From Gammaproteobacteria bacterium (GTDB taxonomy: Bacteria; Pseudomonadota; Gammaproteobacteria; Ga0077536), in assembly GCA_030429865.1 (NCBI GenBank), contig JAUIFX010000011.1, forward strand, positions 1-43,635: a stretch of 43,635 nucleotides of DNA, written 5' to 3'. Under the pieces are notes generated by a model. That model saw nothing but the letters and a program-made list of their open reading frames with translations. It made no database searches and had not been told where the DNA came from. The translations under genes and the position numbers were made by a program. The number at the start of each line of letters is the position of its first letter. Position 1 is the first letter of the stretch. Below, piece after piece: positions 1 to 43,635 of this stretch.

Positions 1-446
1 TAGAGCAGCGTCACGTGGCTCAGCGGTTCGCTCGCCAGGATAGACTTCACGATCGACAGGATCGGCGTGATGCCGCTGCCGGCCGCGATGCACAGGTAGT
101 TGCGCTCGGCGTCGGCGTCGAGCGGCGTGGTGAAGTTACCGGCCGGCGCCATCACGTCGAGCACGTCGCCGGCGGCGAGCGAGGCGTTGGCGAAGCCCGA
201 GAAGCGCCCACCCGGCACCGCCTTGATTGCGATCTCGAGCCGGTTCTCGTCGACGCCGCTGCAGATCGAGTAGGAACGTCGCACCTCCTCGCCGTCGATC
301 TCGCGGCGCAGCGTGAGGTACTGCCCCTGCCGGAAACGGAACTGCTCGGCAATCTCGTCGGGCACGTCGAAACGCACGCACACGGCATCGTCGGTAACAC
401 GGCGCACGTGCGCAACGGGTAACTGGAAGAATTCGTTCACAGGCAT
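1..446 (-). CDS. paaE: PaaE, reductase of phenylacetyl-CoA epoxidase (3' part missing)
   Basis: PaaE is the reductase that passes NADPH electrons through FAD and a 2Fe-2S centre to the PaaA di-iron site. The 148 codons present read without a stop from an ATG at 446 to the left edge. They show the ferredoxin-reductase FAD motif RSYS (residues 57-60) and the NADP-binding stretch AAGSGITP (121-128). The C-terminal plant-type ferredoxin domain would lie beyond the window. The start overlaps the end of paaD by 10 bases, as expected for coupled translation in this operon. Family and position after paaD make the assignment secure; only completeness is unknown. Confidence 0.93.
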   Translation of the reverse strand, partial: MPVNEFFQLPVAHVRRVTDDAVCVRFDVPDEIAEQFRFRQGQYLTLRREIDGEEVRRSYSICSGVDENRLEIAIKAVPGGRFSGFANASLAAGDVLDVMAPAGNFTTPLDADAERNYLCIAAGSGITPILSIVKSILASEPLSHVTLL

Positions 447-940
447 TTGAAGTAGTCGAAGGGTTCGAGACAGCTGCGGCAGCGGTAGAGCGCCTTGCAG
501 GCGGTGGAGCCGAATTCGCTGACGAGTTCGGTATCGCCGGAGCGGCAGCGCGGACAAGCCACGCCGCGCGGGTGCCCGCCCAGCACGCGCTTGTCGGAAG
601 TCGCCTCGAGCGGCGGCGCGATACCGACTTCGAGCAGCTTCTCGCGCGCGGCAGCGCTCAGCCAGTCGGTGGTCCAGGCGGGTGCGAGGCGGGTCTCGAT
701 GCGAACCTGCGTGCAATGCGCCTCGGCGAGCGCGGCGCGGATGTCGTCGGCGATCGTCTGCATCGCCGGGCAGCCGCTGTAGGTCGGCGTGATCACCACC
801 GTCACGCTGCCGTCGTCGTCCACCGCGACGTCGCGCAGCACGCCGAGGTCGTCAATGGTGAGGATGGGGATCTCCGGATCGCGCACGTCCTCGAGCAGTG
901 CCCGCACGGCGTCCGCGTCGAGCGCGACGGGCGTGCTCAC
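437..940 (-). CDS. paaD: PaaD, MIP18/DUF59-type maturation factor of the epoxidase
   Basis: 167 aa. The N-terminal half is a DUF59/MIP18-like domain; DPEIP near residue 22 and the TPTYSGCPA segment near residue 52 are typical of PaaD. The C-terminal tail carries paired cysteines (CPRC, CKALYRCRSC, ending YFKCL) that look like a zinc ribbon. In other bacteria PaaD is needed for epoxidase activity and probably acts in Fe-S or di-iron assembly rather than catalysis. It shares an ATGA overlap with paaC upstream and overlaps paaE downstream, so it sits inside the paaABCDE transcription unit. Confidence 0.95.
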   Translation of the reverse strand: MSTPVALDADAVRALLEDVRDPEIPILTIDDLGVLRDVAVDDDGSVTVVITPTYSGCPAMQTIADDIRAALAEAHCTQVRIETRLAPAWTTDWLSAAAREKLLEVGIAPPLEATSDKRVLGGHPRGVACPRCRSGDTELVSEFGSTACKALYRCRSCLEPFDYFKCL

Positions 941-1689
941 CAGTCCAGTCCCGGGTAGGCGCGCTGCACGAACTGCATCTCGGCGAGCAGCCGCCCCATG
1001 TGCTCGGTATGCAGTCCCTCGCGCCCACCGTCAGCCTGCCAGTCGTCCGGCGGTACGTTCAGCGTCGCCGCCACGAGGTGCGCTTCGACGATTTGCCGCC
1101 AGCGCGCGCCGAGCTGCGCGAGATCGGGCGCGATGCCGGCCGCCTGCATCGCGTCATCGACCGCATCGGGCGTGAACAACTCGCCCGTGTATGACCACAG
1201 CGCGTCGAGCGCGGCCTGCGCCCGCGCCTGGCTTTCGTCGGTACCGTCGCCGAAACGCAATACCCAGTCACCGCTGCGCCGTGCATGGTAGGCCGCTTCC
1301 TTCACCGCCTTGGCGGCAATCGCGGCGAGTTCCTCGTCGGCCGAAGCACGCAGCGCCTCGAACAGGAGTTGATGATAGACATCGAGCAGGTATTGCCGCA
1401 CGAGCGTGAACGCGTAGTCGCCGTTGGGCAGCTCGCAGATCAGGAAATTGCCGAACTCGCGCTCGTCGCGCAGGTAGGCCAGCGCGTCCTCGTCACGGCC
1501 CTTGCCCTCGATGGCACTCGCGTGGCTGAGCAGCATGCGCGCCCGCCCGATGTGGTCGAGCGCGGTGTTCGCCATGGCTATGTCCTCCTCGAGGAAGGGA
1601 CTGTGGCCACACCACTCCGACAGCCGCTGGCCGAGTACCAGGGCGTTGTCGCCGAGGCGCAGCACGTAGCGGAAGTGCGCGCTGCTCAC
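937..1689 (-). CDS. paaC: PaaC, structural subunit of phenylacetyl-CoA epoxidase
   Basis: 250 aa ferritin-like, mostly helical protein that forms the stable heterodimer with PaaA. Family landmarks are LRLGDNALVLGQRLSEWCGH near the N-terminus, ALDHIGRAR (about residues 44-52), EDALAYLRDEREF, and the C-terminal MGRLLAEMQ followed by ARG-free YPGLDW. PaaC is the non-catalytic partner that shapes the substrate site and stabilises PaaA. Its start overlaps the paaB stop by four bases and its stop overlaps the paaD start, which is typical of this operon. Length is normal for the family. Confidence 0.96.
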   Translation of the reverse strand: MSSAHFRYVLRLGDNALVLGQRLSEWCGHSPFLEEDIAMANTALDHIGRARMLLSHASAIEGKGRDEDALAYLRDEREFGNFLICELPNGDYAFTLVRQYLLDVYHQLLFEALRASADEELAAIAAKAVKEAAYHARRSGDWVLRFGDGTDESQARAQAALDALWSYTGELFTPDAVDDAMQAAGIAPDLAQLGARWRQIVEAHLVAATLNVPPDDWQADGGREGLHTEHMGRLLAEMQFVQRAYPGLDW

Positions 1690-1970
1690 AGCTTGAGCTC
1701 CTCGGGCACGTCGTAGAACGTCGGGTGTCGATAGACCTTGTCGGCGGCCGGCTCGAAGAACGCGTCCTCGTCCTCGAACTGGCTGGCGTGGATGTCGCTC
1801 GAGCGCACCACCCAGATACTCACGCCTTCCTGGCGCCGGGTGTAGGTGTCACGCGCGGCGAGCAGCGCCTGCTCGGCATCAGCCGCGTGCAGGCTGCCGA
1901 TGTGCTTGTGATCGAGACCGCGGCGGCTGCGCACGAAGACTTCCCACAGCGGCAGGTGTTGCTTGCTCAT
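1686..1970 (-). CDS. paaB: PaaB, small subunit of phenylacetyl-CoA epoxidase
   Basis: 94 aa. Near the N-terminus it reads WEVFVRSRRGLDHKHIGSLH, the PaaB signature, followed by YTRRQEGVSIWVVRS. PaaB bridges PaaA-PaaC heterodimers and is needed for full activity of the complex. Two in-frame ATGs (1973 and 1970) follow a GGAG sequence. I chose 1970 because it gives about 7 bases of spacing and the usual MS- N-terminus; 1973 would add one Met. It begins 20 bases after the paaA stop. Confidence 0.95.
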   Translation of the reverse strand: MSKQHLPLWEVFVRSRRGLDHKHIGSLHAADAEQALLAARDTYTRRQEGVSIWVVRSSDIHASQFEDEDAFFEPAADKVYRHPTFYDVPEELKL

Positions 1971-1993
1971 CATCGTTCTCCGTTCGGCCGGAC

Positions 1994-2950
1994 TCAGGCG
2001 GCGCGGCCGGCAGCGCGACGGCGCTGCTTCTCGGCATGGGCCAGCATCGCCTCGCGCACCCATGCGCCCTGCTCGTGCGCGGCGCGGCGATCGCCGATGC
2101 GCTGGCGGTTGCAGGGGCCGTTGCCGTTCAGCACGCGCTGGAACTCGTCCCAATCGATGGCGCCGAAGTCGTAATGTCCGCGCTCCTCGTTCCAGCGCAA
2201 CGCGGGATCGGGGATCTCGAGGCCGATGTGGCGCGCCTGCTCGACGGTCTGGTCGACGAACTTCTGGCGCAGCTCGTCGTTCGACTGCCGCTTGATCTTC
2301 CACTGCATGGACTGCTGCGAGTGCGCGGATTCCGCATCGTGGGGGCCGAACATCATCAGTGTCGGCCACCACCAGCGATTGAGGGCGTCCTGCGCCATGG
2401 CCTTCTGCTCGGCCGAGCCGGCAGCAAGCGTCTGCATGATTTCGTAGCCCTGGCGCTGATGGAAGCTCTCCTCCTTGCAAATCCGCACCATGGCCCGAGC
2501 GTACGGCCCGTAAGACGTACGGCACAGGGAAATCTGGTTGACGATCGCGGCACCGTCGACGAGCCACCCGATGGCGCCGACGTCGGCCCAGCTCAAGGTG
2601 GGGTAGTTGAAAATGCTCGCGTACTTGGCGCGGCCGTCGAGGAGATCGTCGACCATCTGCTCGCGCGAGACCCCGAGCGTCTCCGCCGCGCTGTAGAGAT
2701 ACAGACCGTGGCCGGCTTCGTCCTGCACCTTGGCGAGCAACGTCGCCTTGCGCCGCAACGTGGGCGCGCGCGTGATCCAGTTGCCCTCGGGCAACTGCCC
2801 GACAACCTCGGAGTGCGCGTGCTGGGAAATCTGGCGGACGAGATTGCGCCGGTACTTCTCCGGCATCCAGTCTCGCGGCTCGATTTTCTCCTCGGCCGCG
2901 ATGATCGCGTCGAAGCGCGCCTGCTCGGCGCGGTGGCTCGGATTGTCCAT
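1994..2950 (-). CDS. paaA: PaaA, catalytic di-iron subunit of phenylacetyl-CoA 1,2-epoxidase
   Basis: 318 aa. PaaA oxidises phenylacetyl-CoA to the ring-1,2-epoxide, the first committed ring attack of aerobic phenylacetate catabolism. The ferritin-like di-iron ligand motifs are visible as DEAGH (ExxH) and KEESFH (ExxH), with the conserved [18 protein letters not shown] segment near the C-terminus. It is the first gene of the minus-strand operon paaA-B-C-D-E. The rest of the pathway (paaK, paaG, paaZ, paaJ) and a paa regulator are not in the window. A promoter-like sequence and a short GC hairpin lie upstream. Confidence 0.97.
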
Positions 2951-2979
2951 ACGGGTCCCCGTGTGCGGAATCGGCAGAC

Positions 2980-2994
2980 GGCCCGCGACGGGCC
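2980..2994 (-). promoter_or_regulatory. Inverted repeat in the paaA leader
   Basis: GGCCCG-CGA-CGGGCC is a perfect 6-bp dyad 30-44 bases upstream of the paaA ATG. It touches an AGGAGG (minus strand, 2993-2998) that is too far from the start to be the paaA ribosome site. It could be a leader hairpin or a small operator; nothing in the sequence decides. Confidence 0.35.
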
Positions 2995-3004
2995 TCCTGC
3001 CAAA

Positions 3005-3032
3005 AGTATTACATCTCTGCTCCGGATTTCAA
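3005..3032 (-). promoter_or_regulatory. Candidate sigma-70 promoter of paaABCDE
   Basis: On the minus strand TTGAAA (3027-3032) and AATACT (3005-3010) are separated by 16 bases and lie in the only AT-rich stretch between paaA and the divergent GGDEF-EAL gene. The predicted transcript would have a leader of about 48 bases. No ACCGACCGGTCGGT-like PaaR box is present. Confidence 0.4.
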
Positions 3033-3125
3033 TATTTTTGTGTTACGTCCAGTCGGGGCCGGGGTGCCGATTCACCGCGAACCTGCGGCATACTGCGCGC
3101 TCATTTCCGTGACGTCCGCGCCCGC

Positions 3126-5909
3126 ATGACTGCTGCCTCCGCCGCGCCCGCGCCCACGACCACCGGTCGCAACCTCGAACACCTCTCCCTGGCCACCAGC
3201 CTGACCGCCGGTGGCGCCCTGCTCGCGGCTGCCGGTGTCGTCTACATCCTGCGCGACAGCCTGTCACTGCTCACCGCCGGCCTGTGGCTGACCGCCGTCA
3301 CGCTGACGGTGGCGCTGCGCCTGGTCACGGTGCAGCGGTACAAGCAGCGGCTTCGCGCCGGTGGGACGCCGAGCATGCTGGTGTTCGACTACCCGCTCGT
3401 GCTGGTCGGGCTGACGTGGTCGATCGGCGCCCTCACGCTGCCGGGGACGGCTTTCGGCGAAATGCTGATGATGACCTGCCTGTTCGGCCTCGTAGCCGGT
3501 GCCGTGGCCGGCTTCGCCAGCCACCTGCGCGGCGTGCTGTGCCTTGCGCTGTCGAGCGTGCTGCCGTTCAGCGCGGTCATGCTCCTGCACGACGACGCGA
3601 CGCATCGCATGCTGGGCACCGCGCTGGCCCTGTTCTCGGCGCTGCTCGTGGTCGTCGGCCTGCGCCAGGGCCGGCTGGTGCGCGAAGCGTATGCGCACGA
3701 GGCGGCCAACGCCGAGCTGGTGGACAACCTCACGCGGCACGCGAGCGTCATCGAACGTCTCAACGACGAGCTCGAGGCGCGCGTCCGCCTGCGTACCGAC
3801 GAACTGAACCTGCTGGTCAACGAGCTGCGGGAACGCAGCGACGAACTCGAGCACAGCCGCCGGCGCTACCGCGACATCGTCGAACTGAGCAGCGAGCTGA
3901 TCTACAGCGTCGACAGCACCGGGCGCCTGTTGTTTGCCAACCACGCCTGCCTGCGCGTGCTCGGTCTGAGCGACGAGGACATCGCCCGCGGCATCATGAT
4001 GCCGGCATGCATCGCCGAGGACAGCCGTGGGGCGCACCGGGATACGCTGCGCCGCGTCCTCGACGAGCAGGCCTCGTGTCAACTCGCGCTGGCCCTGATC
4101 GGCGCTGACGGGTCCCGCATCGAGCTCGAAGGTACGCTCCACGCGGGCTTCGAGGGCGGCGACACGGCTGCCTTCGGCGTGTTCCGCAACGTCACGGCGG
4201 AACTCGACGCGGCCGCCGCGCTGGAGTCCAGCGAAGCGCGCTTCCAGGCGATCTTCGCGCGCAGCTCCATCAGCATCATGATCCTCGACGCGGAGCTCGA
4301 CATCGTCGAAGCGAATCCGCGCGCGCACGACATCCTCACCCGGCCGGCGGGGACGCTCCAGGGCAACGCCGTGCGCACCATCGTCGGACCGGAACATCGC
4401 ACGACGCTCGAACGCGACATACGCAGCCTGTTCGCCGGCACCGACCACAGCCTTTCGCTCGAGCTCGAGTGCACACGCAGCGGCCAGGACCCGTTCTGGG
4501 CACGCCTCGACCTGAGCGCCATCGCGGATGCCGCGGGGAAACCGCGTTTCGTCGCGTTGCTGCTGCACGACATCTCCGAACGCAAGGCTCTGGAAGATGC
4601 CAACGCCTACCATGCGAGCCACGATTACCTCACCGGGCTCATCAATCGGCGCAGCTTCGAACAACGCCTGGCCTCGCTGCTCGAGGAGCTGCCCGCGGAC
4701 GGCTCGCACGCCCTGGTCTTCTTCGACCTCGACCGCTTCAAACTCATCAACGACACCTGCGGACATTCGACCGGCGATGCCCTGTTGCGGCGCCTGGCCG
4801 CCGATCTCGCCGCCATCGTGCCCCACGACTGCGTGCTCGCGCGTATCGGTGGCGACGAATTCGCGCTGCTCGTTCCCGGCACCTCGAGCGGCGAAGCGAA
4901 GGTCGTCACGCGGGCGCTGATCAAGTGCATCGACGAATTCCGCTTCGAGTACGAAGGGCGCACCCACACGATCGGGGCCAGCGCGGGCATCGTGCTGCTA
5001 CGCGGCGGAGAGACGGTCGACGAAGTCATGCAGAACGCCGATGCGGCCTGCTACGCTGCCAAGCGCAGCGGCCGGAACCGTATCGAGCTGTACAACGCCA
5101 ACCAGTCGGACATGCGCCTGCAGCGCGACCAGATCCGCGCCGTGTCCGTACTCGCCGATGCGCTCGAGACAGGCCGCCTGCGCCTCTACGCGCAGCCCGT
5201 CGCGAGCATCGGCACGGATGCCGGTCGCAACGACACGGGACACTTCGAGCTCCTGCTGCGTCTCAGTGAAGCGGACGGCAGCCTCACCGGGCCCAGCCAG
5301 CTGATGCCGGCGGCCGAGAAATACGGCTACGCGATCGAGGTCGATCAATGGGTCGTGCGCACCACCCTCGACACGCTCGCCGGCCTCGAACCGGACGCGG
5401 CGAACGGCCTCACGTTCGCCGTCAATCTGGCCACGCAGTCGCTGCTCAGCGAACGCTTCGAGGACTTTCTCGCCGCACAGCTGCGTGCCCATCCCTTTGC
5501 CGAACAGCTTTGTTTCGAGATCACCGAGAGCGAGTTCATGTCCAACTTCGAGCGCGCCGCACGCTTCATCCGGCGCATGCGTACCTACGGATGCCACTTC
5601 GCGCTCGACGACTTCGGTACCGGTTTCGCCTCTTACGGCTACCTCAAGGAGCTCGACGTCGACTTCCTGAAGATCGACGGCACCTTCATCCGGGCCATCG
5701 ACGCCAACCCGGTCGACGAAGCGATCGTCCGCTCGATAGCCGGTGTGGCGCGCTCGATGAACATGACGACGATCGCCGAGTACGTCGAACGCGAGGAACA
5801 GATCACGGTGCTGCGTCGCGTCGGCATCGACATGGTGCAGGGTTACGCGGTCGGCCGCGAGGTACCGCTGACCGATGTCGTCGCGCGCTTCGCCCGCGCG
5901 GCCGGTTGA
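3126..5909 (+). CDS. Membrane-bound PAS-GGDEF-EAL cyclic-di-GMP protein
   Basis: 927 aa. Residues about 22-190 hold several hydrophobic segments (a MASE-like membrane sensor). A coiled-coil-like stretch (about 200-245) follows, then PAS domains from about 247 and 372, a GGDEF domain with RIGGDEF intact (GGDEF at 575-579), and an EAL domain. The EAL motif reads ELL (708-710), keeping the glutamate; TES, DDFGTG (828-833), KID and QGY are also present. The position of the inhibitory RxxD site reads VPHD, so product inhibition through that site is probably absent. Both synthesis and hydrolysis of c-di-GMP look possible; which dominates cannot be read. The ATG at 3126 is used because the longer reading frame upstream runs through the divergent promoter and antisense to paaA. 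Ribosome site is weak. Confidence 0.9.
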   Translation: MTAASAAPAPTTTGRNLEHLSLATSLTAGGALLAAAGVVYILRDSLSLLTAGLWLTAVTLTVALRLVTVQRYKQRLRAGGTPSMLVFDYPLVLVGLTWSIGALTLPGTAFGEMLMMTCLFGLVAGAVAGFASHLRGVLCLALSSVLPFSAVMLLHDDATHRMLGTALALFSALLVVVGLRQGRLVREAYAHEAANAELVDNLTRHASVIERLNDELEARVRLRTDELNLLVNELRERSDELEHSRRRYRDIVELSSELIYSVDSTGRLLFANHACLRVLGLSDEDIARGIMMPACIAEDSRGAHRDTLRRVLDEQASCQLALALIGADGSRIELEGTLHAGFEGGDTAAFGVFRNVTAELDAAAALESSEARFQAIFARSSISIMILDAELDIVEANPRAHDILTRPAGTLQGNAVRTIVGPEHRTTLERDIRSLFAGTDHSLSLELECTRSGQDPFWARLDLSAIADAAGKPRFVALLLHDISERKALEDANAYHASHDYLTGLINRRSFEQRLASLLEELPADGSHALVFFDLDRFKLINDTCGHSTGDALLRRLAADLAAIVPHDCVLARIGGDEFALLVPGTSSGEAKVVTRALIKCIDEFRFEYEGRTHTIGASAGIVLLRGGETVDEVMQNADAACYAAKRSGRNRIELYNANQSDMRLQRDQIRAVSVLADALETGRLRLYAQPVASIGTDAGRNDTGHFELLLRLSEADGSLTGPSQLMPAAEKYGYAIEVDQWVVRTTLDTLAGLEPDAANGLTFAVNLATQSLLSERFEDFLAAQLRAHPFAEQLCFEITESEFMSNFERAARFIRRMRTYGCHFALDDFGTGFASYGYLKELDVDFLKIDGTFIRAIDANPVDEAIVRSIAGVARSMNMTTIAEYVEREEQITVLRRVGIDMVQGYAVGREVPLTDVVARFARAAG

Positions 5910-5986
5910 GCCGGCGCGGCGCAGATGCAGCCACGCCACCCTTCGGTGTATAAACGGGGTCCGGCTTTCAACCTGACCAGGCCTCG

Positions 5987-6895
5987 ATGAACCACCCGCT
6001 ACCCGCCCTCGGCCTGGCTGCCGTCCCGGGCCGCCGTCGCCGCACGCTGGAACTCGCGCTGGAGATCGAGCAACGCGGCTTCTCGGGCATTTATTGCCCG
6101 AGCTTCGGCGACGGCCTGGCGCTGTGCGAAGCGCTCGCTTTCACCACCCAGCGGATCGCTTTCGGTACCAGCATCCAGCCCATCTACTACCGCCAGCCGG
6201 AGGATTACGCGCAGACGGTCAGTTTAATCCACGAACTCGCCCCCGGCCGCTTCCGCTTCGGTATCGGGGTCGCCCACGAACCGTCGCTGGCGGCGCGCGG
6301 CATCACCGCCGGTCGCCCGCTCGCCGATACCCGCAGCTTCGTCGAGCGCCTGCGCGCCGCCCCCCGCGCCGGCGAGCAGCCGCCGCTGGTGCTGGCCGCC
6401 CTGCGCCGGCGCATGATCGGCCTCGCGGCGGAAATCGCCGACGGCCTGGTGTTCGCCAATGCCGCGCGCAGCCACATGGCGTTTTCCCTGCACGCGCTGG
6501 CGGAAGCCGGCGGCACCCGCACCGATTTTTTCGTCGGCAACATGATCCCGACGTGCGTGTCTGACGATCTCGAGGCCGCACGCGCCGTCAATCGCAAGAC
6601 GTTGTCGTCCTATGCGCTGCTGCCGAATTACCGCAACTACTGGCGTGAAGCCGGCTACGGCGACGAAATGGATGCGGTCGAGCGCTGCATCGCCGAGAAC
6701 GCCCCCGAACGCATCGGCGCCTGCCTGTCGGACCAGTGGCTAGACGACACCACCATCGCCGGTCCGCCGTCGCGCGTGCGCGAGGAACTCGCGCGCTGGT
6801 ACGAAGCCGGCGTGACGACCCCCATCCTGGTACCGAGTTCGGTCGCCGGTGGCCAGTTCGAAGCGTTCGCCGAACTGTTCGGAGTCTTCGCATGA
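5987..6895 (+). CDS. LLM-class (luciferase-like) flavin/F420-dependent oxidoreductase
   Basis: 302 aa TIM-barrel protein of the bacterial luciferase-like superfamily. Visible features are the early segment with GFSGIYCPSFGDG, the QRIAFGTSIQPIYYRQP strand, the FRFGIGVAHEP segment (about residue 85) and a C-terminal GPPSRVREELARWYEAGV motif typical of F420/FMN LLM enzymes. Substrate and cofactor (FMN or F420) cannot be decided. Its stop overlaps the start of the MlaC-like gene (ATGA at 6892), so the two are translationally coupled, an unusual pairing. A TATAAA box at about 5950 may be its -10 element. Confidence 0.85.
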   Translation: MNHPLPALGLAAVPGRRRRTLELALEIEQRGFSGIYCPSFGDGLALCEALAFTTQRIAFGTSIQPIYYRQPEDYAQTVSLIHELAPGRFRFGIGVAHEPSLAARGITAGRPLADTRSFVERLRAAPRAGEQPPLVLAALRRRMIGLAAEIADGLVFANAARSHMAFSLHALAEAGGTRTDFFVGNMIPTCVSDDLEAARAVNRKTLSSYALLPNYRNYWREAGYGDEMDAVERCIAENAPERIGACLSDQWLDDTTIAGPPSRVREELARWYEAGVTTPILVPSSVAGGQFEAFAELFGVFA

Positions 6896-7530
6896 GGACC
6901 TGGCGACATCCGGCCTGGCACGTTCGGCGAGCACTCCTGCGTGCCTGCGCGGTCGCGATTCTGTTACCGGGCGTGGCCGCCGCGGCGGCCACGGCGGGCG
7001 AGCGCGAACCACTCGAGGTCGTGCGCGAACACGTCGGCACCGCCATTGCGGTGCTGCAGGATCCGTCGTACCGCGAGCGCAACGACGCGCAGCGCGAACG
7101 ACTGTGCGCCATCGCCCACCAGTTGTTCGACATCGAGACCTTCTCGCGGCTCGTACTGATGGCGCGCTGGAAGGAACTCGATCGTGCCGGGCAGGCGGAG
7201 TTCGTCAATGTCTTCGGCGATTTCCTGTGTCGCTACTATCTCTCGCGCCTGCAGCTCTATTACGGCAACGAACAGGTCGATTTCACCGGCCAGGAAATCA
7301 AGTCGGACACCCGCGCGACAGTTCGCGCCAGCGTTTCCTGGCAAGGGCTCGATATCCCGGTCGAAATACGCATGAGCCATCGTGATGGGCGCTGGCGCGC
7401 GTTCGACGTCGTCGTCAGCGGCATCAGCGCCGTGCTCGTCTACCGCGCGCAGTTCCAGCCCCGCCTGCTGGACATCTCCCCGCGAGAGCTGATCGACGAA
7501 CTGCGCGAACGCATCGCCGAGCAAGGCTGA
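6892..7530 (+). CDS. MlaC/Ttg2D-like periplasmic phospholipid-binding protein
   Basis: 212 aa with an N-terminal signal peptide (Arg-rich start, hydrophobic core, cleavage probably near AAA-ATAG at about residue 35). The mature part follows the MlaC pattern: LFDIETFSRLVL, RWKELDRAGQAEFVNVFGDFL, a Tyr-rich helix, and near the end DVVVSGISAVLVYRAQF matching the family's DVxxxGxSxVxxYRxQF. MlaC proteins shuttle phospholipid between outer-membrane MlaA and the inner-membrane MlaFEDB transporter. None of the other mla genes is here, so this is an orphan or paralogue. It overlaps the LLM gene by four bases. Confidence 0.85.
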   Translation: MRTWRHPAWHVRRALLRACAVAILLPGVAAAAATAGEREPLEVVREHVGTAIAVLQDPSYRERNDAQRERLCAIAHQLFDIETFSRLVLMARWKELDRAGQAEFVNVFGDFLCRYYLSRLQLYYGNEQVDFTGQEIKSDTRATVRASVSWQGLDIPVEIRMSHRDGRWRAFDVVVSGISAVLVYRAQFQPRLLDISPRELIDELRERIAEQG

Positions 7531-7531
7531 A

Positions 7532-7566
7532 CGCGCGGACGGCCCGCACCACGGGCGCTCCGCGCG
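7532..7566 (+). terminator. Hairpin terminator after the LLM-MlaC operon
   Basis: CGCGCGGA (7532-7539) pairs with TCCGCGCG (7559-7566), with an inner GCCCG/CGGGC stem and a CACCA loop. There is no T-tract. It begins immediately after the stop codon. Confidence 0.6.
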
Positions 7567-7622
7567 CACCGGCGGAGCCGGCAAACTTCCGCAGGTTTCC
7601 GTGCCGTGTTTTGGCGTGTCTT

Positions 7623-7815
7623 GGGACAGGCATAAATTCGAGACCGGCAGGCATGCCGCGTTTTGGGACAGGCACGAATTCGCGGCGTGCCGTGTTTTGG
7701 GCCAGGCATAAATTCGAGACGGGCAGGCATGCCGCGTTTTGGTGCCGCGTTTTGGGACAGACACGAATTCGCGGCGGGCCGACATGATTCAGGACAGGCA
7801 TCGATTCGCCCGGCT
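7623..7815 (+). repeat. RAYT-associated repeat array, left side (GGACAGGC units)
   Basis: Five units start with GGGACAGGCA or a close variant at 7623, 7665, 7699, 7754 and 7791. Two unit types alternate. Type A (42 bases, 7623 and 7699) continues TAAATTCGAGAC and contains GGCATGCC. Type B (about 34-38 bases, 7665 and 7754) continues CGAATTCG; at 7665 it folds by GGCACG pairing with CGTGCC. Most units end in GCCGYGTTTT. A 13-base partial duplication lies at about 7738-7750. The core is the reverse complement of the core in the right-hand array (9390-9586), with the transposase gene between them. Units vary too much for CRISPR. Confidence 0.8.
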
Positions 7816-8160
7816 GCGCCACTTGCGGGACTGCGAACTAGTTTCGCGGAGTTGCATGGAATCCAGTTGACGGCAACCCGATCGAGACTGAATTGGTCCA
7901 GGCGCGATTGTGCTGAAACTGCTCCGGACCTGGCCGCAGACATCGACCCCGTGACCTCGCGATGCAGCACAAGCCGCGGCAACTGCCGCTTCCCACTGCC
8001 CCGGGGTGGATACGCTTCTGGAAGGCGCACGCTGCCTGCGGACGCTCGGTGACGCGGCTCCGTGGCGCGCACGGTAGTGCGACCGCTGCCGGCACCCCCT
8101 CAAAGAGCCATGGTGTCGTAACCGCGCTCCGGAAACGCTCGCCTGCTCAGCTGCTCGGAC
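7816..8160. other. Non-coding stretch between left array and transposase
   Basis: I see no credible gene here. Reading frames are short, lack ribosome sites and match no family I recognise. It is probably part of, or decayed sequence around, the RAYT island. Confidence 0.5.
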
Positions 8161-9213
8161 TCATTCGCTCCCGTGCCGCGACGCGATAGACCGGCTACCG
8201 AGCCGGCCTGAAGCATCTCGGCGCCGCGGAAAAACGGATACCGTCCCCATCCCGTGCACCCATGTCCGGCCGAGACGTGCGGCATGTCGCCGCAGGTGGT
8301 CGCGCGATCCTATCGCGGGGTACCCCGACCTCACGCTCGCGCGCATACTTGACATCCAAATCTCAGCGTCAAGGCCCAGGGACGTGAGCAGACGCGAATC
8401 GCCACCCGAAATCGTGCCTCGCTTGCCAGGGATACAGCAACGGCCAGTCTTGTCGACAAGGTCGAGATAGTCGGTATGGCTGAAGGGTAGGACATCGGTA
8501 TCAGGGACCCGCGATCTCTCGCGCAGCGCTGCAAGCGTTGGGAACGTGGTGTCTGCCTGGGGACGATCGTGTGGTCGGCGCGCCATTAATCGCTGCTGGG
8601 CCGCAGTGTAGCTGCTATCACCGATCGTTGTGGCCATCCCGGCGCGAACGGGGTTGAGATCGACGTAGACCATCACCTGCAACAAGGCACCCTCGTCGAG
8701 CAGGGCCTGGGACTTGAAGCGGGCCTCCCAGAAATGTCCCGTCACGCCGTCCTCGGCGTTCGCTCTTCGGGCGATATACTCGTTCAAGCACCGCATGTAC
8801 CAGGACAGGTCGCCAAGGCGCTCACGCCACACCGCGACTGCTGACCGCACATGACGAAGTTCGTCAAACGTCAGCGTATCGCCTCTGCGATACCGGGCGA
8901 CGAGTGGCGGCTCGGAAAACAAGCGCGTCCAGCGGGTGATGACTTCTTCGTCGCTCCACCCCGCCACTTGTTCGGGGCGCAGGCGCACGACGAGGTGATA
9001 GTGGTTGCTCATCACCGCGTAGGCGCACAACTCGATAGCAAAGACCCGCGATAACACGGCCAGGCGCTCGCGCACCCATCTGCGACGATGCCCATACGAG
9101 CGGCCGGATGCGCTGTCGACCCCGCATAAGAAGGCACGGCGAACGCAACGCGCCATGCAATGGTAGTACGGTGTGCTCTCGATGCTGACGAGCGTCTTGC
9201 GAGGCTGAGTCAT
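8161..9213 (-). CDS. REP-associated tyrosine transposase (RAYT, Y1_Tnp)
   Basis: 350 aa HUH/Y1 transposase of the long RAYT type. The HUH motif is HYH (71-73, in MSNHYHLVV). The segment LSWYMRCLNEYIARRAN (about 136-152), then GHFWEARFKSQALLDE and YVDLNPVRAGM (183-193), are family hallmarks, as is the later SHTDYLDLVDKTGR block. RAYTs cut single-stranded REP-like hairpins, and inverted arrays of related hairpin repeats lie on both sides here. The expected family end is near WVHGMG (about 318-323). The last 25-30 residues are Arg-rich and run through a GGGGACGGTATCCG motif, so they may be element-end sequence rather than protein. The frame is intact, so the gene may be active. Confidence 0.9.
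   Translation of the reverse strand: MTQPRKTLVSIESTPYYHCMARCVRRAFLCGVDSASGRSYGHRRRWVRERLAVLSRVFAIELCAYAVMSNHYHLVVRLRPEQVAGWSDEEVITRWTRLFSEPPLVARYRRGDTLTFDELRHVRSAVAVWRERLGDLSWYMRCLNEYIARRANAEDGVTGHFWEARFKSQALLDEGALLQVMVYVDLNPVRAGMATTIGDSSYTAAQQRLMARRPHDRPQADTTFPTLAALRERSRVPDTDVLPFSHTDYLDLVDKTGRCCIPGKRGTISGGDSRLLTSLGLDAEIWMSSMRASVRSGYPAIGSRDHLRRHAARLGRTWVHGMGTVSVFPRRRDASGRLGSRSIASRHGSE
8235..8248 (-). repeat. GGGGACGGTATCCG motif at the transposase 3' end
   Basis: On the minus strand this motif is followed by TTTTTCC, inside the last codons of the transposase gene. It resembles the GGGGAC-type sequences that often border RAYT genes and may mark the downstream end of the original element. Single copy in the window. 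Confidence 0.35.
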
Positions 9214-9389
9214 CCTTGACCTCCCCGAATTGTTCGATAGGTCGCCACTCCGGGCGCGGTAGTTACTCTAGCCGCATGTCATCCATCGTTTCAACGTCCA
9301 CCTCTTGCGGACCGCGCGCCAACTGCCGCAGGCCGGTCTCGTCTGAAGAAGCAGGCCATCGGCGATGATTCTTCATCTCTCGCTCAGCT
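9214..9389. other. Upstream region of the transposase gene
   Basis: No established gene. A 37-codon minus-strand frame (9263-9376) starts with ATG after GCGAGAG and has an acidic C-terminus, but I do not recognise it and rate it as chance or a remnant. The transposase promoter is presumably here. Confidence 0.4.
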
Positions 9390-9586
9390 GCCTGTCCATG
9401 ATTGACGGTCTGCCTGTCCACAATCGGCACTCGTCCCTGCAGAGATTGATGCCTGTCCTCCAATGCCGCTCCTGCAGAGATTGATGCCTGTCCTCCAATG
9501 CCGCTCCCTGCAGAGATTGATGCCTGTCCAGGATTGATGCTGCAGAGATTGATGCCTGTCCTCCAATGCCGCGCTCCAATGCCGCG
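9390..9586 (-). repeat. RAYT-associated repeat array, right side (GCCTGTCC units)
   Basis: Six GCCTGTCC cores lie at 9390, 9412, 9451, 9486, 9522 and 9554. The last four sit in near-identical tandem units beginning CTGCAGAGATTGATGCCTGT at 9437, 9472, 9508 and 9540 (spacing 35, 36 and 32 bases), three of them continuing CCTCCAATGCCGC. On the minus strand the core is GGACAGGCATCAAT, which matches the left array core GGACAGGCATAAAT, so the arrays face each other across the transposase gene. CTGCAG and neighbouring short palindromes are present but hairpins are weaker than on the left. Confidence 0.8.
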
Positions 9587-9658
9587 GCGGGCAGAGCGCT
9601 GGCCGCTGGCCCGTGTGGCTGCCATGATGGCGCATCGAGGTTTCTGGGAGAGGTTCGA

Positions 9659-10420
9659 ATGTCCGGGTTCGGTCGCACCGCCATTGTGACTGGCGGCTCG
9701 CGCGGTATCGGCCGCGCGATCGCGCTGGCGCTTGCCGCTGAGGGCTTCGACGTAGCGCTGAGCTACGTCACGGACGCGAAGGCCGCCGCGGACGTGGTGA
9801 CGGCGATCGAGGCGCAGGGCCGTCGCGGGCTTGCCGTGCGGGCCGACCTGGGCACGCCGGGGGATGCCGCGGCGCTGGCCGAGGCCACCGAGACGGCGTT
9901 CGGCCGGATCGACGTGCTGGTCAACAATGCGGGCCTGTCCTCCAACGAGAGTTACATCGCCGATATGCCGCCCGAGACCTGGACCCGCATCATCGACGTC
10001 AACCTGCATGGCACCTATCACATGGTGCGCGCGGTCACGCCGCTGATGCGGGCATGCGGCAGGGGACACATCGTCAATCTGTCTTCCAACGTCACCCAGC
10101 GCATGCCCGCGACGTTCGGTGCCTATACCGTCTCCAAAGCCGCGGTCGAAGCGCTGACCCGCATCCTCGCCAAGGAGGAGGGGCCGCACGGCATCCACGT
10201 CAACGCCGTCGCCCCGGGACCGATCATGACCGACATGCTCGAGGGCCTGCTCGAGACCATGGGCGAGGCGCGCGCACGAGCCTTCATCGAGTCTGTGCCG
10301 TTGCGCCGTGCGGGGCAGCCGGAGGAGATCGCGGCGGTCGTCGCCATGCTGGTCTCGCCGACCGCGAGCTTCATTTCCGGGGAGGTAATCTATGTCAATG
10401 GCGGCGGGCCGGGCGGCTGA
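9659..10420 (+). CDS. SDR-family oxidoreductase (FabG-like)
   Basis: 253 aa classical short-chain dehydrogenase/reductase. It has the cofactor motif TGGSRGIG (11-18), NNAG (89-92), Asn115, the catalytic pair Tyr156/Lys160 in YTVSK with Ser143, and PGPIMTDM after the active site. It probably reduces or oxidises a hydroxy/keto group with NAD(P)H; the substrate is unknown. The ATG at 9659 has a GGGAGAGG ribosome site seven bases upstream. The longer frame upstream enters the repeat array and is rejected. A hairpin follows the gene, so it is probably monocistronic. Confidence 0.9.
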   Translation: MSGFGRTAIVTGGSRGIGRAIALALAAEGFDVALSYVTDAKAAADVVTAIEAQGRRGLAVRADLGTPGDAAALAEATETAFGRIDVLVNNAGLSSNESYIADMPPETWTRIIDVNLHGTYHMVRAVTPLMRACGRGHIVNLSSNVTQRMPATFGAYTVSKAAVEALTRILAKEEGPHGIHVNAVAPGPIMTDMLEGLLETMGEARARAFIESVPLRRAGQPEEIAAVVAMLVSPTASFISGEVIYVNGGGPGG

Positions 10421-10434
10421 CGAATGCGGCAGTC

Positions 10435-10455
10435 ACGGCCGCGGGGCGCGGCCGT
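10435..10455 (+). terminator. Hairpin terminator after the SDR gene
   Basis: ACGGCCGC-GGGGC-GCGGCCGT is a perfect 8-bp stem followed by TCTCGTC, a poor T-tract. It lies 15 bases after the SDR stop. Confidence 0.65.
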
Positions 10456-10763
10456 TCTCGTCGTACCCGCCCCGGCTCGTTACGCGGCCCGCATGGCATG
10501 GACATTGAACGAGGCCGCAAAAGTTCTTCCCGGCGACGCCGATGATTGTCCTGGTGCAGCGCTGCGCGCGGCGACAGCGGTTCGGCGCTGGTCACCTGGC
10601 GCGGAGCAACGCCGGCGTACGCCCCCGGATAGTATGCACCTGACCACCATCCACGCTTCGCGGCGCCGGGCCGTGAACGCGCAGCCCTCCGCGCTCCACG
10701 CCCCGCAGCCGCGCTTGGCGGGCGCCAACACTGATCGACAGGTTTGAGACCGCTTCTACGCTC
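10456..10763. other. Intergenic region before the P450 gene
   Basis: 308 bases without a recognisable gene. It should contain the P450 promoter, but no convincing -35/-10 pair stands out. Long minus-strand frames across it are shadows of the P450 gene. Confidence 0.4.
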
Positions 10764-12188
10764 ATGGAAACCACAGGCAATACGCACCACGGGCTGCCTG
10801 CCCTGCCCGGCCCGCGCGGCTTGCCACTGCTCGGCAACCTCCACCAGCTCGACTTTCCGCGCCTGCACCAACAGCTCGAGGGCTGGGCGCGGGAGTTCGG
10901 CCCTATCTATCGTATCCGTATCGGGCCACGTACCCGCGTCATCATCAGCGACTGCGACACCATCAACACGATGCTTCGCGAGCGTCCCGAGACCTACCGC
11001 CGGCCGCGCCTTACCGAGGCGGTCATGGAGGAGATGGGTTTCAACGGCGTTTTTTCCCGCGATGGAGATGCGTGGCAGCGGCAGCGCCGGGTCGTGACAC
11101 AGGCGCTCAACCCCGCGCACCTGACCCGCTTCTACCCGGCCATGCGCGTGACGACGGAACGTCTGCTCGGGCGCTGGTGCGACAACCAGGCGCCGATCGA
11201 CCTGTGCCGGGACCTGATGCGGTATACGGTCGACGTCACGGCACATCTCGCGTTCGGCATCGACGTCAACACCCTCCAGACCGATGGTCCGGTCGTGCAG
11301 CAACACCTCGACAAGGTGTTTCCCATGCTGTTCCGCCGGGTCGTCGCGCCGTTTCCGTACTGGCGCTGGATACGCACCCGCGCCGATCGTGAGCTGGACG
11401 CCGCACTCGCCGAGATTCACCGTATCGTCGCCGACATGACCCGTGCGTGCCGCTCCGGCATGCGCCGGGAACCCTCGTTGTTCGAGCAACCGAGCAACTT
11501 CCTCGAAGCCATCATCGCGGCGCAGAGTGCCGAGCAGGTCGAGTTCAGCGACGAGGAGATCTACGCCAACGTGATCACGCTGCTGCTCGCCGGCGAAGAC
11601 ACCACCGCCAATACGCTGGCCTGGGCAATCACCTTCCTCGTCGAGCACCCCGACTTGCAGGCGCGCATTCGCGACGAAGTCGATGCGGTGCTCGGTTCGG
11701 CCACAGTCGCACCCGACCTTGCGGCGACCCGGCAGCTCGAGTTCGTCGAGGCTTTCGCGCTGGAGACGATGCGCTTCAAGCCGGTCGCGCCGATCATCGC
11801 CCTGGAACCGAAGGAGGATGTCGAACTGCTGGGCTGTCGTTTGCCGGCGGGAACGCCAATCATCGCGCTGACCCGCCCCAACGCGGTCAGCGACGATCAC
11901 TTCGACGCCGCGGCATCGTTCGACCCGTCGCGCTGGCTGGCGCACGCGAAGCCTTCTGACGCACTGCACAATCCTCGCGCTCACATCCCGTTCGGCGCGG
12001 GGCCACGCTTTTGTCCGGGACGTGGCCTCGCCATGCTCGAGATCAAGGCGGTCCTCGCGATGCTGTGCCGTAATTTCGATGTCGCGATGGCCGGCAACGT
12101 GGCGGAGATCGAGGAACGCCTCAGCTTCACGATGCAGCCGGAGAACCTGTACGTGACGCTGACCCCGCGCGCCACGGGCACGACTTGA
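10764..12188 (+). CDS. Cytochrome P450 (long, CYP4/CYP110-like type)
   Basis: 474 aa. It starts with a proline-rich PGPRGLPLLGNL segment (about 16-27), has the I-helix oxygen-binding motif AGEDTT (276-281), the K-helix ETMR (334-337) and the heme loop FGAGPRFCPGRG with heme-ligand Cys417. No N-terminal membrane anchor is seen, so it is probably soluble. The sequence style resembles bacterial P450s related to fatty-acid or terpene hydroxylases. No ferredoxin or ferredoxin reductase gene is adjacent, so electrons must come from elsewhere. Downstream lies a rhodanese-like gene and then a convergent epoxide-hydrolase-like gene, but a shared pathway is only a guess. Confidence 0.93.
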   Translation: METTGNTHHGLPALPGPRGLPLLGNLHQLDFPRLHQQLEGWAREFGPIYRIRIGPRTRVIISDCDTINTMLRERPETYRRPRLTEAVMEEMGFNGVFSRDGDAWQRQRRVVTQALNPAHLTRFYPAMRVTTERLLGRWCDNQAPIDLCRDLMRYTVDVTAHLAFGIDVNTLQTDGPVVQQHLDKVFPMLFRRVVAPFPYWRWIRTRADRELDAALAEIHRIVADMTRACRSGMRREPSLFEQPSNFLEAIIAAQSAEQVEFSDEEIYANVITLLLAGEDTTANTLAWAITFLVEHPDLQARIRDEVDAVLGSATVAPDLAATRQLEFVEAFALETMRFKPVAPIIALEPKEDVELLGCRLPAGTPIIALTRPNAVSDDHFDAAASFDPSRWLAHAKPSDALHNPRAHIPFGAGPRFCPGRGLAMLEIKAVLAMLCRNFDVAMAGNVAEIEERLSFTMQPENLYVTLTPRATGTT

Positions 12189-12288
12189 CCCAAGCGCGCC
12201 TCATAGCACTAAACTGCAGCCCTTCGAAGCCGTCGGGCACGAACGCCAGGCGGGTTCCCGGGCACGCACAACAACGTCAGGAGCTGTG

Positions 12289-12702
12289 ATGATTACCAAG
12301 GGCATCAAGGAGCTCTGCGCCGAAGCAGAGCAGGAAATCGAGACCATGACCGTCGAGCAGGTGATGGCCGTCAAGGACGACCCGGACGTTCAGCTGGTCG
12401 ACATCCGCGACGTGCGCGAACTGTGGCGCGACGGCGCCATCGGCGGCTCCATGCACGCGCCGCGTGGCATGCTCGAGTTCTGGGTGGATCCGAATAGCCC
12501 GTATCACCGGGAGGACTTTGCCTCCGGCAAGAAGTTCATCTTCTACTGCGCGGGCGGCATGCGCTCGGCGCTGGCGGCACAGAGCGTGCACCGTATGGGC
12601 CTCGCCCCGGTCGCCCACATGGCGGGCGGTTACGGCGCATGGGTCAAGGCCGGGTATCCGACCGAAGAGCGCGAAGCCAAGTTGCCCAAGCCGAAGTCCT
12701 GA
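12289..12702 (+). CDS. Rhodanese-like sulfurtransferase domain protein
   Basis: 137 aa single rhodanese domain. It has VDIRDVREL (about residues 39-47), HAPRGMLEF and the active-site loop CAGGMRSA with the catalytic Cys near residue 87, then HMAGGYGAWVKAGYP. Such proteins move sulfane sulfur or handle persulfides; no specific partner is visible. ATG at 12289 is preferred to the in-frame GTG at 12286 because AGGAG at 12279-12283 gives five bases of spacing. The last residues are Lys/Pro-rich. It ends 12 bases from the convergent gene at 12715. Confidence 0.9.
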   Translation: MITKGIKELCAEAEQEIETMTVEQVMAVKDDPDVQLVDIRDVRELWRDGAIGGSMHAPRGMLEFWVDPNSPYHREDFASGKKFIFYCAGGMRSALAAQSVHRMGLAPVAHMAGGYGAWVKAGYPTEEREAKLPKPKS

Positions 12703-12714
12703 GGCGCCGGGCGC

Positions 12715-13089
12715 TCACAGGTCGAGGCCGGTCCCCTGTGCGAACTGCCGCATGCAGAAGTAATCGCGCCACGCCACGATGCGATCGCCCCGCACTTCGA
12801 ATGCGCCGGCAACCGGCAACGCGAAGGCGCGCCCGCCCGGCGGATCGAAGTGATCGAGCCGCTCGTTCATGACCAGTTCGCCCACCGCGACCTGGCGCAG
12901 CGTTTCGATGCGCACCGGGCCGGTCAGCTGGAAAAACCCGGCCAGGGTGTCGCGCACGCCGGCCGGTCCCCGCACCGGCGGGAACGGCATGTTCTGGTAG
13001 ATGCAGTCGTCGGCGATGTAGGCAAGAGAGCGCTCGAGATCTTCGTTGAGCGTCTCGCAGAACGCGGTCACGATTTCATCCGGTGACAT
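12715..13089 (-). CDS. Limonene-1,2-epoxide hydrolase-like protein
   Basis: 124 aa protein of the LEH fold (SnoaL/NTF2-like superfamily). The residues used by limonene epoxide hydrolase appear in order: Tyr and Asn in DDCIYQNMPFP (YxN), Arg and Asp in NERLDHF (RxD) and Asp in AWRDYFCM. This suggests a working one-step epoxide hydrolase rather than a generic SnoaL protein. The natural substrate is unknown. The start at 13089 follows a purine-rich AGGGGGGATTC. It is divergent from the histidine kinase at 13201 across 111 bases. Confidence 0.85.
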   Translation of the reverse strand: MSPDEIVTAFCETLNEDLERSLAYIADDCIYQNMPFPPVRGPAGVRDTLAGFFQLTGPVRIETLRQVAVGELVMNERLDHFDPPGGRAFALPVAGAFEVRGDRIVAWRDYFCMRQFAQGTGLDL

Positions 13090-13200
13090 GAATCCCCCCT
13101 GCAGGTTCGGTGATTTCCCGATGCCCATGTTAGCGGTCCCGGCGTATCGGCGAAACGGACGCCGAAGCACGGCAACAAGCCGCCCGCGGCGGGGGGAGCG

Positions 13201-16200
13201 ATGAGCGGCGCGGCGCCGGGCGCAGCCGCGGCGGCGATCGCTTTTGCGGACAAGGATCGGCTCACGCTGGTGTGCACCCCGGGCGGCGTCGTCGAGGCGG
13301 CGGCACGGCAGCCGGCAGGCGACGGCGCGGTCGCCGGCACGCTCGTCGGCCAGGATGTCGCCGTCGTCGCTCCCGGGACCGAACGGGCGCGATTGCACGA
13401 GGCATTCGCGCAGGCGACCGGCGCCTCCAGGCCGACCAGCGTCGAATGGACCTTGCGCGCCGGGGCCGACCTGCTCACCGCCACCTGTCGCTGCATACCG
13501 GTCACCAACGGCCTGCGTCCCAGTCATGTCGTCGTCGAGGTGGAGGTCGTTGCCAGTATCGGCGGGATGCGCCCCTTGCACACCGCGGGGCGCTTCGAAC
13601 TCGCCATGGCCGAATCCCGCGCGGCGTGGTTCGAGCGTGACCTCGAAACCAACATCGGGATCGGTTCGCCATCGCTGGCCCGGATCTACGGCCTCGACGA
13701 CCCGGTCGGCCCATGGCATTACGACGACATTCGCGCACGTATCCTGACCGAGGATCTGCCGGCCTACACGGCGCATATCGAGAACCACCTCGCCAACCAT
13801 GGCGGCGTCGCGGCCGTGCACGAAGTGAGCTACCGGATTCAGCACCCCGAGAAAGGCGTGCGGGAACTCGAGGTGCGCTACCGCAACCTCGTCGACGACG
13901 AACGGCCGCGCGCCTATGGCCTGGTGTTCGACGTGACCGAAGCGCGCGCGGATGCGCGTAGCCTGCAGGAGCTCCGCGAGTTGCTGGACCTGGCGCTGAA
14001 TGCCGGCAACCTGCTGTTGTGCGTGTGTGACCCCGATTCCGGGGCAATGCTGACCGTCGGTGATCGGCAAGCCTTTTTCGGCGTGCCGGCCGGGCAGGAA
14101 CAATGGTCGTTCGAGGAGTTCGCGGCCATCCTCGCGCCGCAGGATCGCCTGCGCATGCTGGCAGCATACCGCGCCCTCGTCGCCGGCAAGCCGGCTGTCC
14201 CGGGCCGCTTTCGCGTGCCCCAGGCGGATGGCGGGACGCGCTGGTTCGAGGCGGAGATACGTGGCCTGTACGACGAAGCCGGCCAGGCGACACGTCTCTA
14301 CGGTCTGCTGCAGGACGTCACCTCCGACGAGACACTCGCGCATTCGCTGCGCAGCACGGAGAGCCGCCTGCGCCTCGCCATGGAACAGGCCCAGTTGGCC
14401 ATGTTCGAGTGGGACCTGGATCGGCACGAAATCACGGGTTCGCCGAACCTCGCGGTCATTTACGACATCACCGATACGCGGCCACCGTGGCCGCGCGACC
14501 TGCTGGCTGAGCGCACCCATCCGGAGGACCGCATCGCCTTCGACCGCGCCTCGGCGAGCGCTGTCGTCATGCCGCTCGACGAACCCCGTGCCCGCCACAT
14601 CGAAATGCGCATCCGGCACCCGGATGGCGCGACCCGCCACCTCGAGATCCACTACCGGCGCATCGCCGTGCCGGACTCGGCCCGCGGACACCTCATAGGC
14701 GTGGTCAACGATGTCACCGAGCGCACGCTCGCCGAGAACTCCCGGCACGAGGTCGAGCAGCGCCTCGCCCGCATCGCCCGCCTGGTGCCCGGCATGGTCT
14801 ACCAGTTCAAGTACCACCCCGACGGCCACTATAGCTTCCCCTATTGCAGCGAGGGCATTCGCGACATCTACGACACCGCCCCCGCCGCCGTGAGCGACGA
14901 TGCCAGCCCGGTCCTCGAGCGCATCGCGCGAGAGGATCTCGACCGGGTGCTGACGTCGATTACGAACTCGCGGCGCGACCTGCGCGAGTGGCGCGCGGAG
15001 TATCGCGTTCACCATAACGACGGCACCCTGCACTGGGTACTGGGCCACGCCACCCCGATGCGCGACGCCGATGGCGGCGTACTCTGGCACGGGCACATCA
15101 TGGACATCACCGAGCGCAAGTCGGCGGAGATGGCGCTCAGGGAGAGCGAAACGCGCCTCAACCTCGCGTTGGCGGCGGCGCAAATGACGTCGTGGCACTG
15201 GGACTTCGCCTCCGATCGCATCATTGCCCTACCCGGCTTCCCGCCCGGTTTCGGCCTGGCGACACCAACCACGCTCGATGCCTTTCTCGCCATCGTTCAC
15301 CCGCAGGACGTCGCCGAGTTGGAACTCGCGTTCGAAACCGTGCGCAAGGAACAGGCCGCAGGCATGGTGACACGCGACTTCCGCGTCGTGCATGCCGGCG
15401 ACGACGTGCTGTGGTTCGAAACCCGTATGCGCGCCGACTTCGGCACCGACGGCAGCGTGGTCGGTATTCACGGCGTGACCATAGACATCACGCGGCGCCG
15501 CAGCGCCGAGGCCGAGCGCGAGCGGCTCGCCCGTCAGCTCGAACAGTCCCAGCGCATGGAGGCCATCGGGATGCTGACCGGCGGCATCGCGCACGACTTC
15601 AACAACATCCTCGCCAGCATCATGGGCTATACCAGTCTCGCGCGACGCCGTTTCGAGGCCGACATGCCCCCGCAGCTCGCCACCTACCTCAACGAGGTCA
15701 GCGCGGCAGGCAAGCGCGCGCGCGACCTCGTGGCCCAGATGCTCGCGTTCAGCCGAGGCGAGGTCAACGAGTCCCACAGTATCGACCTGGCGGCCACGCT
15801 GCGCGAATCGCTGCGCATGCTGCGCCCGATATTGCCATCGAGCATCGACCTCGTTCTCGATATCGCGCAGAACACCCCGCGCGTCAGCGGCAACGAAGTA
15901 CAGATCCAGCAAATCGTGATCAATCTGTGCATCAATGCGCGCGACGCACTCAGCGAGGGTGGCACCATCACGCTCAGCCTGTCGCATCGAGAAACGCTGC
16001 AGGCAACATGCGCCTCGTGCCACGGCGACTTCAGCGGCGAGTTCGTCGAGATCGCGGTCGGCGACGACGGACCGGGGATCCCGGCCTGCGATCGCGAGCG
16101 TATCTTCGAACCGTTCTTCTCCACCAAGCCCACCGGCAAGGGCAGCGGCATGGGACTGTCCATGGTGCACGGTACGGTGCACGGCTACGGGGGGCACCTG

Positions 16201-16689
16201 CTGCTCGACAGCACGGCGGCCGGTGGAACCCGTTTCACGGTACTGTTCCCGGTCGATACGGCGGCACCGGGTGACGGTCGCGACGCGCCTCGGCCGGCCC
16301 GGGCAACGGACAGCCGGCAGCCGGTGCGTATCCTGCTCGTCGATGATGAACCGGCGGCGGCAACGGCCGTTGCCGAGCTGCTCGAACTCAACGGTCACAG
16401 CGTGACCGTGGTCACCGACCCTCACGCAGCGTTGACGCGCTTCGCGACGACCCCGGAGGCCTGGGACCTCGTCATCACCGATCAGGTCATGCCGGAACTG
16501 ACCGGTGCGCAGCTCGCCACGCGCCTGCTTGCGCTGCGCCCCGATCTACCGCTGATCGCCATGAGCGGCTACAGCGCGACGCTGGACCAGGATGCCGCCC
16601 GGGCGCTCGGGCTCCGGGCCTTCCTCACCAAGCCCGTCGACGAAGCGGCGTTGAGCGCCGCGATCGCGCGCGCACTCGCCCCGGCCTAG
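13201..16689 (+). CDS. Soluble multi-PAS hybrid histidine kinase/response regulator
   Basis: 1162 aa. About five PAS/PAC modules (roughly 130-250, 255-380, 385-510, 520-640, 650-775) precede a HisKA domain with the phospho-acceptor His798 in GIAHDFNNIL. An HATPase domain follows (N-box NLCINARDAL near 910, DDGPGIP, FFSTKPTGKGSGMGL), then a C-terminal receiver with acceptor Asp1094 (VITDQVMP) and FLTKPVD. No membrane segment or signal peptide is visible, so it senses a cytoplasmic signal. GGGGGGAGCG directly before the ATG is a strong ribosome site. No separate response regulator lies nearby, so output may go through a phosphorelay partner elsewhere. CASCH (937-941) in the HATPase region is discussed under rejected items. 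Confidence 0.92.
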   Translation: MSGAAPGAAAAAIAFADKDRLTLVCTPGGVVEAAARQPAGDGAVAGTLVGQDVAVVAPGTERARLHEAFAQATGASRPTSVEWTLRAGADLLTATCRCIPVTNGLRPSHVVVEVEVVASIGGMRPLHTAGRFELAMAESRAAWFERDLETNIGIGSPSLARIYGLDDPVGPWHYDDIRARILTEDLPAYTAHIENHLANHGGVAAVHEVSYRIQHPEKGVRELEVRYRNLVDDERPRAYGLVFDVTEARADARSLQELRELLDLALNAGNLLLCVCDPDSGAMLTVGDRQAFFGVPAGQEQWSFEEFAAILAPQDRLRMLAAYRALVAGKPAVPGRFRVPQADGGTRWFEAEIRGLYDEAGQATRLYGLLQDVTSDETLAHSLRSTESRLRLAMEQAQLAMFEWDLDRHEITGSPNLAVIYDITDTRPPWPRDLLAERTHPEDRIAFDRASASAVVMPLDEPRARHIEMRIRHPDGATRHLEIHYRRIAVPDSARGHLIGVVNDVTERTLAENSRHEVEQRLARIARLVPGMVYQFKYHPDGHYSFPYCSEGIRDIYDTAPAAVSDDASPVLERIAREDLDRVLTSITNSRRDLREWRAEYRVHHNDGTLHWVLGHATPMRDADGGVLWHGHIMDITERKSAEMALRESETRLNLALAAAQMTSWHWDFASDRIIALPGFPPGFGLATPTTLDAFLAIVHPQDVAELELAFETVRKEQAAGMVTRDFRVVHAGDDVLWFETRMRADFGTDGSVVGIHGVTIDITRRRSAEAERERLARQLEQSQRMEAIGMLTGGIAHDFNNILASIMGYTSLARRRFEADMPPQLATYLNEVSAAGKRARDLVAQMLAFSRGEVNESHSIDLAATLRESLRMLRPILPSSIDLVLDIAQNTPRVSGNEVQIQQIVINLCINARDALSEGGTITLSLSHRETLQATCASCHGDFSGEFVEIAVGDDGPGIPACDRERIFEPFFSTKPTGKGSGMGLSMVHGTVHGYGGHLLLDSTAAGGTRFTVLFPVDTAAPGDGRDAPRPARATDSRQPVRILLVDDEPAAATAVAELLELNGHSVTVVTDPHAALTRFATTPEAWDLVITDQVMPELTGAQLATRLLALRPDLPLIAMSGYSATLDQDAARALGLRAFLTKPVDEAALSAAIARALAPA

Positions 16690-16756
16690 GACCCTGGCCC
16701 GCTTCGGCTGATCGGCAGCGAGCCCGTTCCCCGGTAGCGGCGGCAAGCCGCGCCGT

Positions 16757-18865
<2,109 letters not shown>

Positions 18866-18890
18866 CCGCCTATTGTAGGGCCTGCCGAGC

Positions 18891-18922
18891 CTTCACGCTG
18901 CGGCGCCGGGCGCCGTGTGAAG
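18891..18922. promoter_or_regulatory. Dyad between ygiQ and the UspA gene
   Basis: CTTCAC (18891-18896) pairs with GTGAAG (18917-18922); inside it CGGCGCC and GGCGCCG form a second, tight inverted repeat. It lies 26 bases upstream of the ygiQ start. It could be an operator or a leader hairpin for ygiQ. Confidence 0.3.
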
Positions 18923-19010
18923 CGCGGCCTGGCGCAAGGGCTTCGGCCGTCCCCGGGAATTGGCGCCGCGCGCGCCCGGCCGGAACCGGTCCCGGCGGCT
19001 GGAAGCCGCG

Positions 19011-19024
19011 TTGACGGCCGTCAA
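19011..19024. promoter_or_regulatory. 14-bp palindrome upstream of the UspA gene
   Basis: TTGACGGCCGTCAA is a perfect palindrome about 70 bases before the UspA start. Its left half doubles as a -35-like TTGACG, but no good -10 lies 16-18 bases on. Candidate operator. Confidence 0.3.
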
Positions 19025-19091
19025 ACCGCCCTCCGCGGCACGCGCTACCATGCTTCAACGATGCATGGGTAAACCGGGGGAGGAACACGCC

Positions 19092-19562
19092 ATGACCACG
19101 CTCAAGCACATTCTCGTCGCCAGCGACGGCTCCGAAGGTGCGTTACAGGCAGCCCGTTTCGCCGGCGGTCTCGCGCGCGACACCGGCGCCCGGGTCACCG
19201 TGCTCATCGTGCACAGCGAGGAACTGATGATGCCCTATGCCTGGGGTGCCGGCGAATGGCCGGCACTGCCCGCCAACGCGGTGCTCTCGCTCGACGAGAT
19301 CCGCGCGAACGCGGAAGAAGCCGCCGCCGCGAACGAACTCAAGCAGAGTCTCGAAGCCCTCGGCACGCTGGCGAACCCGGCAACCGCGGTCCAGCTGTGG
19401 GGACACGCGGCCGAGGAAATCTGTCGCTACGCGGTCGACCACGAGGTCGATCTCATCGTCATCGGCACGCGCGGCCGGTCGTCGTTCACGCGCCTGCTGC
19501 TCGGCAGCGTCAGCACGCAGGTGGCGAGCCACGCGACCTGCCCGGTCACCTTGGTACGCTGA
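19092..19562 (+). CDS. Universal stress protein, UspA family (ATP-binding type)
   Basis: 156 aa. It starts with KHILVASDGSEGALQAARFA, the usual UspA first strand and helix, and ends with VTLVR. The nucleotide motif G-x2-G-x9-G(S/T) is complete in GTRGRSSFTRLLLGSVS, so it belongs to the ATP-binding subgroup. The ATG at 19092 is preceded by GGGGGAGGA with seven bases of spacing; upstream Met codons lack a ribosome site. It stands alone between ygiQ and darP. Confidence 0.92.
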   Translation: MTTLKHILVASDGSEGALQAARFAGGLARDTGARVTVLIVHSEELMMPYAWGAGEWPALPANAVLSLDEIRANAEEAAAANELKQSLEALGTLANPATAVQLWGHAAEEICRYAVDHEVDLIVIGTRGRSSFTRLLLGSVSTQVASHATCPVTLVR

Positions 19563-19581
19563 GCGCCGCGGCCCGCCGCCC

Positions 19582-20103
19582 TCAGCCGCTCTCGACGAAG
19601 CCGGCGAGATAACGGAACAACTTCCGTGATGACGGCGGCGCCCGGTCGCCGCCCGCCTCGCGGGCTGCGGCGCGGGCGAGACGCAGCGCCTCGGCACGGT
19701 CGAAGGCGGGGAAGCGCGCGGCAAGTTCGGCGAGCACGCCGTCGTCGCCGGCAACCAGGGCGTCGCGCCAGCGTTCGACCTCGTGAAAGGCGCGCACGGC
19801 CTCGCGGCGCGGCCGTTCCTGCGCGTCGGCCGCGGCGGCAACGGCGCGCCAGTCCTCGCGCGCCAGCAGCCCGCCCGCGTAGCGCACCTGGCGGACGAAC
19901 GCCTGGCGCTTGAGGCGGCCCGCGGCGGCGATCGCCTCACGCGTGTCCGGCCCCAGTGGCAGGCTCGCCAGCTGCTGCGCGGACAGCGCGGCGAGGCGTC
20001 TCACCAGCGCCTGGATTGCAGCGAACTCGCGCTTGACTGCGGACTTGCTCGGCCGCTCCGCCGCAAGTTCTTCGATTTCGTTTTCGGCACCGGGCTCGTT
20101 CAT
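19582..20103 (-). CDS. darP: DarP (YjgA) ribosome-associated assembly factor
   Basis: 173 aa DUF615/YjgA protein. Characteristic are the RPSKSAVKRE segment (about 17-26), LPLGPDTREAI, the RLKRQAFVRQVRYAGGLLARED block, and the C-terminal SSRKLFRYLAG. In E. coli the protein assists late maturation of the 50S subunit. The start at 20103 is chosen because homologues begin with a short acidic segment before RPSKS; the frame continues far upstream without a second credible start. Convergent with the UspA gene, 19 bases apart. Confidence 0.9.
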   Translation of the reverse strand: MNEPGAENEIEELAAERPSKSAVKREFAAIQALVRRLAALSAQQLASLPLGPDTREAIAAAGRLKRQAFVRQVRYAGGLLAREDWRAVAAAADAQERPRREAVRAFHEVERWRDALVAGDDGVLAELAARFPAFDRAEALRLARAAAREAGGDRAPPSSRKLFRYLAGFVESG

Positions 20104-20244
20104 GCGCCCAGTGTAACGCCGTGGACCACGCAACGCTGCGTGCCGCGCCCGGCCGCAGGCGCGGGTCAGCGCCATCTGCGCATCCCGTATAGACTGCGCG
20201 GGCCGGGCGATGCTCCGCGCGTCAACCGTCGGGCGACGAACCGC

Positions 20245-20580
20245 ATGAACGAAAGCATGGACACGACCAACCTGAACCGACTCGCCGGCGCCCTGGAGCG
20301 CGCCGTCGTCGCGCTCGCGATCCTGGCGCTCGCTTTCCGCGTGCTGGTCTACGGGCATATTCCGCGCCCGCCCGGCGCCGCCTGGGGCAGCGCAGACGTC
20401 ATCGACTTCGCGCTCGCGCTGCTGCTGTTCCTCCTCGCGCTGGCCTGCACCGGCCTTGCCGTCGCATTGTCGGCGCGCGCGTCGGAACAGGCACGCGGGC
20501 GCGCTTACCGTCCGGCGGTGATCGGTATGACCACGTTCGTTGCCTACTACCTCGTCCACCCCTACCTGCCGGTACTGTGA
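20245..20580 (+). CDS. Small membrane protein, unknown function
   Basis: 111 aa. About three hydrophobic segments: residues about 18-37, 53-78 and 91-111. I do not recognise the family. ATG at 20245 is used; another in-frame ATG at 20257 is equally possible and neither has a clear ribosome site. It is followed after 21 bases by the epoxide hydrolase gene in the same direction, so the two may be cotranscribed. A TATAGACT at about 20191 could be its -10 element. Confidence 0.7.
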   Translation: MNESMDTTNLNRLAGALERAVVALAILALAFRVLVYGHIPRPPGAAWGSADVIDFALALLLFLLALACTGLAVALSARASEQARGRAYRPAVIGMTTFVAYYLVHPYLPVL

Positions 20581-20601
20581 GACCGGCGCGGGAGCGCAAG
20601 C

Positions 20602-21561
20602 ATGACCGAACCCGAATTCCGGATGATCGACACCAACGGCGTGACGCTGCACACCGCACTCGCCGGCGACGGCCCCCTGGTGATCCTGTTGCACGGCTGG
20701 CCGCAGTGCTGGTACCTGTGGCGGCACCAGGTCGCGCCGCTGGCCGCCGCCGGATACCGTGTTGCCGTCCCCGACCAACGCGGCTACGGCGCGAGCAGCA
20801 AACCGGAGGACGTACGCGCCTACAACATCCGCGAACTCGCGGCCGACGTCGTGGGCCTGGCGCACGCGCTCGGCCACGACGACTTCATCCTCTTCGGCCA
20901 TGACTGGGGCTGCCTCGTGGCCTGGAACACCGCGCTGCTGCACGCCGAGGCGTGCCGCGCGGTGATGGGCCTGTCGGTGCCGTTCTGGCGCGCGACGGCG
21001 GCCACGGTCGACCCGCCGGGCATGGACGATCGCTTCTGGTACATCCGCTACTTCCAGCCCGAGGGCGTGGTCGAGGCGGAACTCGAAGCGGATCTCGAGC
21101 ACAGCCTGCTGCAGCTCTACTACAGCCTCTCTGCCGACTCGCCCTACGGCGCGTGGATGAAACAGCTCGAGTACCCGGCCGACAGCCGCCTGCTCGACAC
21201 CCTGCCGCACACCGACACGCTGCCGCGCTGGCTGAGCCGCGCGGACTTCGAGGTCTACCTCGAGCAGTACCGCCGTTCGGGGTTCCGCGGACCCTGCAAC
21301 TGGTACCGCAACATGCTCTACAACAACACCATCACCCCGGAATTGGAGAACGCGCGCTTCACCCAGCCAGCCGCCTTCGTCGCCGGCGCCGAAGACGACG
21401 TGCTGCTCTACGACCCGGCCTGGCGCGAGAGCTTTCCCGCGGCCTTCGACGATCTGCGCTTCATCGAGATCATCGATGGCGCGGGTCATTGGCTGCAGGT
21501 CGAGAAGCCGGCCGAGACGACCGCGCAGATGCTGCGCTTTCTCGCACAGCTCGCCGCGTGA
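20602..21561 (+). CDS. Epoxide hydrolase, alpha/beta-hydrolase (sEH/EPHX2 type)
   Basis: 319 aa. It has the oxyanion HGWP (31-34), nucleophile Asp101 in GHDWG, a charge-relay acid in AGAEDD (262-267) and catalytic His296 in GAGHW. The cap domain matches soluble epoxide hydrolases closely, with WYIRYFQPEGVVEAEL (ring-opening Tyr about 147) and GFRGPCNWYRNM (second Tyr235). This makes true epoxide hydrolysis much more likely than a generic hydrolase or dehalogenase. It is cytoplasmic, with no signal peptide. Converges on hspQ. Confidence 0.92.
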   Translation: MTEPEFRMIDTNGVTLHTALAGDGPLVILLHGWPQCWYLWRHQVAPLAAAGYRVAVPDQRGYGASSKPEDVRAYNIRELAADVVGLAHALGHDDFILFGHDWGCLVAWNTALLHAEACRAVMGLSVPFWRATAATVDPPGMDDRFWYIRYFQPEGVVEAELEADLEHSLLQLYYSLSADSPYGAWMKQLEYPADSRLLDTLPHTDTLPRWLSRADFEVYLEQYRRSGFRGPCNWYRNMLYNNTITPELENARFTQPAAFVAGAEDDVLLYDPAWRESFPAAFDDLRFIEIIDGAGHWLQVEKPAETTAQMLRFLAQLAA

Positions 21562-21583
21562 CGGCCGGCGAGCCGGCGCCGCG

Positions 21584-21919
21584 TCAATGCGCGATGTCGG
21601 CCTTCAGCTTGTAACAGCAGCCGTCCATGCCGCTGAAGTAGCGCGGCACATCGGGATGGTTGACGGGGACCCCGCTGTCATCCTCGAGCAGGTTCTGCTC
21701 GGACACGTAGGCAACGTAGCTCGTTTCTGCATTCTCGGCGAGCAGGTGGTAGAAGGGCTGGTCCTTGCGCGGCCGGACATCGGCCGGGATCGACTCCCAC
21801 CACTCCTCGCTGTTGCTGAACGTCGGGTCGACGTCGTAGATCACCCCCCGGAACGGGTACAGGCGGTGCTTGACCACCTGGCCGATGAGAAACTTCGCGT
21901 TGCGGACTATCCGGGTCAT
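21584..21919 (-). CDS. hspQ: HspQ heat-shock protein
   Basis: 111 aa, usual size. The N-terminal AKFLIGQVVKHRLYPFRGVIYDVDP and the middle KDQPFYHLLAE with YVAYVSEQNLL are the HspQ/YccV (hemimethylated-DNA-binding-like) pattern. In E. coli HspQ is a heat-induced protein that acts as a specificity-enhancing factor for the Lon protease and affects DnaA levels. TAGAAT on the minus strand about 35 bases upstream is a possible -10. Divergent from rnm. Confidence 0.93.
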   Translation of the reverse strand: MTRIVRNAKFLIGQVVKHRLYPFRGVIYDVDPTFSNSEEWWESIPADVRPRKDQPFYHLLAENAETSYVAYVSEQNLLEDDSGVPVNHPDVPRYFSGMDGCCYKLKADIAH

Positions 21920-21961
21920 GCTGCTGAGGTTCGAGCGGCGGGGGCGGAATTCTACCCGAGG

Positions 21962-21982
21962 AGGCGCCGCCGTGCGGCGCCT
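21962..21982. promoter_or_regulatory. Inverted repeat between hspQ and rnm
   Basis: AGGCGCCGC-CGT-GCGGCGCCT, a perfect 9-bp dyad, lies midway between the two divergent starts. It overlaps the likely hspQ promoter region, so an operator is possible; it may equally be a hairpin. Confidence 0.3.
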
Positions 21983-22024
21983 ACCCCGGTTTAGCGGCGC
22001 GCGTCAGCGGTTCTATACTGCCGC

Positions 22025-22864
22025 ATGCGCTTCACCCCCGGCAGTGTCGACCTGCACGCTCACAGCACCGCCTCGGACGGCAGCCTGGCGCCCGAGGCGC
22101 TGCTCGCCGCGGCCGCGAGCGCAGGCGTGCGCCTGCTGAGCATCACCGATCACGACACCCTGGCGGCCTACCACGGCGGCCTGGCGCCGCCGCCCGGACT
22201 CGCGCTCGTGCCCGGCATCGAGTTCTCGACGTTCTGGCGCCGCATCGGCATCCACGTGCTCGGCCTCGGCATCGACATCGACAGCGACGCCATGCACGAC
22301 GCCTGTGCCCGGCAGCAGGCCGCCCGCGAGCAGCGCGCCCGGGCCATCGCCGCGCGCCTCGAGCGCCGGGGCCTCGCAGACGCTTATGCCGGCGCCGCGC
22401 GTCTCGCCGCCGGTAGCGTCATCGGGCGTCCGCACTTCGCCCGCCTGCTCGTCGAGCGCGGCGTGGCCCGCACGCTCAAGCAGGCCTATGCACACCACCT
22501 GCGCGGCGCGCGCGAGGCGCACGGGGTCGGCATCTGGGCCGAACTCGGTGAGATCATCGACTGGATCCGCGACGCCGGCGGTGTCGCCGTGCTCGCGCAC
22601 CCGGCGCATTACCGCCTCACCGGCGTGCGGCTCGGCGAACTGGTCGGCGAATTCGCCGCGCGTGGCGGCGGCGCCATCGAGATTGTCTCCGGCTACCAGC
22701 CTCCGGCGGTCACGACGCGCCTCGCCGCGTTGGCCCGCACGCATGGCCTGGCCGGTTCGCTGGGCTCGGATTTCCACCACCCGGGCCGACCGCACACGCC
22801 GCTCGGCCGCCTTCCCGCGCTGCCGGCGGACGTGCCGCCGGTCTGGTCGCGCTGGATCGACTGA
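22025..22864 (+). CDS. rnm: PHP-domain 5'-3' exonuclease RNase AM
   Basis: 279 aa PHP phosphoesterase (YciV/TrpH). Metal-binding motifs in order: DLHAHSTASDG (9-19), SITDHDT (about 40-46), GIEFST (about 61-66), AHPAHY (about 195-200) and GSDFHHPG (about 255-262). Members hydrolyse 3',5'-nucleoside bisphosphates and trim RNA 5' ends (5S/16S/23S rRNA maturation in E. coli). TATACT ends only six bases before the ATG, so the message may be nearly leaderless if that is the -10. Its stop is ten bases from the convergent crotonase gene. Confidence 0.92.
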   Translation: MRFTPGSVDLHAHSTASDGSLAPEALLAAAASAGVRLLSITDHDTLAAYHGGLAPPPGLALVPGIEFSTFWRRIGIHVLGLGIDIDSDAMHDACARQQAAREQRARAIAARLERRGLADAYAGAARLAAGSVIGRPHFARLLVERGVARTLKQAYAHHLRGAREAHGVGIWAELGEIIDWIRDAGGVAVLAHPAHYRLTGVRLGELVGEFAARGGGAIEIVSGYQPPAVTTRLAALARTHGLAGSLGSDFHHPGRPHTPLGRLPALPADVPPVWSRWID

Positions 22865-22873
22865 AAGAAGCCC

Positions 22874-23626
22874 TCAACGGCCCGTGACGCGCGCCGTCGC
22901 GGCGCGGAAACGCGCGCGCTGCCCGGGGGTGCCGCGCAGCTCGGCGTTGGCGGCGCGCTCGGCGGCGCGTGCATCGCCGGCGCTGGTCGCCAGGCCGATG
23001 ATGCGCTTCGATTCGCGCACCGCCCGGGCATCGTTCGCCGCGATCGCCCGGCCGAGGTCGAGCGCGGCGGACCGCAGCGCGGGCGCCTCGTGGACCGCGT
23101 TGACGAAACCGCAGGCCAGCGCCTCGGCCGCATCGAAGCGCCGTGCGGTCAGAATCAACTCCTTGGCCTTGGCCGGGCCGACCAGGCGCGGCAGCGTCGC
23201 TGCGCCGACCACCAGGCCGTACTCGGCGCCCGGCAGGCGGAAGGTCGCGCCACTCGCCGCGAGGCGGATGTCGCACGCCATGGCGAGCAGCGCGCCGCCA
23301 CCGAAACAGTAGCCGTTGATCGCGGCGATCAGCGGCAGTGGCGAGCGCTCGAGCCGATCGGCCGCACGCTGCGCCGAACTCGGGCCGCCAGGTGCGGCAC
23401 CCGGCTCGGCCGCACTCGCCTCGAGCATGTCCTGGCCGGCGCAGAAGGCCTTCTCGCCGCTGCCGGTCAGGACCAGCGCGGCGAGGTCCGTATCCGCCTC
23501 CGCGGCATCCATGGCTTCGGCGAGCGCGTCGGCGAGCGCGCCATCGATCGCGTGGTGGCGCTCGGGGCGGTGCAGTTCGAGCACCTGTACCGCGCCCTCG
23601 CGGTGTATCCGCAGGACCTCGTTCAC
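22874..23626 (-). CDS. Enoyl-CoA hydratase/isomerase-family protein (crotonase)
   Basis: 250 aa. The CoA/oxyanion motifs KAFCAGQDM (about 66-74) and NGYCFGGGALLAMACDI (about 112-128) identify the crotonase fold. In classical hydratases the second motif reads GGGCELAM; here the catalytic Glu is Leu, while the second Glu is kept in LPGAEYGL. A standard syn-hydratase reaction is therefore doubtful; isomerase or hydrolase chemistry is possible. The start is GTG at 23626, with GAGG five bases before it and seven bases after the VOC stop. No ATG fits. Confidence 0.87.
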   Translation of the reverse strand: MNEVLRIHREGAVQVLELHRPERHHAIDGALADALAEAMDAAEADTDLAALVLTGSGEKAFCAGQDMLEASAAEPGAAPGGPSSAQRAADRLERSPLPLIAAINGYCFGGGALLAMACDIRLAASGATFRLPGAEYGLVVGAATLPRLVGPAKAKELILTARRFDAAEALACGFVNAVHEAPALRSAALDLGRAIAANDARAVRESKRIIGLATSAGDARAAERAANAELRGTPGQRARFRAATARVTGR

Positions 23627-23633
23627 CGCTGCC

Positions 23634-24158
23634 TCACAGCGGACCGGGGCGCACCGGGTCCTTGCCATCCCAGCCTTTCGCCGCGTTCTCGACCAGCATG
23701 AAGAGGTCTTTGAAGACGTCGTGGTTGTCCCACAACTCGACGAAATGGCCGACGCTGTCGACGGTGTCGAAATAGACCAGCGGCGCACCGCCGACGGTGC
23801 ATTCGAAAGCGGCTTCGTGCCCGAGCGACGCGTAGCGCGCGCAGGTCTCGGCGTAGTTCTCCGGCATCAGGCCGACGTGGTGGACCCCGACGCGACCGGC
23901 ATCGAGAAATTCCTTGTAGACCGAAGGCGCGTCGTTCTCGCAGTAGATCAACTCGATCTGGACATCACCCGAATTGCCGAGCGCGAGCGACACGTCGGCG
24001 TTCGACGGACCGCCCCGGTAACGCTGGTTTTCGAGCGGGCAATGCTCGAAGAGAAAGAACGGCCCCACCTTGAGGACGTCCACCCAGTACTTCAATGCGG
24101 CGTCGAGATCGCGCACCACGTAGGCGACCTGGCGCACGGTATAAAGCGGTTGCGTCAT
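23634..24158 (-). CDS. VOC-family (glyoxalase-fold) protein
   Basis: 174 aa. Two beta-alpha-beta-beta-beta halves are visible, starting QVAYVVRDLDAALKYW and VGVHHVGLMPENYAETCARY. Putative metal residues are the second-half HH (in VHHVG) and Glu in HFVELWD, with Glu in QIELIYCE in the first half. The layout resembles methylmalonyl-CoA epimerase-like VOC proteins; together with the next crotonase gene this suggests acyl-CoA chemistry, but the reaction is unknown. GGGGAGACAG is its ribosome site and lies inside an inverted repeat. Confidence 0.85.
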   Translation of the reverse strand: MTQPLYTVRQVAYVVRDLDAALKYWVDVLKVGPFFLFEHCPLENQRYRGGPSNADVSLALGNSGDVQIELIYCENDAPSVYKEFLDAGRVGVHHVGLMPENYAETCARYASLGHEAAFECTVGGAPLVYFDTVDSVGHFVELWDNHDVFKDLFMLVENAAKGWDGKDPVRPGPL

Positions 24159-24162
24159 GAAT

Positions 24163-24201
24163 CTGTCTCCCCTTGTTGATCGAACCGATCCGGTGAGACA
24201 G
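24163..24201 (-). promoter_or_regulatory. Nested dyad covering the VOC ribosome-binding site
   Basis: On the minus strand CTGTCTC, then GATCG-GTT-CGATC, then GAGACAG, form an outer 7-bp and inner 5-bp inverted repeat. The last arm is part of GGGGAGACAG, the ribosome site of the VOC gene five to ten bases from its ATG. It could be an mRNA hairpin hiding the ribosome site or a repressor operator. Confidence 0.45.
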
Positions 24202-24213
24202 TAACCCGAACGC

Positions 24214-24241
24214 GCACGGGCGGGAAGCAGGCCGCCCGTGC
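24214..24241 (-). terminator. Hairpin terminator after the lipoprotein gene
   Basis: GCACGGGCGG and CCGCCCGTGC form a perfect 10-bp stem with an 8-base loop, 28 bases downstream of the lipoprotein stop on the minus strand. No T-tract follows. Confidence 0.55.
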
Positions 24242-24269
24242 CGCGCGCACCGCCGCGAGGCGGCGCCGG

Positions 24270-24533
24270 TCAGGTGCAGGGCACGACCTTGCGCAGGGTG
24301 TCTCGCGCCCACAGCGCGGTGCCGTCGGGTGTCTCGCCGTCCCGGTGCCAGCGCTCCGTGACCTCGAGACAGAACGAACCGGCGGCGTCGATGCGCGGCG
24401 CTTCGTCGACCGGACGATCGCCGCCGATGCGAATGTCGGGATTGGTCGTGGTGTAGGTCGGCACGATAGTCGGCGTCGCGCAGCCGGCAAGCAGTGCGAC
24501 GCACAGGAAACACGGCGTCACTCGGGGGCTCAT
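24270..24533 (-). CDS. Small lipoprotein, unknown function
   Basis: 87 aa. A short signal sequence ends in the lipobox LLAGC (Cys about residue 18), so it should be lipidated and membrane-anchored. The mature part is about 70 residues with two further cysteines (FCLEV and the C-terminal VPCT), possibly a disulfide. I do not recognise the family. GGAG five bases before the ATG supports the start at 24533. Divergent from the thioesterase gene. Confidence 0.75.
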   Translation of the reverse strand: MSPRVTPCFLCVALLAGCATPTIVPTYTTTNPDIRIGGDRPVDEAPRIDAAGSFCLEVTERWHRDGETPDGTALWARDTLRKVVPCT

Positions 24534-24563
24534 GGAATCTCCGCGCCAGGGGCGCATACGGGT

Positions 24564-24579
24564 TGATGAGGACTCATCA
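24564..24579. promoter_or_regulatory. Dyad between lipoprotein and thioesterase genes
   Basis: TGATGAG-GA-CTCATCA, perfect 7-bp arms, 31 bases upstream of the lipoprotein start in a divergent region. Candidate operator; no regulator known. Confidence 0.3.
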
Positions 24580-24709
24580 CGCCCGCTCCCGGACGGGTCG
24601 CAGGCGGCGCGCGATTCTGCGGCCGCCCCCACGCGCTGTCAATCGGCACTTCTCGCCACCCCTCGGTCACGCCTGTTACCTTGGACGCTGCCCGAATGGA
24701 GACCCCGTC

Positions 24710-25105
24710 ATGCTCGAACGTGTCCGCGCCATTGCCGTCGACCAGGCTTTCGCCCGCCATCTCGGCATCGAGCTCGTCCGCGCCGAAACCGACCTCGCGA
24801 TTCTGCGCCTGCCCTACAACGACTTTCTCGGCGACGACCGCGTCAACGGCGGCGCCATCAGCGCCCTGGTCGATCTCGCCGCGACCTGCGCATTCTGGGC
24901 GCACCCGCGGGTCGGCGCGGAGGCGCGCGGTGCGACGGTCGGCTTTTCGATCAACTTCCTCGAACTCGTCGTCGGCGCCGATCTGGAAGCGCTCGCGCGC
25001 GTGCGCCGGCGCGGCGGCAGCATCTGCGTCGGCGACGTTTCGGTCACCGACGCGGGTGGACGCGAAGTCGCCATGGCGCAGGTCACCTACAAGCTCAACA
25101 CCTGA
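24710..25105 (+). CDS. PaaI-like hotdog-fold thioesterase
   Basis: 131 aa hotdog protein of the PaaI/YbgC-type group. The active-site helix reads RVNGGAISALVDLAATCA (about 44-61), followed by ATVGFSINFLE, where the conserved N-G-G and later Asp/Asn residues sit. It should hydrolyse acyl-CoA thioesters; the acyl group is unknown. It is not next to the paa operon, so paaI is not assigned. GGAG eight bases before ATG 24710 supports this start. A separate -10-like TACACT follows the gene, so the next gene may have its own promoter. Confidence 0.88.
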   Translation: MLERVRAIAVDQAFARHLGIELVRAETDLAILRLPYNDFLGDDRVNGGAISALVDLAATCAFWAHPRVGAEARGATVGFSINFLELVVGADLEALARVRRRGGSICVGDVSVTDAGGREVAMAQVTYKLNT

Positions 25106-25178
25106 CCGTGCGGGGATTCGATGCCCTGCGCTACACTGCGCCGAGCCGCCGCCCCGCAATCCCCCAGGAGAAACGCCG

Positions 25179-25985
25179 ATGCCGTTCCGCTACCTGACCG
25201 TCCTGCTCATGCTCGTCACCGGCCTGCCCGCCGTATCCGCTGCCGACAGCGCGCTCGAAGCCGCCGCCGGCGGCAGCCACCGGGACCCGGCCAACGTCGC
25301 GCGCAACGCATGGCGCCACCCGGTCGAGACGCTCGAGTTCTTCGGCTTGCGCCCCGACATGACAGTGGTCGAAGTGTGGCCGGGCAGCGGTGGCTGGTAC
25401 ACCGAGATCCTCGCGCCCTACCTGCGCGAGCAAGGCAAGCTCATCACCGCCAATTACGACGGCAGCACCGGCGTCGAGTACTTCGCCAAGGGCGCGCAGA
25501 AATTCCGCGACAAGCTCGCCGCGCAGCCGGACGTCTACGACCGCGTCGAGGTCACCGCGCTGATGCCGCCGGCGGCGCCGTCTGCCGGCCCGGCCGGCAG
25601 CGCGGACCTCGTGGTCACGTTCCGCAACCTGCACAACTGGGTCCGCGACGGCTTCGCCCCCGCGATGTTCAAAGCCATGTACGACGTGCTCAAGCCGGGC
25701 GGTACCCTCGGTATCGTCGCGCACCGCGGGACCGACGAGATGACCGGCGCGGAGGCGGCCAGGACGGGTTACCTGGCGGAAAGCGAGGCGCTGCGCCTGG
25801 CCGCGGAGGCCGGCTTCGAGTTCGTCGCCAGGAGCGAGATCAACGCCAACCCGAAAGACACCAGGGATCACCCCAAGGGCGTGTGGACATTGCCGCCCAA
25901 CTTCCGTGCCGGCGAGGTCGACCGTGAGAAATACGCCGCGATTGGCGAGAGCGATCGCATGACCTTGAAATTCCGCAAACCCTGA
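25179..25985 (+). CDS. Exported SAM-dependent methyltransferase-like protein (COG4798 type)
   Basis: 268 aa. Residues 1-22 form a clear signal peptide (hydrophobic LTVLLMLVTG core, cleavage near SAA-DS). The rest is a class I methyltransferase fold: VVEVWPGSGGWYTEIL (motif I, about 66-81) and, later, MYDVLKPGGTLGIVAHRG. The acidic residue after the second strand and the ExWPG variant of motif I are family traits. Since SAM is cytoplasmic, activity in the periplasm is puzzling; the domain may have another role. AGGAG nine bases before ATG 25179. Confidence 0.85.
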   Translation: MPFRYLTVLLMLVTGLPAVSAADSALEAAAGGSHRDPANVARNAWRHPVETLEFFGLRPDMTVVEVWPGSGGWYTEILAPYLREQGKLITANYDGSTGVEYFAKGAQKFRDKLAAQPDVYDRVEVTALMPPAAPSAGPAGSADLVVTFRNLHNWVRDGFAPAMFKAMYDVLKPGGTLGIVAHRGTDEMTGAEAARTGYLAESEALRLAAEAGFEFVARSEINANPKDTRDHPKGVWTLPPNFRAGEVDREKYAAIGESDRMTLKFRKP

Positions 25986-26020
25986 ACCGGCGCGCGCGCA
26001 GCGCAGTCGCTGCGACCGAC

Positions 26021-26044
26021 CGAGCAACCGAGCAACCGAGCAAC
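26021..26044 (+). repeat. 8-bp tandem repeat (CGAGCAAC)x3
   Basis: Three perfect copies at 26021, 26029 and 26037, then a partial CGAGGA, just before the second P450 gene. Slippage could change the distance between promoter and gene, but the repeat is outside coding sequence. Confidence 0.7.
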
Positions 26045-26070
26045 CGAGGAAAATCAGGCAGGGACAGAAC

Positions 26071-27324
26071 ATGTCCAAGACACGCATCGCGGCCCCGGGC
26101 CTGCCCCGGGGCGAGGCCCTCACCGCGCGCGACACCCGCTTCCGCGACGACCCCCATCCGGTCTATGACCAGCTGCGGGAGCAGGCGCCGCACTACGCCG
26201 ACGCGGCCTACGGCCGCACCGTGCTGACCCGCTTCGAGGACGTCCGCGCGACGGTACGGCACAAGAACTTCAGCGTCGATGCGCGCCTCAGCAAGCCCGA
26301 CTCCTACCTGCGGCGAATCGCCGGTACCGGCGTCAACGAGAGCGCCGGCGATAGTGCCTACGAGCCGCCGCTGGTGCTGCTCGACGACCCCGATCACCGG
26401 CGCATACGCCTGCTCATGAGCAAGGCGTTCAACCCGCAGTCGATCGAGGCCATGCGTCCGCGCATCGAAGCGATCACGAGCGAGCTGCTCGACGCCTGTG
26501 TCGGGCGGGAGCAGATCGACCTCATCAGCGACTTCGCCGGCCCGCTGCCGACCCAGGCGATCCTCGAGATGATGGGCATGCCGGGCAGCGCGCGCGAGGA
26601 CTTCAAACGCTGGTCCGAAGACATCCTCATGGGCTACGACCCGGAACGCGACGCCGCCACGCAGGCGCGCCTGCGCGACGCCTACGTGGCCATGGGGCAC
26701 GAGTTCCGCCGCGTCGTCGAAGCACGCCGCGCCGAACCCCGCGCGGACCTCATCTCCGCGATGGTGCGTGCGCAGGAGGAACAGGATCGCCTCAGCGACC
26801 TCGAGATCATCAGCCTGTGCACGCAGCTGATGGTCGCCGGCAACGTCACCACGACCGACCTCATCGGCAACGGCGTGTACGCGCTGCTCGAACATCCCGA
26901 GCAGCTCGCGCGGCTGCGCGCCGAACCGGAGCTCGTCGAGGCCGCCGTCGAGGAGATGCTGCGCTACGATTGCCCGATCACCGAGACCGCGCGCATCCCG
27001 CGCGGCGACGACAGCGTCAACGGCTGCCCGGTCACGACAGGAGACACCCTCACCGCCTCGCTCGCCGCGGCGAATCACGACCCGGCGGCGTTTCCCGATC
27101 CGCATCGCTTCGACATCAGCCGCGCGAACAACGCGCACCTCGCTTTCGGCAGCGGCATCCATGTCTGCCTCGGCGCGCCGCTGGCACGCCTCGAAGGTCA
27201 GATCGCCGTCCGCGAGCTGCTCGCGCGCTGCCCGCGCCTGCGGCTCGATCCGCAGCGTCCGCCGGCCCGGCGGGCGCTGCCCTTCTTCCGCGGTTTCACC
27301 ACGCTGCCGTTGCGCCTGGATTGA
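26071..27324 (+). CDS. Cytochrome P450 (short bacterial class I type)
   Basis: 417 aa soluble P450. The I-helix reads AGNVTTTD (256-263), with Asn where most have Gly/Asp-Glu, then ExxR at Glu295-Arg298, and the heme loop [15 protein letters not shown] with ligand Cys366. The size and VCLGAPLAR loop are typical of bacterial P450s served by a ferredoxin. No redox partner is adjacent. The substrate is unknown. It is unrelated in subfamily to the P450 at 10764. A purine-rich CAGGGACAG lies before the ATG. Confidence 0.93.
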
Positions 27325-27450
27325 GCCTGCCGGCGGCAGAACCGCGAAACAGTTCACGATCCTCGCTCGCCGGCCGGCGATCGTCCGCCGACCGGCCCGG
27401 GTACACTCGGGCATAGCCAGCGAAATGCATCACTCATGGAGGACACGATC

Positions 27451-28272
27451 GTGAAGCAGCGCATCCAATCCATCGCCCTTCTCACCCTGGGCGGACTCCT
27501 GGCGGCCCCCGTGCACGCCGCTTCCGTCGTCACGCAGGCCGGGGTTTTCACCTTGTCGCCCTGCCCGAGCTTCTGCGGCGGACCCGGCGCCACCTCAGAA
27601 TCCGACTTCGGCGGCGGCGTCGGGCAGACCTCGGCCTACGCCGAGGTGGTCAGCGGCGTCAATGGTGACGGCCGCGCCGCGGCGGCCATCGGCGGTGCCG
27701 GCGTACCGCTGATCACCCTGAACGCCGAAGCCTACTCGCTGCCCAATTCGACGGTCACGGCCGACACCGGTGCGATGCAGAAATACCTCTACAGCGGGCC
27801 GGCGAGCAACTTCACGCTGCAAGTCCAGCTCAGCGGCAGCGTCGTCGAGGGCAGCCAGCCGCCGGACGCCGCCCTCGTCGGCAACGTCATGGTCGTCACC
27901 GCTTCGGACCTCGATTTCTCGACCGACTACGGCACCTTCGCATTCGAAATCGTCCCCGGTACGCCCGGCGCACAGGCGCTCGACGAGGAAGTCATCGTCT
28001 TCCTGCAGGAAGGCCTGCACGACCTGGGGCCGCAGAGCGTGACCCGCACGCTGGACTTCACGCTCGAGAACGGCGACGAGGTGTTCATCTGGGCCTCGCT
28101 GTATGCCAGCGGCACGCGTGGCGGCAGCGCCGATGCGTTCAGCACGCTGGACATGGCCTTCACCGCCGGCAACGTGGCTGGGCTGAGCGCGGTGCCGCTG
28201 CCCGCGCCGCTGGTACTGCTGGCCAGCGCGCTGGGCCTGCTCGGCCTGCGTCGCGGCGCACGCCGCGGCTGA
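27451..28272 (+). CDS. VPLPA/PEP-CTERM sorting-signal protein
   Basis: 273 aa. An N-terminal signal peptide (LTLGGLLAAPVHA, cleavage about residue 23) and a C-terminal tripartite tail, VPLPA, hydrophobic helix, then RRGARRG, mark a substrate of an exosortase. The mature part is Ser/Thr/Gly-rich and beta-strand-like, acidic, with two Cys near its start (SPCPSFCGG). The start is GTG 27451: GGAGGA lies seven bases upstream, whereas the in-frame ATG at 27436 has no ribosome site. TACACT at 27402 may be its -10. Its cargo role is unknown; such proteins often go with exopolysaccharide. Confidence 0.85.
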   Translation: MKQRIQSIALLTLGGLLAAPVHAASVVTQAGVFTLSPCPSFCGGPGATSESDFGGGVGQTSAYAEVVSGVNGDGRAAAAIGGAGVPLITLNAEAYSLPNSTVTADTGAMQKYLYSGPASNFTLQVQLSGSVVEGSQPPDAALVGNVMVVTASDLDFSTDYGTFAFEIVPGTPGAQALDEEVIVFLQEGLHDLGPQSVTRTLDFTLENGDEVFIWASLYASGTRGGSADAFSTLDMAFTAGNVAGLSAVPLPAPLVLLASALGLLGLRRGARRG

Positions 28273-28286
28273 TTGCCCGCGACGAC

Positions 28287-28317
28287 GGCGCCGGCCGCGT
28301 AGCAAGCGGCCGGCGCC
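28287..28317. terminator. Bidirectional hairpin between VPLPA protein and sirB1
   Basis: GGCGCCGGCCGC and GCGGCCGGCGCC form a perfect 12-bp stem with loop GTAGCAA. It lies between convergent genes and has no T-tract on either side. Confidence 0.6.
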
Positions 28318-28387
28318 CGAATACGGCGACCGCCCTGCCGCTTAGCGGCCGCACGAAAGCGCGGCGCAACGCGACCGGGACCCGGCG

Positions 28388-29155
28388 TCAGTGGAGCTGG
28401 GTGGGCGCCGCGTCGATCTCGCCGAGCCGCTGCTCGAGCTGCCGCGCGACCGCCGCGTCCGGTGCCAGCGCGATGGCCTGCTCGAGTTCGTGCCGCGCCA
28501 TGTCCGGGACCCCGGCGCGCAGCCACAGGTCGACCCGCGACACGAGTACCGGGAACGCATCGGGTGAAACCAGCAGCTGGTAGCCCGAGAAATCGAGCGC
28601 ACGGGCGTAGTCGTCCTGCTCTTCGGCGAGCAGGCGCAGGTTGTTGAGCATGCGCAGCATGATGTCGATCGGCCCCGCCGGCACCAGCGCGTCCTGCGCC
28701 GAGAGCCCCTGCGCGGCGATCGCCTGGTCGAGCTCGCTCGGCGCGACCGGGCGCATGCGGAACGGGTCGATGAGCACACGCTCGACCGCGACGAGAAAAT
28801 GCCGCGGGAAATTGATGCCGCTCGCCGGCAGGCCGAGCTGTTCGGCCACGCCCAGTACAACCAGCGCCAGCGTGATCGGAATGCCGCGCTGGGTGCGCAG
28901 CACATGCGCGATGGAGCTGTTCGACTGCGCGTAGTAGGTTTCAGCGCCGCTGAAGCCCGCCGCGGCCAGCGTATCGACGAGCGCCTGCGCGGAAGATTCG
29001 GGCACGCCGTGCGCGAGGCGCGCGAGTTCCGCGTGGACCCACGCCGGGTCGGTTGCCGGCTCGATGACACGCCCGACCAGCAGCCCACCTTCGAGCGCGC
29101 TGCCCGGTGCGCGTGCAAAATCACGAAACTCTTCTTCGAGCGGCAGGCCCTGCAT
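28388..29155 (-). CDS. SirB1-family protein (transglutaminase-like plus TPR)
   Basis: 255 aa. The family core is NSSIAHVLRTQRGIPITLALVVLGVAEQLGLPASGINFPRHF, seen at about residues 79-121, followed by LIDPF and a C-terminal TPR-like part (RALDFSGYQLLVSP...ARHELEQAIALAPD). SirB1/YchA proteins resemble inactive transglutaminases; a function is not established. ATG 29155 gives the usual short N-terminus; a Met at 29236 is also in frame, but the added 27 residues do not look family-like. Convergent with the VPLPA gene. Confidence 0.87.
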   Translation of the reverse strand: MQGLPLEEEFRDFARAPGSALEGGLLVGRVIEPATDPAWVHAELARLAHGVPESSAQALVDTLAAAGFSGAETYYAQSNSSIAHVLRTQRGIPITLALVVLGVAEQLGLPASGINFPRHFLVAVERVLIDPFRMRPVAPSELDQAIAAQGLSAQDALVPAGPIDIMLRMLNNLRLLAEEQDDYARALDFSGYQLLVSPDAFPVLVSRVDLWLRAGVPDMARHELEQAIALAPDAAVARQLEQRLGEIDAAPTQLH

Positions 29156-29189
29156 GCGTCCGACCCTGTCTGCTGGGATGTCGTCGCAC

Positions 29190-29212
29190 CATGCGCGAAG
29201 CAAGCGCGCATG
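29190..29212. promoter_or_regulatory. Dyad upstream of sirB1
   Basis: CATGCGCG-AAGCAAG-CGCGCATG, perfect 8-bp arms, 35 bases upstream of the chosen sirB1 start. Operator or leader hairpin; it would be coding if translation began at 29236. Confidence 0.25.
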
Positions 29213-29367
29213 ACAAGCATCGATGCCCCGCGGCAATGCACGGGCCCGTCCCCGACGCTGCGGCGCGCGCCGAGCCGCCGGAATTCGTCAACGACCCTGG
29301 ATCATTCGTGACGGGGTCCTTAGGATGCCTCCCGAAACCCGTGCCAACATCTGCAGGAGAAGACAGC

Positions 29368-29823
29368 ATGAGCGATCCCATCGTCGCCGCCAGCGAAAGC
29401 GGCTGGATAGCCGACCACCGCAAGAAATACCTCGAGGACGGTGAAGCCGGCCACCTGTGGGACTCGACCTTCGCCGGCGGCCCCGGGTTGCTGCCGACCC
29501 TGCTGCTGACCACGCGCGGACGCAAGTCCGGCAAGGAGTCGATCATGCCGCTGCTCTACGGCAAGGTCGACGGCGGCTACGCCATCATCGCGTCCAAGGG
29601 CGGTGCACCCGCGCACCCTGCCTGGTTTCTGAACCTGCGCGAGCAGGAACAGGTCAAGGTGCAGGTTGCCAACGACGTGTTCCAGGCGAAGACGCGCATC
29701 GCCACCGGCGCCGAGCGCGAGAAGATCTGGCAGCAGATGGCGAACATGTATCCGCCGTTCACCGACTACCAGGCCAAGACCGATCGCGAGATCCCGGTCG
29801 TGGTGCTGGAGCGCGTCGCATGA
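29368..29823 (+). CDS. Ddn-like deazaflavin/flavin-dependent oxidoreductase
   Basis: 151 aa split-barrel protein of the F420-dependent nitroreductase (Ddn/DUF385) family. It shows LLTTRGRKSGKESIMPLLYG (about 48-67), YAIIASKGGAPAHPAWFLNLR (about 72-92), ending IPVVVLERV. In mycobacteria relatives use reduced F420 to reduce quinones or nitro compounds. Whether this organism makes F420 cannot be told here; FMN or heme binding occurs in neighbouring families. AGGAG eight bases before the ATG fixes the start. Followed by a small membrane protein gene after 37 bases. Confidence 0.87.
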   Translation: MSDPIVAASESGWIADHRKKYLEDGEAGHLWDSTFAGGPGLLPTLLLTTRGRKSGKESIMPLLYGKVDGGYAIIASKGGAPAHPAWFLNLREQEQVKVQVANDVFQAKTRIATGAEREKIWQQMANMYPPFTDYQAKTDREIPVVVLERVA

Positions 29824-29860
29824 AGCGCCGGCGTCCGGGCCGCTTCGAGCATCCACGATC

Positions 29861-30196
29861 GTGACGGACCCGGCCGCCGTTCCGGCCACGCGCGGCAGCG
29901 TGCTGTCCGGCATGTTGTGGATGTTCGTGATCTCGATACTGCTGTTCTGGCTGCCCGTGATCGGTGCCCTGATCGCCGGCATCGTCGGCGGCATGAAGGC
30001 CGGCGGCGTGTTCGCCGGCCTGCTCGCGGCGCTGCTGCCGGGTATCCTGCTGGGCATTGCCCTGATGGTGTCGGCGACCCTGCTGAGCGGCATACCCATG
30101 CTCGGCTTCCTGGCCGGGCTGGGCGGCTTCGTGCTGGTGCTCATGCAACTCGGTCCGCTGCTCGCCGGCGCCCTGATCGGCGGGATCCTCGCCTGA
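29861..30196 (+). CDS. Small hydrophobic membrane protein
   Basis: 111 aa, three or four hydrophobic Gly/Leu-rich segments (about 18-46, 48-75, 80-111). It resembles the DUF5518-like Gly-rich membrane proteins only in style; I do not assign a family. The start is probably GTG 29861 (MTDPAAVP...), as no ATG gives a full-length first helix; the ribosome site is weak. It lies between the Ddn-like gene and the MscS gene in one direction, so a transcription unit is likely. Confidence 0.65.
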   Translation: MTDPAAVPATRGSVLSGMLWMFVISILLFWLPVIGALIAGIVGGMKAGGVFAGLLAALLPGILLGIALMVSATLLSGIPMLGFLAGLGGFVLVLMQLGPLLAGALIGGILA

Positions 30197-30236
30197 GCGA
30201 GCACCCGGCGGTGGCGCGCATCACACGGCGCAAGCC

Positions 30237-31316
30237 ATGCTCGAACGAATCCTGAACGGCCCGACCTGGGTCGCGCTCGGCTGGTGCGCCGTGGCCGCTG
30301 CCGCCGGCTTTGTCGTCCACCGCGTCGCTTTCCGCGTCCTCGCGGTGCCGGCACCGTCGCACGGCGCAGTACGCGCATTCGCCATCGCGCGCCTGCGCGC
30401 ACCACTCGGCCTGCTCCTTCCGGTGCTCGCGACCAGCGCGGTACTGCCGCTGCAGGTCGGCTTCGACGCCGCCACGCGCGACGCCATCGGCCACGCTCTC
30501 GGCCTGCTCGCGATCACGTCCGCGACCTGGCTCGCCGCCGTGGCGGTCGACGTCGGCGCCGCGGCACTCACCGCGCGCTACGACGTCAGCGCAGCGGACA
30601 ACCTCGAGGCGCGGCGCATCCACACCCAGGTGCTCGTGCTCGAACGTACGCTGATCACGGTGATCGTCGTCGTCGGACTGGCCGCCGCGCTGATGACCTT
30701 TCCCGCCATTCGTCGCATTGGCGCCAGCCTGCTCGTTTCTGCCGGTGTTGCCGGTCTTGCCATCGGTCTCGCCGCCCGGCCCGTGCTGGAGAATCTCATC
30801 GCCGGCCTGCAGCTCGCCTTTACCCAGCCGATCCGCGTCGACGACGTGGTCATCGTCGCCGGTGAATGGGGCCGTATCGAAGAAATCACCGCGACCTACG
30901 TGGTGGTGCGCATCTGGGACGATCGGCGTCTCATCGTGCCGTTCTCGCACTTCATCTCACAGCCGTTCCAGAACTGGACGCGGCGTACCGCCGACATTCT
31001 CGGCACGGTGTTTCTCCACGTCGACTACACCATGCCCGTCGACGCGCTGCGCGAGGAACTCGGCCGCCTGTGCGCGGCCAACCCGCTGTGGGACGGCCGC
31101 GTTTGCGTGCTGCAGGTCACCGGCGCCGGCGAACGGACCGTCGAGCTGCGTGCTCTCGTCAGCGCGGGCGACGCCGCGCGCGCCTGGGACCTTCGCGTGG
31201 CGATTCGCGAGGGACTGATCGGCTTCCTGCAGCGCGAGTACCCGCAGTGCCTGCCGCAGGCGCGCGTCAGCCTCGAAACCCCCGCCGACGAACCACGCGC
31301 GGGGACCGCACACTGA
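30237..31316 (+). CDS. Mechanosensitive ion channel, MscS family
   Basis: 359 aa. About five membrane segments: near 9-33, 52-74, 84-106, 133-156 and the pore helix 160-184 (GASLLVSAGVAGLAIGLAAR). The MscS beta domain follows: PVLENLIAGLQLAF, QPIRVDDVVIV, GRIEEITATYVVVRIWDDRRLIVPFS. The C-terminal alpha/beta domain is about 100 residues and ends soon after LETPADEP. These channels release solutes on hypo-osmotic shock. A longer N-terminal part than E. coli MscS fits the YbdG/YnaI-like group. Confidence 0.93.
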   Translation: MLERILNGPTWVALGWCAVAAAAGFVVHRVAFRVLAVPAPSHGAVRAFAIARLRAPLGLLLPVLATSAVLPLQVGFDAATRDAIGHALGLLAITSATWLAAVAVDVGAAALTARYDVSAADNLEARRIHTQVLVLERTLITVIVVVGLAAALMTFPAIRRIGASLLVSAGVAGLAIGLAARPVLENLIAGLQLAFTQPIRVDDVVIVAGEWGRIEEITATYVVVRIWDDRRLIVPFSHFISQPFQNWTRRTADILGTVFLHVDYTMPVDALREELGRLCAANPLWDGRVCVLQVTGAGERTVELRALVSAGDAARAWDLRVAIREGLIGFLQREYPQCLPQARVSLETPADEPRAGTAH

Positions 31317-31380
31317 CCACGCGTGCAGCCCGGAGGGTCCTGGACGATAATGCGGCAGACCCAGCCACGCGCACGCCGTG

Positions 31381-32250
31381 ATGTTCCGACTCGACGATTT
31401 TCTCGCCCGACGCGGCGCCCACGGTGCCCTCCTCGCCCGCACGCGCGGCGCTCACGGTCCGCTCGAGGTGCGCGAGATCGACGGCCTGCGCTGGTTCACG
31501 GCCGGCGGCCGCTACGTCCAGGGGATGATGGACGTCACCGCGCCGGCGCGCGTCGTCCTGCCCCATCACCATGCCATGCTCGGCGCACTGGCCTGGGCAA
31601 GACGCGATGGGCGCCTGCTCAATCTCGGCCTCGGTTGCGGCACCTTCGAACGCTTCGCCGCTGCGCACCTGCCGCACGCCGGCGTCGTCTCCGTAGAACC
31701 GGACGCGGCCGTGCTGTCGCTGGCACGCGAGCACTTCGGCCTGCCGCCCGGGCTGGCGGTCGTCAACGCGACTGCTGCCGATTACCTCGCGCGGGCCGAC
31801 GAGCGGTTCGACGTCATCCTGTGCGACATCTTCGTCGGCGAACATCACCCCGACTGCCTGTTCGACAGTTACTTCCACGCCGACCTTGCCGCACATCTCG
31901 CCGAGGGCGGCGTGCTCGCGCTCAACCTCTCGCCGGACGAGGACGACGAGGTCGTCGCCATCCTCGCCGCGCTGCGCCAGCCGATCGAGTGGGTGATGCT
32001 CGCGCCGGTCGCCGAGCACGGTAATGTCGTCGTGCTGGCTGCCAACGCCGCGCCGCCGGCGCCCGCGGTGCTGCGCGAGCGCGCAGGCAGGCTGGCACCG
32101 GCCTGGGGGCTGGCCGTGGCGGCGCTGCTGCCGGACTTCGAGCGGCTGCCGAGCCGCGGCGAGGTCGTGGGCACGTACCGCGACGAGGGAGACGACGACG
32201 AACCGGATTTCCACCACGACGAAGCTGCCGGCGCAGCCAGCGACGCATGA
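31381..32250 (+). CDS. Spermidine synthase-like methyltransferase-fold protein
   Basis: 289 aa. It has a Rossmann-like fold with LLNLGLGCGTFERFA (motif I, about 79-93), VVSVEPDAAVLSLAREHFG (about 101-119) and FDVILCDIFVGEH, the polyamine-synthase style. The Asp of CDIF is the position used in catalysis in true spermidine synthases, but the N-terminal beta hairpin is divergent, so polyamine synthesis is not assured. A very acidic tail (DEGDDDEPD) ends the protein. ATG 31381 is preferred to GTG 31378. It overlaps the GNAT gene by four bases (ATGA). Confidence 0.8.
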   Translation: MFRLDDFLARRGAHGALLARTRGAHGPLEVREIDGLRWFTAGGRYVQGMMDVTAPARVVLPHHHAMLGALAWARRDGRLLNLGLGCGTFERFAAAHLPHAGVVSVEPDAAVLSLAREHFGLPPGLAVVNATAADYLARADERFDVILCDIFVGEHHPDCLFDSYFHADLAAHLAEGGVLALNLSPDEDDEVVAILAALRQPIEWVMLAPVAEHGNVVVLAANAAPPAPAVLRERAGRLAPAWGLAVAALLPDFERLPSRGEVVGTYRDEGDDDEPDFHHDEAAGAASDA

Positions 32251-32708
32251 CAGATGCCTGGACGCTCGAGCAGGCCGGACCGGAGCAGCTCGACGCCGTG
32301 CTGCCGCTCGTCTGCGCCTACCACGAGTTCGAGCACATCACGCTCGATGCCGGCACGCGGCGGCGTGCCGTCGCCGCGCTGCTGGGCGACGCCCGGTGCG
32401 GCATGCTGTGGCTCATCCACCACGATGACGCGTTGGCCGGGTATGTCGCCATCTGCCCGGGCTACAGCATCGAGTTCGCCGGCTTCGACGCCTTCGTCGA
32501 CGAATTCTTCCTCCTCCCGGCTCACCGCGGCCAGGGCGGTGGCCGCGCCGTACTGGAACAGGTCAGGGACGCCGCGCGGGCGCTGGGCATCCGCGCACTG
32601 CATCTCGAAGTCGCGCGCGACAATGCGCGCGCCCGCGCGCTGTACGCTGAATGCGGTTTCGCTGCGCGCGAGCGTTACGTGCTGATGTCCGCGCACCTCG
32701 ATCCCTGA
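32247..32708 (+). CDS. GNAT-family N-acetyltransferase
   Basis: 153 aa. Acetyl-CoA motif A is RGQGGGRAVLEQ (about 93-104), preceded by the strand DEFFLLPAHR. A later ALHLEVARDNARARALYAECGF (about 117-138) is the usual motif B. The substrate cannot be read; with a polyamine-synthase-like partner, an amine substrate is a guess. The ATG overlaps the stop of the upstream gene (ATGA), so they are translationally coupled. Convergent with the LysR gene, 33 bases apart. Confidence 0.9.
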   Translation: MTDAWTLEQAGPEQLDAVLPLVCAYHEFEHITLDAGTRRRAVAALLGDARCGMLWLIHHDDALAGYVAICPGYSIEFAGFDAFVDEFFLLPAHRGQGGGRAVLEQVRDAARALGIRALHLEVARDNARARALYAECGFAARERYVLMSAHLDP

Positions 32709-32741
32709 AGGCTGCCGATTACCAAGTCTCAGCCGGGACGG

Positions 32742-33659
32742 TCAGGCGCGCGCCGCGTCGATGCCCGCGCCGGGACCGTCCGCGGCGAACCAGCCGACCA
32801 GGAAATCGACGAAGGCACGCACGCGCCGGGCGAGGTGGCGGCGCTGCGGGTAGACGGCGTGAATGCCGAGCTCGCGGGGTTCGCACACGAACGGCAGCAC
32901 GACCAGCTCGTCGCGGGCCAGCGCATTGGCAACGACGAATTCCGGCACCAGGCCGACACCGGCACCGGCCAGCAACTGCTCGCGTACGAACGCCGCGCTG
33001 TTGACCTGCAGGCGCCCCCGCGCACGCACCATCTCGCTACGTCCATCGACGACAAAGCGCCAGCTCGCCTGGCGAAAGTTCGTATCGACCACGAGCACGT
33101 GGGCGGCAAGCGCCGCCGGCGTTTCGGGACGGCCATGCGCGCCGAGGTAGGCCGGTGCCGCGCAGCACAGGATGCGGCTGGTGGCGAGGCGCCGCGCGAC
33201 CAGCGACGAATCTTCCAGCGCGCCGATCCGGATGGCCACGTCGCAGGCGTCGCGCACCAGGTCGACGTAGCCGTCGGTCAGCGACAGCTCGATTTCGAGC
33301 GCGGGGTGCAGGCGCATGAAGGCGTCGATCGCGCTGCTCAAGTGCAACTCGGCGAAAGTGTGCGGGCCGGCCACGCGCAACATCCCGCCCAGCGCCGCCT
33401 CGCGCCCACGCACGGCATTCTCGAGATCGTCCAGCGCCGTGAGCAGTTCGCGACAACGCACCAGGCAGGCTTGCCCGGTCTCGGTCAGGTTGACACGGCG
33501 CGTGGTGCGCAGCAGGAGCTGGGCATCGAGACTCGCTTCGAGCTCGGCGACCTGGCGGCTGACGCTCGCCTTGGAGCGTCCGAGTCGACGCGCGGCGGCG
33601 GAGAAACTGCCGAGCTCGGCGACCGTGGAGAAGCAGCGCATGGCGAGGAGCTTGTCCAT
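32742..33659 (-). CDS. LysR-family transcriptional regulator
   Basis: 305 aa. The winged helix-turn-helix lies at 1-60 (MRCFSTVAELGSFSAAARRL, then SKASVSRQVAELE), followed by the RTTRRVNLTETG wing. The effector domain has GGMLRVAGP (about 92), a VAIRIG strand and AGVGLVPEF. It belongs to the CrgA/DsdC-like group common next to oxidoreductase genes. The start at 33659 gives the standard N-terminus. It is divergent from the DODA gene with an inverted repeat of LysR-operator type between, so it probably controls that gene and itself. Confidence 0.92.
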   Translation of the reverse strand: MDKLLAMRCFSTVAELGSFSAAARRLGRSKASVSRQVAELEASLDAQLLLRTTRRVNLTETGQACLVRCRELLTALDDLENAVRGREAALGGMLRVAGPHTFAELHLSSAIDAFMRLHPALEIELSLTDGYVDLVRDACDVAIRIGALEDSSLVARRLATSRILCCAAPAYLGAHGRPETPAALAAHVLVVDTNFRQASWRFVVDGRSEMVRARGRLQVNSAAFVREQLLAGAGVGLVPEFVVANALARDELVVLPFVCEPRELGIHAVYPQRRHLARRVRAFVDFLVGWFAADGPGAGIDAARA

Positions 33660-33683
33660 TATTGTCTCGATTGACGTAACAAT

Positions 33684-33712
33684 GAATTGACATTTTAGCC
33701 GATTGTCAATTC
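33684..33712. promoter_or_regulatory. LysR-type operator between lysR and the dioxygenase gene
   Basis: GAATTGACA (33684-33692) and TGTCAATTC (33704-33712) form a perfect 9-bp inverted repeat separated by 11 bases, the geometry of a LysR recognition site (T-N11-A core). A further ATTGACG half-site (33670-33676) lies toward lysR. It is AT-rich against a GC-rich background and 25 bases upstream of the lysR start and 50 upstream of the dioxygenase start. Confidence 0.7.
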
Positions 33713-33761
33713 GCATTACCGAACCAATACTACGGACTTCGCTGCCGACGAGACTGCGTGC

Positions 33762-34583
33762 ATGACCGAACATCCGCCGATGCCGAGCGTGTTCATCTCC
33801 CACGGCGCCCCGACGCTCGCCCTCGACGATGCGCCCGCGCGCCGCTTCCTGTGCGGCTTCGGCGCGACACTGCCGCGGCCGCGCGCGATCGTCGTCGTCT
33901 CGGCGCACTGGGAGACCACCTCTCTCCGCGTGACCGGCGCCGCACGCCACGACGTCATCCACGATTTCTTCGGCTTCGACGAGGCCTTGTATCGCCTGCG
34001 CTACCCTGCCCCCGGTGCCCCGGAACTCGCCGAGGACATCGTCGCCAGGCTGCGGACCCGCGGCCTTGAAGCGGCACGCGACGACACGCGCGGCATCGAC
34101 CACGGTGCCTGGGTGCCGCTCATGCTGATGTACCCGGACCATGACGTGCCGGTCGTGCAGGTTTCGATCTGCCCCGCGCGGAACGCCGACTTCCACTGGC
34201 AGCTCGGTGCGGCGCTCGCGCCGCTGCGCGAGACCGGGGTTCTCGTCATGGGTTCAGGCGCCGTGACCCATAACCTCGGCGAGTTCCGCCAGCAGCGCTG
34301 CGATCCCGCGTCGATGCGCACGCCGGACTACGCGCGGGCGTTCGCCGACTGGGTCGCGGCGACGCTCGGCAACGGCGACGCACAGGCGCTGGTCGACTGG
34401 CGCGCACGTGCCCCGCATGCCGCGCGCGCCCACCCCAGCGACGATCATTTCCTGCCGTTGCACGCCGCCGCCGGCGCCGCGGGTCCGGACTTCCTCGGCC
34501 GCCGCGTACACGCCGGCTTCATGTTCGGCGTCATCGGCATGGACAACTACGTCTTCGAACCGCGTCCCCCGGCGCCGCATTGA
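33762..34583 (+). CDS. DODA-type extradiol ring-opening dioxygenase family (YgiD-like)
   Basis: 273 aa, class III extradiol dioxygenase fold. Candidate metal ligands and active-site residues are His14 (SHGAP), His49 (SAHWE), His114 (DHGAW), His170 (VTHNLG) and His229 (DDHFLPL). E. coli YgiD is a zinc-dependent DOPA 4,5-dioxygenase; plant DODA belongs to the same family. The true substrate is unknown, probably a catechol. A LysR gene lies divergent with a dyad operator between, suggesting induction by an aromatic compound. Followed by a strong hairpin. Confidence 0.9.
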   Translation: MTEHPPMPSVFISHGAPTLALDDAPARRFLCGFGATLPRPRAIVVVSAHWETTSLRVTGAARHDVIHDFFGFDEALYRLRYPAPGAPELAEDIVARLRTRGLEAARDDTRGIDHGAWVPLMLMYPDHDVPVVQVSICPARNADFHWQLGAALAPLRETGVLVMGSGAVTHNLGEFRQQRCDPASMRTPDYARAFADWVAATLGNGDAQALVDWRARAPHAARAHPSDDHFLPLHAAAGAAGPDFLGRRVHAGFMFGVIGMDNYVFEPRPPAPH

Positions 34584-34614
34584 CGCAGCCATGCGCGTCG
34601 CGAACGTATCCCTT

Positions 34615-34638
34615 CGTGCCGCGCACGGGCGCGGCACG
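34615..34638 (+). terminator. Hairpin terminator after the dioxygenase gene
   Basis: CGTGCCGCGC-ACGG-GCGCGGCACG, a perfect 10-bp stem with a 4-base loop, 32 bases after the stop. No T-tract. Confidence 0.6.
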
Positions 34639-34697
34639 GCCCCGCGGGCCTAGAGCGCCTGCATTTCCGATCCTCGAGACAACGACAGGAGCCCTCC

Positions 34698-35273
34698 ATG
34701 CATATTCCGTCCATCGTTCCGGCCGCCGGCCTGGCTATCGCTTCCAGCCTGTGCGCGGGCGCGGCGTCAGCGGCCGATTACGTCATCGATCCGACGCACT
34801 CGTTCGTCGAGTTCCGCGTCCAGCACCTCGGTTACAGCTGGCTCTACGGCCGCTTCAACGTCGTCGAGGGCGGCTTCAGCTTCGACGCCGCCGATCCGGC
34901 CGCGAACCGCATCGCCGTCACCATCGATACCACGACCGTCGATACCAATCACGCCGAGCGCGACAAGCACCTGCGCAGCGCCGACTTCCTCGCCGTCGAT
35001 ACGCACCCCAAGGCGACGTTCGAGAGCACCGGCTATAGCGGCACCGCGGACAAGGGCGTGCTGAGCGGCGTCCTCAGCTTTCACGGCGTCGAGAAGGCGA
35101 TCGAAATCCCGGTGGTCAAGGTCGGCGAAGGCCCCGATCCGTGGGGCGGCTACCGTGCCGGCTTCCACGGCACCTACACGATGACGCGGTCTGACTTCGG
35201 TATCGACTTCGACCTCGGCCCCGCCGCGACGACGGTGCAGCTCGAGTTGGGCGTCGAGGGGATACGCCAGTAG
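34698..35273 (+). CDS. YceI-family periplasmic lipid-binding protein
   Basis: 191 aa. Signal peptide 1-26 (hydrophobic, ending ASA-AD). The mature lipocalin-like barrel starts YVIDPTHSFVEFRVQHLG (about 28-45), with DTNHAERDKHLRSADFLAVDTHPKATF in the middle and SDFGIDFDLG near the end, all YceI hallmarks. YceI proteins bind isoprenoid quinones or other amphiphiles in the periplasm. AGGAG lies seven bases before the ATG. A hairpin followed by CTTTT ends the gene. Confidence 0.93.
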   Translation: MHIPSIVPAAGLAIASSLCAGAASAADYVIDPTHSFVEFRVQHLGYSWLYGRFNVVEGGFSFDAADPAANRIAVTIDTTTVDTNHAERDKHLRSADFLAVDTHPKATFESTGYSGTADKGVLSGVLSFHGVEKAIEIPVVKVGEGPDPWGGYRAGFHGTYTMTRSDFGIDFDLGPAATTVQLELGVEGIRQ

Positions 35274-35280
35274 ACTCTGA

Positions 35281-35316
35281 TGCCGCGGTCGCCCCGGCGC
35301 CACCGCGGCAGCTTTT
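35281..35316 (+). terminator. Intrinsic terminator after yceI
   Basis: TGCCGCGG (35281-35288) and CCGCGGCA (35303-35310) with a GC-rich 14-base loop, then GCTTTTCC. The best T-tract of the hairpins in this window. Confidence 0.65.
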
Positions 35317-35332
35317 CCCACGGAGAACAGGT

Positions 35333-35569
35333 ATGGACAAAGCGGTACGCGCATCGGACACCCCTATCGGCATCGACGTCGAGGCGGGCAAACACTATTT
35401 CTGGTGCTCCTGCGGCAGGAGCGCAAAGCAGCCGTTCTGCGACGGCTCCCACGCCGGGACCTCTTTCGCACCGCTCAAGTACACCGCGACTGAAACGCGC
35501 AAGGTGTTCTTCTGCGGCTGCAAGGCGACGGCGAAATCGCCGCTGTGCGACGGCTCGCATTCGAGGTGA
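35333..35569 (+). CDS. Two-CDGSH iron-sulfur protein
   Basis: 78 aa with two CDGSH motifs. Each has the C-x-C-x8-C-x3-H ligand set for a 2Fe-2S cluster: Cys25, Cys27, Cys36, His40 and Cys61, Cys63, Cys72, His76. It is soluble, unlike mitochondrial mitoNEET. Bacterial tandem CDGSH proteins are thought to act in redox sensing or Fe-S handling. GGAG lies nine bases before ATG 35333. It is followed by a 14-bp palindrome between it and the convergent VPLPA gene. Confidence 0.93.
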   Translation: MDKAVRASDTPIGIDVEAGKHYFWCSCGRSAKQPFCDGSHAGTSFAPLKYTATETRKVFFCGCKATAKSPLCDGSHSR

Positions 35570-35577
35570 TCATGCGT

Positions 35578-35616
35578 GCCACGTACCGCCGTGCCGCAGG
35601 CCCGGCGGTACGTGGC
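35578..35616. terminator. Bidirectional hairpin between CDGSH and VPLPA genes
   Basis: GCCACGTACCGCCG and CGGCGGTACGTGGC form a perfect 14-bp stem with an 11-base loop between two convergent genes. No T-tract on either side. Confidence 0.65.
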
Positions 35617-35661
35617 TGGCAGGCGCGGAGAGCCGCCGGGCGCCGTTCACCAAGCGTCCTG

Positions 35662-36402
35662 CTAAGACCAACCGGGGCCGCGGCGCCAACGCACCGCTCG
35701 CCGGCCACGCCGCCCGAACAACATCGCGAGCGCGCCGCCGAGCAGCGGTAATGCCGCCGGCAACGGCACCGGCTGCACGTAGCTGCGGAAACCGAAGTCG
35801 TGCTGCCAGATGGAGCCGTCGTCTTCGTTGTCCCAGGCCGAAGCGCCGAACTTGCGCCATGCCTCGCCCCCCGCGTAGAGCGAGGTCTGCAGGATGTTCT
35901 CGACCCACCAGTAGCCGTCACGGGCGCCTGCCACGGCATCCGAGGCGAGCACGATGAACAGTTTCTCGCCCGCACTGACCGGGATCGACCAGGCGCTCAA
36001 GTCGAAATACACGTCGGTCGTCGGCTCGTTGGTACCGTTGGGTGCGATGTCGCCGGGGGCAACGCTAAGACTCGCTAAGGGCGTCTCTGCCGGCGCCCCG
36101 CCGAGACTGCGGCGCACTTCGATTACCAGCGGCTCGGTGACGCTGGCCTCGCGCGAAAGGTAGAGCACGTCGACCGCGGCCAGGGTCCCGGTCAGACCGC
36201 TCGTGAACGACTGCGCACGCACCAGCGCACCCGGCGGCGAGGCGAAACCGACGCTCGCCCAGTTACTGCGCTCTGCGAACTCCCAGCTCTGGTCGAGCAC
36301 GGCGGCGCTGAGTGGCTGCATCGCCGACAGCAGTGCCGCCGCGCACAGGCGGCTCAGCGCGCGCCGCACGCGCGTTACGCTGGAGGATTGGTGCTGATTC
36401 AT
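35662..36402 (-). CDS. VPLPA/PEP-CTERM sorting-signal protein (second)
   Basis: 246 aa. N-terminal signal peptide (ALSRLCAAALLSAMQPLSA, cleavage near residue 34), C-terminal VPLPA followed by a hydrophobic segment and a long basic tail (GRRGRRAVRWRR). The mature domain contains QSFTSGLTGTLAAVDVLYLSR and SLGGAPAETPLAS, a pattern of choice-of-anchor type beta-sandwich proteins. Start 36402 (MNQHQ) is preferred to the Met at 36423. It is not homologous to the first VPLPA protein apart from the tail. An inverted repeat lies just upstream. Confidence 0.83.
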   Translation of the reverse strand: MNQHQSSSVTRVRRALSRLCAAALLSAMQPLSAAVLDQSWEFAERSNWASVGFASPPGALVRAQSFTSGLTGTLAAVDVLYLSREASVTEPLVIEVRRSLGGAPAETPLASLSVAPGDIAPNGTNEPTTDVYFDLSAWSIPVSAGEKLFIVLASDAVAGARDGYWWVENILQTSLYAGGEAWRKFGASAWDNEDDGSIWQHDFGFRSYVQPVPLPAALPLLGGALAMLFGRRGRRAVRWRRGPGWS

Positions 36403-36419
36403 CTTCGGACTCGCTCCCT

Positions 36420-36447
36420 GCATTGATCGTGAATACGCGATCGATGC
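36420..36447. promoter_or_regulatory. Imperfect dyad upstream of the second VPLPA gene
   Basis: GCATTGATCG and CGATCGATGC pair over 10 positions with one mismatch, with an 8-base spacer, 18 bases from the VPLPA start. TTGTCA further upstream on the minus strand could be a -35. Operator or leader hairpin. Confidence 0.35.
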
Positions 36448-36534
36448 TAGAAAGCACGCCCGCGCCGGTCCTGACCCGGATCAGCCCGACACGTTTCTTG
36501 ACAATCGCAGGCCGCGCCGCGTGGCGGGCGCGTG

Positions 36535-36945
36535 TCAGTTGTCGAGTGCCAGGGCTTTCTCGGGCCGCGTCGCGACATAGACGGCGACTGCCAGCAGGAT
36601 CGCGGCCACCATCAGGCGTACCCAGGCGAGCGGCACCAGGGCGAACGTCAGCGCCGCCGACAACAGCATGCCGCCGAGCGCGGCACGCTTGCCGGCGCGG
36701 CAAATCACGCCGTGGTCACGATAATCGCGGATCGGACGGCCATAGCGCGGATGAGCGAGGATGCGTGCTTCCAGCTCGGGGCAGCTCTTGGAAAAGCACA
36801 TCACGGCACCAATCCAGAATACCGTGGTCGGCAGCACGGGGAGGAAGATCCCGACGAACCCCAGCGCGAACAGCGCGACGCCGGCCGCCATCAACAGGTG
36901 TCGGCGCAGGCTCGCGGATGACAGCATCGTACTCATAATTGCCAT
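36535..36945 (-). CDS. YbaN/DUF454-family membrane protein
   Basis: 136 aa. The DUF454 pattern is visible: GVALFALGFVGIFLPVLPTTVFWI (about 22-45), CFSKSCPELEARIL, the HPRYGRPIRDYRDHGVI segment, and two C-terminal hydrophobic helices. Three to four membrane helices in all. Function unknown. In-frame ATGs at 36945, 36936 and 36927 are all possible and none has a clear ribosome site. Confidence 0.88.
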   Translation of the reverse strand: MAIMSTMLSSASLRRHLLMAAGVALFALGFVGIFLPVLPTTVFWIGAVMCFSKSCPELEARILAHPRYGRPIRDYRDHGVICRAGKRAALGGMLLSAALTFALVPLAWVRLMVAAILLAVAVYVATRPEKALALDN

Positions 36946-37038
36946 ATCGGACGGCGGGTCGGCCAGCTTTACCGGCGCGACGACCCGCGACAGCCAGTAT
37001 AGCGCCGGATGCCGCGCTCGGCGCCGGTGGCGCCGCCC

Positions 37039-40000
37039 TCAGCCCCACGGATCGCTGCTGTCGCCGTGCAGACGGTCCATCAGGCTCGATACCGCGCGGT
37101 CGAACAAGGGGACGGTCTCGAGCGGACGCGCGGTCCCGCGGCGAAACTCCACCGCCAGGCCCTGCGGCGTGGTGTCGGCCACGCGCAGCCCCTTGCGATT
37201 GGTGAACAGGTAACCGCCGGTGACGGCGCTGACCCAGGTCAGGCGGGCACGCACGATCTTCCCGGGCTCGTGTGTGAACTCGACCCAGCTGCCGATCTTC
37301 AACGCGCGTGCCGCGTGCAGGTGTTCGTCCTCGTCGACGGCGCCACCGGCAAGGCCGGCATCGGTGATCTCGATCTCTTCGAAGTCGGACTCGTCGGTGA
37401 GGATGTCGCCGGGCAGGGTGCCTTCGCCTTGCGCGGCCGGCGACGCCTGCTCGTCGACGCTGCCGAACAGCATGGTGTCGATATCGGGAAATCCACCTTC
37501 GGGCTGCGTACGCTCGGTGGCATCATCCGGCTCCACTGTCGCGTCATCCGCGTCATCGTCTGCGGCGGCAAACTGCGCACCGAGGGCGGTCATGACCGCC
37601 TCGACGGCGAGCGCGCTGGCGACCTCGCCGGCGTTGTAGCCACCCATGCCGTCGGCCAGCACGGCGACGCCGGCCGCCGCGTCGCAGCCGACGTGGTCCT
37701 CGTTGTGCGCACGCGTGCGGCCGACGTCCGTCAGCGCACTCATGCGCCAGCACGGCGCCTCGTCGTCATCCGCGGCCGGGGTCTGCGGCGCCGCGGCGAG
37801 AATCACCGAGATATTGTCCTTGCCGCCGTTGTCGTTGGCCTGCGCGACGAGTGCCGCCGCGGCGGCATCGAGATCGTCCGGGTGGGCCGCGAGGATCGAC
37901 GTCATGTCGGCATCCTCGACCATGTCGCACAGGCCGTCTGAGCAGAGCAGGTAGACATCGCCGGGCACGACCTCGTCGCGACCGATGTCGGTGACGACCG
38001 TGGTGTCGATACCAACGGCGCGGGTGATGTAGTTCTTGCGCGTCGACGTGCGCGCTTCCTCGGGCGTGAGGAAACCCTGGTCGACGAGCTGCTGGCGCAG
38101 GGAATGATCCGAGGTGAGCTGCGCCAGCTCGCCATCACGCAAGCGGTACAGGCGCGAATCGCCGACGTGCGCCATCGTGATCCGCGCGCCTTCGAAGCGG
38201 GCCGCGACCAGCGTGGTACCCATGCCTTCGCACTCGGGCCGCGCACGCGCGGTATCGAAGATCGCCCGGTTGGCACTGTCGAAGGCCCGCTTCAGGCGCG
38301 CGCCATCGTCGTCGTCGGCGGCGTCCGCATCGTCATCTTCTTCGACCTCGCAGTCTTCACGTGCCGGCTGCTCCACCTGTCCCGTGGGATCGAAGAACCC
38401 GGTCTGCTCGCCGAGCGCCGGCGGGGCCGCGGCCTCGGCTCGCGGCTCCAGCGCGTCGGCCGCTGCGCCGTCGGTCGCGGTGACTGCGGGCACGTCGACC
38501 TCGCCCGCGGGCGGCGCCACGACGGCGTCGGCCGCGCCGCGGATGGCAGCGAGGTGCAGGCGTACCAGCGCGGCCATGAAACGGTCCCGGAACGTCTGCG
38601 GCATCGGCACCCGGCTCATGCCGGCCTTGAGCCGTGCCGGCAGGGTCGGCAGCAGGCGCTTGAGGCGCTCGCGCTCGGCCGCTTCCTGCTTCGCGCTCAG
38701 GCTCCACATGAGGTCATCCATGGTGGCTACGCCCTGGACCCAGTCCTCGCCTTCCTCGCCGCCCTCGATATAGGCCAGCTGCAGGAAGCTCTTCCAGTAG
38801 ATGTCGAGGACCTCGCGCACGATCACCGGCACCGCGGCGTCGGACAGGTGGCGCATGACCTGTCCGGCGGCGACCTCGCGTGCGAAGCGCAGCCGCTCCT
38901 GGGCCTGCATTTCGTCGAGTGTCTGCTCGACGCGGGCCTCGGCCTCGCGCTGCTCGCTGGCACGGAAGGCGTCGAGCTCGGCTGCCGCCTCTTTGAACAC
39001 CCGCACGTCGTCGTCGAACTCGTCCAGGATCCGATGCACGAGGGCGTCGATCTTCATGAACAAGGGATCGCGCTCGTCGACATCCTCGGCCGCGCCTAGC
39101 GCAGCGTCGGCAAGACCGTTCAGCAGCTGGCGCGCGGGGTGGAACTTACGCGCGAAGAAGGTCTTGTCGAGGATCGCGACCTTGAGCACCGGGATCTGCA
39201 GGCGCCCGATGAGGCCCTTCATCGGCGCCGGGATCGCAGGATCGTCGAGTATCGAGTCGAACAGCATCGCGACGATGTCGATCATCATGCCGTCGACTTC
39301 GCCCATCGCGTTCGCCACCGGCGTCTGCTTGATATCGCGCAGGATGTTGGTCGTACCGGCGGCGAGCAGCGCCGGGTCGACCACGTGGACGCCGCGCTCG
39401 CTGCCCTCCGCGGCAACCGTGCCGCCGTGCTGCATCTGCGTGAGCATGGCCAGCGTGGCGGTGGCGTCCCCACCCGTCGCGGACTGGCCGCTGAGCGCCC
39501 GCGCGCCCTGGGCCGTCATCACCGATTGCAGGGTGGCGAGCAGCTCCTGCGCCGCCACGCCGCTCAGCACGGGGCCGCCGCCGACCGCCTCGGCGGACAC
39601 GAACGGGGCGGCGATGCCGCCACCTCCCGCCCATCCACCGGCGTCGCCGGGCGCCGCGCCAGCCGGACCGCCGAAGCCGCCCATGCCGGACGCAACACCG
39701 CCGTGCACCGCGCCGCCGGCGAAGCCGCCGCTGGGCATGTCTGCCGCGGCCTCGACGCCGGCGCCGGCCGCGCCCTGCGCCGCAGGCGCGCGCGATGTCC
39801 TGGAGGCGCTGACGCGCGTGGCGACGGGGCTATTGGCGGCACGTCCGCGCACGTGCGGCAGGATGCCTTCGCGCACCAGGAACGCGTTGATCTCGTGGTA
39901 GAAGCCCGGCAGCGCACTGACCACGAACTTGTCGAACAGCTTGAGAATGAGCAGCTTGACCTCGATACCGGCGTCGAGCTCGTCGCAGGCCTCGCGGAAC

Positions 40001-40542
40001 GCCTCGCACAGGTAGCGCGGCGCGAGCGGATTGACCGGTTCGTCACCCTCGACGGCTCGGTCGACGAGCTTGGCCATGCGCTGATCGAGCGCGTAGAGCT
40101 CGTCCGCTCCGGTCGTATCCAGCTTGGCCACCATGTTGCTGACGGCCAGCGTCTCCTCGAGATCGTCGTTCGCGACCAGGCTCAGCGTCAGCCCGCTCTC
40201 GGCGGGACTCGCCACGGCCACGGGCGCCGGCACCGACGCCGGTGTGCGCGGCACGAAATGCCGGGCGCAACCCTCGCTGAATCGGCGCTCGAGCGAGGTC
40301 CGCTTCAGGCGGACCTCCCTCATGGCATCGAAGTAGCGCGCCTGCTCGGCATTGTTGACCGACTTGTCGGCGAGTTCGAACAAGGCGTCGTCGGCCTGGT
40401 CGAACATGCTCGCGAGCAGCGCTCTGAGCTCCTTGTCGGCAAGCTCGCGACAGGCGCTCAGCAGGCCGCCGCTACGCGGCGCGGCGCTGGACGCGTCGGA
40501 ATGGCCCGGCGTACCGCCGGACAGGCGTACGGGATCTGTCAT
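37039..40542 (-). CDS. DUF1631 protein with an inserted, circularly permuted PP2C phosphatase
   Basis: 1167 aa. Residues 1-740 are DUF1631-like: a helical N-terminal part, a Gly-rich linker (about 275-307) and the core DPALLAAGTTNILRDIK and MKGLIGRLQIPVLKVAILDK (about 384-450). After an acidic linker (about 733-748) a PP2C follows in swapped order. The C-terminal half comes first: LKRAF (750), GMGTT (773-777), VGDSRLYRL, LTSDHS, SDG with Asp869, GKDNIS with Asp909. A short linker (918-931) follows, then the N-terminal half: LTDVG, NED with Asp949, ADGMGG (Asp964). An acidic linker leads to the DUF1631 C-terminal PilZ-like module (about 1080-1160: GSWVEF, YLFTNRKGLRVAD). All usual PP2C metal residues are present. 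The start at 40542 has GGAAG upstream; a longer frame to 40785 looks non-native. Confidence 0.88.
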   Translation of the reverse strand: MTDPVRLSGGTPGHSDASSAAPRSGGLLSACRELADKELRALLASMFDQADDALFELADKSVNNAEQARYFDAMREVRLKRTSLERRFSEGCARHFVPRTPASVPAPVAVASPAESGLTLSLVANDDLEETLAVSNMVAKLDTTGADELYALDQRMAKLVDRAVEGDEPVNPLAPRYLCEAFREACDELDAGIEVKLLILKLFDKFVVSALPGFYHEINAFLVREGILPHVRGRAANSPVATRVSASRTSRAPAAQGAAGAGVEAAADMPSGGFAGGAVHGGVASGMGGFGGPAGAAPGDAGGWAGGGGIAAPFVSAEAVGGGPVLSGVAAQELLATLQSVMTAQGARALSGQSATGGDATATLAMLTQMQHGGTVAAEGSERGVHVVDPALLAAGTTNILRDIKQTPVANAMGEVDGMMIDIVAMLFDSILDDPAIPAPMKGLIGRLQIPVLKVAILDKTFFARKFHPARQLLNGLADAALGAAEDVDERDPLFMKIDALVHRILDEFDDDVRVFKEAAAELDAFRASEQREAEARVEQTLDEMQAQERLRFAREVAAGQVMRHLSDAAVPVIVREVLDIYWKSFLQLAYIEGGEEGEDWVQGVATMDDLMWSLSAKQEAAERERLKRLLPTLPARLKAGMSRVPMPQTFRDRFMAALVRLHLAAIRGAADAVVAPPAGEVDVPAVTATDGAAADALEPRAEAAAPPALGEQTGFFDPTGQVEQPAREDCEVEEDDDADAADDDDGARLKRAFDSANRAIFDTARARPECEGMGTTLVAARFEGARITMAHVGDSRLYRLRDGELAQLTSDHSLRQQLVDQGFLTPEEARTSTRKNYITRAVGIDTTVVTDIGRDEVVPGDVYLLCSDGLCDMVEDADMTSILAAHPDDLDAAAAALVAQANDNGGKDNISVILAAAPQTPAADDDEAPCWRMSALTDVGRTRAHNEDHVGCDAAAGVAVLADGMGGYNAGEVASALAVEAVMTALGAQFAAADDDADDATVEPDDATERTQPEGGFPDIDTMLFGSVDEQASPAAQGEGTLPGDILTDESDFEEIEITDAGLAGGAVDEDEHLHAARALKIGSWVEFTHEPGKIVRARLTWVSAVTGGYLFTNRKGLRVADTTPQGLAVEFRRGTARPLETVPLFDRAVSSLMDRLHGDSSDPWG

Positions 40543-40899
40543 CTTCCGCTCACCGCCGGCCGGGCAGCCGACGCCTCCGGGTATCGGTTTGGGATCGGCA
40601 GCGTCGTCCCTGACGGACTGCTCGTGCGCGAAAATCCGATCTTTGCTTTCATGACCGGGAAATGCGGCCGCGCCCGGCGCTTCTTGAGCGGCGCCGGGCG
40701 GTTTCCGGTGACGCCGATCACAGTTCCTTGCCCGCCAGGTCCGGACGCGCGGAGAAATGCCTGCCAGTCGACACTTTCGCGGCACCGTGCGCGGCCCCGG
40801 CGGGCCGCCGGCGGCTCAAGTTCGACGCCACCGCGCCGTTAGCCTGCCTGTCACCGGGCGACGCCCCGTCCCCCTGTCGTTCTCACGGGAGCAGCACTG
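40543..40899. other. Divergent intergenic region between DUF1631-PP2C and HDOD genes
   Basis: 357 bases with no recognisable gene. It contains the hairpin at 40671-40700 and presumably promoters for both flanking genes. Frames across it are extensions of neighbouring shadows. Confidence 0.45.
40671..40700. promoter_or_regulatory. Perfect 10-10-10 inverted repeat
   Basis: CGCCCGGCGC, a 10-base loop TTCTTGAGCG, then GCGCCGGGCG and GTTT. It lies between divergent genes, so it is not at a gene end. It could be a leader hairpin/attenuator for the HDOD gene or an operator. Confidence 0.35.
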
Positions 40900-41808
40900 A
40901 TGTCCGCCGAACCGGCCGCTCGCACGAGCATTCCGCGATCCGCCCCACGCGCCAGCGCCGCCCCCATGGCCGAGTCCGTACGCGGTCTCGTCTCACCGCC
41001 GGACGTGTGCATGCGCGTGCTCGAACTGGTGCGTTCGGACACCGCGTCGGCCGACGACATCGGGCGGGTCATCGCCACCGATCCGGCCCTCACCGCCCGC
41101 CTGTTGCGTATCGTCAACAGCCCGCTGTACGGCCTGCGCAGCCGGGTCGAGACGGTCTCGCGCGCGATCGCCGTGCTCGGCGGCAACGAACTCAGCAGCC
41201 TCGTCGTTGCCGTCTCGGCCGTGGCGAGCTTCGGCCGTATCCCGAGCGCGCTGGTCAACATGGACACCTTCTGGCGCCACGGCGTCTTCTGCGGCCTCAT
41301 CGCGCGTGCCCTCGGGCGCCGCGCACGCGTGCTGCACCCGGAGCGCCTGTTCGTCGCCGGCCTGCTCCACGACATCGGCAGCCTCGTGCTCTACCACCAG
41401 GTGCCGGACACCATGGGCAAGCTCCTCACCGAGGCCGGCGGCCACGAGCAGCGCCTCTACGAGCTCGAGCTGGCGACTTTCGGCTACGGCCATGCCGACG
41501 TCGGCGGCCTGCTGCTCGAATGCTGGAGCCTGCCGGAAGCGCTGCATGACGCCGTGGCCTCGCACCACTGCCCGGAGCAGGCGCAGGTAGCGCCGCTCGA
41601 GGCGCGCATCGTCCATATCGCCGAAAAGCTGGCCAACCACTCGGGCATCGGCGGCTACTGCGAAGCGCCCGTAGAAGCGCCACTGCCCGAGGCGCAGGAC
41701 TGGGACGCGCTCGGCCTCACCACCGATGACGTCGATGTCGAGGAGCTGATGGGCATGGCCGGGATCGAGTTCGCCGAGCTGGTGAGCCTGCTCGCCGTCA
41801 AACGCTAG
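40900..41808 (+). CDS. HDOD-domain signalling protein
   Basis: 302 aa. The HDOD domain spans about 25-235, with the hallmark DPALTARLLRIVNSPLYGL (61-79), SRAIAVLGGNEL and an HD pair in GLLHDIG (His157-Asp158). HDOD proteins lack confirmed phosphodiesterase activity and often act in signalling, motility or stress networks. The C-terminal 60 residues are acidic. GGGAG lies nine bases before the ATG. It is divergent from the DUF1631-PP2C gene. Confidence 0.92.
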   Translation: MSAEPAARTSIPRSAPRASAAPMAESVRGLVSPPDVCMRVLELVRSDTASADDIGRVIATDPALTARLLRIVNSPLYGLRSRVETVSRAIAVLGGNELSSLVVAVSAVASFGRIPSALVNMDTFWRHGVFCGLIARALGRRARVLHPERLFVAGLLHDIGSLVLYHQVPDTMGKLLTEAGGHEQRLYELELATFGYGHADVGGLLLECWSLPEALHDAVASHHCPEQAQVAPLEARIVHIAEKLANHSGIGGYCEAPVEAPLPEAQDWDALGLTTDDVDVEELMGMAGIEFAELVSLLAVKR

Positions 41809-41840
41809 CTGGCTGCGTCAACGCGGTCACGGCGCCGAGG

Positions 41841-43046
41841 TCACTCCGCGCGCAAGGCCTCGACGGGGTCGAGCCGCGCGGCATGGCGTGCCGGCAACAG
41901 CCCGGCAGCGAGCCCGATGGCGACCGACACGACCAGCGCCACGCCGGCATAGGGCCACACGATCGCGAGCGGCACCGCGGGCAGCACGCCGCGCACGGCG
42001 GTCACCAGCAACACGGCGACCGCGATCCCCAGCAGGCCGCCGGCGCCGCCGAGCAGGGCCGCCTCCAGCAGGAACAGGGCCATGACGTCGTGGCGCGGTG
42101 CGCCGAGCGCCCGCAGCAAGCCGACCTCGCCGGTCCGCTCGCTGACCGCGATGGTCATGATCGTGGCTATGCCGAAGGCACCGACGACCAGCGAGATGGC
42201 GCCGATCGCGGCCACCCCCGCAGTCAGGATATCGATGATGTCGCCCAGCACTTCGAGCATCTTGTCCTGGGTGACCAGGGTGAAATCGGTCTGCCCGTGA
42301 CGCGCCACGAGCACGCGCTCGATGTCGCGCAGGATGGCCGCGACGTCTTCGTCCTCGGCGTAGGTCAGGTCGATCTCCATTACGCCCTCGCGATCGAACA
42401 TCTCCGTTGCGCGGCCGACGGGGATGAACACCGTATCGTCGAGGTCGAAGCCGAGCATCTGGCCTTTCGAGGCCATGACGCCGACGACGCGAAAGCGATC
42501 CGCGCCGATGCGTACGCGGCTGCCGAGCGCGTTCGCCTCGCCGAACAACTCGGCGTACATGCGCTGTCCCAGCACCACGAAAGGGCGCGCACCGCTGAAA
42601 CCGTCGTCGGGCAGGAAGCTGCCGCTCGCCACCTCCATGCGCCACACCGCCGGCATGTCGGCGCCGACGCCGATGACCGTGGTGCGCCGCGCGCGTGCAC
42701 CGAACTCGACCTGCGCGTTGCCCTGGATCACCGGCACCACCGCCTCGACCTGGGGCAGGCGCGCGAGGGCCGCGGCATCGTCGACCGTCAGTGGCCGCAC
42801 GCTCGAAATCGTCGCACCGGACACGCCGAAGGTCGTGCTCTTGCCGGGCGTCACGGCGACGATGTTGGTACCGAACTGGGTGAACTCGCCGAGGACGAAG
42901 CGGCGTACTCCTTCGCCCAGCGCGGTCAGCAGCACGACAGCAAGGATACCGACGGCGATGCCGACGATGGTCAGTGTCGAGCGCAGGCGCTGTCCGCGTA
43001 CGGCGCCGATGGCGAGCAACGAAAGATCCGCGCTGCGCATGCTCAT
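41841..43046 (-). CDS. ABC transporter permease, MacB/FtsX type
   Basis: 401 aa. A first membrane helix (about 22-43) follows SLLAIGAVRGQRLRSTLTIVG, then a large periplasmic MacB_PCD domain (about 45-270) and an FtsX domain with three helices (about 278-305, 325-355, 365-390), ending PARHAARLDPVEALRAE. These permeases, with a cytoplasmic LolD/MacB-type ATPase, move lipoproteins, peptides or cell-wall signals without channel transport. Its ATG overlaps the stop of the next upstream permease gene. The ATPase gene is not in view and should lie beyond the right edge. Confidence 0.92.
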   Translation of the reverse strand: MSMRSADLSLLAIGAVRGQRLRSTLTIVGIAVGILAVVLLTALGEGVRRFVLGEFTQFGTNIVAVTPGKSTTFGVSGATISSVRPLTVDDAAALARLPQVEAVVPVIQGNAQVEFGARARRTTVIGVGADMPAVWRMEVASGSFLPDDGFSGARPFVVLGQRMYAELFGEANALGSRVRIGADRFRVVGVMASKGQMLGFDLDDTVFIPVGRATEMFDREGVMEIDLTYAEDEDVAAILRDIERVLVARHGQTDFTLVTQDKMLEVLGDIIDILTAGVAAIGAISLVVGAFGIATIMTIAVSERTGEVGLLRALGAPRHDVMALFLLEAALLGGAGGLLGIAVAVLLVTAVRGVLPAVPLAIVWPYAGVALVVSVAIGLAAGLLPARHAARLDPVEALRAE

Positions 43047-43635
43047 CGCCGCGACAGCGCGTCGATCGGGTCGAGTGCCGCGGCGCGCCGCGCCGGCACC
43101 ACGCCGAAGACGAGGCCGGTGACCACGGCGACACCCGCCGCGGTCAGCAACGCCCAGCGCGGTGTCGCGACCGGGAACGACGGATAGAGCTGCCCGACCA
43201 CGAACGCCGCCCCCGCCCCGACGCCGAGACCGAGCAGCGCGCCGCCGCAGGCCAGCATCACGGCTTCGAGCATGAACAACCCGCGCACGTCGGCGGTGCG
43301 CGCACCGAGCGCCTTGAGCAGCCCGATCTCGGCACGCCGCTGCGTCACCGCGACCAGCATCACGTTCATGATGAGGATCCCGGCGACGGCCAGGCTGATC
43401 GCGGAAATGCCGGCCACGCCCAGCGTGATCGTGCCGACGATGCGTCCGAGGGTCTCGACCACGCTGTCCTGCGTGACCACCGTGACGTCGTCTTCGCCTT
43501 CGTGGCGCTGCGCGAGGATGTCGTGCACCGCCGCGCTGGCCGCGGCGAGCATCGCGCGCCCGGCTGCCCTGCGTCCACGGATTGCGTCATCAATGTGCCC
43601 GGTGAGAGTTTGACGCTGCGCGAGTGTCTCGAGGG
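43043..43635 (-). CDS. ABC transporter permease, MacB/FtsX type (5' part missing)
   Basis: The C-terminal 196 codons of a second permease, open at the right edge. It has the end of the periplasmic domain (DDVTVVTQDSVVETLGRI) and the FtsX domain with three membrane helices and the usual MLVAVTQRRAEIGLLKALGA and PARRAAALDPIDALSRR. An internal Met at about 43552 is not the start, since homology continues upstream to the edge. It overlaps the next permease by four bases, so the two subunits are probably partners of one heteromeric transporter. Confidence 0.9.
   Translation of the reverse strand, partial: LETLAQRQTLTGHIDDAIRGRRAAGRAMLAAASAAVHDILAQRHEGEDDVTVVTQDSVVETLGRIVGTITLGVAGISAISLAVAGILIMNVMLVAVTQRRAEIGLLKALGARTADVRGLFMLEAVMLACGGALLGLGVGAGAAFVVGQLYPSFPVATPRWALLTAAGVAVVTGLVFGVVPARRAAALDPIDALSRR

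Follow-up and report, generated by a model that had tools for sequence, protein, structure and literature searches.

Transposases of TnpA-Y1 subclass 2.3 are defined by their length (median 325 aa), a conserved 55-aa insertion, and a C-terminal domain, and REP-like sequences were found for them neither by automatic nor by manual searches (Quentin et al. 2018, PMC6006769). TIRtrons consist of a Y1 transposase (TIRYT) located between inverted repeats (TIRs) that are unrelated to GTAG REPs; some TIRs share the sequence GGGGWSAS, and some also recur at other sites, singly, as dimers, or in groups (Di Nocera et al. 2013, PMC3733652). Twenty of the 26 published TIRYTs belong to subclass 2.1 (Quentin et al., PMC6006769). 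In E. coli TnpA_REP, the region around β4 contacts the GTAG motif (PMC8266576; PMC6006769). For subclass 2.3, the open-licence literature yielded no paper on the core, the arrays, or the residue-core link described below.

The locus analysed here lies in a stretch of 43,635 nucleotides (contig JAUIFX010000011.1 of assembly GCA_030429865.1; hereafter, the window) from a gammaproteobacterium of the GTDB lineage Ga0077536. Its gene probably encodes a single-strand-DNA HUH/Y1 transposase of subclass 2.3, a long type of enzyme that has been little studied, and the GGACA-NN-CAY cores facing the gene from both sides would be the end sequences that the enzyme recognises; the probability of this reading is estimated at about 0.72. 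A subclass described as being without recognisable flanking repeats has them, in a fixed arrangement.

The transposase gene and its flanking arrays

The window protein has no match in Pfam, PF01797 included, and it reaches the NCBIfam model REP_Tyr_transpos (REP-associated tyrosine transposase) only below threshold, with 45.1 bits against a cut-off of 80. A sequence search among solved structures revealed no relative of the protein. Its AlphaFold2 model is confident (mean pLDDT 87.7), and the best solved structure identified by Foldseek is 4ER8 (E 2.5e-3, probability 1.00), i.e., the E. coli REP-associated tyrosine transposase TnpA_REP bound to a REP hairpin. Because of the sub-threshold NCBIfam match and the Foldseek result, the protein is considered a RAYT relative; the earlier note, which had read an intact RAYT-like Y1 transposase from the open reading frame, is borne out in this respect (Table 1). 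In the model, a strand (residues 71-78) is followed by extra helices (80-133), a long helix (136-155), and a domain located after residue 200. N70, H71, H73, and Y183 are invariant in an alignment of 67 homologs, and Tyr183 is predicted to be the catalytic tyrosine by likeness to TnpA_REP. The homologs are mostly 315-358 aa long, and the window protein fits subclass 2.3 by its anatomy (length, insertion, and C-terminal domain).

Units of the GGACAGGCA type flank the gene, five on the plus strand to its left and six on the minus strand to its right, and all of them point toward it. When up to two mismatches are allowed, GGACAGGCAYNAAT has 11 matches in the window, compared with 0.86 expected from shuffles and a highest shuffle value of 3; moreover, Tandem Repeats Finder picks up both arrays. 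Beyond the 10-nt core, flank identity reaches 0.96-1.0 within a side and averages 0.34 across sides, which agrees with the earlier description of inverted arrays that have one core and separately derived units. At the positions usually occupied by innermost cores, an intact core is absent on both sides. The left unit GCCGCG-TTTTGGGACAGGCACGAATT-CGCGGC folds into a hairpin that is stronger than the weak hairpin seen family-wide. No Rfam family was detected at the window locus. An origin of the repeats by chance or as a simple microsatellite is excluded by the shuffles and by the family-wide orientation of the core.

Table 1. Features of the window locus and of the solo arrays of the same genome (positions in the window unless a locus is named)
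Feature	Position	Strand	Remarks
MlaC-domain protein gene	6736-7530	+	neighbour of the transposase gene
Downstream (left) array, five inward-facing cores	7624..7801	+	units of about 34-42 bp
Core starts of the left array	7624, 7666, 7700 (GGCCAGGCA), 7755 (GGACAGACA), 7792	+	
AGACATCGA, possible remnant of the innermost downstream core	7938..7946	+	about 220 bp after the stop, position as in homologs; weak
HUH/Y1 transposase ORF, 350 aa, TnpA-Y1 subclass 2.3 type	8161..9213	-	intact ORF, NHYH, Tyr183
Tyr183 codon, predicted catalytic tyrosine	8665..8667	-	Y-V-x-L-N-P-x-R; invariant in 67 homologs
His160 codon, proposed core-dinucleotide specificity residue	8734..8736	-	G-[H/R]-F-W-E motif
N70-H71-Y72-H73, HUH metal-binding motif	8995..9006	-	N70, H71, and H73 invariant in 67 homologs
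GGACGTTGA, possible remnant of the innermost upstream core	9291..9299	-	86 bp before the ATG, position as in homologs; weak
Upstream (right) array, six inward-facing cores	9389..9561	-	unit of about 35 bp
Cores of the right array	9389-9397, 9411-9419, 9450-9458, 9485-9493, 9521-9529, 9553-9561	-	
SDR oxidoreductase gene	9566-10420	+	neighbour on the other side of the transposase gene
Solo array, contig C52	L019:6000-6354		10 GGACANNCA cores on one strand
Solo array, contig C74	L020:5960-6277		9 GGACANNCA cores on one strand
Solo array, contig C112	L021:5683-5837		4 GGACANNCA cores on one strand

Inward-facing cores and residue 160 in the transposase family

Homologs were compared in two samples, with several of the genomes being draft MAGs. 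The first sample included 80 homologs plus a further 19 from the family to which the source organism belongs; 98 intact genes were counted, and L128 and L086 (broken or short frames) were excluded. The second, broader sample comprised 50 loci whose proteins are mostly 42-68% identical to those of the first set; one of these loci (L139) is identical to a first-sample locus and was excluded from the pooled count. The core word was picked after k-mer inspection of the first set, in which GGACA-NN-CA is common to most loci (NN being GG, CC, TC, CG, GC, etc.); this choice does not bear on orientation, spacing, agreement at the free positions, or the second sample.

Within 600 bp of the 98 intact genes, 298 copies of GGACANNCA face inward and 14 outward; the gene bodies contain five. 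The innermost core is mostly located 70-110 bp before the start on the upstream side and 180-220 bp after the stop on the downstream side. In the second sample, 94 cores face inward and 10 outward. Inward-facing cores are the rule in the family of the window transposase: related arrays adjoin homologous transposases in relatives, a point that the earlier note had proposed for checking, and its claim that such an arrangement is uncommon is not supported for this transposase. GGACANNCA is missing upstream of 18 and downstream of 32 of the 98 homologs, and therefore either other cores exist or cores have been lost. Arrays are not general to Y1 genes in the window genome, since neither of its two other Y1 genes has a GGACANNCA cluster beside it. 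These two genes, L227 (contig C282) and L228 (C243), are shorter and PF01797 transposase-like, with ORFs of 239 and 247 aa, respectively.

The dinucleotide NN is identical on both sides of the gene at 37 of 55 loci, whereas 10,000 shuffles gave 15.5 on average and 26 at most. It also varies with residue 160 of the transposase. In the model, this residue is located in the loop that joins the long helix (136-155) to strand 167-171, ahead of β4, in the region corresponding to the GTAG contacts of TnpA_REP. In the first sample, H160 is present at all 19 GG loci and R160 at 52 of the 56 CC/TC loci; in the second sample alone, GG is found at no R160 locus. When the samples are pooled, GG occurs in 0 of the 271 copies that belong to R160 enzymes (92 loci with a core) and in 80 of the 111 copies that belong to H160 enzymes (at 26 of 33 loci). 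This covariation, which extends over approx. 130 related copies, suggests that the enzyme recognises these repeats. Residue 160 itself would read the NN bases, His calling mostly for GG and Arg never for GG. The comparison yields a concrete candidate for the specificity residue, and the question of the enzyme's substrate becomes testable by oligonucleotides and one point mutation. The family would also provide a natural case of the end sequence and the specificity of the enzyme having switched together several times.

The code is not a single-residue one, given the exceptions among H160 loci: four that have K158 carry CC and account for four of the seven H loci lacking GG, and others carry GA, GT, or GC/CC. 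Residue 158 may modify the code. The combination of K158 and H160 with CC rather than GG is seen at L087, L096, L099 (Aeromonas), and L097. At L164 and L169, Tyr replaces the otherwise invariant Trp162, and the core dinucleotide is CA in all eight flanking copies; this is possibly a further specificity switch. Genome G018, the assembly of which is 92% complete, contains solo CC arrays of 28, 6, and 4 copies, and the sole transposase found in it is of the H160/GG type. The largest of these arrays (L192:3228-4065, contig C44) has its 28 GGACACCCA cores on one strand and no transposase nearby.

Element ends, array growth, and alternative readings

Five elements that are 88-95% identical to one another are present in the genome of Salinisphaera sp. 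G21_0. Their shared sequence starts approx. 8 bp beyond the innermost core on the upstream side (AATAAA-GGACAYCCA) and stops shortly beyond the innermost downstream core; the outer flanks and the arrays beyond the shared part are unrelated. The same kind of start is found in Alcanivorax (L025, L030, L033, L076) and Thioalkalivibrio (L023, L028, L029), and mobile units in other hosts measure approx. 1.3 kb from core to core. Near-identical elements at different loci of one genome share sequence only in the core-to-core interval; the cores therefore delimit the mobile unit. No empty site was found from which the exact ends could be read, and the second element of the window genome, on contig C138, occupies the same place in a sister species (G001).

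On the upstream side, two of the five G21_0 elements have a single core and the others have arrays. The upstream array units of L045 repeat the local outside flank together with the core (AGCTAATAAA), and downstream units also repeat local flank and core, e.g., at L034 (TTTTTATCTTTC) and L089 (TTGCTATT). Family-wide, unit-flank identity amounts to 0.59 for units of one side, 0.33 for units of opposite sides, and 0.30 for units of different loci, and same-side identity exceeds opposite-side identity at 47 of 52 loci. Outward array units are locus-specific, and therefore the left and right arrays differ; two unlike unit families on the left and right are the outcome expected of local growth from each end, which shows the origin of arrays with one core and different units beside a mobile gene. 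Outside the upstream end, L028 and L042 contain apparent fragments of another transposase gene, and at L048 the left end of the element itself seems to be partly repeated; these flanks suggest nested or one-ended insertions.

Covariation of the core flanks is confined to a single register (-6..-3 with +11..+14); adjacent registers give no signal. With one unit per locus, 1.70 of 4 flank pairs are formed, a value reached by 1 of 5,000 shuffles; the signal is weak when set against the 1.33 pairs of the shuffles (1.3-1.4 expected). Each core would occupy the loop of a weak hairpin built from its own flanks. Extra copies would accrete outside the ends, either by cutting and rejoining by the enzyme near the core or by replication slippage, and the local flank would be copied into each new unit, so that the left and right arrays come to differ and the core remains the same. 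TnpA cleavage may drive the growth of the arrays.

The window genome (4.6 Mb) contains 19 exact GGACANNCAYNAAT sites in four clusters and no site of the reversed pattern. The four clusters are the window locus and three transposase-free arrays (L019, L020, and L021), near which no related transposase was found within the 10-12 kb examined. Cores of the three solo arrays are mostly GG, matching the window enzyme (H160); the core alone, and not the units, is common to the solo and window arrays. The second transposase of this genome (contig C138) has R160, and its upstream cores are CC/TC. In G001, the window element is found at the same site, with GGACAGGCA kept and all spacers replaced, and its transposase is represented only by a fragment at a contig end. 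L020, L021, and the C138 element are likewise at the same places in G001, with cores kept and spacers new; no counterpart of L019 was found in this sister species. The shared sites imply that the window, C138, L020, and L021 sites are old, and the comparison with G001 gives no sign of a recent spread of repeats from the window locus. The window copy is sedentary; because it has no intact cores at the usual innermost positions, we think that it no longer moves. In the earlier note, the locus had been put forward as a possible source from which repeats spread. Its expectation that the core recurs elsewhere in the genome is confirmed by the count of sites; a source role is not shown. The solo arrays share only the core, neither the left nor the right array type is dispersed as such, and L020 and L021, which have different spacers in the sister species, are old. 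In another genome (G009, contig C14), a C-terminal transposase fragment lies beside small GG clusters, with a 12-core array further along (L191:1-8000); this is possibly a decaying element.

The link between residue 160 and NN might reflect shared ancestry rather than recognition, and GG loci do cluster in one part of the tree. However, among 12 phylogenetically independent H/R pairs, eight are as predicted, four are ties, and none is reversed (sign test on the eight non-tied pairs, 1/256, one-sided); residue and core switch together in all five hand-picked sister contrasts, and the column of His160 separates GG from CC/TC loci best, with no other protein column scoring as high. Ancestry is a highly improbable explanation in the face of these contrasts. 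It has also been considered that the cores are operator sites, i.e., that the transposase or another protein binds the promoter-side core and controls transcription, with the arrays being regulatory clusters. A -35-like box (TTGAC-like) is indeed located 13-17 nt after the innermost upstream core at 27 of 75 loci, compared with 1 of 59 downstream cores, but the inverted downstream cores, the core-limited elements, and the strand-uniform solo arrays that lack a transposase are left unexplained, and operators are unlikely to be the whole answer. A role of the core in regulation could exist alongside its role at the ends and is possible.

More weight, though well short of an even chance, is given to a passive origin of the arrays, in which the neighbourhood of ordinary terminal repeats is multiplied by replication slippage and the transposase is not involved in growth. 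The units repeat adjoining host flank and core in tandem, some repeat the flank alone (iterations of CTGACTTCG at L043), and slippage produces arrays of this kind. Against this reading, the solo arrays remain strand-uniform, their cores are retained in the sister species although the spacers differ, and the core flanks covary; together, these features suggest that the cores are under selection or are continually re-supplied. The least probable of the readings is a REPtron, namely, a RAYT whose REP/REPIN repeats spread from the window locus. The RAYT-related fold, the sub-threshold NCBIfam match, the inverted repeats on both sides, and the further copies elsewhere speak for it; yet GTAG/GTGG-footed GC-rich hairpins are absent, the genome has its few clustered exact sites rather than hundreds, the hairpin arms enclose the conserved word instead of carrying it at their foot, and units are unshared among clusters. 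GTAG does not occur in the window arrays, and GTGG occurs once, in a single right-hand unit, unshared. The absence of GTAG-footed palindromes from the arrays largely refutes this reading, and strictly speaking the locus is no REP system. The preferred reading, i.e., that the cores are end sequences recognised by the transposase, may be tentatively generalised: subclass 2.3 enzymes would read the central dinucleotide of their ends by a residue 160 code (modified by residues 158 and 162) and would both build and maintain tandem arrays of these ends beside the gene and, in trans, strand-uniform solo arrays that stay at fixed sites with spacers turning over continually. This wider proposal is held with somewhat less than even confidence.

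Comparison with known systems

The window locus resembles the E. coli REPtron (4ER8; PMC8266576) in the HUH/Y1 fold, the inverted repeats beside the gene, and putative recognition by the β4 region. However, the E. coli protein has 165 aa, compared with 350 aa here, and its system is characterised by GTAG at the hairpin foot and hundreds of dispersed REPs, neither of which is found at the present locus. With the IS200/IS605 family (IS608, ISDra2), the locus shares the expected single-strand Y1 chemistry and, in some hosts, a mobile unit. IS200/IS605 transposases are much shorter (approx. 130-155 aa), tnpB is absent here, and the ends of these elements are subterminal hairpins without terminal inverted repeats, in contrast to the inverted cores described above.

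The likeness to TIRtrons is that inverted repeats without relation to GTAG REPs lie on both sides of a RAYT-like Y1 gene. The motif GGGGWSAS of some TIRs overlaps part of the core; window units contain TGGGACAG or AGGACAG, a partial match, and some solo-array units contain GGGGACAG. Unlike most published TIRYTs, the present loci are of subclass 2.3; their core is GGACA-NN-CAY, their tandem arrays have locus-specific units, and the core covaries with a transposase residue. They would work like TIRtrons and belong to subclass 2.3 by anatomy. This assignment is based on the length of the window protein, its HUH and Y1 motifs, and the extra helices and C-terminal domain of the model. Whereas subclass 2.3 as published is without REP-like repeats, most members examined here have inverted, inward-facing cores, often in arrays, and some copies have definable element ends. 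The inward-facing cores, which are not classical REPs, correct the published description of subclass 2.3 and not the assignment to it.
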